Assembly: GCA_018402525.1 (NCBI GenBank)
Contig: JAGYIR010000009.1
Location: forward strand, 62,001-126,000
From: Crocinitomicaceae bacterium
GTDB taxonomy: Bacteria > Bacteroidota > Bacteroidia > Flavobacteriales_D > Crocinitomicaceae
Length of the DNA: 64,000 nt
Reading direction: 5' to 3'
In this document: piece by piece, positions 1 to 64,000 of the stretch
How the letters are laid out: each line of letters begins with the position of its first letter
Numbering within the stretch: position 1 is the stretch's first letter
Notes under the pieces: model-generated
What the model was told of the DNA's origin: nothing
What the model saw: the letters and a program-made list of their open reading frames with translations, nothing else
Database searches by the model: none
Translations under genes and position numbers: made by a program

Positions 1-99
1 GTTTTATACCCTTCTATTAATTCTGAGTCAATGGACCAATTTATTGCAAAAACCACTTTTTTTCGTTTTAGAATTTGGCTTAAAGATAATGTATTTTGA
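1..99 (+). CDS. possible 3' end of an upstream gene (partial)
   Basis: Frame 1 is open from the first base to a TGA at 97-99 and would encode the last 32 residues of a protein that begins outside the window. The fragment (ending RIWLKDNVF) has a plausible amino acid mix but is too short to assign to a family. The next gene starts 36 bases later on the same strand. The frame could be open by chance, so the call is tentative. Confidence 0.35.
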   Translation, partial: VLYPSINSESMDQFIAKTTFFRFRIWLKDNVF

Positions 100-135
100 T
101 ACTATTATTCAAGAACAAAGCTTATATTCGTAAAC

Positions 136-735
136 GTGAAGTTCAAAACTATCATATTCCTAATTGTTGTAGCTGTAGTTACCACTGCTTGTCCAGGATC
201 GACATATAACAACAATCAACTAAAAGCGATACAACAAAATGGTATGGATTTTCCTGAATTAAGGAAGACATATTACAACGGGATTCACTTTATGCTCTGT
301 GATTTTTTTGTCAACGACTATTCCGACAACTATACACTTCAGGCAAACGCCGAAACGAAAATTATCTACTCGATGGATTTGAATTTTAGTGTTGAATTGT
401 TTCTTTCTCAGGATGTAAAAACAATTCAATATGCGTTTGATCAAGAGATTTCACCATTAGATGCTGTTCATGATAATTATATCATTCAACGCCAAAAATC
501 ATTGGCTGAACCAACGGCCTCCATTAAAAAACCGACACCGAAATCAGTAAAATACCCTGGATACATTCAAGTGGTGAGTGGTTCACCTTATTCAAACGAA
601 AATCCATCTGCTTATTTTTTGGCTACCCTCGACATTGAAGGTGAATATTATGTTTTTCAAATGATTGGTACGCACAAAAACATGGGCTATTTGTATGATG
701 ACTTTATTGACCTTCTTTCTTCTGTAGAAAAATAA
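136..735 (+). CDS. putative lipoprotein, unknown function
   Basis: A 199-residue protein read from a GTG start (MKFKTIIF...). A hydrophobic N-terminal segment ends in a lipobox-like TTAC at about residues 16-19, so it is probably a signal-peptidase-II lipoprotein facing the periplasm. No family is recognised in the rest of the sequence, which looks like a small mixed alpha/beta domain with a proline- and lysine-rich linker near residue 130. Its TAA stop overlaps the ATG of the following NUDIX gene by one base, so the two are probably co-transcribed. The GTG start is chosen because it gives a complete signal peptide and no ATG lies just upstream. Confidence 0.7.
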   Translation: MKFKTIIFLIVVAVVTTACPGSTYNNNQLKAIQQNGMDFPELRKTYYNGIHFMLCDFFVNDYSDNYTLQANAETKIIYSMDLNFSVELFLSQDVKTIQYAFDQEISPLDAVHDNYIIQRQKSLAEPTASIKKPTPKSVKYPGYIQVVSGSPYSNENPSAYFLATLDIEGEYYVFQMIGTHKNMGYLYDDFIDLLSSVEK

Positions 736-1370
736 TGAACCATCACCAATTTATCGATCATCTTAAAAAACAAATCACATCGTTGCCGGGAGAAAAAGCA
801 CACGCATCGCTTATGCCGATCAATCGCCCGTTTACCAGTGAATCACTTCAAAATATAGATGATTTCAGAAAATCAGCGGTGGCGATTGTACTTTCTCCCA
901 GCGAAAATTACTTTTCAAGTATCTTAATTCAACGAAGTAGTTACGAAGGGGTGCATAGCTCACAGGTCAGTTTCCCTGGAGGCAAAATGGAATCGAGCGA
1001 CCCAAATCTAGTTTTTACTGCCTGTCGCGAATGTGCCGAGGAAATAAATTTACCGTTGAACGAAACTCATTTGATTGGTGCGTTGAGTCAAGTCTTTATT
1101 CCTGTCAGTAATTTTCTTGTTCAACCCTATCTGTTTTTTGTAGAAGAACTTCCAGAACTAATAGCAGAAGAAAGAGAGGTAGCTGAAATCATTCACTTTG
1201 ATGTATCTATCCTCAAAGAAGAAAGTATTCTTCAAAAGGGCGACATACGCATTGGCGAATCTTTGCGACGAAAAGACGTTCCTTATTTTTCGATCGAGGA
1301 TTACAAAGTCTGGGGAGCAACAGCAATGATGTTGTCCGAACTGAAAGAAATTCTACTCCAACTGGATTAG
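735..1370 (+). CDS. NUDIX hydrolase, CoA pyrophosphatase-type (NudL/YeaB family)
   Basis: A 211-residue protein of the NUDIX superfamily. The stretch around residues 65-84 (IQRS...HSSQVSFPGG) matches the subgroup signature of CoA/nucleoside-diphosphate hydrolases, and it runs into the NUDIX box with R98-E99 and E102-E103, the expected metal-binding acidic residues. Known relatives cleave CoA or ADP-type pyrophosphates in the cytoplasm; the substrate here is inferred. The start overlaps the stop of the upstream lipoprotein gene by one base. The stop overlaps that of the convergent DUF5723 gene, so the two transcription units end on top of each other with no room for a terminator. Confidence 0.85.
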   Translation: MNHHQFIDHLKKQITSLPGEKAHASLMPINRPFTSESLQNIDDFRKSAVAIVLSPSENYFSSILIQRSSYEGVHSSQVSFPGGKMESSDPNLVFTACRECAEEINLPLNETHLIGALSQVFIPVSNFLVQPYLFFVEELPELIAEEREVAEIIHFDVSILKEESILQKGDIRIGESLRRKDVPYFSIEDYKVWGATAMMLSELKEILLQLD

Positions 1371-2863
1371 AATCTAAATCTTCCTACCCCAAATGCGGAT
1401 GAAATACTGTTGGAACCTTTTGTGAAAAAGGACAAGGCATCTCTCGATGAAATTCCAAATTCATAAACCCCACCCTTAAGAACGAAATTAATTCCCAAAG
1501 GAATATTGTGCTCATAAATTCCACCTCCAAAGTATCCTGCGCTTAGAACTAGCCACTTGAACGGACGAACATCTCCGCCAATTGAATAAACAGGGTTTTG
1601 AATTCCTCCAGGATTCTCTGCGTTAAATGGAGCAACAAAATCGACACCAACATTAGCAATTTTACCGATCGCCAAAGTCGCACCGAGTCGAATGTTAGCG
1701 GCGTTATTAATAGTCACTTTTTCCTCACCTTCGAGCACCAATAAACCACCATCTTCTAAAAACTGATTCAGCGATCCAGTGATGTTATAATTTGCCAGTC
1801 CCTCCATGCTCATATTCGCAATCAATGTGTCGCGTACGCGGTAGACATTTCGTTTATAGGTAACAGAACCCAAGTTATTCACTGCCAATCCTACGGTTAA
1901 TTTATTGAAAAGTCGTGCACTCAATGATACATCCACTCCATATCCATTGCCGACCGTTTTTGGAATGCTTCCCGTTTGCGTGTAGGTTGAACTGTTCGAT
2001 TGAGCAATTGCACCGTAATCAATTCCCGAATTCGGCGAAATTGACGAATACATGCGTATACCGTCATTGTCAGATGTCATGCTAAAAAGCGCTGTGGACT
2101 GAATAAAACGACCTCCAATTCCAGCAGATAACGCAAAGGTTGAATCACCAAATAATTTTTTCCCGTAGCCAAAATTGTAATAACGATTCCAAGCATATTG
2201 AATCTCAGAACCACTCGTCAATGTACTCAGATTCAACGGGACGGAGGCAGTTCCATAAATAACGTGATCCAAGGTGTCTTGCGAAACATTGCCATCGTTG
2301 TTTATCACAGTCGTATCATTTCCATAAACAACGGTCAGTTGATCAAAATAATTCGACGCCCTTCCATTAAAAATTAAATCTGTTGTTTGATCACTTGTTC
2401 TAGAATACCAGTGCATGCTTTCTTGCACGTTGAATGCGATTCCACCAAACTTTTCGCTTTGAAATGAAAATCCTAGCCAGTTGTATGAGAAATCAATGGA
2501 AATCCCAGCTCTTGAATATTCTGAAGCATATTGTTTTTGTTCTTCCCAGTTGGACCCACCTTGCTCCTTGCCCATGATATCATTTCGGATTCCAGTGAAA
2601 AGTTTTCCTAATTTTTCTGAATCCAATTGATCGGAATAGAGACCTAAACTGAATTCGGTAGTACCCATCGTAAAGCGCTTTCCTTCATATCCTGTCCCCC
2701 ATCCGAGCATCGAACTGTTGATGCCGTTACTGTGATAATCGGTCACGAAAGTTGTTGCAACTCCCTTTCCAACAGCAGGATAGGCTACACCTTGGGTTTG
2801 AGCAAATAAGTCGACTTGAAAAAGTAAACAACCAAAAATCAAAAAGGGAATTGAAGTTTTCAT
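1367..2863 (-). CDS. DUF5723 family outer-membrane beta-barrel protein
   Basis: A 498-residue protein with a cleavable signal peptide (cleavage near FAQ-TQG, about residue 22) followed by the GVAYPAVGKG/TDYHS segment typical of DUF5723. The remainder alternates polar and aromatic residues in strand-like blocks and ends with phenylalanine (VGRFRF), the classic C-terminus of an outer-membrane barrel. The family is widespread in Bacteroidota and its function is unknown. The gene is monocistronic, convergent with the NUDIX gene, and preceded by a long intergenic region that contains a strong hairpin. Confidence 0.8.
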   Translation of the reverse strand: MKTSIPFLIFGCLLFQVDLFAQTQGVAYPAVGKGVATTFVTDYHSNGINSSMLGWGTGYEGKRFTMGTTEFSLGLYSDQLDSEKLGKLFTGIRNDIMGKEQGGSNWEEQKQYASEYSRAGISIDFSYNWLGFSFQSEKFGGIAFNVQESMHWYSRTSDQTTDLIFNGRASNYFDQLTVVYGNDTTVINNDGNVSQDTLDHVIYGTASVPLNLSTLTSGSEIQYAWNRYYNFGYGKKLFGDSTFALSAGIGGRFIQSTALFSMTSDNDGIRMYSSISPNSGIDYGAIAQSNSSTYTQTGSIPKTVGNGYGVDVSLSARLFNKLTVGLAVNNLGSVTYKRNVYRVRDTLIANMSMEGLANYNITGSLNQFLEDGGLLVLEGEEKVTINNAANIRLGATLAIGKIANVGVDFVAPFNAENPGGIQNPVYSIGGDVRPFKWLVLSAGYFGGGIYEHNIPLGINFVLKGGVYEFGISSRDALSFFTKGSNSISSAFGVGRFRF

Positions 2864-2917
2864 ACAGTAGCGTTTTATATAATGGTACTAAAGATAAAAG
2901 GATTTATTTAAAATCAA

Positions 2918-2951
2918 AAAGAGGAACAAATCTAAAAACTTGTTCCTCTTT
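2918..2951 (-). terminator. intrinsic terminator-like hairpin
   Basis: A perfect 12-bp inverted repeat (AAAGAGGAACAA at 2918-2929 and its complement at 2940-2951) with a 10-nt loop. On the minus strand the stem is followed by a short T-rich tract. It could end transcripts from the ZIP gene before they reach the DUF5723 gene. Confidence 0.6.
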
Positions 2952-3148
2952 CTGCTAAACCATGCTAAAACTATAAAACTAGAAACAATGGTAAACTACT
3001 CCACTGTCCATATGGGTACAAATTTAATAGTATTTATTGTTCTGGTGCAAGATTAAATGTAAAAAAATGTTAAAGTTTTTGGTGGAGATTTTAAGCCTTC
3101 AAGAGCCAAGACTTTAAGACTAAATCAATTTCTGCCTCGACATCCCGA

Positions 3149-3170
3149 CATCTCGATAAACTCGATGACC
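3149..3170 (+). repeat. dispersed CATCTCGACAAGCTCGATGACC-type repeat, variant copy
   Basis: The copy reads CATCTCGATAAACTCGATGACC and differs at two positions from the consensus seen at 11451, 11844, 11953 and 15389. It is preceded by a partial unit (CATCCCGA at 3141). Confidence 0.75.
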
Positions 3171-3228
3171 GGTCACCAAGGCTTAATTACGACTTAGTGA
3201 AAGAGTTAAGACAGTTCAGAAGAACAAA

Positions 3229-3260
3229 CTAGAAACTAGTTGCTAGTCACTAGTTTCTAG
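3229..3260. repeat. 12-bp perfect inverted repeat
   Basis: CTAGAAACTAGT at 3229-3240 is complementary to ACTAGTTTCTAG at 3249-3260, with an 8-nt loop. It lies 44 bp downstream of the ZIP gene stop. There is no T-run on either side, so a terminator role is uncertain. A partial copy (CAAACTAGTTTCTA) occurs near 17330. Confidence 0.6.
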
Positions 3261-3303
3261 AGATCATCACACCGAACAAAGGATTAAAGCTAATATATTG
3301 GTG

Positions 3304-4143
3304 TTAAATCTGAATATCACTCAAGGAAACATCCAAAATCATCATGATCAAAAATCCTCCGATGAATCCGAGCACGGCCACGTCTGTGTATTTATCACGC
3401 TGGGTTTCGGGAATTACCTCTTCGACAACGACGTAAATCATTGCTCCTGCTGCAAATGCCAGTGCGAATGGTAAAATCGGTTGCATGTAGATCACGGCGA
3501 TCGCTCCAAGAACTCCAAAAATTGGTTCTACGATGGCAGAAAGTTGACCGTAAAAGAAACTTTTTCGTCGGCTGACTCCATGTCGTCTCAATGGCATCGC
3601 GACAGCAAATCCCTCCGGAAAATTTTGAATTCCTATACCAATTGCTAAGGCAACCGCTCCTGCGATAGTAGCACCATCCATTCCTAAACTTGCAGCACCA
3701 AATAAAACTCCGACGGCCAATCCCTCTGGAATATTGTGCAATGTGATTGCCAATACAAGGAGTGTGCTCTTGTGTAATTGGGTCTTGACCCCTTCCTTCT
3801 CATCCTCCTTAAAATTAATGTGCAAGTGAGGCATGACTTTATCCAGTCCGAACAAGAAAATAGCCCCCAAGAAAAATCCAACTGCGGCTGGCATCCATGA
3901 CATGGTTGGGTACATCGTTTCTGACATCTCAATCGCAGGATTTAACAACGACCAAAAACTCGCTGCGACCATCACACCTCCCGTAAATCCAAGCATGCCA
4001 TCCAGCACTCCTCGGTGAAGCGTTTTGAAGAAAAATACCAACGCAGCGCCAGATGCTGTCAATAACCATGTAAATGTCGTTGCGTAAAAAGCCGCTAACA
4101 CTGGGTCAATCGATTCGAAAAATTCAACTATTGAATGCATCAT
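3304..4143 (-). CDS. ZIP family metal (zinc/divalent cation) transporter
   Basis: A 279-residue inner-membrane protein with about eight hydrophobic segments. The ZIP signature is clear: TLHNIPEGLAVG in TM4 and a second metal-site helix GIGIQNFPEGFAVAMP in TM5, with a His-containing cytoplasmic loop (HLHINF) between TM3 and TM4. The family imports zinc or iron; the metal is not determinable here. The frame stays open upstream to 4311, but those 56 extra residues are arginine-rich and come partly from the GC-rich inverted repeat at 4264, so the start is placed at the tandem ATG-ATG (4143 or 4140). No binding partner genes are adjacent. Confidence 0.88.
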   Translation of the reverse strand: MMHSIVEFFESIDPVLAAFYATTFTWLLTASGAALVFFFKTLHRGVLDGMLGFTGGVMVAASFWSLLNPAIEMSETMYPTMSWMPAAVGFFLGAIFLFGLDKVMPHLHINFKEDEKEGVKTQLHKSTLLVLAITLHNIPEGLAVGVLFGAASLGMDGATIAGAVALAIGIGIQNFPEGFAVAMPLRRHGVSRRKSFFYGQLSAIVEPIFGVLGAIAVIYMQPILPFALAFAAGAMIYVVVEEVIPETQRDKYTDVAVLGFIGGFLIMMILDVSLSDIQI

Positions 4144-4263
4144 AATTCGTCCACTTTGAAATAAGTTAGACAAATCTAACAATTTAAATAAAACGAGAAA
4201 TAAACGCGACTTAAATTTTATCCATAGTCGGAGAATTCGCTTCAAGGTTCTCCCAGTCCTGCC

Positions 4264-4414
4264 AGTCCTCCCCCTGCACCCCCTCCAAAGGGGGAAACGA
4301 GCCGTGCCCACTTTTCCTTGAGTTTATTAGCTTATCTCGTTAAATAAACTGTACACCCAGCTTTACGAAGCAGAATTAAGATTCCCCCTTTGGAGGGGGC
4401 GCAGGGGGAGGACT
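4264..4414. repeat. GC-rich inverted repeat pair (two 32-bp arms)
   Basis: The left arm (4264-4295) begins AGTCCTCCCCCTGC and the right arm (4383-4414) is its reverse complement with one mismatch (A versus G at the 15th base). The arms are separated by 87 bp. Each arm also contains a CCCCCTCC...GGGGG near-palindrome. The GC content is far above the surrounding sequence, which suggests a mobile repeat family rather than a simple terminator. Confidence 0.85.
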
Positions 4415-4492
4415 GTATTAAGTGATAATTACCCCTCAATTAATATCCACAAGAAAACCCCTTCCCCTCGATATCAATCCAACTTAAATGGT

Positions 4493-4500
4493 TAACTTTG
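4493..4500 (+). promoter_or_regulatory. ndk promoter -7 box (TAACTTTG)
   Basis: The box matches the Bacteroidota TAnnTTTG -7 consensus and lies 30 bases before the chosen ndk ATG. It supports the start at 4531 over an in-frame TTG at 4498 that would fall inside the promoter. No clear -33 TTTG is seen. Confidence 0.55.
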
Positions 4501-4530
4501 CGCCAAATTTTAGAAAACAAACACAAGAAA

Positions 4531-4950
4531 ATGGCAACGAACAGAACATTCACAATGCTTAAGCCTGATGCAATTGAAAACGGGCACATGGGGAATATTA
4601 TCCAAATGATTACCGACGCTGGTTTTACAATCAAAGCGATGAAATACACGCGTTTATCAGAAGATCAAGCAAAGAAATTTTACGAAGTACACGCAGAACG
4701 TCCATTTTACATGGAATTGGTTGAGTACATGACTTCAGGTCCTATCGTAGCTGCTATTTTAGAGAAAGACAATGCGGTTGCTGACTTTAGAGCATTGATT
4801 GGTGCGACAGATCCAGCAGAAGCTGCAGAAGGTACAATTCGCAAGAATTATGCAGAATCAAAAGCGAAAAACGCTGTTCACGGTTCTGATTCAGACGAAA
4901 ACGCACAAATTGAAGGTGAATTTCACTTTTCTGCTTCAGAGATATTTTAA
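4531..4950 (+). CDS. ndk: nucleoside-diphosphate kinase
   Basis: A 139-residue protein that transfers the gamma phosphate of ATP to nucleoside diphosphates in the cytoplasm. The start ([14 protein letters not shown]), the Kpn-loop region and the catalytic histidine motif NAVHGSDS near residue 120 are all present, and the length is normal for the family. The start is set at the ATG that follows the TAACTTTG promoter box. It is a single-gene unit; the sequence downstream is non-coding and ends in a strong terminator at 5201. Confidence 0.97.
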
Positions 4951-5251
4951 TTCGACAGGTTTAACACAGATTGTTTGCGTTTAGTTTTATCGCAAGGCGC
5001 GCAAAGTAAAAGTGAAGCCATTGGCGAAGAAAGGACACAAAGAGATCAACTGCGTTGATGTTGGATGGTTCATTAAAATTTCTTCGTGTGACAAAGGCAA
5101 TGACTATTGCCTTATTCTTTGCGCCTCTTTTACCAGTAGCACATTACAAAATTCCTTTGCGCACTTGGCGGTTAACTTTACGTTACTCATTTTATATCTT
5201 AAACGCTCCATTCGAACATTCGGGTGGAGCGTTTTTTTTGCTAGAAATGAT
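4951..5251. other. 301-bp non-coding spacer with degenerate repeat sequence
   Basis: No gene is supported; short frames here have no recognisable product. The spacer carries GCGCAAAG near 4998 and an inverted partner near 5120 (CTTTGCGCC), and CCTTTGCGCACTTGGCGGTTAAC at about 5155-5177. These resemble the GCAAAG-type intergenic repeats common in Bacteroidota. A terminator lies at its end. Confidence 0.5.
5201..5239 (+). terminator. Rho-independent terminator
   Basis: AAACGCTCCA at 5201-5210 pairs with TGGAGCGTTT at 5225-5234 around a 14-nt loop and is followed by a T-run to 5239. It probably ends ndk transcription and insulates pepT. Confidence 0.85.
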
Positions 5252-5259
5252 TACATTTG
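5252..5259 (+). promoter_or_regulatory. pepT operon promoter -7 box (TACATTTG)
   Basis: The box is an exact TAnnTTTG match, just after the terminator at 5201-5239 and 18 bases before the ATG at 5278. An upstream in-frame ATG (5257) lies inside the box, so it cannot be the used start. Confidence 0.55.
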
Positions 5260-5277
5260 AATTCAAACAAAAATCAC

Positions 5278-6525
5278 ATGAATAATTACACTTCAACCGT
5301 AGAAGAACGCTTTATAAAATATGCCAAAATTGATACCACAGCAGATCCAAATTCCACTTCTTTTCCTTCCTCTGAAATTCAAAAGGACTTAGGACGAGAA
5401 TTGGTGAAGGAACTGCATGCCATGGGAATCAACGATGCGGAAATGGATGAATGGGGATATGTATTTGCAACCATTCCAAACAATACCGACAATGCACAAC
5501 TACCGACGATTTGTTTTTGCTCACACATGGATACAGCGCCCGATTGCAGTGGAACAAATGTGAAACCTATTGTGCACCGCAAGTACGATGGAAATCCTAT
5601 CACGCTTCCAGACGATCCAACGCAGGTCATTACGACAGAAAAGCATCCTTACTTGAAAGAGAAACTTGGAGATGATTTAATTACTGCTAGCGGATTGACC
5701 TTGCTCGGAGCCGATGATAAAGCAGGAATTGCGATCATTATGGATTTTGCACATCACCTTATCAATAATCCAGAGATTCCTCATCCAACGATTCGAATTT
5801 TGTTTACACCCGACGAAGAAGTTGGTCGCGGAGTGGATCATTTGGACATGAAAAAATTAAATGCCGACTTTGGATACACCCTCGATGGCGGCGTTTTGGG
5901 TTCACTTGAAGATGAAAGTTTTTCTGCTGATGCCGTGAAAATTACCATCAACGGAATCAGCGCTCACCCAGGTTACGCCAAAGGGAAAATGGTCAATTCG
6001 CTGAAAGTCGCTGCTGAATTTGTGGCTTCTTTACCGAAAGACAGTTGGTCGCCTGAAACGACGAAAGACCGTGAAGGATTTGTACATCCCGTTGCCATCA
6101 ATGGTGGAATGGAACAAACGACGGTCAATTTTATTATCCGAGATCACATCACCGCAAAATTGAAAGAATACGAAACGCGACTGGAAGACTTGTTGAAGCA
6201 AACGCTTTCCAACTATCCGAAATTAGCGTACTCGTTTGAAGTGACGGAGCAATACCGCAATATGAAAGAGATTATCAAAGATGTTCCTTTTGTGACGGAT
6301 TACGCCATTCAAGCGATGGAACAAGCCAACGTGAAACCGCTTCCGACTATTATTCGTGGTGGAACGGATGGATCGCGTTTGTCGTTTATGGGATTGCCTT
6401 GTCCTAATATTTTTACGGGAGAAATGGCGATTCACTCGCGTCATGAGTACGTAAGTGTGCAGGACATGGAAAAAGGTGTTGCCACGTTGACAGAACTCGT
6501 TCAAATCTGGACAAAACACAGCTAG
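5278..6525 (+). CDS. pepT: peptidase T (tripeptide aminopeptidase)
   Basis: A 415-residue M20-family metallopeptidase that removes N-terminal residues from tripeptides in the cytoplasm. Visible motifs include the zinc ligand motif SHMDTAPD near residue 82, the GADDKAGIA motif near 145, the catalytic glutamates in TPDEEVGRG near 182, DGG near 206, and the C-terminal IRGGTDGSRLSFMGLP and HSRHEYV motifs. It is first in an operon with holA, rsmE and DUF4159; holA begins directly after the pepT stop. The start at 5278 is favoured because the earlier ATG lies inside the promoter box. Confidence 0.95.
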   Translation: MNNYTSTVEERFIKYAKIDTTADPNSTSFPSSEIQKDLGRELVKELHAMGINDAEMDEWGYVFATIPNNTDNAQLPTICFCSHMDTAPDCSGTNVKPIVHRKYDGNPITLPDDPTQVITTEKHPYLKEKLGDDLITASGLTLLGADDKAGIAIIMDFAHHLINNPEIPHPTIRILFTPDEEVGRGVDHLDMKKLNADFGYTLDGGVLGSLEDESFSADAVKITINGISAHPGYAKGKMVNSLKVAAEFVASLPKDSWSPETTKDREGFVHPVAINGGMEQTTVNFIIRDHITAKLKEYETRLEDLLKQTLSNYPKLAYSFEVTEQYRNMKEIIKDVPFVTDYAIQAMEQANVKPLPTIIRGGTDGSRLSFMGLPCPNIFTGEMAIHSRHEYVSVQDMEKGVATLTELVQIWTKHS

Positions 6526-7524
6526 ATGAATCATTTAAGCATCATCAAAGATATCGAGGCCAAGAAATTCGAGAAGATTTATTTTCTTCACGGAGAGGAA
6601 GCGTATTACATTGATGCGATCACGGATGCTATCATCGAAAACGCACTGGAAGAACACGAGCGCGATTTCAATCAGTTCATTACTTACGGAAAGGACGCCG
6701 ATGCGCTGTCGATTATGTCGCAAGCGAAGGAATATCCGATGATGGCACAACGCAAGTTGATTGTCATCAAGGAAGCGCAAGATTTCAAAGGGATGGAGGA
6801 ATTGACGCCTTACTTTGAAGCACCTTCGGAACAGACGGTGTTTGTGGTGAACTACAAGTACAAAAAGTTCGATTCCCGCAAAAAATCGATCAAAGCGGCG
6901 CAAAAAAATGGATTGCTGTTCAATTCTGAGAAAGTCCCCGAATATAAACTCGTGGATTGGATCAACGGTTTTGTGAAAACGAAAGGTTATTCCATCACAC
7001 CAAAAGCGACGATGCTCCTGGCTGAATTTTTAGGAAATGATTTATCGCGCATTGCCAATGAACTAGAGAAGTTGGAAATTCTTCTCGAAAAAGGAACGAA
7101 CATCAACGAGATTCACATTGAAGAGAACATTGGGATCTCGAAGGACTACAATATTTTTGAATTGGCAAACGCCATCGGAACGCGTGATGTATTAAAAGCA
7201 AACGTGATTGTCGATTATTTCGATCACAACCCAAAAGCGACTTCCCTCGTTCCAGTAGTTTCGAATTTATTCAACCTCTTTGCGCGGGTGATGAAAATTC
7301 ACTTTTTGGGAAATCAATCCCGTGAAAACCTTGCTAAAGCGGTAGGAGTTCATCCTTTCGTTGCTGGTCAGCTGATTAACACCGCAAAAATTTACAATGC
7401 CAAGAAGGTCGCAGCGAACATCGCCATCTTGCATGAATACGATTTGAAATCGAAAGGAATTGGCAACTCTTCGTTTACGGAAGGGCAATTGATGAAAGAA
7501 CTAATTTACCGTTTGATGCACTGA
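6526..7524 (+). CDS. holA: DNA polymerase III subunit delta
   Basis: A 332-residue protein homologous to HolA, the clamp-loader subunit that opens the beta sliding clamp. The N-terminus (FEKIYFLHGEEAYYID) carries the degenerate P-loop region of the family, and the C-terminal part (NELEKLEILLEKG ... NIFELANAIG) matches the delta-specific helical domain. It starts directly after the pepT stop and its TGA overlaps the rsmE start by one base, so translation is probably coupled. Confidence 0.93.
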   Translation: MNHLSIIKDIEAKKFEKIYFLHGEEAYYIDAITDAIIENALEEHERDFNQFITYGKDADALSIMSQAKEYPMMAQRKLIVIKEAQDFKGMEELTPYFEAPSEQTVFVVNYKYKKFDSRKKSIKAAQKNGLLFNSEKVPEYKLVDWINGFVKTKGYSITPKATMLLAEFLGNDLSRIANELEKLEILLEKGTNINEIHIEENIGISKDYNIFELANAIGTRDVLKANVIVDYFDHNPKATSLVPVVSNLFNLFARVMKIHFLGNQSRENLAKAVGVHPFVAGQLINTAKIYNAKKVAANIAILHEYDLKSKGIGNSSFTEGQLMKELIYRLMH

Positions 7525-8219
7525 TGCGCTTATTTTACGACGAACATATCACAGCTGGTGCAAAAACGCATGTTTTATCCGAAGAGGAATCGAAACACAT
7601 TGTGCGTGTATTGCGCATGGAAAAGGGCGATCAACTTGGATTGTTGAACGGAAAAGGTGGGTTTTTCACCTGTGAAATTTCTGAAGCGCATCCAAAAAAA
7701 TGTGCCTTGAATGTGATTTCCAACGAACAGTCAGAACCACTTGGACATGAAATTCACATTGCGGTTGGTCCCACCAAACAAATGGAACGCATTGAGTGGT
7801 TCATTGAAAAAGCGACAGAAATTGGCATTACAGAAATCTCGTTAATCGATTGCGACAACGGCGAGCGTGCCAAGGTCAACATGGACCGATTGGTGAAAAA
7901 AGCGGTTTCTGCCATGAAGCAATCACACGGAAGATTTTTACCGAAAATCAATCAATTGCAAAAACTCACGGATTTTATCGCCAAGCACCCAAACGGACTG
8001 ATTGCACATTGTTACGAAGAAGAGAAAAACGATTTCAACAAAGTCTTCACTTCGGTGAACTGTCCAATATTGATTGGTCCCGAAGGTGATTTCTCCACCC
8101 AAGAAGTCGAAAAAGCGGTGCAACATGGCTACAAAGCAATTTCGCTGGGTCCAAACCGTTTAAGAACAGAAACTGCAGCCTTGTACGCATGCATGCAAGC
8201 AAAACTATTGATCCCATGA
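7524..8219 (+). CDS. rsmE: 16S rRNA (uracil1498-N3)-methyltransferase
   Basis: A 231-residue SPOUT-class methyltransferase that methylates U1498 of 16S rRNA with S-adenosylmethionine. A PUA-like N-terminal part (RVLRMEKGDQLGLLNG) is followed by the SPOUT knot, with the conserved IGPEGDFS motif near residue 193 and SLGPNRLRTETAA at the C-terminus. It overlaps holA by one base and the following DUF4159 gene by four (ATGA), indicating an operon. Confidence 0.95.
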   Translation: MRLFYDEHITAGAKTHVLSEEESKHIVRVLRMEKGDQLGLLNGKGGFFTCEISEAHPKKCALNVISNEQSEPLGHEIHIAVGPTKQMERIEWFIEKATEIGITEISLIDCDNGERAKVNMDRLVKKAVSAMKQSHGRFLPKINQLQKLTDFIAKHPNGLIAHCYEEEKNDFNKVFTSVNCPILIGPEGDFSTQEVEKAVQHGYKAISLGPNRLRTETAALYACMQAKLLIP

Positions 8220-8866
8220 TAAAATTTAGTACACTTTTGGCATTTGTTTGCCTCACTCTTACTGGCTGGAGTCAGGGAACGTATCAATTGGCGGTGCTCA
8301 AATACAACGGCGGGGGCGATTATTACGCGAATCCCACGGCTGTTCCAAACCTTGTCAATTTCTGCAACACCAACTTGGGAACGAGCATTTCCAAAGATGT
8401 GCCTTACGTTGAAGTGGGAAGTCCCGACCTATTTCTCTACCCTTTCATTCACATGACGGGACACGGAAACGTTGTTTTTTCTGCTGCGGAAGCGGACAAC
8501 CTGAGAACCTATTTGTTGGGCGGTGGATTTTTACACATCGACGACAACTACGGCATGGACGAATTCATTCGCGTTGAACTAAAAAAACTATTTCCCAACA
8601 ACGAGATGGTGGAATTGCCTTTCAATCACCCCATTTTTCATCAGAAATACGATTTCAACGGCTTGCCAAAAATCCACGAACACGATGAAAAACGACCACA
8701 AGCTTTTGGAATTATCATCGACGGTAGACTGGTACTTCTCTACACCTACGAAACCGACCTCGGCGACGGTTGGGAAAACGCAGAAGTCCACGGAAACTCA
8801 GAAAGTAAGCGACAACTAGCGTTGAAGATGGGCGCGAATATTTTGATGTACGCGTTTACGCAGTGA
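8216..8866 (+). CDS. DUF4159 domain protein, exported
   Basis: A 216-residue protein with a signal peptide (MIKFSTLLAFVCLTLTGWSQG) followed by a DUF4159 domain (LAVLKYNGGGDYYANP ... LRTYLLGGGFLHIDDNYG). The family has a class-I glutamine-amidotransferase-like fold in larger proteins; the stand-alone secreted form is common in Bacteroidota and its function is unknown. The ATG overlaps the rsmE stop, which sets the start; an upstream in-frame ATG at 8189 would place 9 extra residues before the signal peptide. It is last in the pepT operon. Confidence 0.85.
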   Translation: MIKFSTLLAFVCLTLTGWSQGTYQLAVLKYNGGGDYYANPTAVPNLVNFCNTNLGTSISKDVPYVEVGSPDLFLYPFIHMTGHGNVVFSAAEADNLRTYLLGGGFLHIDDNYGMDEFIRVELKKLFPNNEMVELPFNHPIFHQKYDFNGLPKIHEHDEKRPQAFGIIIDGRLVLLYTYETDLGDGWENAEVHGNSESKRQLALKMGANILMYAFTQ

Positions 8867-8928
8867 TGGAAAATTAAATCCACGAATAATTTTCCCAGTA
8901 AAATTTAAATTACAAGCTTTTAACAAAT

Positions 8929-9663
8929 ATGAAATACTCGATTTATTTATTAGTAATTGTTTTAATTACCCTTACCTCATCTTGCAAAAAAGAAAAAAAA
9001 GAACCAACAACTATTTACGATTACTCAATTTTAAAGGGAAGTTACTATGGCATTCAATATTCAAGTGCTGTCCAATTCACTTCAACTACAGAATCAGATC
9101 AGATATTGGCAACTGACATAATTGCAAATCAATTAACTTTCAAGAACACTTCCTTCGACCTAGTAACTCCACAAACCACAAACTATAGCAACGGAAATCC
9201 ATTTTATACCCACGCAAACCTAAATCTCAGTTCAAATTTCAACCAAATAGCATTTGACCAGCAATACGACGGTGGAATCACTGCTGTAAACAGAACATTT
9301 AACGGTACTAAAACCACTTTAGCAAGTACAGAAAATAATGAGCATCCACTGAAAAGTCAACTGCAAGGAATGTTTATTCTGCAGATTAACAAACACGAAT
9401 ATTTAAATTCAATTGATGTCAGTTATATTGATACCTTATCAGTTACAATGTCGGGGTTCAGTCCTGTCATTGAAGGTAAAACATATTCTGTTGGCTCCTT
9501 TTACACTTATTGCAAAGTAAATTCACAATGGGAAGGCGGTCCCCAAATATCTGACATGTATTGGGTTGAAGACAGTCTCTATCTAGACTACAAAACCATT
9601 TCCGGAGTGAATTCAGGACCAAGTGATACGATACATCATATTTTTTCTGGCACAAGGCTTTAA
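8929..9663 (+). CDS. putative lipoprotein, unknown function
   Basis: A 244-residue protein with a short signal sequence and lipobox (LTSSC, Cys at residue 19) followed by a lysine-rich tether (KKEKKE). The mature part is rich in Thr, Ser and Asn and looks like a beta-sandwich, as in many Bacteroidota surface lipoproteins. No family is recognised. It stands alone between the pepT operon and the RAYT/REP region. Confidence 0.7.
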   Translation: MKYSIYLLVIVLITLTSSCKKEKKEPTTIYDYSILKGSYYGIQYSSAVQFTSTTESDQILATDIIANQLTFKNTSFDLVTPQTTNYSNGNPFYTHANLNLSSNFNQIAFDQQYDGGITAVNRTFNGTKTTLASTENNEHPLKSQLQGMFILQINKHEYLNSIDVSYIDTLSVTMSGFSPVIEGKTYSVGSFYTYCKVNSQWEGGPQISDMYWVEDSLYLDYKTISGVNSGPSDTIHHIFSGTRL

Positions 9664-9735
9664 AGACCCAAGTTACCGAGGGAATATCTTTCCTGGCTAT
9701 CGTCAGCTAGAGGTGTTACTGGGTGGCTCATCCCA

Positions 9736-9766
9736 AGTTACCGCGCGATTACATCCGTGTGTCTGT
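9736..9766 (+). repeat. degenerate REP-like palindrome, left of the RAYT gene
   Basis: This copy reads AGTTACCGCGCGATTACATC then CGTGTGTCTGT, and matches the perfect REP at 10561-10594 except for two substitutions and one missing base. It lies 16 bp from the stop codon of the transposase gene. A related AAGTTACCGAGG string lies at 9670. Confidence 0.75.
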
Positions 9767-9781
9767 ATAAATAAGGAAACA

Positions 9782-10336
9782 CTATCTAACCACCACAACT
9801 CCATCTATCAAACCTTTTTCTCCAGAATAATCAAGAGCACTGCTATAGATGTAGTTCTCAGGTCTAAAAACTAATCCAGCATCAACTGGATTATTATGAA
9901 CATAGTTAATTTTCTGATAAATTACCTTGTTACTCCACAGTTCGATAGGATGATTATCATGTCTCCAAAACTGATATGTTCTAACATTAGATGCTTTTTC
10001 TCCAGCTAACCGAAATTGCTGAAGTAGATTGGTTTTTCTACTTTCCTTTGGATTTGATTTGATTGCCTCGACAACAGCCTTACTTGTGAAGCGTTTAAAG
10101 TCGCCAAGCAAATCTTGAGGTTTTCTTTCTCCAGTACTCCTAAATACAAGATGTACATGATTTGTCATGATGCACCATGCATAAATTTCCATGCCTTTGT
10201 TCTTTTGACAATATTTCAGGCAATCTATCAATATGTTTTTGTATTCGTTTCGCGTAAAAACATCCAACCATTCGACTACGGCAAAACTGACAAAATAGGC
10301 TGCTTCAGGATTGTGGAATTTGTAATTTCTACTCAT
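9782..10336 (-). CDS. REP-associated tyrosine transposase (RAYT, Y1/IS200-like)
   Basis: A 184-residue single-strand DNA transposase of the Y1 HUH family. The metal-binding HUH motif is at H60-V61-H62 (TNHVHLVF), and the catalytic tyrosine is probably Y145 in NYVHNNPVDAGLV, the signature of RAYT proteins. The length is normal for the group, and no second ORF (tnpB) is nearby, as expected for RAYTs. REP-like palindromes lie on both sides. It appears intact; whether it is active cannot be told. Confidence 0.92.
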   Translation of the reverse strand: MSRNYKFHNPEAAYFVSFAVVEWLDVFTRNEYKNILIDCLKYCQKNKGMEIYAWCIMTNHVHLVFRSTGERKPQDLLGDFKRFTSKAVVEAIKSNPKESRKTNLLQQFRLAGEKASNVRTYQFWRHDNHPIELWSNKVIYQKINYVHNNPVDAGLVFRPENYIYSSALDYSGEKGLIDGVVVVR

Positions 10337-10410
10337 TTATTTGATCTTTCTTATTTAAGTTAGAAAAAAATGAGGCTTACTAAATAAAAATATTGAAATT
10401 TTTTAGGTCA

Positions 10411-10465
10411 ATTATTTTACACAGACACACGCGATGAAATCGCGCGGTAGCTGTAGTAAAATAAT
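10411..10465. repeat. REP copy A with a nested 10-bp flanking inverted repeat
   Basis: The core, 10421-10454 (ACAGACACACGCGATGAAAT then CGCGCGGTAGCTGT), contains the palindrome CGCGAT-GAA-ATCGCG and a GTAG tetranucleotide, a feature often conserved next to REP palindromes. Outside it, ATTATTTTAC (10411-10420) and GTAAAATAAT (10456-10465) form a perfect outer inverted repeat, so the whole 55-bp unit could fold as one long hairpin. Confidence 0.85.
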
Positions 10466-10560
10466 AGTTTCCTGATATAACACATCTAAAACTATATGCA
10501 ATAAGATATAAATTGGAGTTTAACGATTAAATTATATTGATTAACATATAATTTTGTACC

Positions 10561-10594
10561 ACAGCTACCGCGCGATTTCATCGCGTGTGTCTGT
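10561..10594 (+). repeat. REP copy B, exact inverted copy of copy A
   Basis: This is the exact 34-bp reverse complement of 10421-10454, separated from it by 106 bp. It overlaps the 3' end of the J-domain protein gene, whose TGA stop (10578-10580) lies inside the palindrome. Confidence 0.9.
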
Positions 10595-11414
10595 GGTTAC
10601 TTCCTCCCTTCTCCAACTGCCCCTTCAAATACTCATACGCCCGTTGAATCTGAATGAATTTTTCTGCTGCAATCTTAATTTGTTCAGAACCTGAATTTTG
10701 AAAACGGTCTGGATGGTGAAGTTTCACCATTTCCCGGTACGCCGCTTTGATTTCTGCCAAATCTGCATTTTCGCTTATTCCTAAAATTAAGGCAAAACGC
10801 TTTTTCTGGTCGTAGCTTCCTTTCTTGGTAGTGCTCTCATTATTTTCTTTCCGCTCCTTTTCCTTCTGGTATTCTTGGTACATCGCAATGATTCGCTCGA
10901 AGGTGTGGGAAGACAACCCAAGGTCCGCATTGATAATGGCGAGGAGTTTCAATTCTCGCTCGGAAATTCTGCCCTCCACCATGGTAATTCCCACCAGAAA
11001 ATAAACAATGTGCGTCCGTTCAACCTCGTCTGTGAGATGCATTTTTATCCAATGCGTAACGGTCTCCAGTTTTATTGGGTGCTTGAACGAATAAAGTAGT
11101 GAATCGGTAAAATTGTAATTGCTTCCTGGAAAATAACGGTTGAAATAGGTATTGACAAAGACAATTTTCTTTCCTGCCTCGGTGCGTTGCAGTTGAATAA
11201 TTAACGCCGCAAGTGCTAAATAGGCTTCCAGTAAATGATCACGGGTAAATTTATATTTGTCGGGGAAAATCCCAGCTTTCCAAAGTCGGTCAAAGCGTCG
11301 GTTGTACATTACCCAAATAACTCCAGCCACAATTGGACCAAAGAAAAATAACGCAACAACATATTGCGGAATGTTGGTAACGCGATCAAGAGCAAGTGGT
11401 AGCGTGTTGAGCAT
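10578..11414 (-). CDS. membrane-anchored TerB-like / J-domain protein (DjlA-like)
   Basis: A 278-residue protein with one N-terminal membrane segment (about residues 17-37), a TerB-like helical domain (about 55-180), a charged linker and a C-terminal J domain (about 206-268) with HPD at 234-236. By analogy with DjlA it would recruit and stimulate DnaK at the inner membrane; this is inferred from the domain layout. The last five residues (HRHTR) and the stop codon are encoded by REP copy B, so the native C-terminus was probably altered when the repeat inserted. The J domain itself is complete. Confidence 0.85.
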   Translation of the reverse strand: MLNTLPLALDRVTNIPQYVVALFFFGPIVAGVIWVMYNRRFDRLWKAGIFPDKYKFTRDHLLEAYLALAALIIQLQRTEAGKKIVFVNTYFNRYFPGSNYNFTDSLLYSFKHPIKLETVTHWIKMHLTDEVERTHIVYFLVGITMVEGRISERELKLLAIINADLGLSSHTFERIIAMYQEYQKEKERKENNESTTKKGSYDQKKRFALILGISENADLAEIKAAYREMVKLHHPDRFQNSGSEQIKIAAEKFIQIQRAYEYLKGQLEKGGSNHRHTR

Positions 11415-11450
11415 GTGGAAATATAGTGAAAAAATTGAACGCTACCTCTG

Positions 11451-11476
11451 CATCTCGACAAGCTCGATGACCGAGG
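11451..11476 (+). repeat. dispersed CATCTCGACAAGCTCGATGACC repeat
   Basis: This is a consensus copy that continues with GAGG. It lies between the divergent J-domain and GIY-YIG genes. Confidence 0.85.
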
Positions 11477-11518
11477 CACCGTTTTTTTTCATAATCGATC
11501 TTCGCTTGACAATCGATA

Positions 11519-11526
11519 TAATTTTG
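11519..11526 (+). promoter_or_regulatory. GIY-YIG gene promoter -7 box (TAATTTTG)
   Basis: An exact TAnnTTTG match lies 13 bases before the ATG at 11540. No -33 element is evident. Confidence 0.4.
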
Positions 11527-11539
11527 TAACTTAAATAGA

Positions 11540-11824
11540 ATGAAAGGCTGGATGTATATTTTAAAATGTGGTAACAACAAGTTTTACACGGGAAGCACGA
11601 ACGATTTAGATCGTCGGTTGATTGAACATCAAACTGGCGAGGGAGCTAACTACACAAGAAAAAACCAACCTGTCGAATTGGTTTATTTTGAAGAGTTTGA
11701 CCGAATACACAAAGCATTTTACAGAGAAAAACAAGTTCAAAACTGGAGTCACGCTAAAAAACAGGCGTTGATTGATGGTGATTTAGAAGGGTTGGTGAAG
11801 TTGGCATCTCGACAGGCTCGATGA
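11540..11824 (+). CDS. GIY-YIG nuclease superfamily protein (UPF0213/YhbQ-like)
   Basis: A 94-residue single-domain protein. The GIY-YIG core is visible as MYILKCGNNKFYTGSTNDLDRRL (here Y-I and Y-T-G), with the conserved Arg in DRRL and His in EH, followed by Glu in YREKQVQNW. Small stand-alone GIY-YIG proteins are frequent in Bacteroidota; their role is uncertain, with proposals in DNA repair or mobile DNA. The last residues (ASRQAR) and stop are encoded by a copy of the dispersed CATCTCGACAAGCTCGATGA repeat, and three more copies lie within about 350 bp. Confidence 0.88.
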   Translation: MKGWMYILKCGNNKFYTGSTNDLDRRLIEHQTGEGANYTRKNQPVELVYFEEFDRIHKAFYREKQVQNWSHAKKQALIDGDLEGLVKLASRQAR

Positions 11825-11826
11825 CC
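11805..11826 (+). repeat. dispersed repeat copy forming the 3' end of the GIY-YIG gene
   Basis: CATCTCGACAGGCTCGATGACC, with one change from the consensus. It encodes the C-terminal SRQAR of the GIY-YIG protein and its TGA stop. Confidence 0.85.
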
Positions 11827-11843
11827 AACCTTCGGCATCTCGG

Positions 11844-11865
11844 CATCTCGACAAGCTCGATGACC
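11844..11865 (+). repeat. dispersed repeat copy
   Basis: CATCTCGACAAGCTCGATGACC, preceded by a partial unit CATCTCGG at 11836. Confidence 0.85.
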
Positions 11866-11952
11866 GAGATTGTCGACTTTAATCGTACGTGGTGTATTAT
11901 TGATAATCAAAGAAAAGTCGTCGCGTCTTTAAGATTGAGAATTGAAGAAACT

Positions 11953-11974
11953 GGTCATCGAGCTTGTCGAGATG
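11953..11974 (-). repeat. dispersed repeat copy forming the 3' end of the FG-GAP protein gene
   Basis: GGTCATCGAGCTTGTCGAGATG, an exact consensus copy in inverted orientation. It encodes the C-terminal SRQAR and the TGA stop of the minus-strand T9SS protein. Confidence 0.88.
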
Positions 11975-14198
11975 CAAGTTTCTTCACCTCCACCACTCCA
12001 TTCTCCAAATGAATATGTAAAAAGTAAATTCCGGCAGGGAGATCTTGCATATCCAACGTGGAGGTAAAACCATCGGCAACAGCGGAGTGCATGATTTTTC
12101 CATTGATGGTGTAAAGCTCGATTTTCTTCATGCGCAATCGGTCTGACTGAATCGTGACGTTGCCATGGGTTGGATTGGGGTATATGATTAGCGTTTCCCC
12201 GAGGTCAATTTCTCCCACTGAAACATTGCTGTTTGGATCATGTTCAAAGCGGTAGATTCCACCTAAATCTTGACCGGCGTACAATTCCAACTGATTGTTG
12301 TTATTGAGATCGTTCACCCAAAAAGAGCTGTAGGCTTGCGTTTCGATCCCTGCATAATTGTTTGAAATCAGGGTGAATCCATTTCCAGTAGCGAGACTTC
12401 CGTCAATATCAGAGTAAAAGTGACATCGTCCACCTAAATCTCCCACGAACAGATACGTTACACCATCATGACGGAAAAAATGTGGAGAAGCGTAACCATC
12501 AGGATTATCCGTCGAGACATCAATATTGCCCAATGCAGCGTTTTGAAGTTGAAAAGAAGGGCTGTTAACCGTGCCAATATTTTGGTAGTACATGATTTCC
12601 CCTGATTTTCGTCCGAGGATTAAATCCAGCAGTCCATCGTTGTTTAAGTCGAATAGTTGGGGGAAACAATAACCGCCCGCAGTGATGGTCACGTTGTTGT
12701 TGTCTTTAAAATCGATAATTCCGTTATTGTAAATTGAGCCGCTTCCAATGGATTCGTTCTCATAGTAAACAAGCGTTCCATCTTCCATTCCGAGCAATAA
12801 GTCTTTATCGCCATCACCGTCGATATCACCAAACGCGGGGACAGAACGATAACCGTAATTCTCTAAGTTCAAATCCAAATAATTTTCATCAATCAATGTG
12901 AAAACAGGATCGTTGGCAGTTCCTGTATTTCGGTAATACGCCAGCGTACTTTCTTTGTCGAGCGGTTCTTTGTATCTAAAAAAGTTCGCCACCATTAAAT
13001 CTTCCAGTCCATCTTCGTTGACATCGGTGAAAACTGGAATCGATCCTGTTCCGTGCTCAATCATTTCACGTTGGAGAAAATTGTCCATCACATAGACAAA
13101 ATTGGGAAGTTCATTCGTCCCAGTGTTTTTATAGAAATGGATACTTTTTCTGTTTTTGGAAACGTTGCGTGCATTTGGACACACCAATAAATCTTTGATT
13201 CCGTCAAAATCGACATCCACAAAGTATGCCGCAGGAAACAACTGCATATTCGCAGGTGTTGTGTTCGAAGGAAAGGCATTATCTGCACTGATCATGGGAG
13301 AATCAGTATTCGGCGCTGTTCCTCCGTTGATGAGCAGCACTAAGTTTGTATACGCAACATCACCAAGCACCAAGTCTAGGACACCAGAATTGTCATAATC
13401 CAATGCCAAAATTGTTGACCCAGCATGCTTTGGACGAAATACGCCATTACTTCGAGGATTTGCAATATCTCCCCCTACGCAGGGTGGATTAGGGTCGTTC
13501 AACACCACTGAATTATTGGTGAATTCTTCGGTAAATTTCCCCCAACACTGATTTTGAACCACAAAAACCAATGAATCAGGAATTCCATACAATTCCATCG
13601 ACTGATTTTGATGGTACTCCACGTGTTGTCCGCCAATATTAAAGGTAAGGATGTCAATGTCGCCGTCAAAATCCACATCGACAATCGCTGGGACATCCGT
13701 TGAGCTCACGTATAAATTAGAGTAATTATTGGGATATTGCGAATAGAGCAAATCGGTGACGAGTTCCCATTGAAGTCCATCCGTAACATTCCCTGTATTT
13801 CGGTAGACTGAAAGACCACCTATTCCGTAAGTGAATAAGTCCTTTCTACCATCGTTATCGTAATCTACCAAAGTCGCTCGGTAGCGAATACCTTCTGGAA
13901 AATACTCCGCTGCATTGTAAAACAATTTGTAATGTCGATTGGCTCCTGTTCCCTCTTGCGTGTAGACACGAATATTATTTGAACTCCGATCAAAAATAAA
14001 AAGATCTAAATCTCCATCAAAGTCAAAATCAAAATCGGCAATTTGTGTGTAATTCAATCCACCTGCCCAGGGTGTGTCCATCGAATCCGCGCCAATAAAG
14101 ACAGAAACGTCAGGGTTGTATTCAAAACTGAACTGCGCAAAACTTTGTAGGGATATCAATCCGCTAAAAAACAGGAAAAGGTATTTGTAATATTTCAC
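11955..14198 (-). CDS. FG-GAP/VCBS repeat protein with T9SS type A sorting domain
   Basis: A 747-residue secreted protein with a signal peptide (ending SFAQ near residue 22), many FG-GAP/VCBS repeats carrying Ca-binding-type loops (DFDFDGDLDLFIF, DVDFDGDIDIL, DIDGDGDKDLLLG) that predict a beta-propeller, and a C-terminal domain starting YPNPTHGNVTIQS near residue 670, the T9SS type A sorting signal. It should be exported by the T9SS and attached to or released from the cell surface. The last residues (ASRQAR) come from a dispersed repeat that replaces the normal end of the sorting domain. Ligand unknown. Confidence 0.9.
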   Translation of the reverse strand: MKYYKYLFLFFSGLISLQSFAQFSFEYNPDVSVFIGADSMDTPWAGGLNYTQIADFDFDFDGDLDLFIFDRSSNNIRVYTQEGTGANRHYKLFYNAAEYFPEGIRYRATLVDYDNDGRKDLFTYGIGGLSVYRNTGNVTDGLQWELVTDLLYSQYPNNYSNLYVSSTDVPAIVDVDFDGDIDILTFNIGGQHVEYHQNQSMELYGIPDSLVFVVQNQCWGKFTEEFTNNSVVLNDPNPPCVGGDIANPRSNGVFRPKHAGSTILALDYDNSGVLDLVLGDVAYTNLVLLINGGTAPNTDSPMISADNAFPSNTTPANMQLFPAAYFVDVDFDGIKDLLVCPNARNVSKNRKSIHFYKNTGTNELPNFVYVMDNFLQREMIEHGTGSIPVFTDVNEDGLEDLMVANFFRYKEPLDKESTLAYYRNTGTANDPVFTLIDENYLDLNLENYGYRSVPAFGDIDGDGDKDLLLGMEDGTLVYYENESIGSGSIYNNGIIDFKDNNNVTITAGGYCFPQLFDLNNDGLLDLILGRKSGEIMYYQNIGTVNSPSFQLQNAALGNIDVSTDNPDGYASPHFFRHDGVTYLFVGDLGGRCHFYSDIDGSLATGNGFTLISNNYAGIETQAYSSFWVNDLNNNNQLELYAGQDLGGIYRFEHDPNSNVSVGEIDLGETLIIYPNPTHGNVTIQSDRLRMKKIELYTINGKIMHSAVADGFTSTLDMQDLPAGIYFLHIHLENGVVEVKKLASRQAR

Positions 14199-14412
14199 AC
14201 TTGGTTATTTACTAGTTAAAGACGAATCTAACAATGATTCGTTGGTGAAGTAAAGTATAAATATCGGAAATAAATTGTGAAAGGGAAAACTGAGAATTAA
14301 CGGTAATGCTCACATGGTTGAATTTTCACCGCAGAGGCGCAGAGGTAAATGGAAGTGGTTGACAGAAAAAAAAGCACTAAGTGTCGTCTAAAGAGGACTT
14401 TGGTGGATCCCT
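14199..14412. other. 214-bp intergenic spacer
   Basis: No gene is seen. The spacer includes a CACCGCAGAGGCGCAGAGG string at about 14327-14345, a type of short repeat often found between Bacteroidota genes, and otherwise AT-rich sequence upstream of the FG-GAP gene. Confidence 0.45.
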
Positions 14413-15045
14413 TTACATTTTCTTGAATAGCTTGTCGGCATCACGACGTACTTTTTTCTCGTGTTGCATGCCGTCGCTTTGATGACGATAACCAACTGGG
14501 CAAACGAGCACAGGTCGCAATTTTTTCGTTTTCAAATCTAGAATTTCTGCGTAGCGATCAGCATCAAACCCCTCCATTGGAGTAGCATCAATACGCATTG
14601 TTGCGCAGGTATGAAGTAACTGTCCAAGCGCAATGTACGCCTGTTTACTCGCCCATGTAATGCGTTCATCATTCGTCATCTCCCCTATGATTTTCTTCAT
14701 GTAATTGGCATAGTTGACGATCCTTTCCGGGTCGACATTGCGTGTATCGATTACGGCAGAAACGTAAGAATCGATCAGTGCATCGTCAATCGCTTCTTCA
14801 ATACAAATGACAAATAAATGCGAAGCATCCTGCACTTGGGCTTGTCCGAAGGAGGCAGCAACCAATTGATTTCTGATGGATTTATTCTCCACTACAACAA
14901 ATTGCAAGGGCTGCAAACCATAAGAACTCGGCGTCAAACGCAACGATTCTTTGAGCACTTCAAAATTCTCATCAGAAACGACTTTTTCTGAATCAAATTT
15001 CTTTGTTGCATACCGCCACGTTAAATCTTCCAATATCTGATGCAT
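14413..15045 (-). CDS. nitroreductase family NAD(P)H-dependent flavoenzyme
   Basis: A 210-residue protein of the NfsB/FRase-I type nitroreductase family. The start (WRYATKKFD) and the flavin-binding segment LRLTPSSYGLQPLQFVVV are typical, as is the C-terminal GFD...PVLVCPVGYR region. Members use FMN and NAD(P)H to reduce nitro compounds or quinones as cytoplasmic dimers; the natural substrate is unknown. It is monocistronic. Confidence 0.88.
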   Translation of the reverse strand: MHQILEDLTWRYATKKFDSEKVVSDENFEVLKESLRLTPSSYGLQPLQFVVVENKSIRNQLVAASFGQAQVQDASHLFVICIEEAIDDALIDSYVSAVIDTRNVDPERIVNYANYMKKIIGEMTNDERITWASKQAYIALGQLLHTCATMRIDATPMEGFDADRYAEILDLKTKKLRPVLVCPVGYRHQSDGMQHEKKVRRDADKLFKKM

Positions 15046-15193
15046 GTTTCTTCTTTTGAGCCATAAAGAACGTAAAAAATTATGTTTTTAACCGTCCAGT
15101 GGTGAATAACTTTTTGAGAGAAAAACAAAATTTCGATGTAAAAAGACAGTGAAAAGTCGCAATTTTAGAACTCTAAACCAAAAATGAAGAACC

Positions 15194-15364
15194 ATGCAAA
15201 CAGAAACAACAATTCAAGAAGAAATTGACAAATTAAACGGGCAATTGACCGGTGACATGTTCAGTGATATGGATATCAAAGACCAAATTCACAACCTCGA
15301 AATGAAATTGAAAGGAGTAAAACCAATGGACAGTCATTTTGATTGTGTGGGGTGCGGATCGTGA
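15194..15364 (+). CDS. small conserved-looking protein ending in CVGCGS (56 aa)
   Basis: A complete 56-residue frame with an ATG at 15194 and TGA at 15362-15364. The sequence is largely charged helix (EEIDKLNGQL, QIHNLEMKLKG) followed by a C-terminal FDCVGCGS with a CxxC pair. I recognise no family with certainty. The codon use and the CxxCGS tail suggest a real small gene, possibly metal- or thiol-active. It is divergent from the nitroreductase gene and is followed by a dispersed repeat. Confidence 0.6.
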   Translation: MQTETTIQEEIDKLNGQLTGDMFSDMDIKDQIHNLEMKLKGVKPMDSHFDCVGCGS

Positions 15365-15388
15365 GTTGAATCATCGTTCAGGTTCATC

Positions 15389-15410
15389 GGTCATCGAGCT
15401 TGTCGAGATG
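15389..15410 (-). repeat. dispersed repeat copy
   Basis: GGTCATCGAGCTTGTCGAGATG, the exact inverted consensus, lies between the 56-residue protein gene and the convergent ispE gene. Confidence 0.85.
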
Positions 15411-15424
15411 CCGAGGAATGAAAT

Positions 15425-16228
15425 TCATTTGATAAACAATATTCTCTCAAAATAACTGCTATTTGAAGCCCCTGGTTCTTCTTTGAAAATTCCGTACACT
15501 GCTGAACCGCTACCTGTCATGCTGGCATAAATTGCGCCTTCTGCGTACAAATCTTCTTTTATCCACTTGATTTCTGGATACAATTGAAACGCGGATCTTT
15601 CAAATGCATTGATCAGTTCATTTTTCCAATTGGCAATCGGTCGACGAATAATTTCTTCAATGGAAGATTGATTTTCACTTATCGACACATGTGCATATGC
15701 TTCTCTTGTTCCAATGTGTAATCCTGGGTGGATTAGTTTGATGTAGTATCCTTTCAAATCGACATGAATTGGTGATAAAATTTCGCCACGACCACGCGTC
15801 AATTGAGGTTCATTGTCGACAAAAAAGGCACAATCGCTTCCCAAAGTCGCAGCGTAGTTTCTTAATTCATCTCTGCTTAATCCAAGGTCAAATAGTTGAT
15901 TCAACCCAATCAATGTGTAGGTCGCATCTGCTGATCCTCCACCCAGTCCTGCTCCCATCGGGATGTTTTTGAGTAAATGGATATAAACAGGCGAAAGATT
16001 GTGCGCATCTTTTAACACTTCATATGCCCGAACCACAAGGTTGTCAGAAGTCGTTCCTTCAATTTTCAATCCACTTTGGTGAAAGCTAAACTCCTTTGCG
16101 GGTAAGATTTCCAAGACATCGGTCAAAGGAATGGGCATCATCACGGTTTCAATTTCGTGGTAGCCGTCGTCCCTTTTTCTGAGAACGTTTAATCCCAGGT
16201 TTATCTTTGCCGGTGGAAAAAGTATCAT
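15425..16228 (-). CDS. ispE: 4-diphosphocytidyl-2-C-methyl-D-erythritol kinase
   Basis: A 267-residue GHMP kinase that phosphorylates CDP-methylerythritol in the MEP pathway of isoprenoid synthesis. Visible are the N-terminal PAKINLGLNV, the ATP-binding glycine loop PMGAGLGGGSADA near residue 90, and the C-terminal MTGSGSAVYGIF. A promoter box lies five bases before the ATG, which suggests a leaderless transcript. It is divergent from accA. The extreme C-terminus (SYFERILFIK) is less typical than the rest but the length is normal. Confidence 0.95.
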   Translation of the reverse strand: MILFPPAKINLGLNVLRKRDDGYHEIETVMMPIPLTDVLEILPAKEFSFHQSGLKIEGTTSDNLVVRAYEVLKDAHNLSPVYIHLLKNIPMGAGLGGGSADATYTLIGLNQLFDLGLSRDELRNYAATLGSDCAFFVDNEPQLTRGRGEILSPIHVDLKGYYIKLIHPGLHIGTREAYAHVSISENQSSIEEIIRRPIANWKNELINAFERSAFQLYPEIKWIKEDLYAEGAIYASMTGSGSAVYGIFKEEPGASNSSYFERILFIK

Positions 16229-16233
16229 GCAAC

Positions 16234-16241
16234 AAAGTTAG
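16234..16241 (-). promoter_or_regulatory. ispE promoter -7 box (TAACTTTG on the minus strand)
   Basis: The minus strand reads TAACTTTG, ending five bases before the ispE ATG. This puts the expected transcription start at or next to the start codon. Confidence 0.5.
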
Positions 16242-16289
16242 AAGAAGTAAACAATTTTTGTAACTTTCGCCTCTCAAATTAGAATGATA

Positions 16290-17243
16290 ATGGCAACATA
16301 TTTAGATTTTGAAGAACCGATCAAGGAATTAGAAGACCAAATTATTCAAACGCAAGAAATTGGTGAGAATACAGAGGTTGACATGCAGGATAAGATTGCA
16401 GAGCTGGAGAAAAAATTGAAATCTAAAACCAAAGAAATTTTTTCAAATTTAACTCCTTGGCAACGTGTTCAATTATCGCGACATCCAGATCGTCCTTATA
16501 CATTAGCTTACATCAATGCGATGACAGACGGGCAATTTCAAGAGTTACATGGCGATCGTAGTGTAAAAGACGACAAAGCCATGGTGGGTGGATTTGGTTT
16601 AATGGATGGTCAAACAGTTATGTTTATCGGACAGCAAAAAGGTGTTAACACGAAAATGCGTCAATTCAGAAATTTTGGAATGCCGAATCCTGAAGGCTAT
16701 AGAAAGGCGTTGCGTTTGATGAAATTGGCAGAGAAGTTTAACAAGCCAATTGTAACGTTTATCGATACACCTGGAGCATTTCCTGGATTAGAAGCCGAAG
16801 AACGAGGACAAGGAGAAGCGATTGCACGAAACATTTACGAAATGATGCGCTTGAAAGTCCCTGTGATTTGTGTGATTGTTGGAGAAGGAGCTTCAGGTGG
16901 TGCATTGGGAATTGGTGTCGGCGATAAAGTGGTGATGATGGAAAACACATGGTATTCGGTAATTTCACCTGAATCATGTTCATCGATCCTTTGGCGTTCA
17001 TGGGAATACAAAGAGCAAGCTGCGGATGCGTTGAAGCTGACTTCTACGGACATGAAAAAACTAGGGTTGGTAGACGACGTAATTAAGGAACCTTCAAACG
17101 GTGCACACAGAAATCACGACGAAGCATTCAAATTAGTCAAAAAAGCAATTACCAAATATATTGCAGAGTTAAAAGATGTTGACCCAACGAAACGCATCAA
17201 TGATCGTATCGAAGCATTCTCAAAGCGAGGTGTTTGGAAGTAA
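16290..17243 (+). CDS. accA: acetyl-CoA carboxylase carboxyltransferase subunit alpha
   Basis: A 317-residue protein that, with AccD, transfers the carboxyl group from biotin to acetyl-CoA to form malonyl-CoA for fatty acid synthesis. The N-terminal coiled region ([15 protein letters not shown]), the LARHPDRPY-like [12 protein letters not shown], and the crotonase-fold segments ([38 protein letters not shown]) are all present. ATGs exist at 16284 and 16290; the second fits the family N-terminus better. A TAACTTTC box lies at 16261. A terminator follows the gene. Confidence 0.96.
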
Positions 17244-17258
17244 ATAACATTGAATTTA

Positions 17259-17292
17259 AAAAATCCGTTCGCCTAAGGTGGACGGATTTTTT
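17259..17292 (+). terminator. Rho-independent terminator of accA
   Basis: AAAATCCGT at the left pairs with ACGGATTTT at the right around a partly paired TCGCC/GGTGG inner stem, followed by a T-run. Confidence 0.8.
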
Positions 17293-17352
17293 ATTTGTAA
17301 GCGAACTGAATACTGATCGTCCAACAAACTAGTTTCTAATAAACAAACGACC

Positions 17353-18126
17353 GTGAAAATTGCACTGTTTTTAGTTTCTCTTATTACCGCGGGACTTTTT
17401 TCGAGTTGTGAAAATCCTACGCATCAACTTTCTCCTAGAGATCCCATTCAGTTTTCACAATATAACCTCATGGCATTGAAAACGAACGAACCGCACAAGA
17501 AATACAGCGATACCCTGGCAGCAATTGACGTGACGAAACTCGCAGATGCGCTGAACACACCAGAAAAACAACTCGCATTTTGGATCAATACGTACAACGC
17601 ATTGGTACAACAAAAAATCAAAGAAGACACATCGACATATCGCGACCCTTCGATCTTTTTCAAAGAACGTAATCTAGAAATCGGTAGTCAATTCATCAGC
17701 TTAGACGATATTGAAAACGGAATTTTGCGTGGTGAAATAATCGGTGCCTCGCCCCATTCGACAGACTCAGGGACCGCGGCAACCGGATTTATTGAACAAT
17801 TACGTTTAGGAAAAATCGAACCCCGCATCCATTTTGCACTGAACTGCGGCGCGACTTCTTGTCCCCCAATTGCTTTTTACTCAGACAACCAACTCGACGA
17901 ACAATTGACATTGGCAGAAGCTTCTTTTGTTCAAAGCAGTTCTATCTACACACCAGAAACGAATACACTGGAAATCAGTGAAATTTTTAAATGGTTTGAA
18001 GATGATTTTGGAGGTAGAAAAGGGGTGCTTGAATTAATGATTCGGTATGAGATTCTACCGAAAGATGCTTCACCAATAATTAAATTTACTCCGTATGACT
18101 GGAGTTTGACGTTGGAGAATTGGTAG
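17353..18126 (+). CDS. DUF547 domain lipoprotein
   Basis: A 257-residue protein with a GTG start, signal peptide and lipobox (LFSSC, Cys at about residue 19). The DUF547 signature is clear: FWINTYNALVQQ near residue 77, SLDDIENGILRG near 118, and the HFALNCGATSCPP motif near 158 with two conserved cysteines. The domain is thought to be papain/transglutaminase-like from its conserved Cys and His, but its activity is not established. It stands alone after accA. Confidence 0.88.
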   Translation: MKIALFLVSLITAGLFSSCENPTHQLSPRDPIQFSQYNLMALKTNEPHKKYSDTLAAIDVTKLADALNTPEKQLAFWINTYNALVQQKIKEDTSTYRDPSIFFKERNLEIGSQFISLDDIENGILRGEIIGASPHSTDSGTAATGFIEQLRLGKIEPRIHFALNCGATSCPPIAFYSDNQLDEQLTLAEASFVQSSSIYTPETNTLEISEIFKWFEDDFGGRKGVLELMIRYEILPKDASPIIKFTPYDWSLTLENW

Positions 18127-18291
18127 CTCTTTTTAATGAATTATGACTTTTCTGGTGATCTTTTGGTATCATCCACTAATAGTTTATAAGTATAACCCTA
18201 GGGGGGGGATTTCAGAAATACCTTTATCCACCTATGGTTTTCACTGAACTGTACACGGGGTATTAAGTTCAATAGATCAAAAAAAGCAGAT
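18127..18291. other. 165-bp intergenic spacer between convergent genes
   Basis: No gene or clear terminator stem is seen. The spacer contains a run of eight G residues at 18201-18208, unusual in this AT-rich sequence and a likely site of replication or sequencing slippage. Confidence 0.5.
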
Positions 18292-19194
18292 TCAATTAGA
18301 TTCGCTAAATGAAACCTGATATTCTTCAGTGTTACCACTTACCTCCTTGGTGTAGAAGAGCGTTCCATCATAAATATACCAATTAGGATTTAGCCACAAC
18401 TTTTTTATTTGGTGCACCAATTTTGCTTCACCAGTCGATGGGTTTACATGGTACCAATTGTATCCAAAATTAGTCGTGTTCAATAAGTAAAATGTCTGTT
18501 GAGCCTCATCGTAGAAGATAGATTGATGCTTCTTACTATAAATAAAAGGCTCAGTCGGTTTTAACGTTGTGAACGAAAGAACTTCTCCAAACTGATCAAA
18601 AATGACCAAGTGATTTGAATTTGTGCTATAAAAAGCGAACTTATTTTCAAGCACCGAAAACTGATAATCTACTACTTTATCTTGCTCCCTATACCTCCCA
18701 TAAAATTGCTCTGGTCCTAATCTTCTTTTCTCAATTCCAGGTGAACTTGCTCTTCCAACCATTCCTGACGATTTAGATGCATAACTAGCTACCCTAGTTC
18801 TAATATGCTTGGGACTGTAATAACGACGAACATAAACTGAGTTCTTTCCCTTTTGCTCATTACTACTAAATAATTCATTCACATCTACCTGCTTGTATTC
18901 AAAATACTCGTTTCCATCCTCCGTTTCTATTGTAACTACTCCTTTCGAGGCTTGCATATCTAGCATAGAATCCGCTTTTTCATTTTTTTCAGTCAATTGT
19001 TTAGCAAAAATTATTTTTCCTTCTTCGGCAACAAAAAATACAAAACCACTTTCGGTTGGAATGTACAAGGGGTTCCTTTCGTCAATGATGTTATTATTCT
19101 GATTTAATTCTTCAATCGTTTTATTTTCTTGAGCCAAAAGAGAAATACCCCAGACAAAGAGAGAAATAGAAAAGCAAAATAACTTCATATTCAT
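18292..19194 (-). CDS. secreted protein of unknown function
   Basis: A 300-residue protein with a signal peptide (ending LLAQ-EN near residue 22; start MNMKLFCF or, two codons later, MKLFCF). The mature part alternates short strands with aromatic residues (YGRYREQDKVVDYQFSVL, GYNWYHVNPSTGEAKLV) that look like propeller blades, but no family is recognised and no T9SS domain is visible. It is followed on the same strand, upstream, by the gene for a T9SS repeat protein. Confidence 0.65.
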   Translation of the reverse strand: MNMKLFCFSISLFVWGISLLAQENKTIEELNQNNNIIDERNPLYIPTESGFVFFVAEEGKIIFAKQLTEKNEKADSMLDMQASKGVVTIETEDGNEYFEYKQVDVNELFSSNEQKGKNSVYVRRYYSPKHIRTRVASYASKSSGMVGRASSPGIEKRRLGPEQFYGRYREQDKVVDYQFSVLENKFAFYSTNSNHLVIFDQFGEVLSFTTLKPTEPFIYSKKHQSIFYDEAQQTFYLLNTTNFGYNWYHVNPSTGEAKLVHQIKKLWLNPNWYIYDGTLFYTKEVSGNTEEYQVSFSESN

Positions 19195-19263
19195 ACGAGA
19201 TAGTTTGACTAAATATAAGCTATTATTCTGTCAGAAACAATAATATGCATAGCTACTTAATAG

Positions 19264-20868
19264 CTACTTAATAATCAACTTATCCATTATTCGCTCATAC
19301 TTACTATTAGTAAAGCATACGTAATAGATTCCAGAAGAAAAACTGCTTACATCTACAACGTGTTCATAAGCACTTTTCAATTGGATTGAGTACATAACCA
19401 TTCCATCAATTCCAACTATCTCTAACCGCCCTTCATCCTGAATAGCACCAAAATTTAAATACATTTCATCTGATGTAGGGTTTGGGTAAAGTTTCATATT
19501 GACACCCGATATTTCACTAGCATTCAATGTAGAGGTGATACTTACCATCCAATAATCTTCTTCTCCCCTAGAGTTTTCTGTCTTGTCTCCCGAAATATTT
19601 GATCTTGAATCACCAAAAAGACAAAACTCATTCGGTGCTATCTCAATAATTGAAGCAAGATTATCCCAATCACTCCCACCAATTGTTTTCTGCCACAACA
19701 GATTTCCCATAGTGTCAATACACACAGGCCACATATCCATTTGACCATTGGTGTTCTCAGTTTTATCTCCAGAAATACCACTTGCAGAAGAACCTGCAAT
19801 AAGCAATTGATTATTGCCTGTTAGACTCATTGAAAGAACCATCTCATTCAAGTCCCCTCCAATTACCTTGTCCCAGACAATATCACCGTCCAAGGTGAGT
19901 TTATTTATCCAGTAATCAGCCTCCCCAATACTCGGATCCGTTTTAGTACCTGAAACTCCAGAAGCTGATGAAGTTGCAACATAAAGATAGTCATCATAAT
20001 AAACGGGATGACCGAAACTTTCATAGAAATCTCCTCCCAAAGTCTTGTCCCATAGTAAATTTGAAGCTGGGTCTAACTTTACCACCCAAACATTATTAAA
20101 CCCATAGTTGTCCTCCGTTTTGTCTCCTGACTCATCTGAAAATGAACGTCCCGCAATGTACAAGTTATCGTCTTGATCTATCGTTGCACATTTACCTGCA
20201 ACGTCATCTCCTGAACCACCACCAATCGTCTTATCCCAAATAACATTGCCGTCTGAATCAATTCTTAAAATCCAATAATCTGTACCTCCCTTAGAGTTCT
20301 CTGTTTTGTTGCCAGAAATGTCTGAATTAGAATTACCCACTAAATAATAATCTCCATTGCTCAATTCAATAATATCAATTAAATCATCATTCGAGTCGCC
20401 ACCATAAGTTTCTTGCCATTCTATGTCCCCATTACTACCCAATTTCACTAACCAATAATCACGTCCTCCTATATTCGGAGCAGTTTTATTTCCAGAAATG
20501 GTAGATCCTGAACCTCCACCACATAAAACTCCACCATCTGGAGTCGCCATTAGTACATATAGTGCGTCTGTTAAATCACCACCTAATGATTTCTGCCAAT
20601 TAATTGAAAAGTCAGTTCCTACACTAACCACCCAATAATCACTTCCACCATAGTTAACTTCAGTTTTGTCTGCAGATATACCAGAAAATGACCAACCACC
20701 GACTATAAGGTCACTATTTGCAAGTTGAGTTGATGATGTCATAAACTCAGTAAAATCACCTCCAAAAGTTCTTTGATTGTTAATTATAGCTTGAGAATGA
20801 ACTTGGTCAAAAGCAGAAATAATTAATATAAAAAACCCGGCCAAACAAAATTGCTTCAAATATTGCAT
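19264..20868 (-). CDS. T9SS cargo with seven tandem DYW/SGDKTE repeats
   Basis: A 534-residue secreted protein. After the signal peptide (ending VHSQ near residue 26) there are seven units of about 55 residues, each with a core like SGDKTEN...GGxDYWxxxxxxxGxxxWxKTxGGxxxD, predicted to form a beta-propeller. The C-terminal domain begins LYPNPTSDEMYL near residue 463 and ends KLIIK, a T9SS type A sorting signal. It should be exported through the Gld/Spr machine. The ligand is unknown; similar repeat proteins are common among Bacteroidota surface proteins. Confidence 0.82.
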   Translation of the reverse strand: MQYLKQFCLAGFFILIISAFDQVHSQAIINNQRTFGGDFTEFMTSSTQLANSDLIVGGWSFSGISADKTEVNYGGSDYWVVSVGTDFSINWQKSLGGDLTDALYVLMATPDGGVLCGGGSGSTISGNKTAPNIGGRDYWLVKLGSNGDIEWQETYGGDSNDDLIDIIELSNGDYYLVGNSNSDISGNKTENSKGGTDYWILRIDSDGNVIWDKTIGGGSGDDVAGKCATIDQDDNLYIAGRSFSDESGDKTEDNYGFNNVWVVKLDPASNLLWDKTLGGDFYESFGHPVYYDDYLYVATSSASGVSGTKTDPSIGEADYWINKLTLDGDIVWDKVIGGDLNEMVLSMSLTGNNQLLIAGSSASGISGDKTENTNGQMDMWPVCIDTMGNLLWQKTIGGSDWDNLASIIEIAPNEFCLFGDSRSNISGDKTENSRGEEDYWMVSITSTLNASEISGVNMKLYPNPTSDEMYLNFGAIQDEGRLEIVGIDGMVMYSIQLKSAYEHVVDVSSFSSGIYYVCFTNSKYERIMDKLIIK

Positions 20869-20882
20869 AAAAAATGAAATTA

Positions 20883-20910
20883 AAAGTTAAGGAGTAAACT
20901 CCTTAACTTT
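20883..20910 (-). terminator. hairpin terminator
   Basis: AAAGTTAAGGAG (20883-20894) and CTCCTTAACTTT (20899-20910) form a perfect 12-bp stem with a 4-nt loop. It lies between the 80-residue gene at 20938 and the T9SS repeat gene and would end minus-strand transcripts from the former. Confidence 0.75.
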
Positions 20911-20937
20911 ATGTTTTAATCGAATACTAAGATACTG

Positions 20938-21180
20938 CTAATTTTTTATTGTTTGAAACGATTTCACAGAACCATCTGAAAATTCAAATCTATTTACCAA
21001 AACCCCAGAAGGCATATCCTCTTTTGGTTTAATAACATGAACTCTAGAATGATCCTTCTGTACAACAAAAGTTTTTCTGTACAGTTCATTCCCATTGAAA
21101 TCTAATAAAACATAATCAAATTTTGATGTCAATTTTTCTATATGAATCCTTGTGACTATGGTAATTTGAAATATGCTCAT
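20938..21180 (-). CDS. 80-residue protein resembling an orphan T9SS C-terminal domain
   Basis: A short protein (MSIFQITIVTRIHIEK...). Its layout, YVLLDFNGNELYRKTF then MPSGVLVNRFEFSDG then KSFQTIKN, resembles the second half of a T9SS type A sorting domain, which normally reads D.NGR.l...lp.G.Y...l...g....kl.k. There is no signal peptide and no passenger domain. It may be a remnant of a larger cargo gene, or a small independent protein of the same fold. A terminator follows it. Confidence 0.5.
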   Translation of the reverse strand: MSIFQITIVTRIHIEKLTSKFDYVLLDFNGNELYRKTFVVQKDHSRVHVIKPKEDMPSGVLVNRFEFSDGSVKSFQTIKN

Positions 21181-21221
21181 TCAAAACAATTTTGTATCTT
21201 GTAGAACAATAAACTAAACCC

Positions 21222-21728
21222 ATGTGGCATAAAGTTACCTGTTTCCTACTTTTTACACTTTTGCTGAGCTTTCTCTCATTAGCTCAGAAACTCGAAGATT
21301 TCGATTTGTTATACGTATTGGATGAATATAAATATCCGCGTGGCAGAACCTACACCATTACGGATGATAGTCCCAACCATTTTAAACTTAGAAAGGGGAA
21401 AGTAACAATCGCTGTTCGTGACAGAGGTGAGTTTTTTGCACATTCAGGAAAAGCAGAGGATTTTACGGTAAAGACAACCAAAAAAGGAGACCAGGTTCTT
21501 ACGTTCTACGCTTTAAACTCGCTGATGGCTAAAGGTCGTAGTCTTAATTTTGAGGTAACTCTTCACACTAACGGTACTATCACCATTCATCATTTTCACA
21601 GACTTGTCTATGACCATGGTACTGTGAGCTATTACGACAAGAAGTTCGACAGGTATTACTTCGGTCATGCGGCATCTAAAGACGAAATTAAAGAGATTAA
21701 CGATTATTGGGATAACCAACGTAGGTAG
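21222..21728 (+). CDS. secreted protein of unknown function
   Basis: A 168-residue protein with a signal peptide (MWHKVTCFLLFTLLLSFLSLAQ) and a basic, beta-rich mature domain (KLRKGKVTIAVRDRGEFF, TFYALNSLMAKGRSLNFEV). I recognise no family. It is a single gene divergent from the 80-residue protein and followed by the palindrome-rich leader of the glycosyltransferase operon. Confidence 0.65.
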   Translation: MWHKVTCFLLFTLLLSFLSLAQKLEDFDLLYVLDEYKYPRGRTYTITDDSPNHFKLRKGKVTIAVRDRGEFFAHSGKAEDFTVKTTKKGDQVLTFYALNSLMAKGRSLNFEVTLHTNGTITIHHFHRLVYDHGTVSYYDKKFDRYYFGHAASKDEIKEINDYWDNQRR

Positions 21729-21797
21729 AAGAAAGAAGATTACCCAAATTAAATAGTTCTTGTTGCAGTAACATGGCTTTGTGCTTTGGTATTTATA

Positions 21798-21888
21798 TAT
21801 CGAAATATTGTGATATATAAATTAATAACACCTTCATTTACAATGTGTTATCATTTACAACAGTTTGCAATATCGCAATATTTCGATA
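21798..21888. repeat. pair of inverted AT-rich palindromes upstream of the glycosyltransferase operon
   Basis: TATCGAAATATTGTGATAT (21798-21816) and its reverse complement with one mismatch (21870-21888) face each other across 53 bp. Each is itself nearly palindromic (TATATC/GATATA; GCAATATCG/CGATATTGC at 21867-21892). They could form operator sites for a dimeric regulator or a large cruciform. The operon start codon is at 21981. Confidence 0.65.
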
Positions 21889-21980
21889 TTGCCATATTAC
21901 TCCAAGTTCAACAATTCTTAACATCAACCAGCATTTTTCACCACTGCATTTTAGTTCCATCATTTTCTTTAATTTCGCAC

Positions 21981-22670
21981 ATGCAAAAGCCCATTGTATC
22001 AGTTGTAATTCCAGCCTTTAACGAAGAGCAATCCATCGGAAAAGTAGTTGAGGACATTCCAAAAGACATTGTTCAGTACATTATTGTTGTGAATAATAAT
22101 TCAACAGATAACACTGTCACTATAGCCCAAAATGCTGGTGCAATCGTTTTAAACGAAACACGAAAAGGATACGGTTGGGCGTGTTTGAAAGGCATTGAAA
22201 AATGCAAAGAACTGAATACCGATATTATTGTTTTTTTAGACGGTGATTACTCCGATTACCCCCAGGAAATTCCACAAGTGATTGCTCCAATTCTAGAAAA
22301 TGACATGGATTTAGTCATTGGGTCTCGTGTGCTGGGACAACGAGAAAAAGGTTCATTAACCCCACAGCAGGTATTCGGGAATTGGCTAGCAACTCGCTTA
22401 ATCAGAATTTTTTATGGTGCAAAATTCACCGATTTGGGTCCTTTTCGTGCAATGAAATTTGAATCGCTTCTACAACTAAAAATGGCAGATAAAACCTACG
22501 GTTGGACAATTGAAATGCAGATAAAAGCAGTGAAGTGTAGAATGAAACATTGCGAAGTTCCTGTCAACTACAAACGTCGAATTGGTAAATCTAAAGTAAG
22601 TGGTACTGTAAAAGGTAGTGTACTTGCAGGAATAAAGATTATATTTGCCGTCTTTAAGTACCGTTTTTAA
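21981..22670 (+). CDS. family 2 glycosyltransferase, polyprenyl-phosphate-sugar synthase-like
   Basis: A 229-residue cytoplasmic GT-A enzyme. The start MQKPIVSVVIPAFNEEQSIG, the nucleotide-sugar motif VNNNSTDNT and the metal-binding FLDGDYSD are as in dolichol/polyprenol-phosphate mannose or glucose synthases, and the final third (YGWTIEMQIKAV...VPVNYKRRIGKSKVSGT) matches that subgroup. It lacks C-terminal membrane helices. The frame is open further upstream to 21786, but that stretch covers the palindromes and is not protein-like. It is first in a three-gene operon and may charge a lipid carrier for the GT-C enzyme two genes on. Confidence 0.88.
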   Translation: MQKPIVSVVIPAFNEEQSIGKVVEDIPKDIVQYIIVVNNNSTDNTVTIAQNAGAIVLNETRKGYGWACLKGIEKCKELNTDIIVFLDGDYSDYPQEIPQVIAPILENDMDLVIGSRVLGQREKGSLTPQQVFGNWLATRLIRIFYGAKFTDLGPFRAMKFESLLQLKMADKTYGWTIEMQIKAVKCRMKHCEVPVNYKRRIGKSKVSGTVKGSVLAGIKIIFAVFKYRF

Positions 22671-22723
22671 AATTTAAAATGCACGCTATCAATTTGACTA
22701 TTAAATATCCAGCTATTGCCATC

Positions 22724-24586
22724 ATGAGGTTACTTTTTGTTTTCACATTCATTTTTGCCGTGTTTACCAGTAACGCACAAGGTGTGCAAAGCTTTGGTGG
22801 AACAATCATCGATGAAAAAACTGAGAGAACTGTTGAAAAATTAGAGTTGACCATTGAGCATTTGGAAAGTCAAAAAAAATACAATGCAACGACCAACGAT
22901 GAGGGGGTTTTTACCTTTGACAAAGTTCCAGTTGGTAAATATGAATTAACCATTGTAGATAAAGATTATAATAAGGACGCCTTCAACTTTGAGGTGACTG
23001 AAACGCATATTCCAGATTTAAATTTTGCTGTCAACCTAAAAGTATCTTGGATGATGAACTGGGGCGATGCTTACGGTCAAGAGCACTATTGGTCGCACTT
23101 TATGAGCAAAATTATCCTGTGGATCTATTTCTTGTGCCTAATTTTGGTGCTTTTCTACAGTATACTTCAATTGTCGCTTGCAATTGCATACGTGAAAGAC
23201 AAACGAAATAAAAAAGGAAAGGAGCAAAAGAAACCTGTTTACGACCCAGCAACTACACCAAAAGTCACGGTTCAATTGCCAATGTTCAACGAGTTGTATG
23301 TTGCCGATAGAATCATTGAACAAGTAGCTAAATTTGAATACCCGCTAGATAAATTGCAAATTCAAGTACTTGATGATTCAACAGATGAAACCAAGGATGT
23401 GATTGCGAAGAAAGTCGCTGAAGTTGCAGCGCGTGGAATCAATATTCAACATGTACACAGAACGGATAGAACTGGTTACAAAGCAGGGGCACTCGATGCA
23501 GCAATGGATCAAGTAGAAGGTGATTTCATCGCCATATTTGATGCTGATTTTGTTCCTGACAGTGATTTCCTTATCCGTACAATGCCCTATTTCCAAGATG
23601 AAAATGTTGGTGTTGTTCAAACGCGTTGGGGACACATCAATAAAGAATATTCAATTCTTACCGAATTACAAGCATTTGGATTAAACGGTCACTTCGCTAT
23701 TGAACAAGGTGGTAGAAATGCATCGGGACATTTCATTAATTTTAATGGGACCGGTGGAATTTGGAGAAAAAAATGCATTGAAGATGCTGGTGGATGGGAG
23801 CACGATACATTGACGGAAGATTTAGATTTGAGTTACCGTGCACAGCTCAAAGGATGGCGTTTCCAATATTTGGAGGACGTGATAGCACCTGCAGAATTGC
23901 CAATTACTATGTCGGCATTGAAGAGTCAACAGCACCGTTGGATGAAAGGTGGAGCGGAATGTTTCATCAAAATGCGTAAACGTATGATTCGCTCTAAAGG
24001 CGTGAAACTGGGAGATAGAATTCATGGATTGTCGCACTTGTTCAACTCCTCGGTTTTTATTTTCATTTTGGTGATTTCCTTGTTAAGTCTGCCTATTTTG
24101 CACATCAAGGATAGCTTTTCAGATTTGAACTATGTCATCCAATACGGGGTGATCTTTTTAATCAGTACCGTTTTCTTGATGTACTATTATTGGAACTCTT
24201 ACCGTGATAAAACGGACAACTTATTCAAATCATTCTTCAAATTCACGGGACGTTTCTTTTTATTCTTAATGGTCTCCATGGGATTGGCACTGAATAACAC
24301 AGTCGCAGTGCTAGAAGGATACATGGGGATTAAAAGTTCATTTGTTCGTACACCCAAGTTTAACGTGAATGTGAAAAGCGAATTCAAAGGAAATAAATAC
24401 GACAAGAAGAGCCTTTCTATTTTAAACATAGGAGAAGGTTTGTTGATGTTGCTATTTACATTTACTGCTGTAAATCGCGCTATCTATGGTGATTTAGGAA
24501 TGGTTCCTTTCCACTTGATGTTAGCGTTTGGTTATGGATTGGTGTTCTTCTATTCAATTAAGGAGTTAAAATCTTCTAACGCATAG
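22724..24586 (+). CDS. cellulose-synthase-like glycosyltransferase with N-terminal regulatory beta domain
   Basis: A 620-residue protein. Residues 1-20 look like a signal peptide (MRLLFVFTFIFAVFTSNAQG), about 22-105 form a CarboxypepD_reg-like beta sandwich (GGTIIDEKTERTVEKLELTI ... GVFTFDKVPVGKYELTI), about 130-156 is a membrane helix, and the rest is a processive GT2 domain with DD at 217-218, DAD at 273-275, TED at 364-366 and QQHRW at 402-406, followed by several C-terminal helices. The GT side is of the cellulose synthase/CslA type; the sugar and product are unknown. The start at 22679 would add 15 residues before the signal peptide. It lies 8 bp after the first GT as counted from that upstream ATG. 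Confidence 0.87.
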   Translation: MRLLFVFTFIFAVFTSNAQGVQSFGGTIIDEKTERTVEKLELTIEHLESQKKYNATTNDEGVFTFDKVPVGKYELTIVDKDYNKDAFNFEVTETHIPDLNFAVNLKVSWMMNWGDAYGQEHYWSHFMSKIILWIYFLCLILVLFYSILQLSLAIAYVKDKRNKKGKEQKKPVYDPATTPKVTVQLPMFNELYVADRIIEQVAKFEYPLDKLQIQVLDDSTDETKDVIAKKVAEVAARGINIQHVHRTDRTGYKAGALDAAMDQVEGDFIAIFDADFVPDSDFLIRTMPYFQDENVGVVQTRWGHINKEYSILTELQAFGLNGHFAIEQGGRNASGHFINFNGTGGIWRKKCIEDAGGWEHDTLTEDLDLSYRAQLKGWRFQYLEDVIAPAELPITMSALKSQQHRWMKGGAECFIKMRKRMIRSKGVKLGDRIHGLSHLFNSSVFIFILVISLLSLPILHIKDSFSDLNYVIQYGVIFLISTVFLMYYYWNSYRDKTDNLFKSFFKFTGRFFLFLMVSMGLALNNTVAVLEGYMGIKSSFVRTPKFNVNVKSEFKGNKYDKKSLSILNIGEGLLMLLFTFTAVNRAIYGDLGMVPFHLMLAFGYGLVFFYSIKELKSSNA

Positions 24587-24588
24587 AG

Positions 24589-25929
24589 ATGCTTTGGAAA
24601 TCGTGGAAAATAGCTTCGTTAAGCGTCATCTTCCTCGTTTCCATTTTCGCAGTCAACTGGCAAGTAGATCGTACTGATTTTCTCTTCATCAGTAGTTTTT
24701 ATACACTTGCGTTTGCCGCATACCTGGGCCTGATTGCTCTTCGCAAAGAGATTTCTTTTCAATCTTTTTTATATCTCACCATTGCCGCTCATGTGGCTTC
24801 GATGATTTTCACACCTCATCTCTCCAACGATTTCTTTCGTTTTTTATGGGATGGAGAACTAACGACTCGTGGTATCAATCCATTTGACTTCCGACCTTCT
24901 GAATTGTTTCACCACAAAACGGTACAATCTAGTCAGTACATGCAGGAAATCTACGTTGGCGTTGGGGAAATGTCGCAACAAAACTATTCGTGTTATCCAC
25001 CGTTAAATCAACTTTACTTTTTTCTAGCTACCGTTTTTTCGGATTCAGTTATCATCAATACAATCATCCTCAAAGTACTCATTGTTGGAACAGAAATCAT
25101 AGGTGCGATTTACCTGATGCGTTTGCTGAAACTGTTTTCAATCGATATCAATCGCATGTGGTTGCTATTTCTAAATCCACTGTGGATTATAGAATGTACA
25201 GGAAATGCTCACTTTGAAGGCGTCATGCTATCATTCCTGTTCATCGCGTTGTATTACATCTTTCAATCGAGATTGACCATTGCCAGTGTATTTTATGGAA
25301 TCGCTATTCAAATCAAGTTGATTCCGCTGATGCTCCTCCCTTTTTTCTACCGTTTTCTCGGCTTTAAAAAATCGTTGTTCTTTTATAGCTTGACAATTGC
25401 CATCGCACTAGGAAGTGGATTTATTCAGCTCAATTCAGACAACATAGAGAACTTCCTCGAAAGTCTCCGCTTGTACTTTCAAGTATTCGAATTCAACTCC
25501 TTTGTTCTCTATCACTACCTTCAATTGGGAATGCTCGAAACAGGCTGGAACATGACGCGTTACTACGGTCCCCAACTTTCCAGAATTGCCATCGGAATTA
25601 TTCTCACGCTTGCACTTTACGGTCAAATCGATAATTGGAAAAAACTATTCAAGCGGATGACTTTGGCGTTTTTTGTCTATCTACTTTTGAGTAGTACCAT
25701 CCACCCTTGGTACATCCTACCCCTCCTAACACTCTCAATCTTCACCAATTATCGCTTTGCAATAGTATGGTCGTTTACCGTATTTTTCTCCTACATATTC
25801 TATGCGTACAATGAAAGTGGTGAATTTTGGGTGCGATTTGTCGTGAATATGGAATATGCCCTCGTGATTGGCTATTTTAGCTATGAACTATTTTCTCGAC
25901 GAGCTCGACAACCGTTAACATTGACTTAA
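24589..25929 (+). CDS. GT-C type membrane glycosyltransferase (mannosyltransferase-like)
   Basis: A 446-residue protein with roughly ten or more hydrophobic segments. A first-loop motif LSNDFFRFLWDGELTTRGINPF (acidic residues after the first helices) is typical of polyprenyl-phosphate-sugar dependent GT-C enzymes, together with the FEG and KLIPLMLLPFF segments seen in the GT87/alpha-mannosyltransferase group. It begins two bases after the stop of the cellulose-synthase-like gene, so the three genes are one operon. The donor is probably the lipid-linked sugar made by the first gene product; this is inference from context. Confidence 0.82.
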   Translation: MLWKSWKIASLSVIFLVSIFAVNWQVDRTDFLFISSFYTLAFAAYLGLIALRKEISFQSFLYLTIAAHVASMIFTPHLSNDFFRFLWDGELTTRGINPFDFRPSELFHHKTVQSSQYMQEIYVGVGEMSQQNYSCYPPLNQLYFFLATVFSDSVIINTIILKVLIVGTEIIGAIYLMRLLKLFSIDINRMWLLFLNPLWIIECTGNAHFEGVMLSFLFIALYYIFQSRLTIASVFYGIAIQIKLIPLMLLPFFYRFLGFKKSLFFYSLTIAIALGSGFIQLNSDNIENFLESLRLYFQVFEFNSFVLYHYLQLGMLETGWNMTRYYGPQLSRIAIGIILTLALYGQIDNWKKLFKRMTLAFFVYLLLSSTIHPWYILPLLTLSIFTNYRFAIVWSFTVFFSYIFYAYNESGEFWVRFVVNMEYALVIGYFSYELFSRRARQPLTLT

Positions 25930-25939
25930 TTTTATCTAA

Positions 25940-26170
25940 CTATGGAACTGGGTCATGTCCATGTCCTCCCCATGGGTTGCAGCGAATGATCCGTTTAACA
26001 CCCAAATACAAGCCAACAATTGGACCTCTCTTTTTCAGCGCTTCAATCATGTAGGTTGAACAAGTCGGTGTAAAACGACAAGTTTGCGGGAAAATTGGAC
26101 TTATAATCCATTGATACACCTTGACTAAGACGATAAACGGAAAACTTAAAATACTTCGCAACAACTTCAT
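25940..26170 (-). CDS. yidD: membrane protein insertion efficiency factor YidD
   Basis: A 76-residue protein with the full YidD signature: IRxYQxxISP as KVYQWIISPIFPQTCRFTPTCSTYMIEAL and the C-terminal RIIRCNPWGGHGHDPVP. It helps YidC insert membrane proteins. The start is set at MKLLRS; an upstream ATG (26179) adds three residues. It is convergent with the GT-C gene and divergent from the lytic transglycosylase gene. Confidence 0.95.
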   Translation of the reverse strand: MKLLRSILSFPFIVLVKVYQWIISPIFPQTCRFTPTCSTYMIEALKKRGPIVGLYLGVKRIIRCNPWGGHGHDPVP

Positions 26171-26283
26171 TTCAAGCAAAATTAGGCTTTTTCAACGGTT
26201 GATTGTGTAAGGTATTCCAAAAATTGTAACAAGTTATACCAATAAATCGTTATTTTAGAGAACTCTCTTTAATCAAATAGGAT

Positions 26284-27231
26284 ATGCGTTACATTTTTTT
26301 CATTTTAAGCTTCGTTGGATTCAACGCAATTGGTCAACCTTCTGATTCGTGGGATGAGGAGAAGATTGAGGTCAAAAAAGGGAGCAATTTGGCGACGATT
26401 TTAAGCGCCAATGCTATTCTTTCTGAAGGTTGGAACGAGCTTGCTCAACCTATTTTCTGGAAGCAAATCATGCAACTTTCTCCCGATTCGTGTTTGATTA
26501 ATATTGCAGAATCTAGAGTAATTGTTGCTAAAATGAGCCTTGCCGATTGGAACGGTCAATCCGATGATCAAAAAAATAACTACCGTGACAGTATCCGTCA
26601 GCTCTATGAATTGAGCGAAGATGCACGTATTTTTGTGACTTCTGGAAAGAATGATTTTTACAAGTTCGATGCCGTTTATCCAAGTTTATCTGAAGGAGTT
26701 GAGGCGTTTGAAGCATACGGAGTTGATCCATGGTATGCACAAGCGATTTTGCTGATCGAAAGTCCGGGACAATTGAAAAAATCGCGCGCTGGCGCATACG
26801 GTCCATTCCAATTGATGCCAGCTGTTGCACGAGCGCAAGGATTAACCGTCTCGAAATACTCTGACGAACGAGAAGACTTTCAGCGAAGTGCCTACGGCGC
26901 ATCTCGATTATTGTCACGGGTATGTATTCCTGAAGCAAAGCGAATATTAGATACCCATGGATTATCTTACAAAGAGGATGACATTTGGTTCCGACTTTTT
27001 GTGCTGCACGTTTACCATGCAGGAGCTGGAAATGTAGCGGCAGTTGTCTCTAAAATTGCCCCGACTGAAGGAAGTAAAGAACTTATCCAATCCATGTGGC
27101 AAACAACAGCAGCAAGTTTTGGCAACAACTCTCAAAACTACTCGCAGTTAGCACTTGCTTCTCAGCTTATTTTACATGAAAAAGTACATGTTGAATCTGA
27201 CTACATTTTGGATTGCCGCAATTCAAATTGA
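26284..27231 (+). CDS. lytic transglycosylase (SLT domain)
   Basis: A 315-residue protein with a signal peptide (ending AIGQ near residue 18). The SLT domain spans about residues 145-260: the catalytic glutamate is in AILLIESPGQ (near residue 158), followed by GAYGPFQLMPAVA and a later YHAGAGNV motif. It would cleave the beta-1,4 link between MurNAc and GlcNAc in the periplasm with formation of 1,6-anhydroMurNAc. It is convergent with msrB, with a 4-bp gap. Confidence 0.85.
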   Translation: MRYIFFILSFVGFNAIGQPSDSWDEEKIEVKKGSNLATILSANAILSEGWNELAQPIFWKQIMQLSPDSCLINIAESRVIVAKMSLADWNGQSDDQKNNYRDSIRQLYELSEDARIFVTSGKNDFYKFDAVYPSLSEGVEAFEAYGVDPWYAQAILLIESPGQLKKSRAGAYGPFQLMPAVARAQGLTVSKYSDEREDFQRSAYGASRLLSRVCIPEAKRILDTHGLSYKEDDIWFRLFVLHVYHAGAGNVAAVVSKIAPTEGSKELIQSMWQTTAASFGNNSQNYSQLALASQLILHEKVHVESDYILDCRNSN

Positions 27232-27235
27232 AGCG

Positions 27236-27604
27236 CTATTCAGCAATAAATTTCATTGAGATTGAATTCACGCAATGGCGCGTATTCTTTTGGGTAAATT
27301 GCTCACCAACGAATACATGTCCAAGGTGACCGTCACAGTTGGCGCACACAATTTCTGTTCTTCTACCATCGGCATCCACATATCGCTTAACCGCATCCTC
27401 GATCTCATCGTCAAATGAGGGCCAACCGCAACCCGAATGAAACTTTGATTCAGAGCTATACAACGGTGCTTCACACTGCCGACAAATGTACGTGCCTTTC
27501 ACAAAATGATCCGTGTACTCACCAACAAACGGAGCCTCTGTTCCTTTTCGGATGATTACGCGCTCTTCCTCACTCGATAATGCATTCAGTTTTGAGTCGC
27601 CCAT
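27236..27604 (-). CDS. msrB: peptide-methionine (R)-S-oxide reductase
   Basis: A 122-residue protein of the MsrB family, which reduces methionine-R-sulfoxide in damaged proteins. Two CxxC pairs that bind zinc (CRQC and CANC), the GCGWPSFDD motif and the catalytic cysteine in [11 protein letters not shown] are all present. No signal peptide is visible, so it is cytoplasmic. It begins two bases after the stop of the DUF4836 gene and is probably co-transcribed with it. Confidence 0.96.
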
Positions 27605-27606
27605 TT

Positions 27607-29064
27607 TTAGATTGCCATGTTGTTAATTTCAGTCTCTAATTCATCGACCAAAACTTCCATTGCCTGTTTTAAGATATTTTCTTTTCCTTCTTTCGCTTTG
27701 ATGTAAATTCTTCCACCATCGTTATTGTATTCAAATGTGATATACTGAATGACACGAATTACATTCGCTTCACCTTCCAAATCTAAATCATCGAAATTGA
27801 CCCCGTCCAAGTTTAGAAAAGCATTAACCCCTGATTTTGCAAAATTCTCACATCCCTTTGGTAACTTCAAACCGCCTTGTTTAGAAACATTTACGGAGTT
27901 ACTGAACATGCTTAAGCCATCATTGTCCAAGAGTACTTCATCCATTCCAAAAGACATCATTTCCTTGGCCATTTCACCGATATCTCTTCCTTTCGGTTGC
28001 AATCCTAAAAACAGGTTAAAGTCAGGAACCATAGCACCGTTTCCTCCTAAGTCTCCCAGCATGACAACACCCAATTTTCCTGAAAATATTTTTGACATGT
28101 CGGAGCCAGTCGTTGCCAGTGCAAACTGTGCTGTACCTCCCATTGATCGCGCCAACTCACTAATGGCTTCTGGTGAATATTCATCTACCAACGCCTGCAA
28201 TTTTACCATATCGATGTTCATCGAAAAGCCAGCGCGGGCATTTCCTTTGCCAAGTTTAGCAATCAACGGTGCTCCTTGATCTGAATTAAAAAACATTTTC
28301 TGCTTGAGCTGATCCGAAAAAATGTTTTTCGTTTCAATGATAGCTGCGCCATTCTCAAACTTCACAACGGTTTGTATGTAAGAATCTTTTACCAATTCCT
28401 TTAAGCTCTTTTGTTTCTCAGCACTCAAGTTGGATAAATCTGTATTCGATGTATTGTACAATGAAGCCACGTTCATTCCAAAAACCAAATCACCCGTTTC
28501 AGCTAAAATTTCATCCGTGGCTCCCCCAGTTAAATCACTTTCAGCTTTTTCGAATACGCTAACTAATAAAGATTCTGCTTCGTAATCTGCCCTTTGAACG
28601 ACAACAATCGCAATCTTGCCTTTAATACCAATCGCAAAATCACCATCTTCGCTGTAGTGTAAATCTCCCTTTTGATTAATATCAAAACCCCTTCCTGTCA
28701 TTTCAGCAATAAACTTATCTTGGTCATGCAAAGTAATAAATGCATAGGTGGCAGCCGGATTACCGTCGCTATCAATAGGTCCTTCAATAGCGTAATACAC
28801 TGGCGACTTGAAATCAATCACTTTTTCAAGCGTAGTAAATTCAGAACTCAATAGCTTACCAAGCTTCGGTACATTGGCGTAATCACTTTTTGTGAGAATT
28901 CCTTTCAAATCAGTATTTCCAAAAGCAACAATATTCTCAGTCGCACCTATAAAAGCAGATGCAGCATCCTTTGCTGTACCAGAATTTGATTTTCCGCAAG
29001 CACTGAGCAGGATGATAAATAGTCCCGTGAAAACTATTTTTTGGAGGAAGTTGACGTTTTTCAT
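27607..29064 (-). CDS. DUF4836 family lipoprotein
   Basis: A 485-residue protein with a signal peptide and lipobox (LLSACG) near residue 19. The body ([34 protein letters not shown]-like repeats at the end) matches DUF4836, a Bacteroidota family of unknown function that contains repeated domains of beta-rich type. A promoter box TAATTTTG lies 27 bases before the ATG at 29064, favouring it over an upstream in-frame ATG at 29112. It is the first gene of a two-gene unit with msrB. Confidence 0.8.
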
Positions 29065-29091
29065 TGTGGTAAATTGGTTTTTATAACTGTT

Positions 29092-29099
29092 CAAAATTA
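29092..29099 (-). promoter_or_regulatory. promoter -7 box (TAATTTTG on the minus strand)
   Basis: An exact TAnnTTTG match upstream of the DUF4836 gene, between the start used here and the farther ATG. Confidence 0.5.
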
Positions 29100-29138
29100 A
29101 CGATAAAATCATTGCATTTATTATGCCAAATCTTTTTT

Positions 29139-29732
29139 ATGAATTCCTACATTTGCAATGTGCATACAGTAGAACCATATTATCATTGGAGAAATTTATA
29201 CATCGCTTCTGACGATGAAGCTTCGCCGTTTTTCGGTAGAGAATACAGCGAGTTTGAATTTGAAAATCGCGTGTATAACTTCTACATTCACCCGCAATGG
29301 GATACCATCGGTTCTTCTACCCTATTCATTAAAATTATCTATGTCGACTACGATACAGGTTGCGCCATTATTGAAATGATGGGAGAATGGAACGATGCCA
29401 TTGAAAACGACATCATGACCTTCAAGCGCGATGTCGTTGACGACCTAATTAAACTCGGCATTTCCAAATTTGTACTCATAGGTGAGAATGTTTTAAATTT
29501 TCATGCGTCAGACGATTGTTATTACGAAGAATGGATTGACGATATCGATGAAGGCTGGGTCGCGATGGTCAATTTTCATGAGCATGTTTCTGCTGAAATG
29601 AAAGAAGTTGGAATCGATCACTACTTTGTCCTTGGTGGTGAAATGGACATGCTGGATTGGCGTACCTATTTACCTCATCAATTGATTGAGAAAGTAACAG
29701 AAATCGTTGAAGTGCGATTAGGTATTGCTTAA
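29139..29732 (+). CDS. conserved-looking cytoplasmic protein, unknown function
   Basis: A 197-residue acidic protein (MNSYICNVHTVEPYYHWRNLYIASDDE...) with no signal peptide or membrane segment. Aromatic-rich stretches such as YYHWRNLYIASDDEASPFFG and CYYEEWIDDIDEGWVAMVNF look like a compact globular domain. I do not recognise the family. The ATG at 29139 is preferred over the TTG at 29112. It is convergent with the T9SS gene, with a 4-bp stop overlap. Confidence 0.65.
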   Translation: MNSYICNVHTVEPYYHWRNLYIASDDEASPFFGREYSEFEFENRVYNFYIHPQWDTIGSSTLFIKIIYVDYDTGCAIIEMMGEWNDAIENDIMTFKRDVVDDLIKLGISKFVLIGENVLNFHASDDCYYEEWIDDIDEGWVAMVNFHEHVSAEMKEVGIDHYFVLGGEMDMLDWRTYLPHQLIEKVTEIVEVRLGIA

Positions 29733-30607
29733 TCGACTCTGAATTTAGTTGACATCGGTTTATTTCCTACAAAAAATTGCAGAACATACATTCCCTTCCT
29801 TAAGTTTTCTGAAAGTTGAATTTTTGTCTTGTTTGATCCAATTTCTGAGGTCCCCATTGATGAAGCAAAAACCTGTTTCCCTGATAAATCAACAATTTTC
29901 GTGTACATCGATTCAACAGACAAGGAATTGAATTCAATATGAATTGTTTGTGATTCTCCGTGATATGAAGCTTTGAATTGGTTTACATCTAACACGTCAA
30001 CATCGCTACTCAAAACACTATAAATGACATGTTGCGACAGAAAGATGGCATCACCTGACGCAGTACCGTTCCCGTTCGCAATGTTGGATGCCACATAAAA
30101 AGTGACCTGCCCAGCTTCGATAGCCGGTGCTTGCCATTCCCAATCCCACGATACATTACCTGCATTCGAACTCGCTGATTTGTGCGTGGCGTAGTCGCGA
30201 CCTAAAGACGAAACGATTTGCGTTCCGACTGATCCAGACGTGAGAAAAGTACCAGCCATTTCATTGTTATTATTATCTAATACGGTAGCTTGGAATCCCT
30301 CTTTTACGTTTTCATCAACAAGCACTAGCGATACCGTGTAAATTTCGCCGGGAATATAACCAGACACCTCAATACCACCATCATATACTGTCAGAATATT
30401 TTGATTCGTTCCATCATTTATTCCTCCGGCGTGACATTCCGTACAGCTGAAAGCACCTTCGCCAGGAGCGCCTGTTTTACCCGCAGGAGCGCCTGAAGAA
30501 TAGAGGACGCCTGCGTTATATGATTCCAATTTTCCATGTGCAGATTGAATGGAAAACATCACATAAGCACCAATACAAAATAAAAAAATCACCAAATATT
30601 TCATCAC
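29729..30607 (-). CDS. choice-of-anchor V (reelin-like) T9SS protein with CXXCH motif
   Basis: A 292-residue secreted protein. After an N-terminal hydrophobic segment it has the family motif SGAPAGKTGAPGEGAFSCTECHAGG, in which CTECH (about residues 55-59) is a CXXCH heme-attachment motif, then a reelin-like beta-sandwich (SGYIPGEIYTVSLVLVD) and a C-terminal domain resembling a T9SS sorting signal (VDLSGKQVFASS...GMYVLQFFVGNK). It is last in a five-gene operon with a second heme-type protein. Whether heme is actually bound is not known. Confidence 0.82.
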   Translation of the reverse strand: MMKYLVIFLFCIGAYVMFSIQSAHGKLESYNAGVLYSSGAPAGKTGAPGEGAFSCTECHAGGINDGTNQNILTVYDGGIEVSGYIPGEIYTVSLVLVDENVKEGFQATVLDNNNNEMAGTFLTSGSVGTQIVSSLGRDYATHKSASSNAGNVSWDWEWQAPAIEAGQVTFYVASNIANGNGTASGDAIFLSQHVIYSVLSSDVDVLDVNQFKASYHGESQTIHIEFNSLSVESMYTKIVDLSGKQVFASSMGTSEIGSNKTKIQLSENLRKGMYVLQFFVGNKPMSTKFRVD

Positions 30608-30609
30608 TT

Positions 30610-30957
30610 CTAATTGTTAGGTTTTCCGCTGTTTTTCCAGCAAATAAATTTAACGATCAGCGAATCGGCAAGCTTCGGCTCCCCAAGAGGCATTGGCGCA
30701 ACTCCTGAATCGTGATTAATGGCTGCTAAAATTACATCCGCATGTTCACTTACGCTTTCATAAGTGGTAAAATTGTAACCTCCCTCCCCGGTTGCGTCAT
30801 GACATCCACTAACTGTGCAATTCATTTCAATCAAAGGTTGGATCTCCTGTGCAAATGAAATTTCTTCGAAGCAGATTACTTCAGGTGCTTTTTCCTTTTT
30901 GCAAGAAAGCACAAAAATTGATAAAACTACTATACCTAAAATGATTATTCTCATCAT
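30610..30957 (-). CDS. small lipoprotein with CX4CH motif (cytochrome-like)
   Basis: A 115-residue protein with a signal peptide and lipobox (VLSCKKEK, Cys near residue 19). The segment IQPLIEMNCTVSGCHDAT contains C-x4-C-H, a heme-binding variant found in some c-type cytochrome domains of Bacteroidota and Planctomycetes. The position relative to following residues (GGYNFTTYESVSEHAD, PMPLGEPKLADSLI) fits that family, in which a distal Met is the second ligand. The ATG overlaps the upstream gene's stop, which sets the start. It is fourth in the operon and next to a CXXCH T9SS protein. Confidence 0.75.
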   Translation of the reverse strand: MMRIIILGIVVLSIFVLSCKKEKAPEVICFEEISFAQEIQPLIEMNCTVSGCHDATGEGGYNFTTYESVSEHADVILAAINHDSGVAPMPLGEPKLADSLIVKFICWKNSGKPNN

Positions 30958-31349
30958 GATCTTATAAAAAGTGGTTGAATGGTGTACCACACAATTGCAG
31001 GAAAAAAATGCATTGGTACCACGAGCCCTGGAAACATTTCTGGAAACTCAAGCTCGAGCGGAAGTGTCACTGCAAAAGGGAATATAATCGTGGCAAAAGA
31101 AATTAGCGTAAATAGGAAGTTGAAAATAATTCTTCCATTTGATTTGAAGATTTTATCCAACAACCAGAAACCAATTCCAGCTAGAACGCAAACGAAAATA
31201 CATGCTCCAAAATACATGGGTATTGTAACAACTGATGAGAAATCAAGCATTCCCGCATTTGCCCATGAAAAAACTTCTGCGTAAACCGTGCAAGCCACAC
31301 CAGATAAAATTCCAGCCGTTATACCTAAAAAAAGTGTTTTCTTAAACAT
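30954..31349 (-). CDS. small integral membrane protein, unknown function
   Basis: A 131-residue protein with four hydrophobic segments (near residues 4-24, 40-62, 73-97, 105-125). No family is recognised. It overlaps the CX4CH lipoprotein gene by four bases and lies three bases from the YceI gene, inside an apparent five-gene operon, so it may be an inner-membrane partner of the heme proteins; this is inference from context. Confidence 0.7.
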   Translation of the reverse strand: MFKKTLFLGITAGILSGVACTVYAEVFSWANAGMLDFSSVVTIPMYFGACIFVCVLAGIGFWLLDKIFKSNGRIIFNFLFTLISFATIIFPFAVTLPLELEFPEMFPGLVVPMHFFPAIVWYTIQPLFIRS

Positions 31350-31352
31350 ATG

Positions 31353-31889
31353 CTACTTTTTTGACAATGGAATTGAATAGGTAATTTTTAACTTCTCTGG
31401 GACGGCACCACCAGGTTTACCGATCTTGTAATGTGTTCGTTCCACCCAAAAAACTCCAGTTAATTTTAATCCATCTCCAGAACTTTTAATCTCTGCTGGA
31501 ATTTTTCGAAAACGCTCCACACCTTTCATGTTCAGTTTTCCGTGGATGTAGTATCCCTTCTCAATCTTCTCTACCTTACTGGACTTAAATTTAATAGTTG
31601 GGTGATTTGGCTGATCAAACCATTCAGCGGTCATTGCTTTCTTATTCTTCATTCCGTTGCCCGTGCTAATTGAAGAAACATCAATGGTGAAGTTAAATTG
31701 AGAATTTTCAAGATCAGACTCATCGAATTTTACATTTCCTGTCAATTTCTGAAAAATTCCGGATGGATCTTTACTGTCAAATGCAATAGAAAATCCTTCT
31801 GTTACCTTATAATCGGTTGTCGATATAGCCATCGTTGCTGATGTCAACAAAATCAACGCGGCTAAAAATGGGTAGATTAATTTTTTCAT
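31353..31889 (-). CDS. YceI family protein (lipocalin-like, isoprenoid-binding)
   Basis: A 178-residue periplasmic protein with a signal peptide, followed by the YceI domain (DPSGIFQKLTGNVKFDESDLENSQFNFTIDVSSIS; MTAEWFDQPNHPTIKF; GKLNMKGVERFRKIPAEI). YceI domains bind isoprenoid quinones or similar hydrophobic ligands in a lipocalin-like barrel. It is second in the operon after DUF5777 and ahead of two heme-type proteins, consistent with electron transfer, but that role is not shown. Confidence 0.9.
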   Translation of the reverse strand: MKKLIYPFLAALILLTSATMAISTTDYKVTEGFSIAFDSKDPSGIFQKLTGNVKFDESDLENSQFNFTIDVSSISTGNGMKNKKAMTAEWFDQPNHPTIKFKSSKVEKIEKGYYIHGKLNMKGVERFRKIPAEIKSSGDGLKLTGVFWVERTHYKIGKPGGAVPEKLKITYSIPLSKK

Positions 31890-31993
31890 TCTGTTTTTTT
31901 TATCGTTAGTTCAAAACTTACGCCTTTCTATTAATTACTAACGTAAAAATTTTGTTTTCGCTTGGTCAAATTTGAAAAAAAATGATCTTTTCA

Positions 31994-32890
31994 TCAAAAT
32001 GAGAATTTTCTACCTATCGTAAACCCAAGTCTGAATTGACCTTGTAGCCAATCCGAATAGGTATGTGGAATAAATTGAGTTTCTCCAAATCCTGTTGAAT
32101 TAGTAAAATTAATCGTGAAATTATGCCCGAAGGTTTCAAACTCAACGGCAACACCTAAACTATTGGTGTTGGTTGGTCTTAAATTTGGGTCGTCGAAAAC
32201 ATGGTAATACTCTACCACAATTCCAACTGATTTTGTAATTGCAAATCGTGTTGCCCCTCCCAATGCGAAAAGTGTATTTTGATCATCGGAAGCCACGTAA
32301 TTCCGATGAACGAGTGTCGGCGACAAATTTAAACTGAACCATTTGCCAAACTTCTTTGAAATATTTAGCTGCGCAGAATACGCAAATCTATGCTGCCAAT
32401 TCGGAAACGCACTGACCAACGAAATATCACTTGACGCTTTCATGTACGTGAAAGAAGCTGTTCCTAATAGGGCCATGGAAATAGGCATACCTCCAGTTTT
32501 CTGACGCAAAAATCGGTACTTAGCAAATCCGTCAATAAGCGAACGATACGGGGTTCCATTTCCTTTACTTCTTCCCAATCCTACGTTGATATTATCAGTA
32601 ATTCCGTATTCAAACGCCAAACGAATATCAGACGAATTGTCTAGCCCAAACATCTGTTGAACTCCTCCGTTTGTGCCAGCGATATCGCCGAATCGATGTT
32701 CCACTCGGAACTCCATTACATTCTTCTCAAGCATCTCAGTAGAGTGACCGTTGATCACGCGTGTGGAACTGAATACATCCTCTACATACTCAACCGCATC
32801 TGGAGCCACAACACCATCATCCATCATTTCATCTTCTTGTGCAAAGCACAACGCAGGCATTAATACTACTAGTTTTAAAAAAGTTTTCAT
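31994..32890 (-). CDS. DUF5777 family outer-membrane beta-barrel protein
   Basis: A 298-residue protein with a signal peptide (MKTFLKLVVLMPALCFAQ), an acidic stretch (EDEMMDDG), and strand-like segments rich in aromatic residues, ending FRLGFTIGRKFSF as outer-membrane barrels do. DUF5777 is a Bacteroidota family commonly found next to YceI and cytochrome genes. It is the first gene of the operon. The in-frame ATG at 32917 would place nine residues before the signal peptide, so the start is set at 32890. Confidence 0.82.
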   Translation of the reverse strand: MKTFLKLVVLMPALCFAQEDEMMDDGVVAPDAVEYVEDVFSSTRVINGHSTEMLEKNVMEFRVEHRFGDIAGTNGGVQQMFGLDNSSDIRLAFEYGITDNINVGLGRSKGNGTPYRSLIDGFAKYRFLRQKTGGMPISMALLGTASFTYMKASSDISLVSAFPNWQHRFAYSAQLNISKKFGKWFSLNLSPTLVHRNYVASDDQNTLFALGGATRFAITKSVGIVVEYYHVFDDPNLRPTNTNSLGVAVEFETFGHNFTINFTNSTGFGETQFIPHTYSDWLQGQFRLGFTIGRKFSF

Positions 32891-33084
32891 CTTCAGTATT
32901 TTAGATTTATCAAACACTCACGACTTTCTGCACGTAAAATTTAATCTGTATATCTAGTTTTCGAATGTACATAAATTTCAGGTAACATCGCAGTCAATTT
33001 TGTATTTCTCTTGAATACAAAAGGTTCATCGTCCTCAATTTTACGTATATTGTTATATTTACGGTACGGAACAATTCTACTTAG

Positions 33085-33654
33085 ATGACTAAAAAACACC
33101 TTCGAAAAAAATACTTGGAAAAACGAATGGCGCTTTCTCCCCGAGATTTAGAAATTGCATCCGAGCATATTTGTCATTTGTTTTTTTCAAACTTTCAAGT
33201 CGAAAATAAAAAATTAAGTCTGTTCCTTCCGATTGAACGTACGAAAGAGATTAATACCTACATTATTTGGGAAAAAGCACGGTCGTTTGACGCTAAAGTC
33301 GCCGTACCGAAAATTGATGCTAAATCACAAAGTTTAAAGCATATTTTATTCGAGTCAATAAATCAATTAGAAATCTCTTCGTATGGCATTCCTGAACCGC
33401 ATTCAGGCAAGGTGATTTCCTCTGAGCATTTTGATTTTGTCATTGTGCCCTTATTGGCTATCGATAAAAAAGGTAATCGTGTTGGTTATGGTAAAGGTTT
33501 TTACGACCGATTTCTGAGTAGATGTTCCCCTCGCGCTAAATTTATAGGGGTCAGTCATTTTGACGACTTGGAAACCGAGATACCTGAAATATCGACGTCA
33601 GATATTCCGCTGCACTATTGTATTACCCCATCGAAGATTCATCGTTTTGAGTAA
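33085..33654 (+). CDS. 5-formyltetrahydrofolate cyclo-ligase
   Basis: A 189-residue enzyme that converts 5-formyl-THF to 5,10-methenyl-THF using ATP. The N-terminal KKHLRKKYLEKRMALS, the VAVPKIDAK...ISSYGIPEP region and the signature GNRVGYGKGFYDRFLS near residue 137 match the family. The gene is followed by a small membrane-protein frame that overlaps its stop codon. Confidence 0.93.
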   Translation: MTKKHLRKKYLEKRMALSPRDLEIASEHICHLFFSNFQVENKKLSLFLPIERTKEINTYIIWEKARSFDAKVAVPKIDAKSQSLKHILFESINQLEISSYGIPEPHSGKVISSEHFDFVIVPLLAIDKKGNRVGYGKGFYDRFLSRCSPRAKFIGVSHFDDLETEIPEISTSDIPLHYCITPSKIHRFE

Positions 33655-33796
33655 GCATCAGGGGAAATTCCATCTTCTTTCAATATTTTTAATCCCTGGA
33701 TTCTTAGTCGCTCTTTTTCTTTCGAACCACTGGGTTGTTCCTGTCATTTACGTATTTTTTTCTTTCATTCTGATATATTTGGTATTCAAACGCTAA
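33647..33796 (+). CDS. possible small membrane protein (49 aa)
   Basis: A TTG-initiated frame that overlaps the end of the cyclo-ligase gene by eight bases and encodes about 49 residues, nearly all in two hydrophobic segments (HLLSIFLIPGFLVALFL and VVPVIYVFFSFILIYLVF) with a basic end (KR). No similar family is recognised. The overlap with the upstream stop suggests translational coupling, but the TTG start and short length leave real doubt. Confidence 0.4.
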   Translation: MSKHQGKFHLLSIFLIPGFLVALFLSNHWVVPVIYVFFSFILIYLVFKR

Positions 33797-33886
33797 AAAT
33801 GGGCTAAAGAATAATTAATAGCTCCCATGTCTGCCATCTACATCAGCTCTGAAAACCTTTTCAAATGATTTTCGTTACATTGAGGT

Positions 33887-34435
33887 ATGAAATTGCTACT
33901 TTTTCTAATTTCCTGGATACTTTGCGCATCCGTCATTGCGCCTTCATCTGCCAAAGCTATTTTTGGTGTGAAGGTTTCCATTGGGGCAAACTCAGAAGTA
34001 ACTTCTTACGTGTGTTATTTATACGACGGTCGCTATTTAACACAAAAGAAAATGATGGACAAAGAATCTTTTGTCAAAATTGTATCGGGACATTGGCCAA
34101 GTATTTACAATCCAAAACGGATTGATTACTTTGCAGAGCACAATATTGATTGTTCCATTCTTACAGATCCGGTTACTCGGAAAACATCACTAGGTTGTGC
34201 GCCATTTGACTCCTTGTGGAAAATTCATTTTGCCACTTATCCGTTTCAAACAAATTCAGAGAAGGGATGGGGTAATAAATACCACCGCCCATCGCCTAAG
34301 CAGGAGATTTATTTGTATAACCGCTATGGAGTCAGACGTGTTGATGCCGATTATTTTCTAGATACCAATTTCTGGATGATTCTGCACGATGTCACAGATC
34401 CTGAATGGATTAACAACTATAAGTCACTTTATTGA
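33887..34435 (+). CDS. secreted protein of unknown function
   Basis: A 182-residue protein with a signal peptide (ending SSAKA near residue 24). The mature domain contains YVCYLYDGRYLTQKKMMDKESF and a C-terminal YGVRRVDADYFLDTNFWMILHD. No family is recognised. The stop region overlaps the convergent DUF4296 gene by 12 bases. Confidence 0.65.
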   Translation: MKLLLFLISWILCASVIAPSSAKAIFGVKVSIGANSEVTSYVCYLYDGRYLTQKKMMDKESFVKIVSGHWPSIYNPKRIDYFAEHNIDCSILTDPVTRKTSLGCAPFDSLWKIHFATYPFQTNSEKGWGNKYHRPSPKQEIYLYNRYGVRRVDADYFLDTNFWMILHDVTDPEWINNYKSLY

Positions 34436-34795
34436 ATCCCTTTCTTTTAAAGCTTCTAACTCACCCAATTCAGAATTTAAGTTGTCCAACGCTTCATTAT
34501 AAATTTCCTTCATCATTTTTTGGTGCGAAGCGTAGTAATCAATTGAACCTTCAAACTGCGCATGTGTAATTCCAAATTTCTCGAAAATTTTATTCCCCGA
34601 ATTGATCATTACTTTATTGTATTCCGCAACAGATGGATAGGACGATTGTAAGTAAGATTCCAACTTGACTAATTCAGTGATAATAGCTACCATTTGTTCC
34701 TTCGGTATAAGGTCGTCTGGTTCAGCAACACGCTCTAACCCACTAGAACAAGCCGACAAAAGGAAAAAAAATGCTATGAAAATAAACTTTATCAT
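34424..34795 (-). CDS. DUF4296 lipoprotein
   Basis: A 123-residue protein with a lipobox (LLSACS, Cys at residue 16) and a helical DUF4296 domain (LIPKEQMVAIITELVKLESYLQSSY ... FEKFGITHAQFEGSIDYYASH). The family is confined to Bacteroidota and its function is unknown. The gene overlaps the dihydroorotase gene upstream by four bases; linkage to dihydroorotase is common in this group. Confidence 0.88.
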   Translation of the reverse strand: MIKFIFIAFFFLLSACSSGLERVAEPDDLIPKEQMVAIITELVKLESYLQSSYPSVAEYNKVMINSGNKIFEKFGITHAQFEGSIDYYASHQKMMKEIYNEALDNLNSELGELEALKERDSIK

Positions 34796-36132
34796 GAATT
34801 AAATAACAAACGTGATCCGTTGCCAACTTCATTTATGGTTCCATTTGAATACACTAAATTTCCATTGACAAAAGTTTTAGCAATTTTATTCGAGAAGGTC
34901 ACTCCTTCAAAAGGTGACCAACCGCATTTATACAACAGCGATTGTTTGGTGACAAGTGTTTCATCACCTGGATTCACAACCACGAGATCCGCATGGTAGC
35001 CCTCACGAATATAACCCCGATCTTCAATTCTGAAAAGAACTGCAGGTGCATGTGCCATTTTCTCCACTACCCTTTCAATAGTGATTTTTCCTTCCTTTAC
35101 CTTTTCGAGCATTGCCAAAAGTGAATGTTGGACCAAAGGTCCACCCGACGGTGCTCCAAAGTACGTACTGCGCTTTTCTTCCAATGTATGAGGTGCATGA
35201 TCCGTGGCAATAACATCAATCGTATTATTTAAAACCGCTTGCATAATTGCATCTCGGTCGGTTGCCTTCTTCACCGCAGGATTCCACTTGATAAACGCTC
35301 CCTTTTCTGTATACTGTTCATCGCTAAACCATAAGTGATGAATGCAAGCTTCGGCAGTAATTTTCTTGTCGATTAATGGAATGGCATTATCAAAAAGCTC
35401 AAGCTCTTTCGCGGTTGAAATATGTAATACATGAAGCCGTGTTCCATGCTTTTTGGCTAAGCGAACGGCCATTGAAGATGAAATGTAGCATGCTTCTTCA
35501 CTTCGAATAATAGGATGCTGTTCGATTGGAACATTTTCACCATACTTAGCCTTCGCTGCTTCAATATTTTTGCGAATGGTAGCTTCGTCTTCACAATGGG
35601 TCGCAATTAACATAGGAACCTTCGAAAACAATCCATCCAGTGTTTGTTCATTATCGACTAACATATTCCCTGTCGAAGAACCCATAAAAACCTTGATTCC
35701 GCATACATTGCGTTCATTGGTCTTTAAAACCTCTTCAATATTTTCATTGGAAGCTCCCATGAAAAAAGAATAATTTGCCAACGAACTTTTAGCACCTATT
35801 GCGTATTTGTCTTCAAGTAACTCCTGCGTTAAGGTATTCGGAACCGTATTCGGCATCTCCATAAAAGATGTAACTCCACCAGCCACTGCGGCTCTAGATT
35901 CGGTAAAAATGGTCGCTTTATGAGTTAATCCTGGCTCGCGAAAATGGACTTGATCATCAATGCATCCTGGAAGCACTAACTGTCCACTAACATCAATAAT
36001 CTCGCAATTTCCATCCGTACTAATGGAGGTTGCAATTTTCTCAATTCTTCCGTTTTTAATTAGAATATCGGCTACAAACTGCTTGCCTTCGTTGACAATC
36101 GTTCCTGACTTTAAAACTATTGATTTGCTCAT
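34792..36132 (-). CDS. pyrC: dihydroorotase (class I, PyrC/AllB-like)
   Basis: A 446-residue amidohydrolase that interconverts N-carbamoyl-aspartate and dihydroorotate in pyrimidine synthesis. The HVHFREPG-like metal motif DDQVHFREPG near residue 57, the lysine region KVFMGSSTGN (carboxylated Lys), THCEDE, VLHISTA and the ATDHAPH motif near residue 300 are all present. The ATG at 36132 overlaps the stop of the upstream mannosyl-transferase gene (ATGA), so it is favoured over a start eight codons upstream. The first metal-site residue is Q, not H, in DQVH; the downstream HF is intact. Confidence 0.93.
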   Translation of the reverse strand: MSKSIVLKSGTIVNEGKQFVADILIKNGRIEKIATSISTDGNCEIIDVSGQLVLPGCIDDQVHFREPGLTHKATIFTESRAAVAGGVTSFMEMPNTVPNTLTQELLEDKYAIGAKSSLANYSFFMGASNENIEEVLKTNERNVCGIKVFMGSSTGNMLVDNEQTLDGLFSKVPMLIATHCEDEATIRKNIEAAKAKYGENVPIEQHPIIRSEEACYISSSMAVRLAKKHGTRLHVLHISTAKELELFDNAIPLIDKKITAEACIHHLWFSDEQYTEKGAFIKWNPAVKKATDRDAIMQAVLNNTIDVIATDHAPHTLEEKRSTYFGAPSGGPLVQHSLLAMLEKVKEGKITIERVVEKMAHAPAVLFRIEDRGYIREGYHADLVVVNPGDETLVTKQSLLYKCGWSPFEGVTFSNKIAKTFVNGNLVYSNGTINEVGNGSRLLFNS

Positions 36133-36839
36133 AACTTCATTTTGCGCATTCTCCAAACCCCAAAAAATGCTTCTTTAAATATTCCTGTACTCATTTTCGA
36201 AACTCCCAGTGCCCGATCAATAAATGTAATAGGCACTTCAACAATCTTAAACCCGTGCTTTTTTGCAGCGTATTTCATACACACTTGAAATGCATACCCC
36301 TTAAACGTTACACCATCCAGATTGATCGTCTCTAATACTTTACGTTTATAGCATTTAAAACCTGCAGTCGTATCCTTAATATTCATCCATAAAATTATGC
36401 GTACATAAACGCTGGCAAAATACGACATTAAAATTCTCTTCAACGGCCAATTTTTGACCTTTCCTCCTTTACAATACCGAGAACCGATGCTTAAATCAGC
36501 CCCTTCAGTACACTCAGTATATAAGCGAATTAGGTCATTTGGGTCGTGGGAAAAATCACAGTCCATTTCTATGATGTAATCATATTGTTTGGCTATTGCC
36601 CATTTGAATCCGTGAATGTAGGCCGTTCCAAGTCCTAGCTTTCCCTTTCGTTCCTCTAGGTACACTCTTCCTTGAAATTCTTGTTGCAATTTTCGTATTT
36701 GATTCGCAGTGCCGTCAGGAGAAGAATCATCCACAAATAGTATATGATACTCCTTTTCAAGCGACATTATGGTGCGCGTCATTGTTTCGACATTCTCGAT
36801 TTCATTGTAAGTCGGTATAATAATGATCGTATCTGACAC
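36129..36839 (-). CDS. polyprenol-phosphate mannose synthase-like family 2 glycosyltransferase
   Basis: A 236-residue cytoplasmic GT-A enzyme with a GTG start (MSDTIIIIPTYNEIENV). It has the motifs FVDDSSPDGT and EMDCDFSHDP of dolichol-phosphate mannose synthases and no C-terminal helices. It should transfer mannose from GDP-mannose to a polyprenyl phosphate. It is first in an operon with dihydroorotase and DUF4296, an arrangement often seen in Bacteroidota. It is a paralogue in role of the enzyme encoded at 21981. Confidence 0.9.
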   Translation of the reverse strand: MSDTIIIIPTYNEIENVETMTRTIMSLEKEYHILFVDDSSPDGTANQIRKLQQEFQGRVYLEERKGKLGLGTAYIHGFKWAIAKQYDYIIEMDCDFSHDPNDLIRLYTECTEGADLSIGSRYCKGGKVKNWPLKRILMSYFASVYVRIILWMNIKDTTAGFKCYKRKVLETINLDGVTFKGYAFQVCMKYAAKKHGFKIVEVPITFIDRALGVSKMSTGIFKEAFFGVWRMRKMKL

Positions 36840-36946
36840 TTCCTTGTTTAATAGACTCGCTAAAATAAGTAATAATAACTAATCACAAATTACTCCAAGT
36901 GAAATCCTGACAATGTTTTACCTTTACGTTAACATTATTTAGTCAA

Positions 36947-38329
36947 ATGCGTCTGTGGTCCTGTTATTTGTTCTTTGCGCTGTTTCCAATATTTGCAATT
37001 GGTCAACAGAAAAAGAACATCCAACTGCTAGATAATTGGCACGACGAAAGTATCATCAGCAACACGTCCTTGGTGCGTTACAATGATTGTTGGGGATACA
37101 TTAACGATGGCACTGAATACGCCATTATTGGCTCGACAGAAGGAACACACTTTTTTAAAATCTCAGACAATAAACTCCACGAAGTTGACTTTATCCAAGG
37201 CAGGTTCGTTTCGACCATGGTGATTCACAGAGATATTAAAGTCTACCAGAATTATGCTTACACCGTCTGCGACGAAGGAGAAAGCAGTTTACAGATCATT
37301 GATTTGAGTTATCTACCTGACTCAGTGAGTGTTGTTGCCGAGGATGACACAAACTTCGCACGGGTACACAATTTATTTATCGATGAAGCCAACGCACTTA
37401 TGTATGTCTGTTCGGTTACTCCGAAAGTGAGTGGGATGCTTGTCAGTCAAAAATCGATGCAAGTATATTCACTTGCAAATCCGGAGCACCCAATACTTGT
37501 TTACGAGGGGCCAAATGATATTTCTGAAGTACATGATGCGTTTGTACGAAACAACATTGCCTATTTGAATTGTGGCTTCGATGGGCTAAGAGTATATGAT
37601 TTCACAAATCCAGCAAGTCCAGTATTTTTTCAAAATTTAACGGTTTATCAAGATCAAGGGTACAATCACCAAGGTTGGCTTTCACCGAACGGAAGCACGT
37701 ATGTTTTTGCCGATGAAACGGGAGGAAAGCGATTAAAGAAATGCAGTGTTGATGGCAATCATGAAGTCACTGTGAAGTCGTATTTTGGGACGAATAGCGA
37801 TAATAACTCTGTTCCACACAACGTTTGGATTGATGATAATTTTGCTTATGTCGCCTATTACAACGAGGGATTGCGAATTTTTGATCTTCGTCCACAACTT
37901 CCAGTTGAGATAGCGCATTACGACACCTATCCTACCGACCATTTTTTCAACATGAATGGAGCTTGGGGAGTTTATGCCGGATACTCTTCTGGGAAAATTA
38001 TTGTTTCTGATCGACAAAACGGCTTGTTTCTATTTCAATTCGAAGATGACATTCTTTCCAACGCATCCCCCGGCGCTATCAGTAGTTATCCAAATCCAGT
38101 TATGAGAAATACTGATTTCATTGTTCATGTGGCTGTGCCAGATGTTTCTAGCTTTCTGGTTGAACTAGTGGATTTAAACGGTAGAAAAATTGAAGATTAT
38201 CAAATTTTAGAGGCGAGCTTTGCAAAAATTAACGCTCCTTCAGCACAAGGGTTATATTTTGTGGAAGTCACCTATAATAACTACCTTGGTGAAATTGAAA
38301 AAGAAAAATTCAAAATCAGTGTCTACTAA
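36947..38329 (+). CDS. choice-of-anchor B family T9SS protein
   Basis: A 460-residue secreted protein with a signal peptide (ending FAIGQ near residue 19). The body matches the choice-of-anchor B family (NDCWGYINDGTEYAIIGSTEGTHFF; VHNLFIDEANALMYVCS; HNVWIDDNFAYVAYYNEGLRIFDLR), which has LVIVD-repeat propeller features. A C-terminal domain beginning SYPNPVMRNTDFIVHV near residue 382 and ending IEKEKFKISVY is a T9SS type A sorting signal. Function of the family is unknown. Confidence 0.85.
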   Translation: MRLWSCYLFFALFPIFAIGQQKKNIQLLDNWHDESIISNTSLVRYNDCWGYINDGTEYAIIGSTEGTHFFKISDNKLHEVDFIQGRFVSTMVIHRDIKVYQNYAYTVCDEGESSLQIIDLSYLPDSVSVVAEDDTNFARVHNLFIDEANALMYVCSVTPKVSGMLVSQKSMQVYSLANPEHPILVYEGPNDISEVHDAFVRNNIAYLNCGFDGLRVYDFTNPASPVFFQNLTVYQDQGYNHQGWLSPNGSTYVFADETGGKRLKKCSVDGNHEVTVKSYFGTNSDNNSVPHNVWIDDNFAYVAYYNEGLRIFDLRPQLPVEIAHYDTYPTDHFFNMNGAWGVYAGYSSGKIIVSDRQNGLFLFQFEDDILSNASPGAISSYPNPVMRNTDFIVHVAVPDVSSFLVELVDLNGRKIEDYQILEASFAKINAPSAQGLYFVEVTYNNYLGEIEKEKFKISVY

Positions 38330-38352
38330 ATCACCTTACCTAATTTATTTGA

Positions 38353-38832
38353 ATGGAATTTTATGATCTCGAAGTAAACACACCGGATGGCCGTTTGTTA
38401 AAAATGAGCGATTTTAAAGGGAAAGTGGTCCTCATTGTGAACACAGCCACAAAATGCGGACTAGCCCCTCAATTCACAGAACTTGAACAACTGCATCAGA
38501 CGCATAAAGACCGAGGATTGGTGGTCATCGGTTTTCCGTGTAATCAATTTGCTCGACAGGAACCAGAGACCAATGCAACAATTGAAGATCACTGCCAAAC
38601 TAATTTTGGCGTAAGTTTTCAACTGACGGAAATCATCAACGTTAACGGTAAAAACACACATCCGGTGTTTCAGTATTTAAAGCGCGAATTAAAGGGATTT
38701 TTGATTCCAATGATCAAATGGAATTTCACCAAGTTTCTGATCGATTCAAATGGAGTTCCGCACAAGCGTTATAGTCCAACCACGCGACCTGAAAAACTGA
38801 AAGCCGACATAGAACGATTACTGGGAAATTAA
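38353..38832 (+). CDS. glutathione peroxidase (thiol peroxidase type)
   Basis: A 159-residue protein with the GPx fold: the peroxidatic Cys in NTATKCGLAPQ (residue 37), FPCNQFARQEP with the partner Gln, and WNFTKFLID near residue 120 with the catalytic Trp and Asn. Cys replaces selenocysteine, as in bacterial enzymes that usually use thioredoxin. It is cytoplasmic (no signal peptide). The stop overlaps that of the convergent recX gene by four bases. Confidence 0.94.
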   Translation: MEFYDLEVNTPDGRLLKMSDFKGKVVLIVNTATKCGLAPQFTELEQLHQTHKDRGLVVIGFPCNQFARQEPETNATIEDHCQTNFGVSFQLTEIINVNGKNTHPVFQYLKRELKGFLIPMIKWNFTKFLIDSNGVPHKRYSPTTRPEKLKADIERLLGN

Positions 38833-39314
38833 TTGTTTTTCGATTCGATCTCTTCCACGATTTCCTGAATCAAGTCTGTTTCATATCCCTTTGAGGACAG
38901 AAAACGGTAAACTTTCATTTTTCGGTTGTATGCATTCTTTTCTTGCGGAAGCATTTCGAGTTTTCGCTCTGTTAGATGTCTTAGGTTATTCAAGTAGAGG
39001 TCTTCATCAATTTCTGAAAATGCCTTTTTAATTGAATAGTCTGAAATGTGTTTTTGTTTAAGTTGCGTTCGGATTTTGATGCGTCCCCATTTCTTGATGT
39101 TTACCTTACCAGAAGTAAATGCCGAAGCAAATCTTTCTTCATTGAGAAAATTTGTGGTAATCAAATCAGCGAGCAGACGATTTCTATCTTCAATGTGGAT
39201 TCCCCATGAAATTAGTTTCTGTTCAAGCTCGAACGAACATCGTTCCTGATAAGCACACAATGCTTCTAGCTTGGTTTTCGCTTCAAGAAAAGAGTATTTA
39301 CACTCCGACTTCAT
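38829..39314 (-). CDS. recX: regulatory protein RecX
   Basis: A 161-residue helical protein of the RecX family, which modulates RecA filaments. The pattern ALCAYQERCSFELEQKLISWG, FLNEERFASAFTSGKVNIKKWGRIKIRTQLKQK is the expected repeat of three-helix units. It begins one base after the rng stop and is probably co-transcribed with it. No recA is in the window. Confidence 0.9.
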   Translation of the reverse strand: MKSECKYSFLEAKTKLEALCAYQERCSFELEQKLISWGIHIEDRNRLLADLITTNFLNEERFASAFTSGKVNIKKWGRIKIRTQLKQKHISDYSIKKAFSEIDEDLYLNNLRHLTERKLEMLPQEKNAYNRKMKVYRFLSSKGYETDLIQEIVEEIESKNN

Positions 39315-39315
39315 G

Positions 39316-40863
39316 TCAGAGTGTAATTTCCTCGTTTTCCTTATTCACAAATGAATATTGCAACAAATTTTGGGAGGACATTCCACGCACTGGAACCCAT
39401 TTTTTGTATTTCAAGAACCATTTTACTTGTCTCGAAATAAGTCCCTTTTTGAAATATGCCTCTAGGTATGGGTGCACAAGTAGTGCGAAACCATTTTCTT
39501 TTTTATTCTTCAATAAATAGTTGATGTTGTTCTCAATCTCCTCAGCAAACAAAATTGAAGCCTGTACTTCACCTGTTCCTTTACATGTAGGACATGTTTC
39601 AGAAGTGATAATATCTGTTTGCGGTCGAACACGTTGACGCGTAATCTCAACTACTCCAAATTTTGAAGGTGGAATAATATTGTGTTTTGCACGGTCACGT
39701 GCCATTGCGTTTTTGAGTGTATTGAAGAGATCTTTGTTGTTGGCCTTATCGTGCATATCGATAAAATCGATACAAATAATTCCTCCCATATCTCTCAATT
39801 GAAGAACCCGGGCAATTTCTTCCGCCGCTTCAAGATTCGTCGCAAGCGCATTACTCTCTTGTCCATCAGATCCTTTTCGGTTTCCACTGTTCACATCGAC
39901 AACGTGCATTGCCTCTGTGTGCTCAATGATCAAGTAACCTCCATTAGACAATGGAACTTTCTTTCCGAAAAGCGCTTTAATCTGCTTACTTACCCCGAAA
40001 CGTTCGAAAATATCCAGTTTTCCATCGTAATGTTTGATGATTTTCTCTCGTCCTGGCGCAATGTCAGCAACGTAATCCTTCACTGAATAGTAAAGGTCTT
40101 CGTCGTTCACGTGAATATTCGTAAAATCTGCATTCAGCAAATCTCTTAAAATCGAGGATGTTTTATCGATCTCTCCTAAAATCCGCATTGGCGGTTTCGC
40201 ACCTTTTAAATTCTCGTGCATTTTTTTCCACTTCTCAACAAGATTCTTTAGATCTTGATCCAATTGCTCAAGTGGTTTACCCTCAGCTACAGTGCGAATA
40301 ATAACACCGAAATTTTTTGGTTTTATCGTCTTCATCACATCCTTCAAACGATCGCGTTCACCTTGATCCTTGATTTTTTGTGAAATAGAAACTTTATTCG
40401 AAAAGGGTACTAATACCAAAAACCTGCCTGCCAATGTGATTTCTGCACACAGACGTGGTCCTTTGGAAGAAATAGGTTCTTTTGCCACCTGAACCAAAAT
40501 AGGTGCCGAGGAAGAAATAATATCGGATATTTTCCCTTCTTTTGGAATGTCCTGCTCCATCTTAAAGTACTGAAGATCGGAAACATTCTGCTTGCCACGC
40601 AAAGTATCACGTGAAAACTTATTAAGCGAATTATACTGTGGTCCTAAATCTAAATAATGCAAAAATGCATCTTTCTCATATCCAACATCCACAAACGATG
40701 CGTTCAAACTAGGAACTACTTTTCGAACTTTTCCGAGGTAAATATCACCTACAGAAAATTCGTTGTTACCTTGTTCTTCATGCAACTCAATAAGCTTTCC
40801 GTCTTTGAGCAAAGCAAGCCAAACACCATTTTTTCTGGCGTCGACTACTAATTCTAAACTCAT
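39316..40863 (-). CDS. rng: ribonuclease G/E family endoribonuclease
   Basis: A 515-residue protein. An S1-like RNA-binding region near residues 37-110 (VGDIYLGKVRKVVPSLNASFVDVG), the catalytic metal site with VVDVNSG near residue 330 and IDFIDMHD near 376, and the zinc-link CPTCKGTG near 428 are all visible. It processes rRNA and turns over mRNA in the cytoplasm. The C-terminal scaffold tail of RNase E is absent, so it is RNase G-like. A terminator and a small ribosome-type gene precede it. Confidence 0.93.
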   Translation of the reverse strand: MSLELVVDARKNGVWLALLKDGKLIELHEEQGNNEFSVGDIYLGKVRKVVPSLNASFVDVGYEKDAFLHYLDLGPQYNSLNKFSRDTLRGKQNVSDLQYFKMEQDIPKEGKISDIISSSAPILVQVAKEPISSKGPRLCAEITLAGRFLVLVPFSNKVSISQKIKDQGERDRLKDVMKTIKPKNFGVIIRTVAEGKPLEQLDQDLKNLVEKWKKMHENLKGAKPPMRILGEIDKTSSILRDLLNADFTNIHVNDEDLYYSVKDYVADIAPGREKIIKHYDGKLDIFERFGVSKQIKALFGKKVPLSNGGYLIIEHTEAMHVVDVNSGNRKGSDGQESNALATNLEAAEEIARVLQLRDMGGIICIDFIDMHDKANNKDLFNTLKNAMARDRAKHNIIPPSKFGVVEITRQRVRPQTDIITSETCPTCKGTGEVQASILFAEEIENNINYLLKNKKENGFALLVHPYLEAYFKKGLISRQVKWFLKYKKWVPVRGMSSQNLLQYSFVNKENEEITL

Positions 40864-40893
40864 GAAAGCCTAATTTAATTAATAAATACATAA

Positions 40894-40923
40894 AAAACTT
40901 AGCGGAGACTCCACTAAGTTTTA
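40894..40923 (-). terminator. hairpin between the small ribosome-type gene and rng
   Basis: AAAACTTAG and CTAAGTTTT form a 9-bp stem around GGAGACTCC-type inner pairing, with A/T-rich tails on both sides. It would end minus-strand transcription of the 30-residue protein gene before rng. Confidence 0.7.
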
Positions 40924-40943
40924 TGTTCTTGTAAGGAAGAAAT

Positions 40944-41036
40944 CTATTTTTTCTTCTTGTGACGGTTTTTTCTAAGTCTCTTCTTACGTTTGTGGGTAGA
41001 CATTTTATGTCTTTTTCTTTTTTTACCGCTTGGCAT
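40944..41036 (-). CDS. AURKAIP1/COX24-domain-like protein, probably ribosome-associated (30 aa)
   Basis: A 30-residue, extremely basic protein: MPSGKKRKRHKMSTHKRKKR then LRKNRHKKKK. It matches the small proteins of Bacteroidota that carry the AURKAIP1/COX24 domain, related to the mitochondrial ribosomal protein mS38 and thought to be a ribosomal small-subunit component. It has its own terminator downstream and lies between HU and rng. It is too short for most gene-callers but the sequence pattern is distinctive. Confidence 0.85.
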   Translation of the reverse strand: MPSGKKRKRHKMSTHKRKKRLRKNRHKKKK

Positions 41037-41091
41037 AATACTTTTTATTTATGTTAAACTCTTTTACTTGCTGATCTAATGTGTTCCTTTA

Positions 41092-41123
41092 AAAAAAACA
41101 CTCCCGTAAAAATTACGAGAGTG
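41092..41123 (-). terminator. Rho-independent terminator of the HU gene
   Basis: On the minus strand CACTCTCGTAA pairs with TTACGGGAGTG (41099-41123) around a short T-rich loop and is followed by a T-run (41092-41098). Confidence 0.85.
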
Positions 41124-41172
41124 CAAAGATAGTAAATTCAAATTAAATACGAATACCTAATCGAATCTTTCT

Positions 41173-41463
41173 TTATTTCACTTTAACATTCGTTTTAACC
41201 TCTTCAACAAAAGTCTTAGCTGGTTTAAACGAAGGAATGTTGTGCGCAGGAATGATGATGGCAGTGTTTTTAGAAATGTTTCTCCCTGTCTTCTCTGCTC
41301 TTTCTTTCACGATAAAGCTCCCAAATCCTCTTAAATAGACATTTTGTCCATCTGCTAATGATGATTTAATTGAAGTCATAAATGCCTCAACTGCTTTTAA
41401 TGCCTCAACTCTTTCTAGTCCAGTTTCTTCAACAATATTCGAAACGATATCTGCCTTAGTCAT
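41173..41463 (-). CDS. HU/IHF family DNA-binding protein
   Basis: A 96-residue nucleoid protein (MTKADIVSNIVEETGLERVE...) with the dimerisation helices and the DNA-binding arm region VYLRGFGSFIVKERAEKTGRN and a final FKPAKTF. It bends and compacts DNA. A TATTTTTG box on the minus strand (41502-41509) supports the start at 41463 rather than an ATG at 41502. A terminator follows the gene. The promoter region is shared with the divergent mutY. Confidence 0.95.
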   Translation of the reverse strand: MTKADIVSNIVEETGLERVEALKAVEAFMTSIKSSLADGQNVYLRGFGSFIVKERAEKTGRNISKNTAIIIPAHNIPSFKPAKTFVEEVKTNVKVK

Positions 41464-41501
41464 ATCTACTTGATTTTTTGATATATAATAATAATTGAGC
41501 A

Positions 41502-41509
41502 CAAAAATA
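41502..41509 (-). promoter_or_regulatory. HU gene promoter -7 box (TATTTTTG on the minus strand)
   Basis: An exact TAnnTTTG match 38 bases upstream of the HU ATG, in the divergent region shared with mutY. Confidence 0.5.
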
Positions 41510-41532
41510 GAGTTCTCTTTTTATTTAAAGCT

Positions 41533-41540
41533 TACTTTTG
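41533..41540 (+). promoter_or_regulatory. mutY operon promoter -7 box (TACTTTTG)
   Basis: An exact TAnnTTTG match, 26 bases before the mutY ATG at 41567. It argues against the upstream TTG at 41495 as the start. Confidence 0.5.
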
Positions 41541-41566
41541 AGACAAAAAAAAGAGAATTTCCCCAA

Positions 41567-42580
41567 ATGAGTGATTTTTCCCGATTAATTACCGATTGGT
41601 ATCGACTAAACAAAAGAGCGCTGCCTTGGAGAGAAACAACAGACCCCTATTTGATCTGGATATCTGAAATCATTCTTCAACAGACACGTGTCGATCAAGG
41701 ATTAAAGTACTTTTTGAAATTCAAAAAAAACTATCCGACAATTCTTGATCTTGCCAATGCCGGGGAGATGGATGTGCTTAATGATTGGCAGGGATTGGGC
41801 TATTACAGTCGCGCAAGAAATCTCCACCACTCTGCCAAAATTGTTAAGAATGAATTAAACGGCATTTTCCCTCAAAACTTCAACGAGATCAAAAAGTTGA
41901 AAGGTGTTGGAAACTATACCGCAGCAGCCATTTCATCTTTTGCGTTTAATCTCCCTCACGCCGTAGTAGATGGCAATGTTTACAGATTACTGAGTCGCGT
42001 TTTTGATATTGACATTCCAATTGACACCACCCAAGGAATAAAATACTTTCAATCACTTGCAGACGAACTCATCGATACGACACAACCAGCAGTGCATAAC
42101 CAAGCAATTATGGAGGTCGGTGCACTGGTATGTACGCCTGTCAATCCGGTTTGCAATGACTGTCCACTTCAGTCCGTCTGCCTCGCAAAACAACGATCAA
42201 CCATCCAACAACGACCGGTGAAATCAAAAAAAACGAAGGTTCGGAAGCGCTATTTTCACTTTTTGGTGTATTCTAGTCAAGGGGAGATACTGTTGGAAAA
42301 ACGCTCATCCAAAGATATATGGGAAAACATGTATCAGTTTCCACTTGTCGAAGTTGATCAAGAGGATACTGACATAAGTCAATACACAAAATCTCAACGA
42401 AGTGAATCTGCAACAATCACGCATATATTGTCGCACCAGCGCATTTTCGCCCAATTTCATCACTTTGATTTTATCCCCAAAAAACTAGATGGGGACTGGA
42501 TTAAAGTCAAATTAAATGAGATTCAAGAGTATCCAATCCCACGTTTAATTGATAGATATCTTGAAAAGTCTGCTCTTTAA
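41567..42580 (+). CDS. mutY: A/G-specific adenine glycosylase
   Basis: A 337-residue base-excision repair enzyme that removes adenine mispaired with 8-oxoguanine. It has the helix-hairpin-helix segment (LKGVGNYTAAAISSFAF) with the catalytic Asp in VVDGNVYR, the catalytic Glu in SEIILQQTRV, the [4Fe-4S] ligands C-x6-C-x2-C-x5-C in CTPVNPVCNDCPLQSVC, and a C-terminal NUDIX-like domain. It heads the conserved order mutY-ssb-gldE-gldD seen in Bacteroidota. Confidence 0.96.
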   Translation: MSDFSRLITDWYRLNKRALPWRETTDPYLIWISEIILQQTRVDQGLKYFLKFKKNYPTILDLANAGEMDVLNDWQGLGYYSRARNLHHSAKIVKNELNGIFPQNFNEIKKLKGVGNYTAAAISSFAFNLPHAVVDGNVYRLLSRVFDIDIPIDTTQGIKYFQSLADELIDTTQPAVHNQAIMEVGALVCTPVNPVCNDCPLQSVCLAKQRSTIQQRPVKSKKTKVRKRYFHFLVYSSQGEILLEKRSSKDIWENMYQFPLVEVDQEDTDISQYTKSQRSESATITHILSHQRIFAQFHHFDFIPKKLDGDWIKVKLNEIQEYPIPRLIDRYLEKSAL

Positions 42581-42624
42581 ACAAAGAAATTTGTACATTT
42601 ATATCTAAAATTAGAAATTATCGC

Positions 42625-43068
42625 ATGGCTGGAAGTGTAAACAAGGTGATATTGATTGGAAACTTAGGGAAGGATCCTGAAGTGCGCCATTTAGAAAATG
42701 GAACTACAGTTGCTAATTTTCCCATTGCAACTTCTGAAAGTTATACCGATAAAAACACTGGACAAAAAGTTGAAAACACCGATTGGCATGACGTTGTGGT
42801 ATGGCGAGGTTTAGCCGATGTGGTAGACAAGTATGTTCGTAAGGGACAAAAAGTGTACGTAGAAGGAAAGTTGAAAAAACGCTCTTGGCAGGATAAGGAA
42901 GGAAATACGCGCTACACGACAGAAGTTGTTGCGGATGAGTTGACGATTCTTTCTAGACCTGAAAAGGCAGAGGGATCATCAGCTCCATACACCAAAGAAG
43001 GAACACCAGATCAACCATCAAAAGTAGACGATATAATTAATAATGATAAAAGCGATTTACCGTTTTAA
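42625..43068 (+). CDS. ssb: single-stranded DNA-binding protein
   Basis: A 147-residue protein with an N-terminal OB fold (MAGSVNKVILIGNLGKDPEVR, WHDVVVWRGLADVV, VYVEGKLKKRSWQDKEGN) and an acidic C-terminal tip ending SDLPF, the standard SSB partner-binding motif. It protects ssDNA in replication and repair. It lies between mutY and gldE. A TACATTTA box (42594-42601) could provide an internal promoter. Confidence 0.96.
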   Translation: MAGSVNKVILIGNLGKDPEVRHLENGTTVANFPIATSESYTDKNTGQKVENTDWHDVVVWRGLADVVDKYVRKGQKVYVEGKLKKRSWQDKEGNTRYTTEVVADELTILSRPEKAEGSSAPYTKEGTPDQPSKVDDIINNDKSDLPF

Positions 43069-43077
43069 CTACATCCC

Positions 43078-44412
43078 ATGAATTTAGCAGAACCTCCGAG
43101 TCTCTCGCCCTTTGAGGGGGCATCCTATGCCGGATTAGGCACGATTGAAATTGTTTTTCTTATAGTATTATTTGCTCTTCTGATTTGCTCAGCACTGATT
43201 TCAGGTTCAGAAGCAGCGTTCTTTTCGCTTAGTCCAAGTGACAAGGAAGAACTGAAAAGCCGTGAGCAAAAAAATGCGGCCTTTGTAATCGGATTGCTGG
43301 ATCGACCTAAAAGTCTGCTTGCGACGATTCTAATCACCAATAATTTTGTGAACGTTGGAATAATTATACTTTCCAGCGCCCTGCTAAAATCGTTTTTTCC
43401 TCCTACAGAAGCATTTGAGCTTACGTATTTTTTAATTGAAGTGGTTTTAATTACATTGGCACTTCTCCTTTTAGGTGAGGTAATCCCAAAAATTTACGCC
43501 TCCAAAAACGCCCTGCGCTTTTCATTAATGATGGGACGACCGTTGCATTATTTAAATAAAATGCCCCCGTTGTCATGGATTCGTTTGGGTTTAGTTAAAG
43601 GAACATCTCTAATTCAAAGAAGTGCAAGGAGAAGAAAAGTAAACATCTCATCCGATGAATTGGAACAAGCATTAGCACTTACCAAAGAATCGAGTACTTC
43701 TGAGGAAGACCATAGAATTTTAGAAGGCATCGTTAAATTTGGAAATACGGAGGTCCGTCAAATCATGAAACCAAGAGTAGATGTCTACGCCATAGAGTAC
43801 GGCTCTACATTCGATGAGGTAATGACCATTATTCTGGACAGCGGTCACTCTAGGATTCCGGTCTACGAGGAAACTTTTGATAAAATCCAGGGCGTACTCT
43901 TTATTAAAGACTTACTTCCTGTCATTAATAAAACTGATAAAAGCGACTGGAAAGAGTTTATTCGAAAACCATTCTTTGTCCCAGAGAACAAAAAAATTGA
44001 TGACCTACTAAAGGAATTTCAAGAAAAGAAAGTACACATTGCTTTAGTGGTTGATGAATATGGAGGAACAAGTGGCATTGTAACGTTAGAAGACGTGCTT
44101 GAAGAAATCGTTGGTGACATTACAGATGAGTTTGATGAAGACGAGGTGGTTTACACAAAAATTGATGACAATACCTATCTATTCGAAGGCAAAACTACCA
44201 TTATAGACTTTTGCAAAGTGTTAGATATTGACGAAAAAGAAATGGAACTCGACAGTAAAATGACAGAGACCTTGGGTGGCTTTGTGGTCGAAAGAGCCGG
44301 CAGAATTTTAAAAAACAATGAGTTTATACGTGTTGGAAACATTAAACTTGTCGTGGAGTCAAGCGATAAAAAGCGGATTAAAATGGTAAAAGCGATACAA
44401 TTAGATGCGTAA
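43078..44412 (+). CDS. gldE: gliding-motility protein GldE (CNNM/CorC-type membrane protein with CBS domains)
   Basis: A 444-residue protein with an N-terminal DUF21/CNNM membrane part (three to four segments in the first 170 residues, with LISGSEAAFFSLSPSDKEEL), two CBS domains (VRQIMKPRVDVYAIEYG ... ; VALVVDEYGGTSGIVTLEDVLEEIVGDITDE) and a CorC-type C-terminal domain. GldE is paired with GldD in Bacteroidota gliding/T9SS loci. It begins nine bases after ssb and its stop overlaps gldD by eight bases. Confidence 0.92.
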   Translation: MNLAEPPSLSPFEGASYAGLGTIEIVFLIVLFALLICSALISGSEAAFFSLSPSDKEELKSREQKNAAFVIGLLDRPKSLLATILITNNFVNVGIIILSSALLKSFFPPTEAFELTYFLIEVVLITLALLLLGEVIPKIYASKNALRFSLMMGRPLHYLNKMPPLSWIRLGLVKGTSLIQRSARRRKVNISSDELEQALALTKESSTSEEDHRILEGIVKFGNTEVRQIMKPRVDVYAIEYGSTFDEVMTIILDSGHSRIPVYEETFDKIQGVLFIKDLLPVINKTDKSDWKEFIRKPFFVPENKKIDDLLKEFQEKKVHIALVVDEYGGTSGIVTLEDVLEEIVGDITDEFDEDEVVYTKIDDNTYLFEGKTTIIDFCKVLDIDEKEMELDSKMTETLGGFVVERAGRILKNNEFIRVGNIKLVVESSDKKRIKMVKAIQLDA

Positions 44413-44986
44413 GATGAATTATTATTGGTTAGGAATTATTGGACTTGTGTTTCTTGCATCCTGTCAAGAGGAAATGACAATCCCTAAACCACCGACCTAC
44501 TTGAGGTTAGAACTTCCTGACCACAGTTATACCCCCTTTGATGATAATTGTCCTTATATGCTAGAAATTGCAGATAGTTATAATGTCAAACCCGTTTCTG
44601 ATCAATTCGGACCGACGTGTCATAAAGACATCGACTTAGGGAAACTCAACGGAACAATTCATCTATCTTACATTGACATGGAAGAACCGCTTTCCGTTTA
44701 CGTTAATTACGCCAATGACAAGGTGGATGAGCACAAGGTAAAAGCCACGGCAATTGAAGACAAACAATTTATATATTCAGAAAAAAGTGTTTTCTGTACC
44801 TTATTCGAACTAAAAGGAGATGTAGCTTCACCTTTTCAATTTTACTTGACCGACTCAGTGTCACGCTTTGTAAGTGGTGTGGTTTATTTCAACTCGAAAC
44901 CCAATTACGATTCGATAAAACCTTCTTTGGAATACTTAAAAGTCGACTTAGAGCATTTAATTGAAAAATTTGAATGGAAAAAATAA
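44405..44986 (+). CDS. gldD: gliding-motility lipoprotein GldD
   Basis: A 193-residue lipoprotein with signal peptide and lipobox (LASC near residue 18) followed by the GldD domain (PKPPTYLRLELPDHSYTPFDDNCPYMLEI; SDQFGPTCHKDIDLGKLNGTIHLSYI). GldD is required for gliding in Flavobacterium; its exact role is unclear. ATGs at 44405 and 44414 are both possible starts (MRKMNYYWLG or MNYYWLG). The stop overlaps folK by 13 bases. Confidence 0.92.
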   Translation: MRKMNYYWLGIIGLVFLASCQEEMTIPKPPTYLRLELPDHSYTPFDDNCPYMLEIADSYNVKPVSDQFGPTCHKDIDLGKLNGTIHLSYIDMEEPLSVYVNYANDKVDEHKVKATAIEDKQFIYSEKSVFCTLFELKGDVASPFQFYLTDSVSRFVSGVVYFNSKPNYDSIKPSLEYLKVDLEHLIEKFEWKK

Positions 44987-45480
44987 GTTCCGTTGTTTTA
45001 AGTCTTGGCAGTAACATTGAAAACAGGATTGAACACCTAAGAGAAGCTGTAGCTGAAATATCAAATCGCGTTGGAACAGTGATTCAGATCTCACCCGTCT
45101 ATGAATCAGAAGCAGTTGGATTTCAATCAAACACAGATTTCTTAAATCTTTGCCTCGTAGTTCAAACGCAACAATCTCCTCGAAGCGTATTAAAAATCAC
45201 TCAAGAAATTGAAAAATTAATCGGTCGAAAAACCAAAAGCACAAACGGCTATCAATCGAGGGAAATTGACATTGATTTGATTTTTTTTGATGATGCAATT
45301 ATCCAAGCGTCAGATTTAGTTATCCCTCACCCATCGCATCATTTACGTAAGTTTGTCCTATTACCGTTGCATGACATTGTTCCAAATTACGTCGACCCAG
45401 TTACAGGAGAAACAATTCCAACAAAAATCGACCAATGCACGGACAGTTCAAAAATATCTATGACCCATCATTTGATCTAG
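44974..45480 (+). CDS. folK: 2-amino-4-hydroxy-6-hydroxymethyldihydropteridine pyrophosphokinase
   Basis: A 168-residue cytoplasmic enzyme of folate synthesis. It has LSLGSNIENRIEHLREAVA at the N-terminus and the signature SREIDIDLIFFDDAII near residue 92, followed by IPHPSHHLRKFVLLPLHDI. It transfers pyrophosphate from ATP to the pterin. It overlaps gldD by 13 bases, so it belongs to the same operon. Confidence 0.94.
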   Translation: MEKISSVVLSLGSNIENRIEHLREAVAEISNRVGTVIQISPVYESEAVGFQSNTDFLNLCLVVQTQQSPRSVLKITQEIEKLIGRKTKSTNGYQSREIDIDLIFFDDAIIQASDLVIPHPSHHLRKFVLLPLHDIVPNYVDPVTGETIPTKIDQCTDSSKISMTHHLI

Positions 45481-45576
45481 TTGAGTAGATTAAATCATTG
45501 TAAATTCCTTTTTTATACATTTTTTTTTAGTAATATTGCAACACAAACCTGAAATAGAATTTATTTAAAACATCCT

Positions 45577-47278
45577 ATGAAAAAGAATAACATGAAAGTT
45601 TTAGCCCTTTTAGCCATTACTGGTACATTGGCTACAGGATGTCAGCTCTTAAAAGACGTTGACTATACAGTAACTCCTGATCCATTAGAGATGCACGGAG
45701 ATTCCGTACGAGTGAAAGTAGATATTACTTTTCCTGAGAAAGCATTGAACAAAAAAGCAGTTGTTGAAATCAATCCTTCGATTGGAGACGCAATGCTTAA
45801 ATCGATTACTGTTCAAGGTGAAAAAGCAACTGGTAACGGAAATGTTATTCAGTACAAGCCAGGTGGGACTGTTACCTACACTGATGTTGTTGCTTACAAC
45901 CCTTCAATGGAAGCTTCTGGTCTATTCGTAGAAGGAAGAGTTTTAAAAGGTTTAAAAGAAAAAGACCAGTTGGAAAAAACGAAAATTGCTGATGCAACGA
46001 TCATTACTCCATACTTGGTGCACAAAGATTTCAAAGTAATTATCGCAAAAGATGAATTCAGAAGAGTTACTGAAGAAACATTTGGAGCACAAATTAACTA
46101 TGATAAAGGTCGCTCTGAAGTAAAATCATCTGAAATGAAAGATGAAGACATCAAAGCTTACCAAGCATTTTTGGAAGGTGCACAAAGCAATCCAAAAATC
46201 GCTATCAAATCTATTAACGTGACTGGTTTCGCTTCTCCAGAAGGTGAAGAGGATAAAAACAATACGTTATCTACAGACAGAGCTAAAACAGGAACTGAAG
46301 CAGGAATGAAAGTTGCTAAAAATGCTAAGAATGAAGTTGCTTCAGGAGAAATCTACAATCAAACTGGAAGTGGTGAAGATTACCCAGGATTCAAAGCTAT
46401 GTTGAATGCGGACAGTGCAAATGAACGAAGACGATAAGAACTTGGTTCTACGTGTTCTTGAAACAATTTCTGGTTCTGCTGAGCGTGAGCAAGCTATGAG
46501 AGATATGGGTAAAACATTTACTTACCTGGATAAAAACATCTTCCCAGCCTTGCGTCGTGCTGAATTGGTAATCGTTTATGACAAAACTGGATATTCTGAT
46601 GAAGAGTTAAAAGCATTGTCTGTTTCTAATCCAGATACGTTGAATCTTGAAGAGTTGTTGTTTACTGCTGCTTTGTCATCTGATTTGAACGAGCAATTGA
46701 GAATTTACAAAATTGCTGAAACAAGATTCCCTGAAGATTACAGAACTTCAAACAACGTTGGTGCTGTATTGTACATGCAAAACAAAATGTCTGAAGCTAA
46801 ATCTCAATTTGAAAAAGCGAATGGAATTCAAGACAACCCAATTTCTAAGAACAACTTGGGTGCTATTGCTGGGGTTGAAGGTGATAGAACTAAATCAATG
46901 GAGTTGTTGAATCAAGCAAATGGTGCTGGATCTGAAGTTAGTTACAACAAAGGAATCCTTAACATTTTAGATGGAGATTACAGCGATGCTGTTTCTAACT
47001 TAGGTTCAGATGCTTCTTTTAACAAAGCATTGGCTGAAATGTTAAACGGTTCTGCGGCTTCAGTTGATGGAATCATTGACGGATCTGATGATGCTGATAC
47101 TGCTGAAGGTGCTTACTTGAAAGCTGTAGCTGCTGCACGTCAGGACAACTTGCAAGGAATTGTAGGAAGTTTGACAACTGCATTCTCTAAAGATGCTTCT
47201 TTAAAAGCGAAAGCTGCTAAAGACCGTGAGTTTGTAAAATATTTTGAAAATGCTTCTTTCACTGCTTTAGTGAAATAA
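45577..47278 (+). pseudogene. OmpA-like/TPR lipoprotein, split by a single-base frameshift
   Basis: Two overlapping frames (45577-46437 and 46406-47278) read as one protein. The first has a signal peptide with lipobox (LATGC) and ends in an OmpA-like domain (SINVTGFASPEGEEDKNNTLSTDRAKT). The second continues with NEDDKNLVLRVLE and then TPR-like repeats (FPEDYRTSNNVGAVLYMQNKMSEAKSQFEKA). The span is 1702 nt, one more than a multiple of three, and removing one A from the AAA in GTGCAAATGAACG near 46418 joins them into about 566 residues. Both halves keep good codon use. The frameshift could be a sequencing error, a recent mutation, or less likely programmed. Confidence 0.85.
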
Positions 47279-47304
47279 AAACTAAATATTTCTATTTCTT
47301 AAAG

Positions 47305-47336
47305 AGTCCGTGCACAAGTTGCACGGACTTTTTTTG
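47305..47336 (+). terminator. Rho-independent terminator
   Basis: AGTCCGTGCA (47305-47314) pairs with TGCACGGACT (47320-47329), 5-nt loop, followed by a T-run. It ends the OmpA/TPR gene, 27 bp after its stop. Confidence 0.9.
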
Positions 47337-47488
47337 TGTTATTTTTTCATTAACAAAAATGTGATTGTTAAAAACTTCAAAAAACAACTTTATACTACTA
47401 AACGGATTTACCTTCTCCAATTTCACTTAACATTCCCGAAACATAGGTAGAAAGGGGTTTTCGTGTTCAAAACTAAGAGGTAACATAC

Positions 47489-47519
47489 TTGTATTATGAG
47501 TTAATCCATGATAGATTTG
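47489..47519 (+). promoter_or_regulatory. promoter of the lamin-tail gene (TTG-N20-TAGATTTG)
   Basis: TTG at 47489-47491 and TAGATTTG at 47512-47519 have the 20-base spacing expected of the Bacteroidota consensus. The ATG lies 23 bases downstream. Confidence 0.55.
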
Positions 47520-47542
47520 TGGGTACTCATTTTGAATAAATT

Positions 47543-49543
47543 ATGACATTGTCTATAAAAACACTCTTGATTGCTGCAGCCATTTTTACCTGCAATTATT
47601 CTTCATCACAATTGATTATCTCTGAATATTTAGAAGGACCAAGTAACAATAAATGCATCGAGATCTACAATACCACGGCAAACCCTATAAACCTTACGGG
47701 ATATAATATTCGGATATATTTCAACGGAAGTTCTTCAGCAGGAAGCACCATTAATCTTTCTGGATCAATTCCATCTTGTGGAACGCATGTAATTTGCAAT
47801 TCCTCGGCAGCGCAAGCTGGTTCAGCAGATCAAACCTCAGGAGGGCTCTCATTTAACGGAGACGACGCAGTAGGACTATACAATGGATCGACGTTACTTG
47901 ATTTATTTGGGAACATCGGGCATGATCCAGGGACAGAATGGACAGGCGTAGGGAGTGGAACAGCAGATGATGGGTTCATTAGAAATCCTGATTACTGCAC
48001 CGGGGTTTCAGTTGACCCAGCAGGAACTGGTTTCCCAACCTTTACAACCGCAAACTGGACGTCAGTAGGTATGACTGGCGCTACACTTGGAAGTCATACA
48101 AGTAATTGTGGAGCTTGCGGAGCACCAGTAACAAACACCATCACCATTGACAATGTGTCCAGCCTCAATTATTCGATCGATTGTTCTACTGGAGATGCAG
48201 GAAGTGTAGACATCACAAGTACTGAAGCGTTTCTACCAGGCAATGTTTATACCGTTGAATTATCAGATGCCTCGGGAAGTTTTGCCGCACCTGTCTCAAT
48301 TGGCTCCATTGCTTCCACAAGCAACAGTGAGACAATTAATTTTACCATTCCTGCCGGAACACCTTCGGGAAGCGGTTATAGAATTCGTGTCACTTCAAGT
48401 GCACCATCAGTTACCTCGCCAGACAACAGCAGTGATATTACAATTACATTGACAGGAAGCTGCACACCTCCACACATGACGTCGGTCATTATAAATTCTT
48501 GTAACCCTACTTGCGCTGAAGGATTTAATGAAATCGTCTTCGGCAACTCAGGAGATTATTCATTTGATGTGACCGAGGCAAATTTTAACTTCGAATATGG
48601 TAGTAATGCACCTCCCTCAAGCAATACGAATTATACGGATGTATTAGTCAATAACGCTACAAGAATAAATGAACTGAATACAGCCGCAGGTTGCCCTGGA
48701 CTTTTTGTTGATGCTGTAGGAACCACCATTCCGGCGAACGCAAGCTGGCTCATGGCCTATACAGACATTTGCGAAGAAGCGCTGGATTGGACTGGTCTAT
48801 GCGGCTCAGGACCAATCTACGTGATCTTTCAAGATGATCCCAATTGGAACACCAATGGAAATTTTGTGAATAGTAGCAGCGGAATGCGATATCTCAATAC
48901 TACCATTACAACTACCTCTGGTGATGTGTTTGATATTGATTACAATTTCAACTCTAATAATTATGCAAACTCTGACGGAGTATACGTGACCTATGACTCA
49001 AATGGCGGTGCCCCAGTTCTCTATGGAGACGACGACTGCAATTTGACTCCTATTGTGTTACCTGTTGATTTATATTCATTCACCGGAGAAATTATTGATC
49101 ACCAGTCCTACTTGCACTGGACAACACTAAGTGAATACAATTTCTCCCATTTTGTCATTTCTCACGCAACAAATAAGTACAATTTTTCAGAAATCGGAAA
49201 GGTGAATGCCGCTGGAAATTCAGAGTCCAATCAAGATTATAGAATGATACACTCCAACCCATCTCCTGGTGTGAATTACTATAATTTAAAAGCTGTTGAT
49301 ATCGATGGAACCATCCGGAATCACGCTACAATCGCTTTAGAATTAGACTTGAATTATGCCTTTTACAATTCCTCAACGATGAACATCGTTCTGAGTTCTG
49401 CTTTTGATGTTGAAGTATATAATTTGCAGGGTCAATTGGTAGAAAGATCAGTGGGTCAAACGCAGATTCCCTTTGCGCAAAAAGGTGTTTTTCTTATTCG
49501 AGAATTACAATCAGGAACTGTACAACGGATGGTTATTTATTAA
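47543..49543 (+). CDS. lamin-tail-domain T9SS protein
   Basis: A 666-residue secreted protein. After the signal peptide (ending SSSQ near residue 22) a lamin tail domain is visible (LIISEYLEGPSNNKCIEIYN ... GDDAVGLYNGSTLLDLFGNIG). The middle part has Ig-like segments (SGSGYRIRVTSSAPSVTSPDNSSDITITL), and the C-terminus resembles a T9SS sorting domain (VEVYNLQGQLVERSVG ... GVFLIRELQSG). It is a probable surface or secreted protein of unknown ligand. It converges with a glycosyltransferase gene, overlapping by 11 bases. Confidence 0.83.
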   Translation: MTLSIKTLLIAAAIFTCNYSSSQLIISEYLEGPSNNKCIEIYNTTANPINLTGYNIRIYFNGSSSAGSTINLSGSIPSCGTHVICNSSAAQAGSADQTSGGLSFNGDDAVGLYNGSTLLDLFGNIGHDPGTEWTGVGSGTADDGFIRNPDYCTGVSVDPAGTGFPTFTTANWTSVGMTGATLGSHTSNCGACGAPVTNTITIDNVSSLNYSIDCSTGDAGSVDITSTEAFLPGNVYTVELSDASGSFAAPVSIGSIASTSNSETINFTIPAGTPSGSGYRIRVTSSAPSVTSPDNSSDITITLTGSCTPPHMTSVIINSCNPTCAEGFNEIVFGNSGDYSFDVTEANFNFEYGSNAPPSSNTNYTDVLVNNATRINELNTAAGCPGLFVDAVGTTIPANASWLMAYTDICEEALDWTGLCGSGPIYVIFQDDPNWNTNGNFVNSSSGMRYLNTTITTTSGDVFDIDYNFNSNNYANSDGVYVTYDSNGGAPVLYGDDDCNLTPIVLPVDLYSFTGEIIDHQSYLHWTTLSEYNFSHFVISHATNKYNFSEIGKVNAAGNSESNQDYRMIHSNPSPGVNYYNLKAVDIDGTIRNHATIALELDLNYAFYNSSTMNIVLSSAFDVEVYNLQGQLVERSVGQTQIPFAQKGVFLIRELQSGTVQRMVIY

Positions 49544-50444
49544 TCTTAGCCAGATATTCTTGCTCGGCTTGTCCAGGTGTAGGAATTAAGGTAGCGTCGC
49601 ACTTCAATTGAGCAAGATCCATCAACGTAGAATATCCTGAACGGGAAATGACATGGTGCGCACGCAACAATAGTTCATCCTGTTGGTTCCAGTCGCCTGA
49701 TACTTTTCTATATGCAGACGGAACGGCGATTGCTGGATCACACAGGACGACAAGTTCCTTGCTCCTGTCCCAGTTCTTAGTGATTTCATCCACCAATTGT
49801 TGTCCATAAACCAACGGGCCACTAACGACCAACACATTCGGATGAGTTTTTTCGAGATTATCTGAATAAATTGAAAAACGAGAATACCATCCGATGTAAT
49901 AAGCGTTTTTCAAATCTCTAATATTGCTCAGTTCTCCAGCCAATCTGTTGTTTTCGACATCAAATACCCAAATAAAATCAAATTGTCTCAACCATTTTTT
50001 GTGCAGTGATCCAGCCAATTTAGTAAACCATTTAACAGGCAAATGAATTTGATGCGTCATGAATATGGACGGAACTTTTGTCGAACGAAATCCATAGCGG
50101 TGATCAGACAAAACAATATCAATACGATATTCCAAAATATACTTTTCTACCTGATTCGCTTCAGACCGCACATATCTGTACAATAGCGAAAATCGTTTGA
50201 CCAAATCCCAACCAAAATTTCCGCTTCCACCAAATTTGAATGGATATCCTTCGTGATCAATGTATTCAATATCCTCAAAATATTGCTCGAAAATTTTACG
50301 TTGATGTACATCACAGGCGATGATAATGGTGTTGCCTTGAGCATTTAATTGATGAATCAACCCTATGGAACGTGAGACATGACCCATGCCCCAGTTGAGT
50401 ACTGAAATTAAAATCCTTTGGCCTTTTATATCTGTTGGAATCAT
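49533..50444 (-). CDS. GT-B type glycosyltransferase (MurG/GT28-like)
   Basis: A 303-residue protein. The N-terminal Rossmann-like half (LISVLNWGMGHVSRSIGLIHQL, HEGYPFKFGGSGNFGW) and the C-terminal donor half (VVISRSGYSTLMDLAQLKC near residue 265, then PTPGQAEQEYLA) fit glycosyltransferases with a GT28 C-terminal domain. The protein ends soon after the PGQxEQ motif, where family members usually continue for about 20-40 residues, and its stop overlaps the convergent lamin-tail gene; the C-terminus may be truncated. Substrate unknown. Confidence 0.78.
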   Translation of the reverse strand: MIPTDIKGQRILISVLNWGMGHVSRSIGLIHQLNAQGNTIIIACDVHQRKIFEQYFEDIEYIDHEGYPFKFGGSGNFGWDLVKRFSLLYRYVRSEANQVEKYILEYRIDIVLSDHRYGFRSTKVPSIFMTHQIHLPVKWFTKLAGSLHKKWLRQFDFIWVFDVENNRLAGELSNIRDLKNAYYIGWYSRFSIYSDNLEKTHPNVLVVSGPLVYGQQLVDEITKNWDRSKELVVLCDPAIAVPSAYRKVSGDWNQQDELLLRAHHVISRSGYSTLMDLAQLKCDATLIPTPGQAEQEYLAKINK

Positions 50445-50503
50445 GCGTGAGGTAAATATACAAACAACTTGTTGGATACCGATTTAACCAATTTTAGTTT
50501 TTT

Positions 50504-50538
50504 TTTGATTGTCAATCCCAACTTTGCTTTTATCTTTA
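50504..50538 (+). promoter_or_regulatory. clpP promoter (TTTG-N23-TATCTTTA)
   Basis: A TTTG at 50504-50507 and TATCTTTA at 50531-50538 (one mismatch to TAnnTTTG) lie 30 bases upstream of the clpP ATG. Confidence 0.45.
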
Positions 50539-50568
50539 ACGTTCATAACAACGAAACACAATTTTAGT

Positions 50569-51237
50569 ATGTTTGATAACAACGAATTTAGAAAATACGC
50601 CACTAAGCATATGGGGCTTAACAGCATGCATGTGGACAGCTATATTGAATCTTCGATAACACCATATATTATTGAAGAGCGTCAATTGAATATGACGCAA
50701 ATGGACGTTTTTTCGCGTCTGATGATGGATAGAATTATCTTTTTAGGAACAGGTATCAATGATTACGTTGCAAATATCATCAATGCGCAACTATTGTTTT
50801 TGGAATCTGTTGACAATAAAAAAGACATTCAAATCTATTTAAATTCACCAGGAGGTTCTGTTTATGCGGGATTGGGAATTTATGATACGATGCAATACAT
50901 CAATCCAGATGTCGCTACGATTTGTACTGGAATTGCTGCTTCCATGGGAGCTGTTTTATTATGTGCTGGAGCAGATGGGAAACGTTCTGCATTAAAGCAT
51001 TCACGTGTAATGATTCACCAACCACTTGGTGGAGCGCAAGGACAAGCATCTGATATCGAAATTACAGCGCGTGAGATTCAAAAATTGAAAAAAGAGTTAT
51101 ACGATATTATCGCATATCACTCAAAACAAGATTACGAAAAGGTTTGGGCAGATTCTGACAGAGATTACTGGATGACTTCTGGAGAAGCTAAAGAATACGG
51201 AATGGTGGACGAAGTTTTGCTTCGTAACCCTAAATAA
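50569..51237 (+). CDS. clpP: ATP-dependent Clp protease proteolytic subunit
   Basis: A 222-residue serine protease subunit. The catalytic Ser is in [11 protein letters not shown] and the His in [11 protein letters not shown], with the Asp in the later [10 protein letters not shown] region. The start [16 protein letters not shown] fits the family; the frame is open upstream to 50509 but that part lies in the promoter. It forms a tetradecamer that degrades unfolded or tagged proteins with ClpX, encoded next. Confidence 0.96.
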
Positions 51238-51247
51238 CATACTTTTG
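51216..51247 (+). promoter_or_regulatory. clpX promoter (TTTG-N20-TACTTTTG), inside the end of clpP
   Basis: TTTG (51216-51219), 20 bases, then TACTTTTG (51240-51247) is an excellent match to the Bacteroidota consensus. It overlaps the last codons of clpP and would give clpX its own promoter. Confidence 0.65.
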
Positions 51248-51257
51248 TAACACGAAG

Positions 51258-51290
51258 AGCCCTATTCGCCCCGTGCGGATAGGCTTTTTT
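51258..51290 (+). terminator. hairpin with T-run between the clpX promoter and the clpX start
   Basis: AGCC-C-TATTCGC (51258-51269) pairs with GCGGATA-GGCT (51275-51285), with one bulged C and a 5-nt loop, followed by six T. It is positioned as a clpP terminator but lies downstream of the clpX promoter box, so it could attenuate clpX transcription. Confidence 0.7.
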
Positions 51291-51305
51291 GTCAAAACTA
51301 ATAAC

Positions 51306-52526
51306 ATGGCGAAGAAAGAAACAGGTTGTTCATTTTGTGGCAGATCTCGAGACGAGGTAGGAATGCTAATTGCGGGTGTATCGGGACATATATGTGAGAA
51401 TTGCGTAACGCAAGCACACTCGATTGTGAAGGAGGAGGACATCCAAGTCGAAAAAAACGACCTTGTTATCAACGTACTTAAACCAGCGGAAATCAAAGCT
51501 AAGTTGGACGAGTATGTGATTGGTCAAAATGATGCAAAAAAAGTACTTTCAGTCGCTGTATACAATCACTACAAACGATTGAACCAACCAGTTTCAAAAG
51601 ACGACGTTGAGATAGAAAAATCAAATGTGATCTTGGTTGGTCGCACAGGGACAGGAAAAACGTTACTTGCGAAGACGATTGCTAAAATGTTAAACGTTCC
51701 TTTTTGTATTGCAGATGCAACGGTATTGACAGAAGCAGGATACGTTGGTGAAGATGTTGAAAGCATTCTATCTCGCTTGTTACAAGCTGCAGATTTTAAT
51801 GTTTCCGCTGCGGAAAGAGGAATTGTTTTTGTTGATGAAATAGATAAAATTGCACGTAAAAGTGATAATCCTTCAATTACCAGAGATGTTTCTGGAGAAG
51901 GTGTTCAACAAGCGCTTTTAAAGCTATTGGAAGGTGCAGTTGTAAGTGTTCCACCGCAAGGAGGAAGAAAACACCCTGAGCAAAAAATGATTTCCATCGA
52001 CACGAAAAACATTCTGTTTGTCTGTGGCGGTGCATTTGACGGCGTAGAGCGAATCATTGCAAATCGTGTTAATCGACAGACTATTGGTTTTTCATCATCT
52101 GATGAAGAGCGCGTGGATAAAGAATCGTTGTTGAAATACATCAATCCAACGGACATTAAAACATTTGGACTTATACCCGAATTGATCGGTCGTTTTCCAG
52201 TTTTAACTTACTTAGAACCACTTGATGCAGATGCACTGCGATTGATCCTTACTGAGCCTAAAAATGCGTTGGTGAAGCAATACGTGCGCTTGTTTGAAAT
52301 CGATGGGATTGATCTAAAAATGGACAAAGACGTATTAGATTTTATTGTCGAAAAGGCGCTTGAGTTTAAATTGGGGGCACGTGGATTGCGTTCAATTTGC
52401 GAGGCTATTCTAAACAATGCAATGTTTGATCTTCCTTCTCAAAATGAAACATCATTCCGAGTGACATTGGACTACGCACGTAGACAATTCTCAGGTTCAA
52501 AAATTGCTAAATTGCGTGTTGCGTAA
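51306..52526 (+). CDS. clpX: ATP-dependent Clp protease ATP-binding subunit ClpX
   Basis: A 406-residue AAA+ unfoldase. The N-terminal zinc-binding domain ([17 protein letters not shown] ... ICENC), the Walker A GRTGTGKT and Walker [11 protein letters not shown] motifs, the GYVGEDVE pore-loop region, and the IGF tripeptide loop (QTIGFSS) that docks on ClpP are visible. The start at 51306 begins the zinc domain; the upstream ATG at 51273 falls inside the hairpin. It lies 68 bases after clpP. Confidence 0.97.
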
Positions 52527-52534
52527 TTTTTCGA

Positions 52535-53203
52535 TCAGCTAATTTTAAACTTACAGTATTTTATTACTGATCCCTTTGCTGTGAACAGCTGTTCGTAGTG
52601 TGTTTTTATATGAAATATTTCACGTGTAACAGGATCTATATTTTCTGGTAATTCACCATACAAATCCCATGTTAACTCCAAACACTCATAATTATTCAGT
52701 TTGATCTGCTCTTCAGTATATTCAAAAAGTAAATCGCTGTCTGTTTTCATGTGAATGATTCCACCCGGCTTTAATATTTTTCTGTACCGCTCAATAAAAG
52801 GTGGAGACGACAAGCGCTTATTTTCTTTTTTTGGTTGCGGATCAGAAAAAGTCAACCAAATTTCATCCACTTCTCCTGCTTCAAAGCAATCGGCAATAAA
52901 ATCTATTCGTGTACGCAAAAACGCGACGTTCTCCATTTTAGAATTCAGTGCTTGTTCTGCACCAATGAACATCCGTGCTCCTTTAATGTCGACACCAATG
53001 AAGTTCTTTTCTGGATAAAAATTCCCTAAACCAACGGAATATTCACCCTTTCCACAACCTAACTCCAAGACAATAGGATGATCATTCTTAAAATGATCCT
53101 TTCTCCAATTTCCCTTCATGTGAAAGGGCTCACCAATGACAGGTTCAAAAAAATTGTCAAACGATTTTACTGCCGCAAATCTTCTAATTTTATCTTTTCC
53201 CAT
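52535..53203 (-). CDS. trmB: tRNA (guanine46-N7)-methyltransferase
   Basis: A 222-residue SAM-dependent methyltransferase. The SAM motif VLELGCGKGEYSVGLG, then FIGVDIKGARM, the IWLTFSDPQPKKENKR motif that binds tRNA, and GGIIHMKTDSD near residue 157 all match TrmB. It lies two bases from the start of the DUF2797 remnant and is convergent with clpX with an 8-base gap. Confidence 0.95.
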   Translation of the reverse strand: MGKDKIRRFAAVKSFDNFFEPVIGEPFHMKGNWRKDHFKNDHPIVLELGCGKGEYSVGLGNFYPEKNFIGVDIKGARMFIGAEQALNSKMENVAFLRTRIDFIADCFEAGEVDEIWLTFSDPQPKKENKRLSSPPFIERYRKILKPGGIIHMKTDSDLLFEYTEEQIKLNNYECLELTWDLYGELPENIDPVTREIFHIKTHYEQLFTAKGSVIKYCKFKIS

Positions 53204-53204
53204 A

Positions 53205-54000
53205 CTAAAAACTCAAATCAATGTGGTAGCTCGTATGCTTTCGAATATTCACCACTTCACCTCCTTCAAACAGCAAGTATTGTCCTTTAATTCCCTCAAG
53301 TACACCTTCAATTATCGCCGTTTTATCAAACGAGCGACTGATAATTTTCTCTGGATAGCGGAGTACTGGATAATTCAATTCAATAATTTCATCGTTTTCC
53401 GAAAACTGATCCAGAATATCATTGGGTAAATGCTCCTCCAATGTCCATTTCTCTTCAACTAAATCAATCGTATCGTCTAGGTCATTCTTCAGCATTTTTT
53501 GCCAATTCGTTTTGTCGGTGAAGAATTCCTTTAGCGCCATTTCAATTCGTCCAGCTTCGTAGCGATTTGCTGTTTCTGCCAAACGAATTGCGCTACTAGC
53601 TCCTTGATCAATCCAACGCGTTGGGATTTGTTTGCTTCGTGTAATTCCAACTTTCACCAGCACTCAGACGCTGCCAAATAAACGATATGAGGTTGATTGT
53701 GGTGTTTTTCTTCCCATTCGGGATCTCTGCCCTCACCTACATGGGCGCGACAGAGTTCTGGACGCAAAATGCATTCAGATGATTCAGGAGCATTCATAAA
53801 ACAGCTGTAGCAAAATCCTTGTCCAAATGAGTTCTTGGTCTTCTTACCACACGCACAACAGTGAATATCTCCGCTCCAATTCAATGAAATCTTGTTACCT
53901 ATCAGTGCGTTCATGTCGACAATCTCCGAAAGTCTGCAAGTAGTAATGCACTTGATCTTCCAGCTTGTGCAGACATCTTAGATAAATTCCCACTCACCAT
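53205..54000 (-). pseudogene. DUF2797 family protein, broken by three apparent frameshifts
   Basis: The region encodes pieces of one DUF2797 protein in three frames. From ATG 53998-54000: MVSGNLSKMSAQ; then LEDQVHYYLQTF in a second frame; then EIVDMNALIGNKISLNW...IHCCACGKKTKNSFGQGFCYSC...LRPELCRAH in a third; then VKVGITRSKQIPTRWIDQGASS to the end, back in the second. The joins are an extra A near 53965, an extra G near 53926 and a missing G near 53658. Corrected, it gives about 264 residues with the expected CxxC zinc-type motifs. It lies six bases after gldC, suggesting a gldB-gldC-DUF2797-trmB transcript. Confidence 0.85.
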
Positions 54001-54006
54001 ACTCGT

Positions 54007-54353
54007 CTACTCTTCTGGCAAAATGTTCATCTTCTCTGCAAAGTGGTAACAATAATCACGTAAGTCCTCGCTGATATTTGCTTCACCAGTAGCCCTTTCA
54101 AAGGTATCCGCCATTGTCAGCAACGTTTGATGAAAAAACTGTTTCATTTCTTCGACGGACAGATCTTTCGTCCAGAGGTCAATTTTCAACGTGTTATTCT
54201 CTTTGGATCCCAAATGGACATCAACAGTGCACTAGCTTCTGCATTGGTCACTGAACCATCAGGCGCTGTCCAATTCATTCGAATCGGTAAATTATTTGAA
54301 TTCAACCCCACTTTTACTGAAATCTCAGAGGTCTTTACAATTTTATCTTCCAT
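54007..54353 (-). pseudogene. gldC: GldC, with an apparent single-base deletion
   Basis: From ATG at 54353 the frame reads MEDKIVKTSEISVKVGLN...SALLMSIWDPK and then stops early; the next frame takes over with ENNTLKIDLWTKDLSVEEMKQFFHQTLL and MADTFERATGE. The second piece is the GldC C-terminal half and the first the N-terminal half. One base is missing within GATCC-AAAGAG near 54207-54209 (span 347 nt, one short of a multiple of three). Corrected, it is about 115 residues, the family's normal size. GldC supports gliding but is not essential in Flavobacterium. Confidence 0.85.
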
Positions 54354-54354
54354 A

Positions 54355-55366
54355 TCAATCTATTTCGTAGGCTTGTAAAATTTCGTTGTACGGTAGTTCA
54401 ATCAACTCCTTTACCGTAATATCATTTTGCTTCATGTACAGAGTGAATCATTCTCCAGCCAATGAACTGTCCCAAACGGTCAGGACCTTCTTGATTTGGC
54501 AAACCGGGCGTAAATGGCCCTTCACCTATCATGTTAGCTGTCGTTTTCTCGTCAATTTTGAAGAGTAATTTCTCGTCCGTCAAATATTTCCAGAAGGCAT
54601 ACTCGTTTTCCAGTGCCCATTCATAATCGTCTTTCGAATAACGCAAAATAAGAGCTGGATCTTCATGAGGAAAAGCTGCCTCGGTGAGATAAAGTACTTT
54701 TCCAGCGCGTACCATGTGTTCGGCCAGCGATCCGTCAACTTCTTCCAGGTAATGCGTTTCGATCCAACCTGTTAAGACATCACGCTCTAAATATTTTGCA
54801 TCCATCGCCTTTTTCATCCAGTCAAAATAATACGCAGGATTCAACTGCTTTACGACGTCATTTTCTGCACCTAAAAATCGATCCAAGCCAATACCAATCT
54901 CATTTTCAGTGCAAAACACACCAGAATTGAACAACAAATTCATATAAGCAATATTCTTTGGCTGCTTTCCATCTGGGAAATGATACTTCAAGTGTTTAAA
55001 CCCTTCGGTGATTTTTTCGTTCATTTTGGATTTATCTCCAAACTTCGATTGAATACCATTTTCCAACTTCTGAATCATGGTATCTGCACGAAACTGCAGG
55101 ATGCTGTTGTAAAATGCTGAATCTACCACATCACCAATTCGCATGCAGTATCCAATTTGATAGGCATAAATATCTACAATCTCCTTTTTGAATTTTTGAT
55201 GACGCTGAATCAATGTCGCTGAATCCGAGTAAAACAAAACTGAATCGACGTTTACAAAGTTTAAGTCAACCTTGATACTCGTAGCGTCGACATTAAGTGG
55301 ATTACGCGTGCAGCCAACAAGTAACGCAAATAATAAGAATGAAAAAGATATTTTTCTTAGAATCAT
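54355..55366 (-). pseudogene. gldB: GldB lipoprotein, with an apparent single-base insertion near the end
   Basis: The main frame encodes a lipoprotein (LLVGCTRNP) with the GldB domain (YHFPDGKQPKNIAYMNLLFNSGVFC; IGIGLDRFLG) through GWRMIHS, then ends with VHEAK-stop. The other frame continues in family-like fashion: YMKQNDITVKELIELPYNE to a TGA at 54355. The span of 1012 nt exceeds a multiple of three by one, and the extra base is near 54439. Corrected, it is about 336 residues. Its own promoter box lies at 55389-55396. GldB is needed for gliding and T9SS in Flavobacterium, so a true loss would be surprising. Confidence 0.87.
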
Positions 55367-55388
55367 TTATATTCTTTAATTTCGTAGT

Positions 55389-55396
55389 CAAAAGTA
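55389..55396 (-). promoter_or_regulatory. gldB promoter -7 box (TACTTTTG on the minus strand)
   Basis: An exact TAnnTTTG match 22 bases upstream of the gldB ATG. It would drive gldB, gldC, DUF2797 and trmB. Confidence 0.5.
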
Positions 55397-55450
55397 CTTA
55401 AAACAAAAGAAAAGTTCTGAAATTAATCAGAGTATTTTAAACGAAAGAAA

Positions 55451-56230
55451 ATGAAAAGAATAGGACTAGTAATTGTATTAATGAGTGCATTTATGGTTGC
55501 TCAGGCGCAGGAAGCAGAAGGGAAAAAGGTTCAAGCGGGACTTGTTTTTGGTGCTGGAATGAATTTTCAAAAAATGGGAACGAAGTACATCGCTTCAAAT
55601 GGAGCAGGTAGTGATTTTACCATTGGTGTGAATATGAACTATGCATTTAACGATAATCTTGGGTTAAATTTTGGTGTCGAGTTTGATTTTGAAACATTAA
55701 AATATAAACAAGGAACACAAGGATTATATTACGCATACAACGATACAGAGATTATTCCATTCAATGACTATAATGGTTCTCAAGAAATGTTTCAATTACT
55801 TGAGCGTAAGCAAAAACCTATCTATTTGACGGTACCAACAATGTTGTTGTTTCGTACTAAGTTTATCGGATACTTCCGCTACTTTGGAAAATTTGGGTTG
55901 AGAACTAGCGTATTGCTTGGCAACAAAATTACTGACGAAGGTTATAATGTTTCGAGTGCAACGCCCCTTGATCTTGTAGAGAATGAAAACATGACGGCAA
56001 AAGGTGAAATGGTCTTTTTAAAGTCTGCGGTTGGTTTATCTGGTGGTGCAGAATGGAACTTTGTAGGATCGACATGTTTAGTTGCTGAATTGGGTTACTA
56101 CTACGGTTTCGTTCCATTATATTATGGTAAAGATTTTGACAAGCGTTATATGCGTACTTTTAATGGCGAAAACATCAACAACAGTGCACGTCAAAGCCAA
56201 TTATTGTTCAAGGTGTCGATTTTGTTTTAA
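55451..56230 (+). CDS. PorT-like outer-membrane beta-barrel protein
   Basis: A 259-residue protein with a signal peptide (ending VAQAQ near residue 20) and barrel-type strands throughout (AGLVFGAGMNFQ, YAFNDNLGLNFGVEFDFE, YFRYFGKFGLRTSVLLG), ending QLLFKVSILF. It belongs to the broad outer-membrane beta-barrel group that includes PorT of the T9SS. Its position next to gldB/C is suggestive, but a specific PorT assignment needs comparison. It is divergent from gldB. Confidence 0.75.
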   Translation: MKRIGLVIVLMSAFMVAQAQEAEGKKVQAGLVFGAGMNFQKMGTKYIASNGAGSDFTIGVNMNYAFNDNLGLNFGVEFDFETLKYKQGTQGLYYAYNDTEIIPFNDYNGSQEMFQLLERKQKPIYLTVPTMLLFRTKFIGYFRYFGKFGLRTSVLLGNKITDEGYNVSSATPLDLVENENMTAKGEMVFLKSAVGLSGGAEWNFVGSTCLVAELGYYYGFVPLYYGKDFDKRYMRTFNGENINNSARQSQLLFKVSILF

Positions 56231-56236
56231 GGTATC

Positions 56237-57013
56237 TTGAAAAGCAAAGAAGTCGCCGAATTTATAACCCAATGGCTCCGTGCTTATTCTGAGCAATCAG
56301 GACAACATGGATTTATCATTGGAATCTCTGGTGGAGTAGATTCTGCTGTTACCTCTACGTTGTGTGCACTCACAGGAAAGAAGGTTATTTTGTTGAGCAT
56401 GCCCATTCGGCAGACAGAAGCTGAATACACCCGAGCAAAGAATCACATCAATGATTTAAAATTGCGCTTTGAAAATGTCAGCTCGTATGAGATTGATTTG
56501 ACTTCTACCTTTACATCGTTTGAAGAAAAAATGCCGTTCTCTCTAGAGGAAAATCATTTATCAATGGCCAATGCTCGAGCACGTTTGAGAATGACGACCT
56601 TGTACGCCGTTGGTCAAGCCAATGGTTGTTTGGTGGCTGGAACGGGGAACAAAATTGAGGATTTCGGTATTGGATTTTTCACGAAATATGGCGACGGTGG
56701 CGTGGATCTAAATCCAATTGCTGACTTGACGAAAACGGATGTTTGGGCTGTTGCACGCGAAATTGGTGTCATTCAAGAAATCATTGATGCAAAACCTACA
56801 GACGGACTTTGGGCCGATGGACGAAGTGATGAAGATCAAATTGGAGCCTCCTACCCAGAATTAGAGTGGGCCATGGCATTTAGTGGCGATGAAACCAACC
56901 TATCTGAGCGAGAAAAGGAAGTGTTAGTAATTTATCGTAAACTTCATCGGGCAAATCGGCATAAAATGCAGGAGATTCCGGTGTGTGCTATCCCGAAGGA
57001 TTTGTTGTCCTAA
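56237..57013 (+). CDS. nadE: NAD+ synthetase (ammonia-dependent type)
   Basis: A 258-residue protein read from a TTG start (MKSKEVAEFITQWL). The SGGVDSAV P-loop near residue 33, GTGNKIEDFGIGFFTKYGDGGVDLNPI near residue 135, and the C-terminal basic tail match NadE without a glutaminase domain. It uses ammonia, ATP and deamido-NAD. The TTG is used because no ATG precedes it in frame and the upstream gene ends six bases before. It follows the PorT-like gene closely and may share its transcript. Confidence 0.93.
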   Translation: MKSKEVAEFITQWLRAYSEQSGQHGFIIGISGGVDSAVTSTLCALTGKKVILLSMPIRQTEAEYTRAKNHINDLKLRFENVSSYEIDLTSTFTSFEEKMPFSLEENHLSMANARARLRMTTLYAVGQANGCLVAGTGNKIEDFGIGFFTKYGDGGVDLNPIADLTKTDVWAVAREIGVIQEIIDAKPTDGLWADGRSDEDQIGASYPELEWAMAFSGDETNLSEREKEVLVIYRKLHRANRHKMQEIPVCAIPKDLLS

Positions 57014-57050
57014 TTCTAATTGTTTCGCAAGGACTATAAGACTTTAGGAT

Positions 57051-57094
57051 ATTAAGACGTTAAGACTTGTTATATTGAAACGTCTTAATCTTTT
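57051..57094 (+). terminator. terminator-like hairpin after nadE
   Basis: ATTAAGACGTT (57051-57061) and AACGTCTTAAT (57079-57089) form a perfect 11-bp stem with a 17-nt loop, then CTTTTT. It lies 38 bases after nadE and ahead of the convergent ferredoxin gene. Confidence 0.7.
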
Positions 57095-57111
57095 TCAAAA
57101 GTATTAATCAA

Positions 57112-57432
57112 CTAAGCTTCTGGTGCTAAGCGCAACACTATTCCGTCAATTTCATCTGATAGCTGAATTTGACAACCCAATCGGCTATTCTCTTTGACGA
57201 AAAATGCTTGATCCAACATATCTAGCTCATCGTCGCTTTGTTCGGGTAAATCAGTATCAGATTCTAGGTAACATTGACACGTTGCGCACATTGCCATTCC
57301 ACCACACTCACCTAAAACAGGTAATTCATAGGCCTTACACAATTCCATAATATTCATGTTCATATCGGTCGGTCCCACCAAATCGTGAGCAACTCCTTCT
57401 CGGTCAATGATCGTAACTTTTATATCTTCCAT
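57112..57432 (-). CDS. 2Fe-2S ferredoxin
   Basis: A 106-residue ferredoxin. The cluster ligands are in GECGGMAMCATCQCYL and the later SRLGCQIQL (C-x5-C-x2-C plus a distant Cys), the adrenodoxin-type arrangement. It is a small electron carrier, possibly for hydroxylases or cluster assembly; the partner is not in the window. A TATTTTTG box on the minus strand (57449-57456) lies 16 bases upstream of the ATG. Confidence 0.92.
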   Translation of the reverse strand: MEDIKVTIIDREGVAHDLVGPTDMNMNIMELCKAYELPVLGECGGMAMCATCQCYLESDTDLPEQSDDELDMLDQAFFVKENSRLGCQIQLSDEIDGIVLRLAPEA

Positions 57433-57448
57433 GCTAAATTAATTCGTG

Positions 57449-57456
57449 CAAAAATA
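57449..57456 (-). promoter_or_regulatory. ferredoxin gene promoter -7 box (TATTTTTG on the minus strand)
   Basis: An exact TAnnTTTG match, 16 bases upstream of the ferredoxin ATG. Confidence 0.5.
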
Positions 57457-57461
57457 CACAA

Positions 57462-57884
57462 TCAATTGAATATTCGAAGCATTTCACTTCCGTTCCATTG
57501 TGTTTGGTATTGTCGTAAACCGAACTCAGAACTAGAAATTGGAGAACCATCGTACAATGAAAAAGAGGCGCTGTTGCAAACATCATTTAAAACCAGGTAA
57601 TTGTCATCATCTGGTGTTAATGGCGTTGCACAATCACCATTCTCGTCTGCTGGTGAATGACGGTCAAACGCAATGAAGTCATCCACCCCTCGTCGATAAA
57701 CGATGATGCCTTTTGAACCGCCAGTAACATAGCACCAACCACCTACTCCCATTAAATCGGAATAACTTGGGAGCGTGATATTAATCGTCTTATCGAACGG
57801 AATATTTGGAACCGGATGATTGCTATTTTTATTGCATGAAAAAAACACTCCGCCCAGTAAAAGAAAAATAAATAGTACTTTCAT
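57462..57884 (-). CDS. lipoprotein resembling a Rieske domain with lost ligands
   Basis: A 140-residue lipoprotein (FFSC, Cys at residue 17). The segment GIIVYRRGVDDFIAFDRHSPAD, then CATPL, LNDVCNSASFSLYDGSP and GLRQYQTQWNGSEMLRIFN follows the order of a Rieske iron-sulfur fold, but the usual CxH and CxxH ligand pairs are absent (only single Cys residues remain). It may be a Rieske-fold protein that no longer binds a cluster. The family assignment is a pattern-based inference. Confidence 0.65.
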   Translation of the reverse strand: MKVLFIFLLLGGVFFSCNKNSNHPVPNIPFDKTINITLPSYSDLMGVGGWCYVTGGSKGIIVYRRGVDDFIAFDRHSPADENGDCATPLTPDDDNYLVLNDVCNSASFSLYDGSPISSSEFGLRQYQTQWNGSEMLRIFN

Positions 57885-57911
57885 TTCGTTTGTTCAATAA
57901 GTATCAAAGTT

Positions 57912-58184
57912 ATGAAGATTAAAACGATTTTAAGTGCCTTTTTATTGTTGATTGCCTTTAGTTTGACTGATTGTGCTAGTTCAAAGGCTGGTAAAACACC
58001 TTCCACTGTTGAAGAAGCTGAAGCTGCTTTAGCGAAAAAGCACAAAAAGGAAGCCAAAGCTGCAAAAAAGGCAAAAAAGGAATCTGAAAAAAGATACTGG
58101 GACATGCAATCGAAGGAAGCAAAAAAATCTGTGAAGAAAAACTTAAAACGTCAGAAGAAGATTGCTAAGCAGAAGAGGAAATAG
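57912..58184 (+). CDS. small lysine-rich lipoprotein
   Basis: A 90-residue protein with a signal peptide and lipobox-like LTDC (Cys near residue 21). About 30 of the remaining residues are lysine or arginine (KKHKKEAKAAKKAKKESEKR; KNLKRQKKIAKQKRK), giving a strongly basic, helical, probably coiled tail. It may bind envelope polyanions or nucleic acid; function unknown. It is divergent from the Rieske-like gene with a 27-base gap. Confidence 0.6.
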   Translation: MKIKTILSAFLLLIAFSLTDCASSKAGKTPSTVEEAEAALAKKHKKEAKAAKKAKKESEKRYWDMQSKEAKKSVKKNLKRQKKIAKQKRK

Positions 58185-58253
58185 GAGTGTAGAGTTTTGA
58201 ATTTAGAATTTAGAGTTAGGATAAATTCTATTTTTTATGCTGTTCACTTCATC

Positions 58254-60206
58254 CTAGTCAATCAGCATTAACTGCTCGGTTCCTTCTTCCCACAATTGCA
58301 TTTGCTGCTCCAGTTCATTCTTAAGTGCTTCATATTCCTTCAACGCCTTTGATGCTTTAGCTTCGTTTGAAAAATCAATCTCTAACATTACTTCATCCAT
58401 CTGCTTGATTTCCTTTTCCAATTCAGTAATTCGCTGTTCAGAACGCGTAACTTGGTTCTGGTACTTGTTCTTCATCCGTTTGAGTTCTTTCTTCTCTTCG
58501 TAGGATAGTTGATTTTCTGAAGCATCTTCTTGCTGGTCAGCACTTGAATTAGAACTCTTGTTTTCGAGCGAAACTGGCTTATTGGAAGCTGGTAGAAGTT
58601 GCTCCATTTTTCGCTTTAAGAAATCTTTTACTCCAAAGTGGTGAATTTTCAACGCTTTATCTTCAATGTCCCAAATTCGATTCGTTAAACCATCCAAGAA
58701 CTCCCTGTCGTGCGAAACCACTATAAATGTTCCTTCATAATTTTGAAGTGCACTTTTCAATACTTCCTTGCTTTGAATATCCAAGTGATTGGTCGGCTCA
58801 TCCAGAATTAAAAAGTTTGAGGGACTGAGAAGTAATTGACACAGAGCTAAACGGGTGCGTTCCCCACCAGATAGTACTGCAACTTTCTTATCAACGTCCT
58901 CACCTCTGAACAAAAATGCACCCAACACGGAACGTAAGCTTTTTCGAATCTCGTCTTTGGCAATCGCATCTACTGTTTCATACACGGTGAGATCCTTCTT
59001 CAGCGCTTCTGCTTGGTCTTGGGCAAAATAAGTTATGTTGACATTATGACCATACGTCACTTCTCCTTCACCATCAATTTTATTCATTATGCGCTTGAGT
59101 AAGGTCGACTTACCCATACCATTCGCTCCCAACAATGCAATCTTCTCTCCACGTCCAACTGTCAAATTCACATGTTGAAACAAGAGTTTATCACCATAAG
59201 ATTTTCCCATGTTGTCCATTTGCAAGACCCATTTCCCTGGGTGAACGCTCAATGGGAAGCTAATTTTCATCCCTACCACCTCGTCGTTGTCGACTTCTAT
59301 ACGCTCTGTTTTATCCAGTTTCTTTATCAACGATTGAGCAAATGCAGCCTTGTTCTTTTTTGCTCGGAACTTATTGATAAGTTCTTCGGTATGCTTAATG
59401 TCCTTATCTTGCTGTTTTTTGGCTCCTGCAAGACGTTCTAGTTCTTCCGCTCTTAACTCCTTGTACTTGGTATAAGAGTGCGCGAAATCCAATATTTTAC
59501 CTTTTGAGATCTCCAGTGTACGTTTGGTCACATTATCCAAGAACAATCTGTCGTGCGAAATAGTGATTACTGCTCCCTCGAACATTTTCAAATAATTCTC
59601 CAGCCAGCTGATTGAAATAATGTCCAGGTGATTGGTTGGCTCATCCAGTAAAATGACATCAGGATTGTTGACCAAAATCTTCGCGAGCTCCGCTCTCATT
59701 TTCCAACCTCCAGAAAAGGTATTGAGTGATTGTTCCAATTCAGCATCTTGAAATCCCAATCCTTTCAGCGTTGTCGTAATTTTCTCTTCCCACTGAAATC
59801 CATCGTTGATGGAAAATTCTAGGTTCAAATCATTTAACTCATCTAATAATCCGAGGTAACCTTCAGATTCATAATCTGTCCTTTCTACCAGATCGTGATT
59901 AATTTTATCAATTCGATTGTTCAAGCGTGTCAACAGATCATTGGAGGTCTTTAAGTATTCAAATACCGATTGATTGGTATCAATGACAATATCTTGCGTC
60001 AAATAACCAATGGAGCAGTCGTTTGGCTTGTGGATTTTACCTTCCGAAGCTTTATCAACTCCCGCCAACAATTTTAACAGTGTGGATTTTCCAGCGCCAT
60101 TCTTCCCTACCAGTCCAATTTTATCCCCTTTATTTATCTGCAAGCTAATATCGCTAAACAAATAACCTTGAGGTAAGTGAACACCAATCTTTTCCAAATT
60201 AATCAT
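58254..60206 (-). CDS. ABC-F family ATPase (translation-factor type)
   Basis: A 650-residue cytoplasmic protein with two ABC ATPase domains and no membrane segments: Walker A GKNGAGKST near residue 37 and GANGMGKST near 363, signature motifs LSGG-type (FSGGW and LSGGE), and Walker B LLDEPTNHLD and LILDEPTNHLD. A C-terminal charged coiled-coil (about 560-645) follows. It resembles ABC-F factors that act on ribosomes (Uup/EttA-like). A promoter box lies five bases before the ATG, suggesting a leaderless mRNA. Confidence 0.93.
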   Translation of the reverse strand: MINLEKIGVHLPQGYLFSDISLQINKGDKIGLVGKNGAGKSTLLKLLAGVDKASEGKIHKPNDCSIGYLTQDIVIDTNQSVFEYLKTSNDLLTRLNNRIDKINHDLVERTDYESEGYLGLLDELNDLNLEFSINDGFQWEEKITTTLKGLGFQDAELEQSLNTFSGGWKMRAELAKILVNNPDVILLDEPTNHLDIISISWLENYLKMFEGAVITISHDRLFLDNVTKRTLEISKGKILDFAHSYTKYKELRAEELERLAGAKKQQDKDIKHTEELINKFRAKKNKAAFAQSLIKKLDKTERIEVDNDEVVGMKISFPLSVHPGKWVLQMDNMGKSYGDKLLFQHVNLTVGRGEKIALLGANGMGKSTLLKRIMNKIDGEGEVTYGHNVNITYFAQDQAEALKKDLTVYETVDAIAKDEIRKSLRSVLGAFLFRGEDVDKKVAVLSGGERTRLALCQLLLSPSNFLILDEPTNHLDIQSKEVLKSALQNYEGTFIVVSHDREFLDGLTNRIWDIEDKALKIHHFGVKDFLKRKMEQLLPASNKPVSLENKSSNSSADQQEDASENQLSYEEKKELKRMKNKYQNQVTRSEQRITELEKEIKQMDEVMLEIDFSNEAKASKALKEYEALKNELEQQMQLWEEGTEQLMLID

Positions 60207-60210
60207 GCTG

Positions 60211-60218
60211 CAAAGATA
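60211..60218 (-). promoter_or_regulatory. ABC-F promoter -7 box (TATCTTTG on the minus strand)
   Basis: An exact TAnnTTTG match ending four bases before the ABC-F ATG at 60206, so the transcript would begin at or next to the start codon. Confidence 0.5.
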
Positions 60219-60267
60219 GAGTACAAATCTGAAATATGAAGCGGTTTGTAAAGAGATTCATGTCTCG

Positions 60268-60335
60268 GCATCTCACATTTCGACATATTTCGACGGGCTC
60301 AGCAGAGTCAGCTCGATGACCGAAACTCGATGACC
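60268..60335. repeat. divergent copy of the CATCTCGAC...CTCGATGACC repeat
   Basis: A longer, degenerate version (CATCTCACATTTCGAC ... GGGCTCAGCAGAGTCAGCTCGATGACCG) with a second partial unit ACTCGATGACC. It lies in the 242-bp spacer between gldN and the ABC-F gene. Confidence 0.65.
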
Positions 60336-60393
60336 AAGTCTCAATATTCTGTTTCCTTGACTATTGACAGAAAGGAAAGAAAAAACCAATACC

Positions 60394-60431
60394 AAAAAAA
60401 AAGCCCTGTCCAACTAAGTCGAACAGGGCTT
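60394..60431 (-). terminator. Rho-independent terminator of the gldLMN operon
   Basis: AAGCCCTGT and ACAGGGCTT form a 9-bp stem (60401-60431) with extra inner pairing, followed on the minus strand by a T-run. It lies 18 bases after the gldN stop. Confidence 0.9.
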
Positions 60432-60448
60432 CCAATTTATAATTTCAA

Positions 60449-61474
60449 CTAGAACGACCAAACATCGTGCTCGATATTTCTAATCTCATTTTTAATTTGC
60501 TCGGATTCGTGCAATGCATCCACCCCAGTTCTGTACGTCTCAATCTTACGATCATACACATTACTTTCACTGTAAATCACTCCGTTGAATCTTCTTTTCC
60601 AGAACAAGTCATCAAAACTCATCCATTGTGAATCATTTGATTCATTGTAAACAAAATAATTGTTCAAGATAAAACGACAGTGTGGGAAATACAACCAAAA
60701 ACACTCTTCCATACCACTGATGCTCTTCACACCATTTGCATCCTCTTCCGTTCTATAAACAACAGGAGCAATGGCAATGATACGTACATCCAAAACAGAA
60801 CGCTCCTTATCAAAGAACCAGTCCTCTTTCAAACGGTACTGAACAATATCCTGGGATGTGTACCATACAGTATCACGTGGTGGATATTTGTACTCCATAG
60901 AACCATCTGGCATGTTGATGATAATTGGATCACCGAAATCATCCGTAAGCGGAATATCACTTTGCGGCCCAAGTTTACCGATGTAGTACAACATATCATC
61001 CCTAAAGATAGAATCCGTATAAAAGTTCAATCCCGGTTGTGGATCAATCGGATACTTTAATTCGTAACCATCTTTTTCACCAAGACCAAAACTGATTGGA
61101 TTATATGGAGAGAACACACGCAAGTCACCTTCAAGAACATGCTGTCTGATGATTGTCCAAAGACTCCATCTTCTTGCATTTTTCTCCCAAGCACCATAGG
61201 GTGTTATTCTATCCAACGGATAATAGAGCGAGTGATTAATTTTCTCTCGAAGGTCGATGTATTCAAACACACGTTTGCTCCAGATCGCGTCCGCTTCACG
61301 AACGTACTCATAAGGAATCATACGTTTTGTAGGAATATGCTCCTGGATGAAAACCCCATCAATAATTCCTTCCGTAGGAACGTTTACCGGCCCTCCATTT
61401 ATTTGCTCGATTTGACAGATTGCCGTCGATCCAATAAAGAATATCCCAACAGCACCAATTAATAGACTTTTCAT
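60449..61474 (-). CDS. gldN: gliding-motility/T9SS protein GldN
   Basis: A 341-residue periplasmic protein with a signal peptide (ending AICQ near residue 20) and the GldN/PorN domain (IPYEYVREADAIWSKRVFEYIDLREKINH; LVGDYRVF-type segments). It is a ring component under the outer membrane in the T9SS, interacting with GldK and GldM. The start is placed at MKSLLIGA; an ATG three codons upstream is possible. It ends the gldL-gldM-gldN operon, followed by a terminator. Confidence 0.95.
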   Translation of the reverse strand: MKSLLIGAVGIFFIGSTAICQIEQINGGPVNVPTEGIIDGVFIQEHIPTKRMIPYEYVREADAIWSKRVFEYIDLREKINHSLYYPLDRITPYGAWEKNARRWSLWTIIRQHVLEGDLRVFSPYNPISFGLGEKDGYELKYPIDPQPGLNFYTDSIFRDDMLYYIGKLGPQSDIPLTDDFGDPIIINMPDGSMEYKYPPRDTVWYTSQDIVQYRLKEDWFFDKERSVLDVRIIAIAPVVYRTEEDANGVKSISGMEECFWLYFPHCRFILNNYFVYNESNDSQWMSFDDLFWKRRFNGVIYSESNVYDRKIETYRTGVDALHESEQIKNEIRNIEHDVWSF

Positions 61475-61491
61475 AACCCTCAATTTTAATT

Positions 61492-63246
61492 TTAAATTTT
61501 AAATGCACCAGCTCTTGTACGGGTAATCCCGTCCGGACCAACAACTTTACAGATAAAACTAACCATGCTTCCAGCGGGAGCAGCTCTCAACAGCGGTGAA
61601 GCCGAAGAAATCATACTGCCTGTTCCCATTACAGGACGTGCGGCACCAGGAACACTACATTCCCAACTTTTAATGGTAAACTCAGCTTTCAATGGAATTT
61701 CTGGACCATACTTTGCGAATAATTTTGTCTCCGCTTTAGATCCTTTTTGTCCATTTTTAGCAGCTCCCCAATAGATTTCAGGATCTGGTAGGTTCATAAC
61801 TCTGTACTCAACACGCTTCAACTGAACTGTTTGTCCCGTAGCAGTGTTTTTACCAGAAACCGTAAGGTATGCTGTACGTCCATTTCCTGTTGGTTTTACA
61901 ACATAAGGACCTGAACCACTGATACTAACACCTGTACCTCCTAGGATCGACTTATCGTATCCTGAAGCAGTTGCCTCTGCCATGTTATTGTAACCTCTGT
62001 AAAGTACATTCAACTCAGGTAACTCTATAGAACCTTGCGGTTTCATGATAATAACCGTATGATTCCACTTCTCTGTTTTAGGAACACCTGATTTGTTTTT
62101 AATAGAAACTGTACCAGACAACTCCATTGTTGCTCCACCAGCTTTTACCTTAACAATACCTTGTCCATTTCCAGGATAAGTAACAACACCTTCACCATCA
62201 TAACCATTAACGGTTACTTTTGGTTGATTGTCAGAATCAAATGCCGCCATCATGACTTGCAATTCGATATCATCGCCACCATTTGCAACGTTTGGTCCAT
62301 ACGCCAAAGGCATAATTTTGTTAAAGCTATACTCTCCAGTAGATACTTTCGACTTGTAGTGTGCTAAAGCAAGAGCACGAGCCGATAAGATATCCTGTTG
62401 CATTGAAGACAACGCAGCAATTCCGGCTACCAATGGTGAGTGATCGAATGTCATTCCAATCCAATGTACACCCTTCATATCGTGAACTTCATTACGCTCC
62501 AATTTGGTTAATCCCATGTAAAGATCGATCAATACTTGACGATCTTCTTTAAGGTTAGCTTTTGAACCGTCCACCATTGCAGCAACATCTTTGTTCAGCT
62601 TTGCATTGTCTGGATATTCATTAATTGCCTTCGGTGTAATGCTAAACTTTGCTTCAGAACCAGGCATTTGGTATGTACCTGCAATTTCAACAATTTTAGA
62701 ACGGTAGTCGTTGTACTTTTTCCAAAGTTCCGCACCGTTACCTTTTGGATTCTTGATGTCGTCCGCGATACCCATAACATTCATAGGCTCATCGTACTTA
62801 TCCATCCCTTGGACTGCTGCCAACCACATACGTGCGGGTCTAACTTTATCCGTTTTCTTCCAAAGAATGTTTGTATAATCCTTGTCCTTATAAGCTGCAG
62901 TATTTTCTCCAGCCAGTTCCAAAATCTCTACTTTCAACTTGTCGATGAATGCAATCATCTCCGCAGTCTCTTTGTCAATTTTGTCCATTTGGCCAAGTAC
63001 ATACTCCAACTTTTTCTTTTTCGCCACATTATCTGGTCCCTTTGCCGCTTGGATTTCTTCTTTTACGTCACCGTAAAACCCATCTCCACGATCAACCTGA
63101 ACAATGTTTGCTTTTTGTATATTTTCCTCGATTGCTACGAAAGCATCAAGAATAGATTTAGATACATTTAAGGCCAAAAGTGCGGTAAGTACTAGGTACA
63201 TCATACCGATCATCTTTTGCCTTGGTGTTTCTTTTCCTCCTGCCAT
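61492..63246 (-). CDS. gldM: gliding-motility/T9SS protein GldM
   Basis: A 584-residue inner-membrane protein with an N-terminal cytoplasmic KETPRQKMIGMM, one TM helix (about 13-33) and a long periplasmic region with helical (about 60-220) and Ig-like domains (about 330-584). With GldL it forms the proton-driven motor of the T9SS and gliding. It lies between gldL and gldN with a gap of 17 bases to gldN as annotated. Confidence 0.96.
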   Translation of the reverse strand: MAGGKETPRQKMIGMMYLVLTALLALNVSKSILDAFVAIEENIQKANIVQVDRGDGFYGDVKEEIQAAKGPDNVAKKKKLEYVLGQMDKIDKETAEMIAFIDKLKVEILELAGENTAAYKDKDYTNILWKKTDKVRPARMWLAAVQGMDKYDEPMNVMGIADDIKNPKGNGAELWKKYNDYRSKIVEIAGTYQMPGSEAKFSITPKAINEYPDNAKLNKDVAAMVDGSKANLKEDRQVLIDLYMGLTKLERNEVHDMKGVHWIGMTFDHSPLVAGIAALSSMQQDILSARALALAHYKSKVSTGEYSFNKIMPLAYGPNVANGGDDIELQVMMAAFDSDNQPKVTVNGYDGEGVVTYPGNGQGIVKVKAGGATMELSGTVSIKNKSGVPKTEKWNHTVIIMKPQGSIELPELNVLYRGYNNMAEATASGYDKSILGGTGVSISGSGPYVVKPTGNGRTAYLTVSGKNTATGQTVQLKRVEYRVMNLPDPEIYWGAAKNGQKGSKAETKLFAKYGPEIPLKAEFTIKSWECSVPGAARPVMGTGSMISSASPLLRAAPAGSMVSFICKVVGPDGITRTRAGAFKI

Positions 63247-63317
63247 GATTAATTAAATTTAATTGGTTTACAATCTATTTAATATGAAATAACTAAATAG
63301 TAACAGTTTTACAACTA

Positions 63318-64000
63318 TTAACCTCTAGAGATTGTCATAGCTTTCAACATATTTCCATAAACTGCGTTAAGATCAGTTAAGTTCTTAGACAGCATAGACA
63401 TATTTTCTTTGTATAAACGTGTATCTTCTACAGAATCAGATAAATTCTTCATCATATCAGTCACCTGTCCTTGGAATTTTTCAGTAGCTTCTAGGTGTGC
63501 AGAAGAACCTTTCAATTGTAATTCGTAAACATTGTTTAATGCAGATAAGTTTTTAGAAACTTTTTGCATTTGCTCACCAAACGATTCTCCTTCTTTTTGA
63601 GAAGATGTCATTCCAGAGATAGATACAGATGCTCTTTCGTAAGCTTCAGACAACGCAGATACTTTCGTTGAAGCAGCTTGTAAGCTATCCACATAAGAAT
63701 CTGTTGCTGCTGCTGCAGAAGTAACCCCCTTTAACTGAGCCGCATTATCACCTAACGCTCTCATTCCATCGCCTAAACGTTCTAGCAACGCTCCATCGAT
63801 TTTTGCTTCTTCAAGCATTTTATCCAATTGGTCAGTTATTCCGTTTCCACGACCACCACTTTTAGCAATTGCATCGTGATCTAAATCATCAGAGTGACCT
63901 AATGCCAATTCTGGGTATACTAACTCCCAATTTGGATCTTCGTGAATTGGCTCAAATGCCGACATGAAGAAGATAAATGCCTCTACACCTAGTCCCGCTA
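63318..64000 (-). CDS. gldL: gliding-motility/T9SS motor protein GldL (5' part outside the window)
   Basis: The C-terminal part of GldL: the end of the second TM helix (AGLGVEAFIFFMSAFEP) followed by the acidic and coiled-coil tail (DQLDKMLEEAKIDGALLERLGDGMRALGDNAAQLKGV). The gene continues past 64000, where the first TM helix and start lie, so an ATG inside the window (63965) is not the start. GldL forms the ring around GldM and couples to the proton gradient. It is upstream of gldM in the same operon. Confidence 0.94.
   Translation of the reverse strand, partial: AGLGVEAFIFFMSAFEPIHEDPNWELVYPELALGHSDDLDHDAIAKSGGRGNGITDQLDKMLEEAKIDGALLERLGDGMRALGDNAAQLKGVTSAAAATDSYVDSLQAASTKVSALSEAYERASVSISGMTSSQKEGESFGEQMQKVSKNLSALNNVYELQLKGSSAHLEATEKFQGQVTDMMKNLSDSVEDTRLYKENMSMLSKNLTDLNAVYGNMLKAMTISRG

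Follow-up and report, generated by a model that had tools for sequence, protein, structure and literature searches.

In the available part of their study, Cooley and Wright (2024, PMC11017572) trace many putative pseudogenes of bacteria to errors of assembly, which they link to low coverage or quality. Long-read errors are described as mainly homopolymer indels, and false deletions were the majority in the main test assembly of the Kastor study, whose accessible text also states that insertion errors in bacterial assemblies often occur after A or T, with no particular homopolymer, and that indel density ranged from 0.13 to 34.23 per 100 kb in the assemblies other than the eukaryote (PMC12007338). 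In Flavobacterium johnsoniae, GldB is essential for gliding, and the type IX secretion system is defective when GldB is absent (PMC9127263, in the passages accessible to us).

We analysed a window of 64,000 nucleotides (bases 62001-126000 of contig 5) from the draft genome of a Crocinitomicaceae bacterium, which consists of 3,157,214 bases in 19 contigs and is 98.3% complete. Three adjacent genes of this window, gldB, gldC and a gene of the DUF2797 family, had been predicted to carry five frame breaks; these breaks are present, and the genes are readable only by changing frame five times. As in gliding Bacteroidota, there are matches to the GldB and GldC profiles, and the genes follow one another as gldB-gldC-DUF2797, the order found at the loci of relatives, whereas the frames are broken, among the genomes searched, in this draft only. 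The locus resembles the spurious pseudogenes of Cooley and Wright (PMC11017572), as these are presented in the available part of the paper, in that the frameshifts affect genes that are whole in relatives and occur at a rate above that of comparable genomes; it differs in that whole assemblies with annotation and metadata were counted there, whereas we compared sequences alone. As in the accessible text of the Kastor study (PMC12007338), single-base indels are revealed via relatives, and our density of about 5.6 per 100 kb lies within the range given there. In contrast, homopolymers dominate in that study and false deletions prevail in its main test assembly, whereas here there are mostly extra bases.

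Layout of the broken genes

The breaks were placed by frame-aware alignment to the intact proteins of relatives and by DNA alignment to G019, the closest of the 40 genomes searched (its GldB is 70% identical). The pieces of the three genes, their neighbour and the patch of indels are the following.

54422..55366, minus strand: gldB, main open part, listed with 314 aa, of which about 309 residues agree with relatives
54358..54438, minus strand: gldB, final 27 codons, shifted to a different frame, where the identity to G019 is 85%
54186..54353, minus strand: gldC, first piece, PF19937 profile positions 1-30, E 0.0003, below the gathering score
54007..54213, minus strand: gldC, second piece, PF19937 profile positions 29-89
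53930..54000, minus strand: DUF2797 gene, N-terminal stretch with two frame crossings, from alignment with G019 and G002
53654..53914, minus strand: DUF2797 gene, middle piece, PF10977 profile positions 1-79
53205..53663, minus strand: DUF2797 gene, C-terminal piece, PF10977 profile positions 81-227
52535..53203, minus strand: open neighbour of the Methyltransf_4 family, trmB-like, PF02390, E 6.2e-27
53650..54445, no strand: patch holding all five (or six) indels, from frame-aware protein and DNA alignments

The family profiles of GldB, GldC and DUF2797 are matched over the family length, but piecewise. The main part of gldB matches Pfam PF25594 (E 1.2e-60, positions 2-279 of 309 of the profile) and still passes NCBIfam TIGR03514 despite the break (193 bits for a cut-off of 190); beyond the break lie only the last 27 of 336 codons, as counted in G019. 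For the C-terminal piece of the DUF2797 gene, the top named record among the best 80 of 146 matches is a metagenome bin named "Crocinitomicaceae bacterium" (65% identical). The original prediction spoke of three Gld-linked functions; DUF2797 is an operon neighbour only and not a Gld protein. The GC content is 0.413 in the patch and 0.391 in the window.

All five breaks concern the minus strand. In gldB there is a net +1 at about 54439 and in gldC a net -1 at about 54200-54208, in agreement with the extra base announced near 54439 and the missing one near 54208. The alignments of the DUF2797 gene with G019 and G002 give a net +1 at about 53958-53964, which corresponds to the extra A expected near 53965, and another net +1 at about 53936; the latter had been described as an extra G near 53926, and while the gain of a base stands, its position is different. 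The last break, at about 53659, had been attributed to a missing G near 53658. The break is indeed there, but its type is ambiguous, since a net -1 and a net +2 explain it equally well and both alignments prefer +2. The number of indels in the cluster is thus five or six. Seven other breaks were found in the approximately 212 kb of comparable sequence described below, which leads to an expectation of 0.026 breaks per 800 bases and to a Poisson probability of about 1e-10 for at least five. Such a density greatly exceeds what chance would produce in this draft.

The same genes in relatives

Comparison with the same locus in related genomes had been suggested as a check on the breaks. We found that the DUF2797 profile is covered in a single frame in 31 of the 33 other genomes of the genus (one genome per species), the gene being cut by contig ends in one of the remaining two and not found in the other. 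GldC is also whole in 31 of the 33, and not found in two. None of these 33 genomes has the breaks of DUF2797 or GldC. GldB is open, with frames of 335-354 aa, in 22 of the 24 same-genus genomes searched, and was not found in the other two. Most relatives therefore keep the genes whole.

We then considered selection between the breaks. In comparison with G019, the roughly 226 codons of the patch have a pN/pS ratio of 0.133, and the roughly 457 codons outside it a ratio of 0.216. These figures are rough because synonymous changes are near saturation, and they would not reveal a very recent loss. They show no sign of relaxed selection, and the absence of missense decay noted from the sequence holds.

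These observations bear on the possibility that the breaks are real and that the end of gldB, gldC and DUF2797 are very recent pseudogenes, just lost via several small indels, before substitutions could accumulate. The breaks are present in the sequence as given, and a loss this recent is not expected to show substitution decay. Yet five or six indels within 0.8 kb, with no other damage, would be an odd path to inactivation, given that a broken gene is also free to accumulate substitutions. The intact genes of the other genus members also count against recent loss, as do the unbroken frames of the other gliding genes in the window: gldD, gldE, gldL, gldM and gldN, which had been reported as intact, all pass the NCBIfam cut-offs, and the frame of gldL continues unbroken past the window end. 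Since tilS and murB, of which the draft yielded one copy each, have similar breaks (see below), we regard recent loss of function as very unlikely.

The patch could also be a metagenome chimera, i.e., a consensus that joined reads of at least two strains and acquired false indels at the joins. Many related contigs belong to metagenome bins according to their record titles, and the breaks are confined locally. However, DNA identity to G019, taken in steps of 100 bases, ranges from 0.58 to 0.88 across the three genes and does not change abruptly at the patch. In conserved coding sequence, strains would be expected to differ by substitutions or by entire codons. We thus consider a chimera very improbable; being a special form of assembly error, it overlaps with the explanation that we prefer, and the odds we attach to the different explanations do not sum to one.

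Frame breaks elsewhere in the draft

We sampled 778,604 bases of the draft (the window and 38 other stretches, about a quarter of the total) and compared them, using tblastn, with open frames taken from G019 (1,224,108 bases) and from five other relatives (360,000 bases). Sequence that matched at an identity of 45% or more was regarded as comparable, which amounted to 212,723 bases, or 27% of the sample. There are seven further frame breaks in this comparable sequence.

Window, 45577..47278, plus strand: broken gene with no family over the cut-off, net +1 at about 46416
L036, 6826 and 7645: breaks in a small gene and an epimerase-family gene
L048, 10725 and 15396: breaks in a phosphodiesterase-family gene and tilS
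L263, 18926 and 19578: breaks in a gene of the 139-aa kind and murB

The broken gene at 45577-47278, absent from the original prediction, has halves that are 80% and 85% identical to one protein of 566 aa in G019; it had no Pfam match, and its NCBIfam TPR match is below the cut-off. Together with the cluster, there are 12 breaks in 212.7 kb, or about 5.6 per 100 kb. The tblastn scan recovered 11 of these 12, the one at 53958-53964 being seen by the alignments only. Many are bunched, with five in 0.8 kb (the cluster), two in 0.82 kb (L036) and two in 0.65 kb (L263); the two breaks of L048 are separated by 4.7 kb, and that at 46416 is isolated. In terms of net change, eight of the events are +1, two are -1 (in gldC and in the phosphodiesterase-family gene) and two are either +2 or -1. 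Most sites are outside long homopolymers, although a run of G holds the -1 of L048 and a run of T the +1 of murB.

As a side observation, many of the extra bases in the cluster, L036, L048 and L263 appear to be G or C following T or A, an impression from ambiguous placements rather than from a formal count.

The reverse comparison covered 438,965 comparable bases, of which 176,837 belong to G019 and 262,128 to the five other relatives, and provided eight candidates: two in L162 and one each in L132, L136, L140, L143, L146 and L149. They are all antisense, six opposite gldC, one opposite murB and one opposite a gene near murB. Since they are antisense to genes that are broken in the draft, they are echoes of its broken frames, and we found no independent break in the 438,965 comparable bases of the relatives. 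The contrast between 12 breaks and none has a Fisher value of 1.2e-6 (with kb as trials), which is too optimistic because it treats bunched breaks as independent.

Some candidates within the window were rejected for lying on the strand opposite to real genes. This was the case for those at 51259 and 54358 in the wide scan (the plus-strand open reading frames at 50509-52526, opposite the former, are presumably clpP and clpX) and for those at 51270, 54357-54363 and 54436 in the scan of the window. In the latter, the candidate at 54132 corresponds to the gldC break, with its ends loosely placed, and those at 53657-53666 mix true ones with one that is antisense. An ab initio model of frame switches trained on the draft was abandoned, and no result rests on it. 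At a stricter setting it produced 11 frame changes on the same strand, most of them close to a start and a stop, and did not call the known cluster. At a looser one it gave five frameshift-like junctions in 424,000 bases of the draft and two in 385,013 bases of the relatives (33 and 17, respectively, for overlap-like junctions), with no break of the cluster classed as frameshift-like.

Two of the genes broken elsewhere are especially informative, as tilS and murB are normally essential in bacteria, as known from species other than this one. Each was found once in the draft and is split over two frames.

L048, 14394-15693 (contig C11 of the draft, G000): tilS
Contig C7 of the draft, 719266-720250, partly in L263: murB

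The next-best match to the TilS profile in the draft is TtcA (295 bits for a cut-off of 272). Of 23 other genomes, 20 have a whole TilS and three give no match above the cut-off; for murB, 18 have the whole gene and one a part of it, and in the other four it was not found. It is hard to believe that a living cell has tilS and murB both broken, and a faulty sequence is easier to accept.

Origin of the breaks

The comparisons suggest that the cluster is very probably an artefact, i.e., a patch of about 0.8 kb in which single-base indel errors were kept uncorrected. We favour this explanation because the genes are whole in relatives and because the same type of break affects normally essential genes of the draft. 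Of the two causes originally proposed, locally poor sequence data are thus well supported, with similar breaks elsewhere in the draft and no independent ones in the relatives, whereas very recent loss of function, with the removal of three Gld-linked functions, is not supported, given the intact genes of most genus members, the lack of signs of relaxed selection and the damage to genes unrelated to gliding. We found here what is expected from spurious pseudogenes: intact orthologues in close relatives and like breaks, absent from the controls, in unrelated genes that include normally essential ones. The fault would lie in the reads or in the consensus step, with errors of the long-read kind left uncorrected locally, and the draft would carry a moderate and patchy background of indel errors. 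The living cell would most likely have whole gldB, gldC and DUF2797 genes, in the order of the relatives. Some points fit less well with local sequence error. Extra bases prevail and most sites lie outside long homopolymers, which departs from the typical pattern of long-read errors. Many of the extra bases, as tentatively placed, are G or C, for which local error offers no ready explanation. Furthermore, a completeness of 98.3% means that most of the draft is sound, so that the patches need a local cause, and none is apparent.

Programmed or tolerated ribosomal frameshifting, by which the cell would read through breaks that are real in the DNA, could account for the majority of +1 changes and for the conservation of the protein on both sides of the breaks, but is extremely unlikely: by inspection, the shift points vary in their codons, have no slippery codon in common and lack stop codons, two sites are net -1, the orthologues of the relatives examined need no shift, and a general reading mechanism does not predict bunched breaks. 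It is just as hard to credit that the extra bases are real and that an unusual +1 reading by the ribosome or a tRNA tolerates breaks in many genes, including tilS and murB.

If the breaks result from local sequence error, their consequences are for annotation. It had been suggested that the breaks, if real, would remove three Gld-linked functions. A true loss of GldB and the others would matter, but the evidence gives no indication of it: the genes are kept by most of the genus, no relaxed selection is apparent, and genes outside the gliding set are damaged as well. The contrast between the broken gldB and gldC and the intact other gld genes needs no biological cause. The broken gliding genes of this draft should not be read as a loss of gliding or of type IX secretion. 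More generally, with one break in about every 18 kb of the comparable sequence, in bunches, any count of pseudogenes in this genome would be inflated.

Two minor observations concern the DUF2797 family. A second, distant protein of this family (frames of 299-312 aa) is present in seven of the 33 genus members (G006, G007, G008, G017, G023, G040 and G047). Finally, two contigs titled Candidatus Planktophila (L054) and Candidatus Nitrotoga (L120) encode DUF2797 genes close to those of Flavobacteriales, and are perhaps mislabelled or mis-binned.
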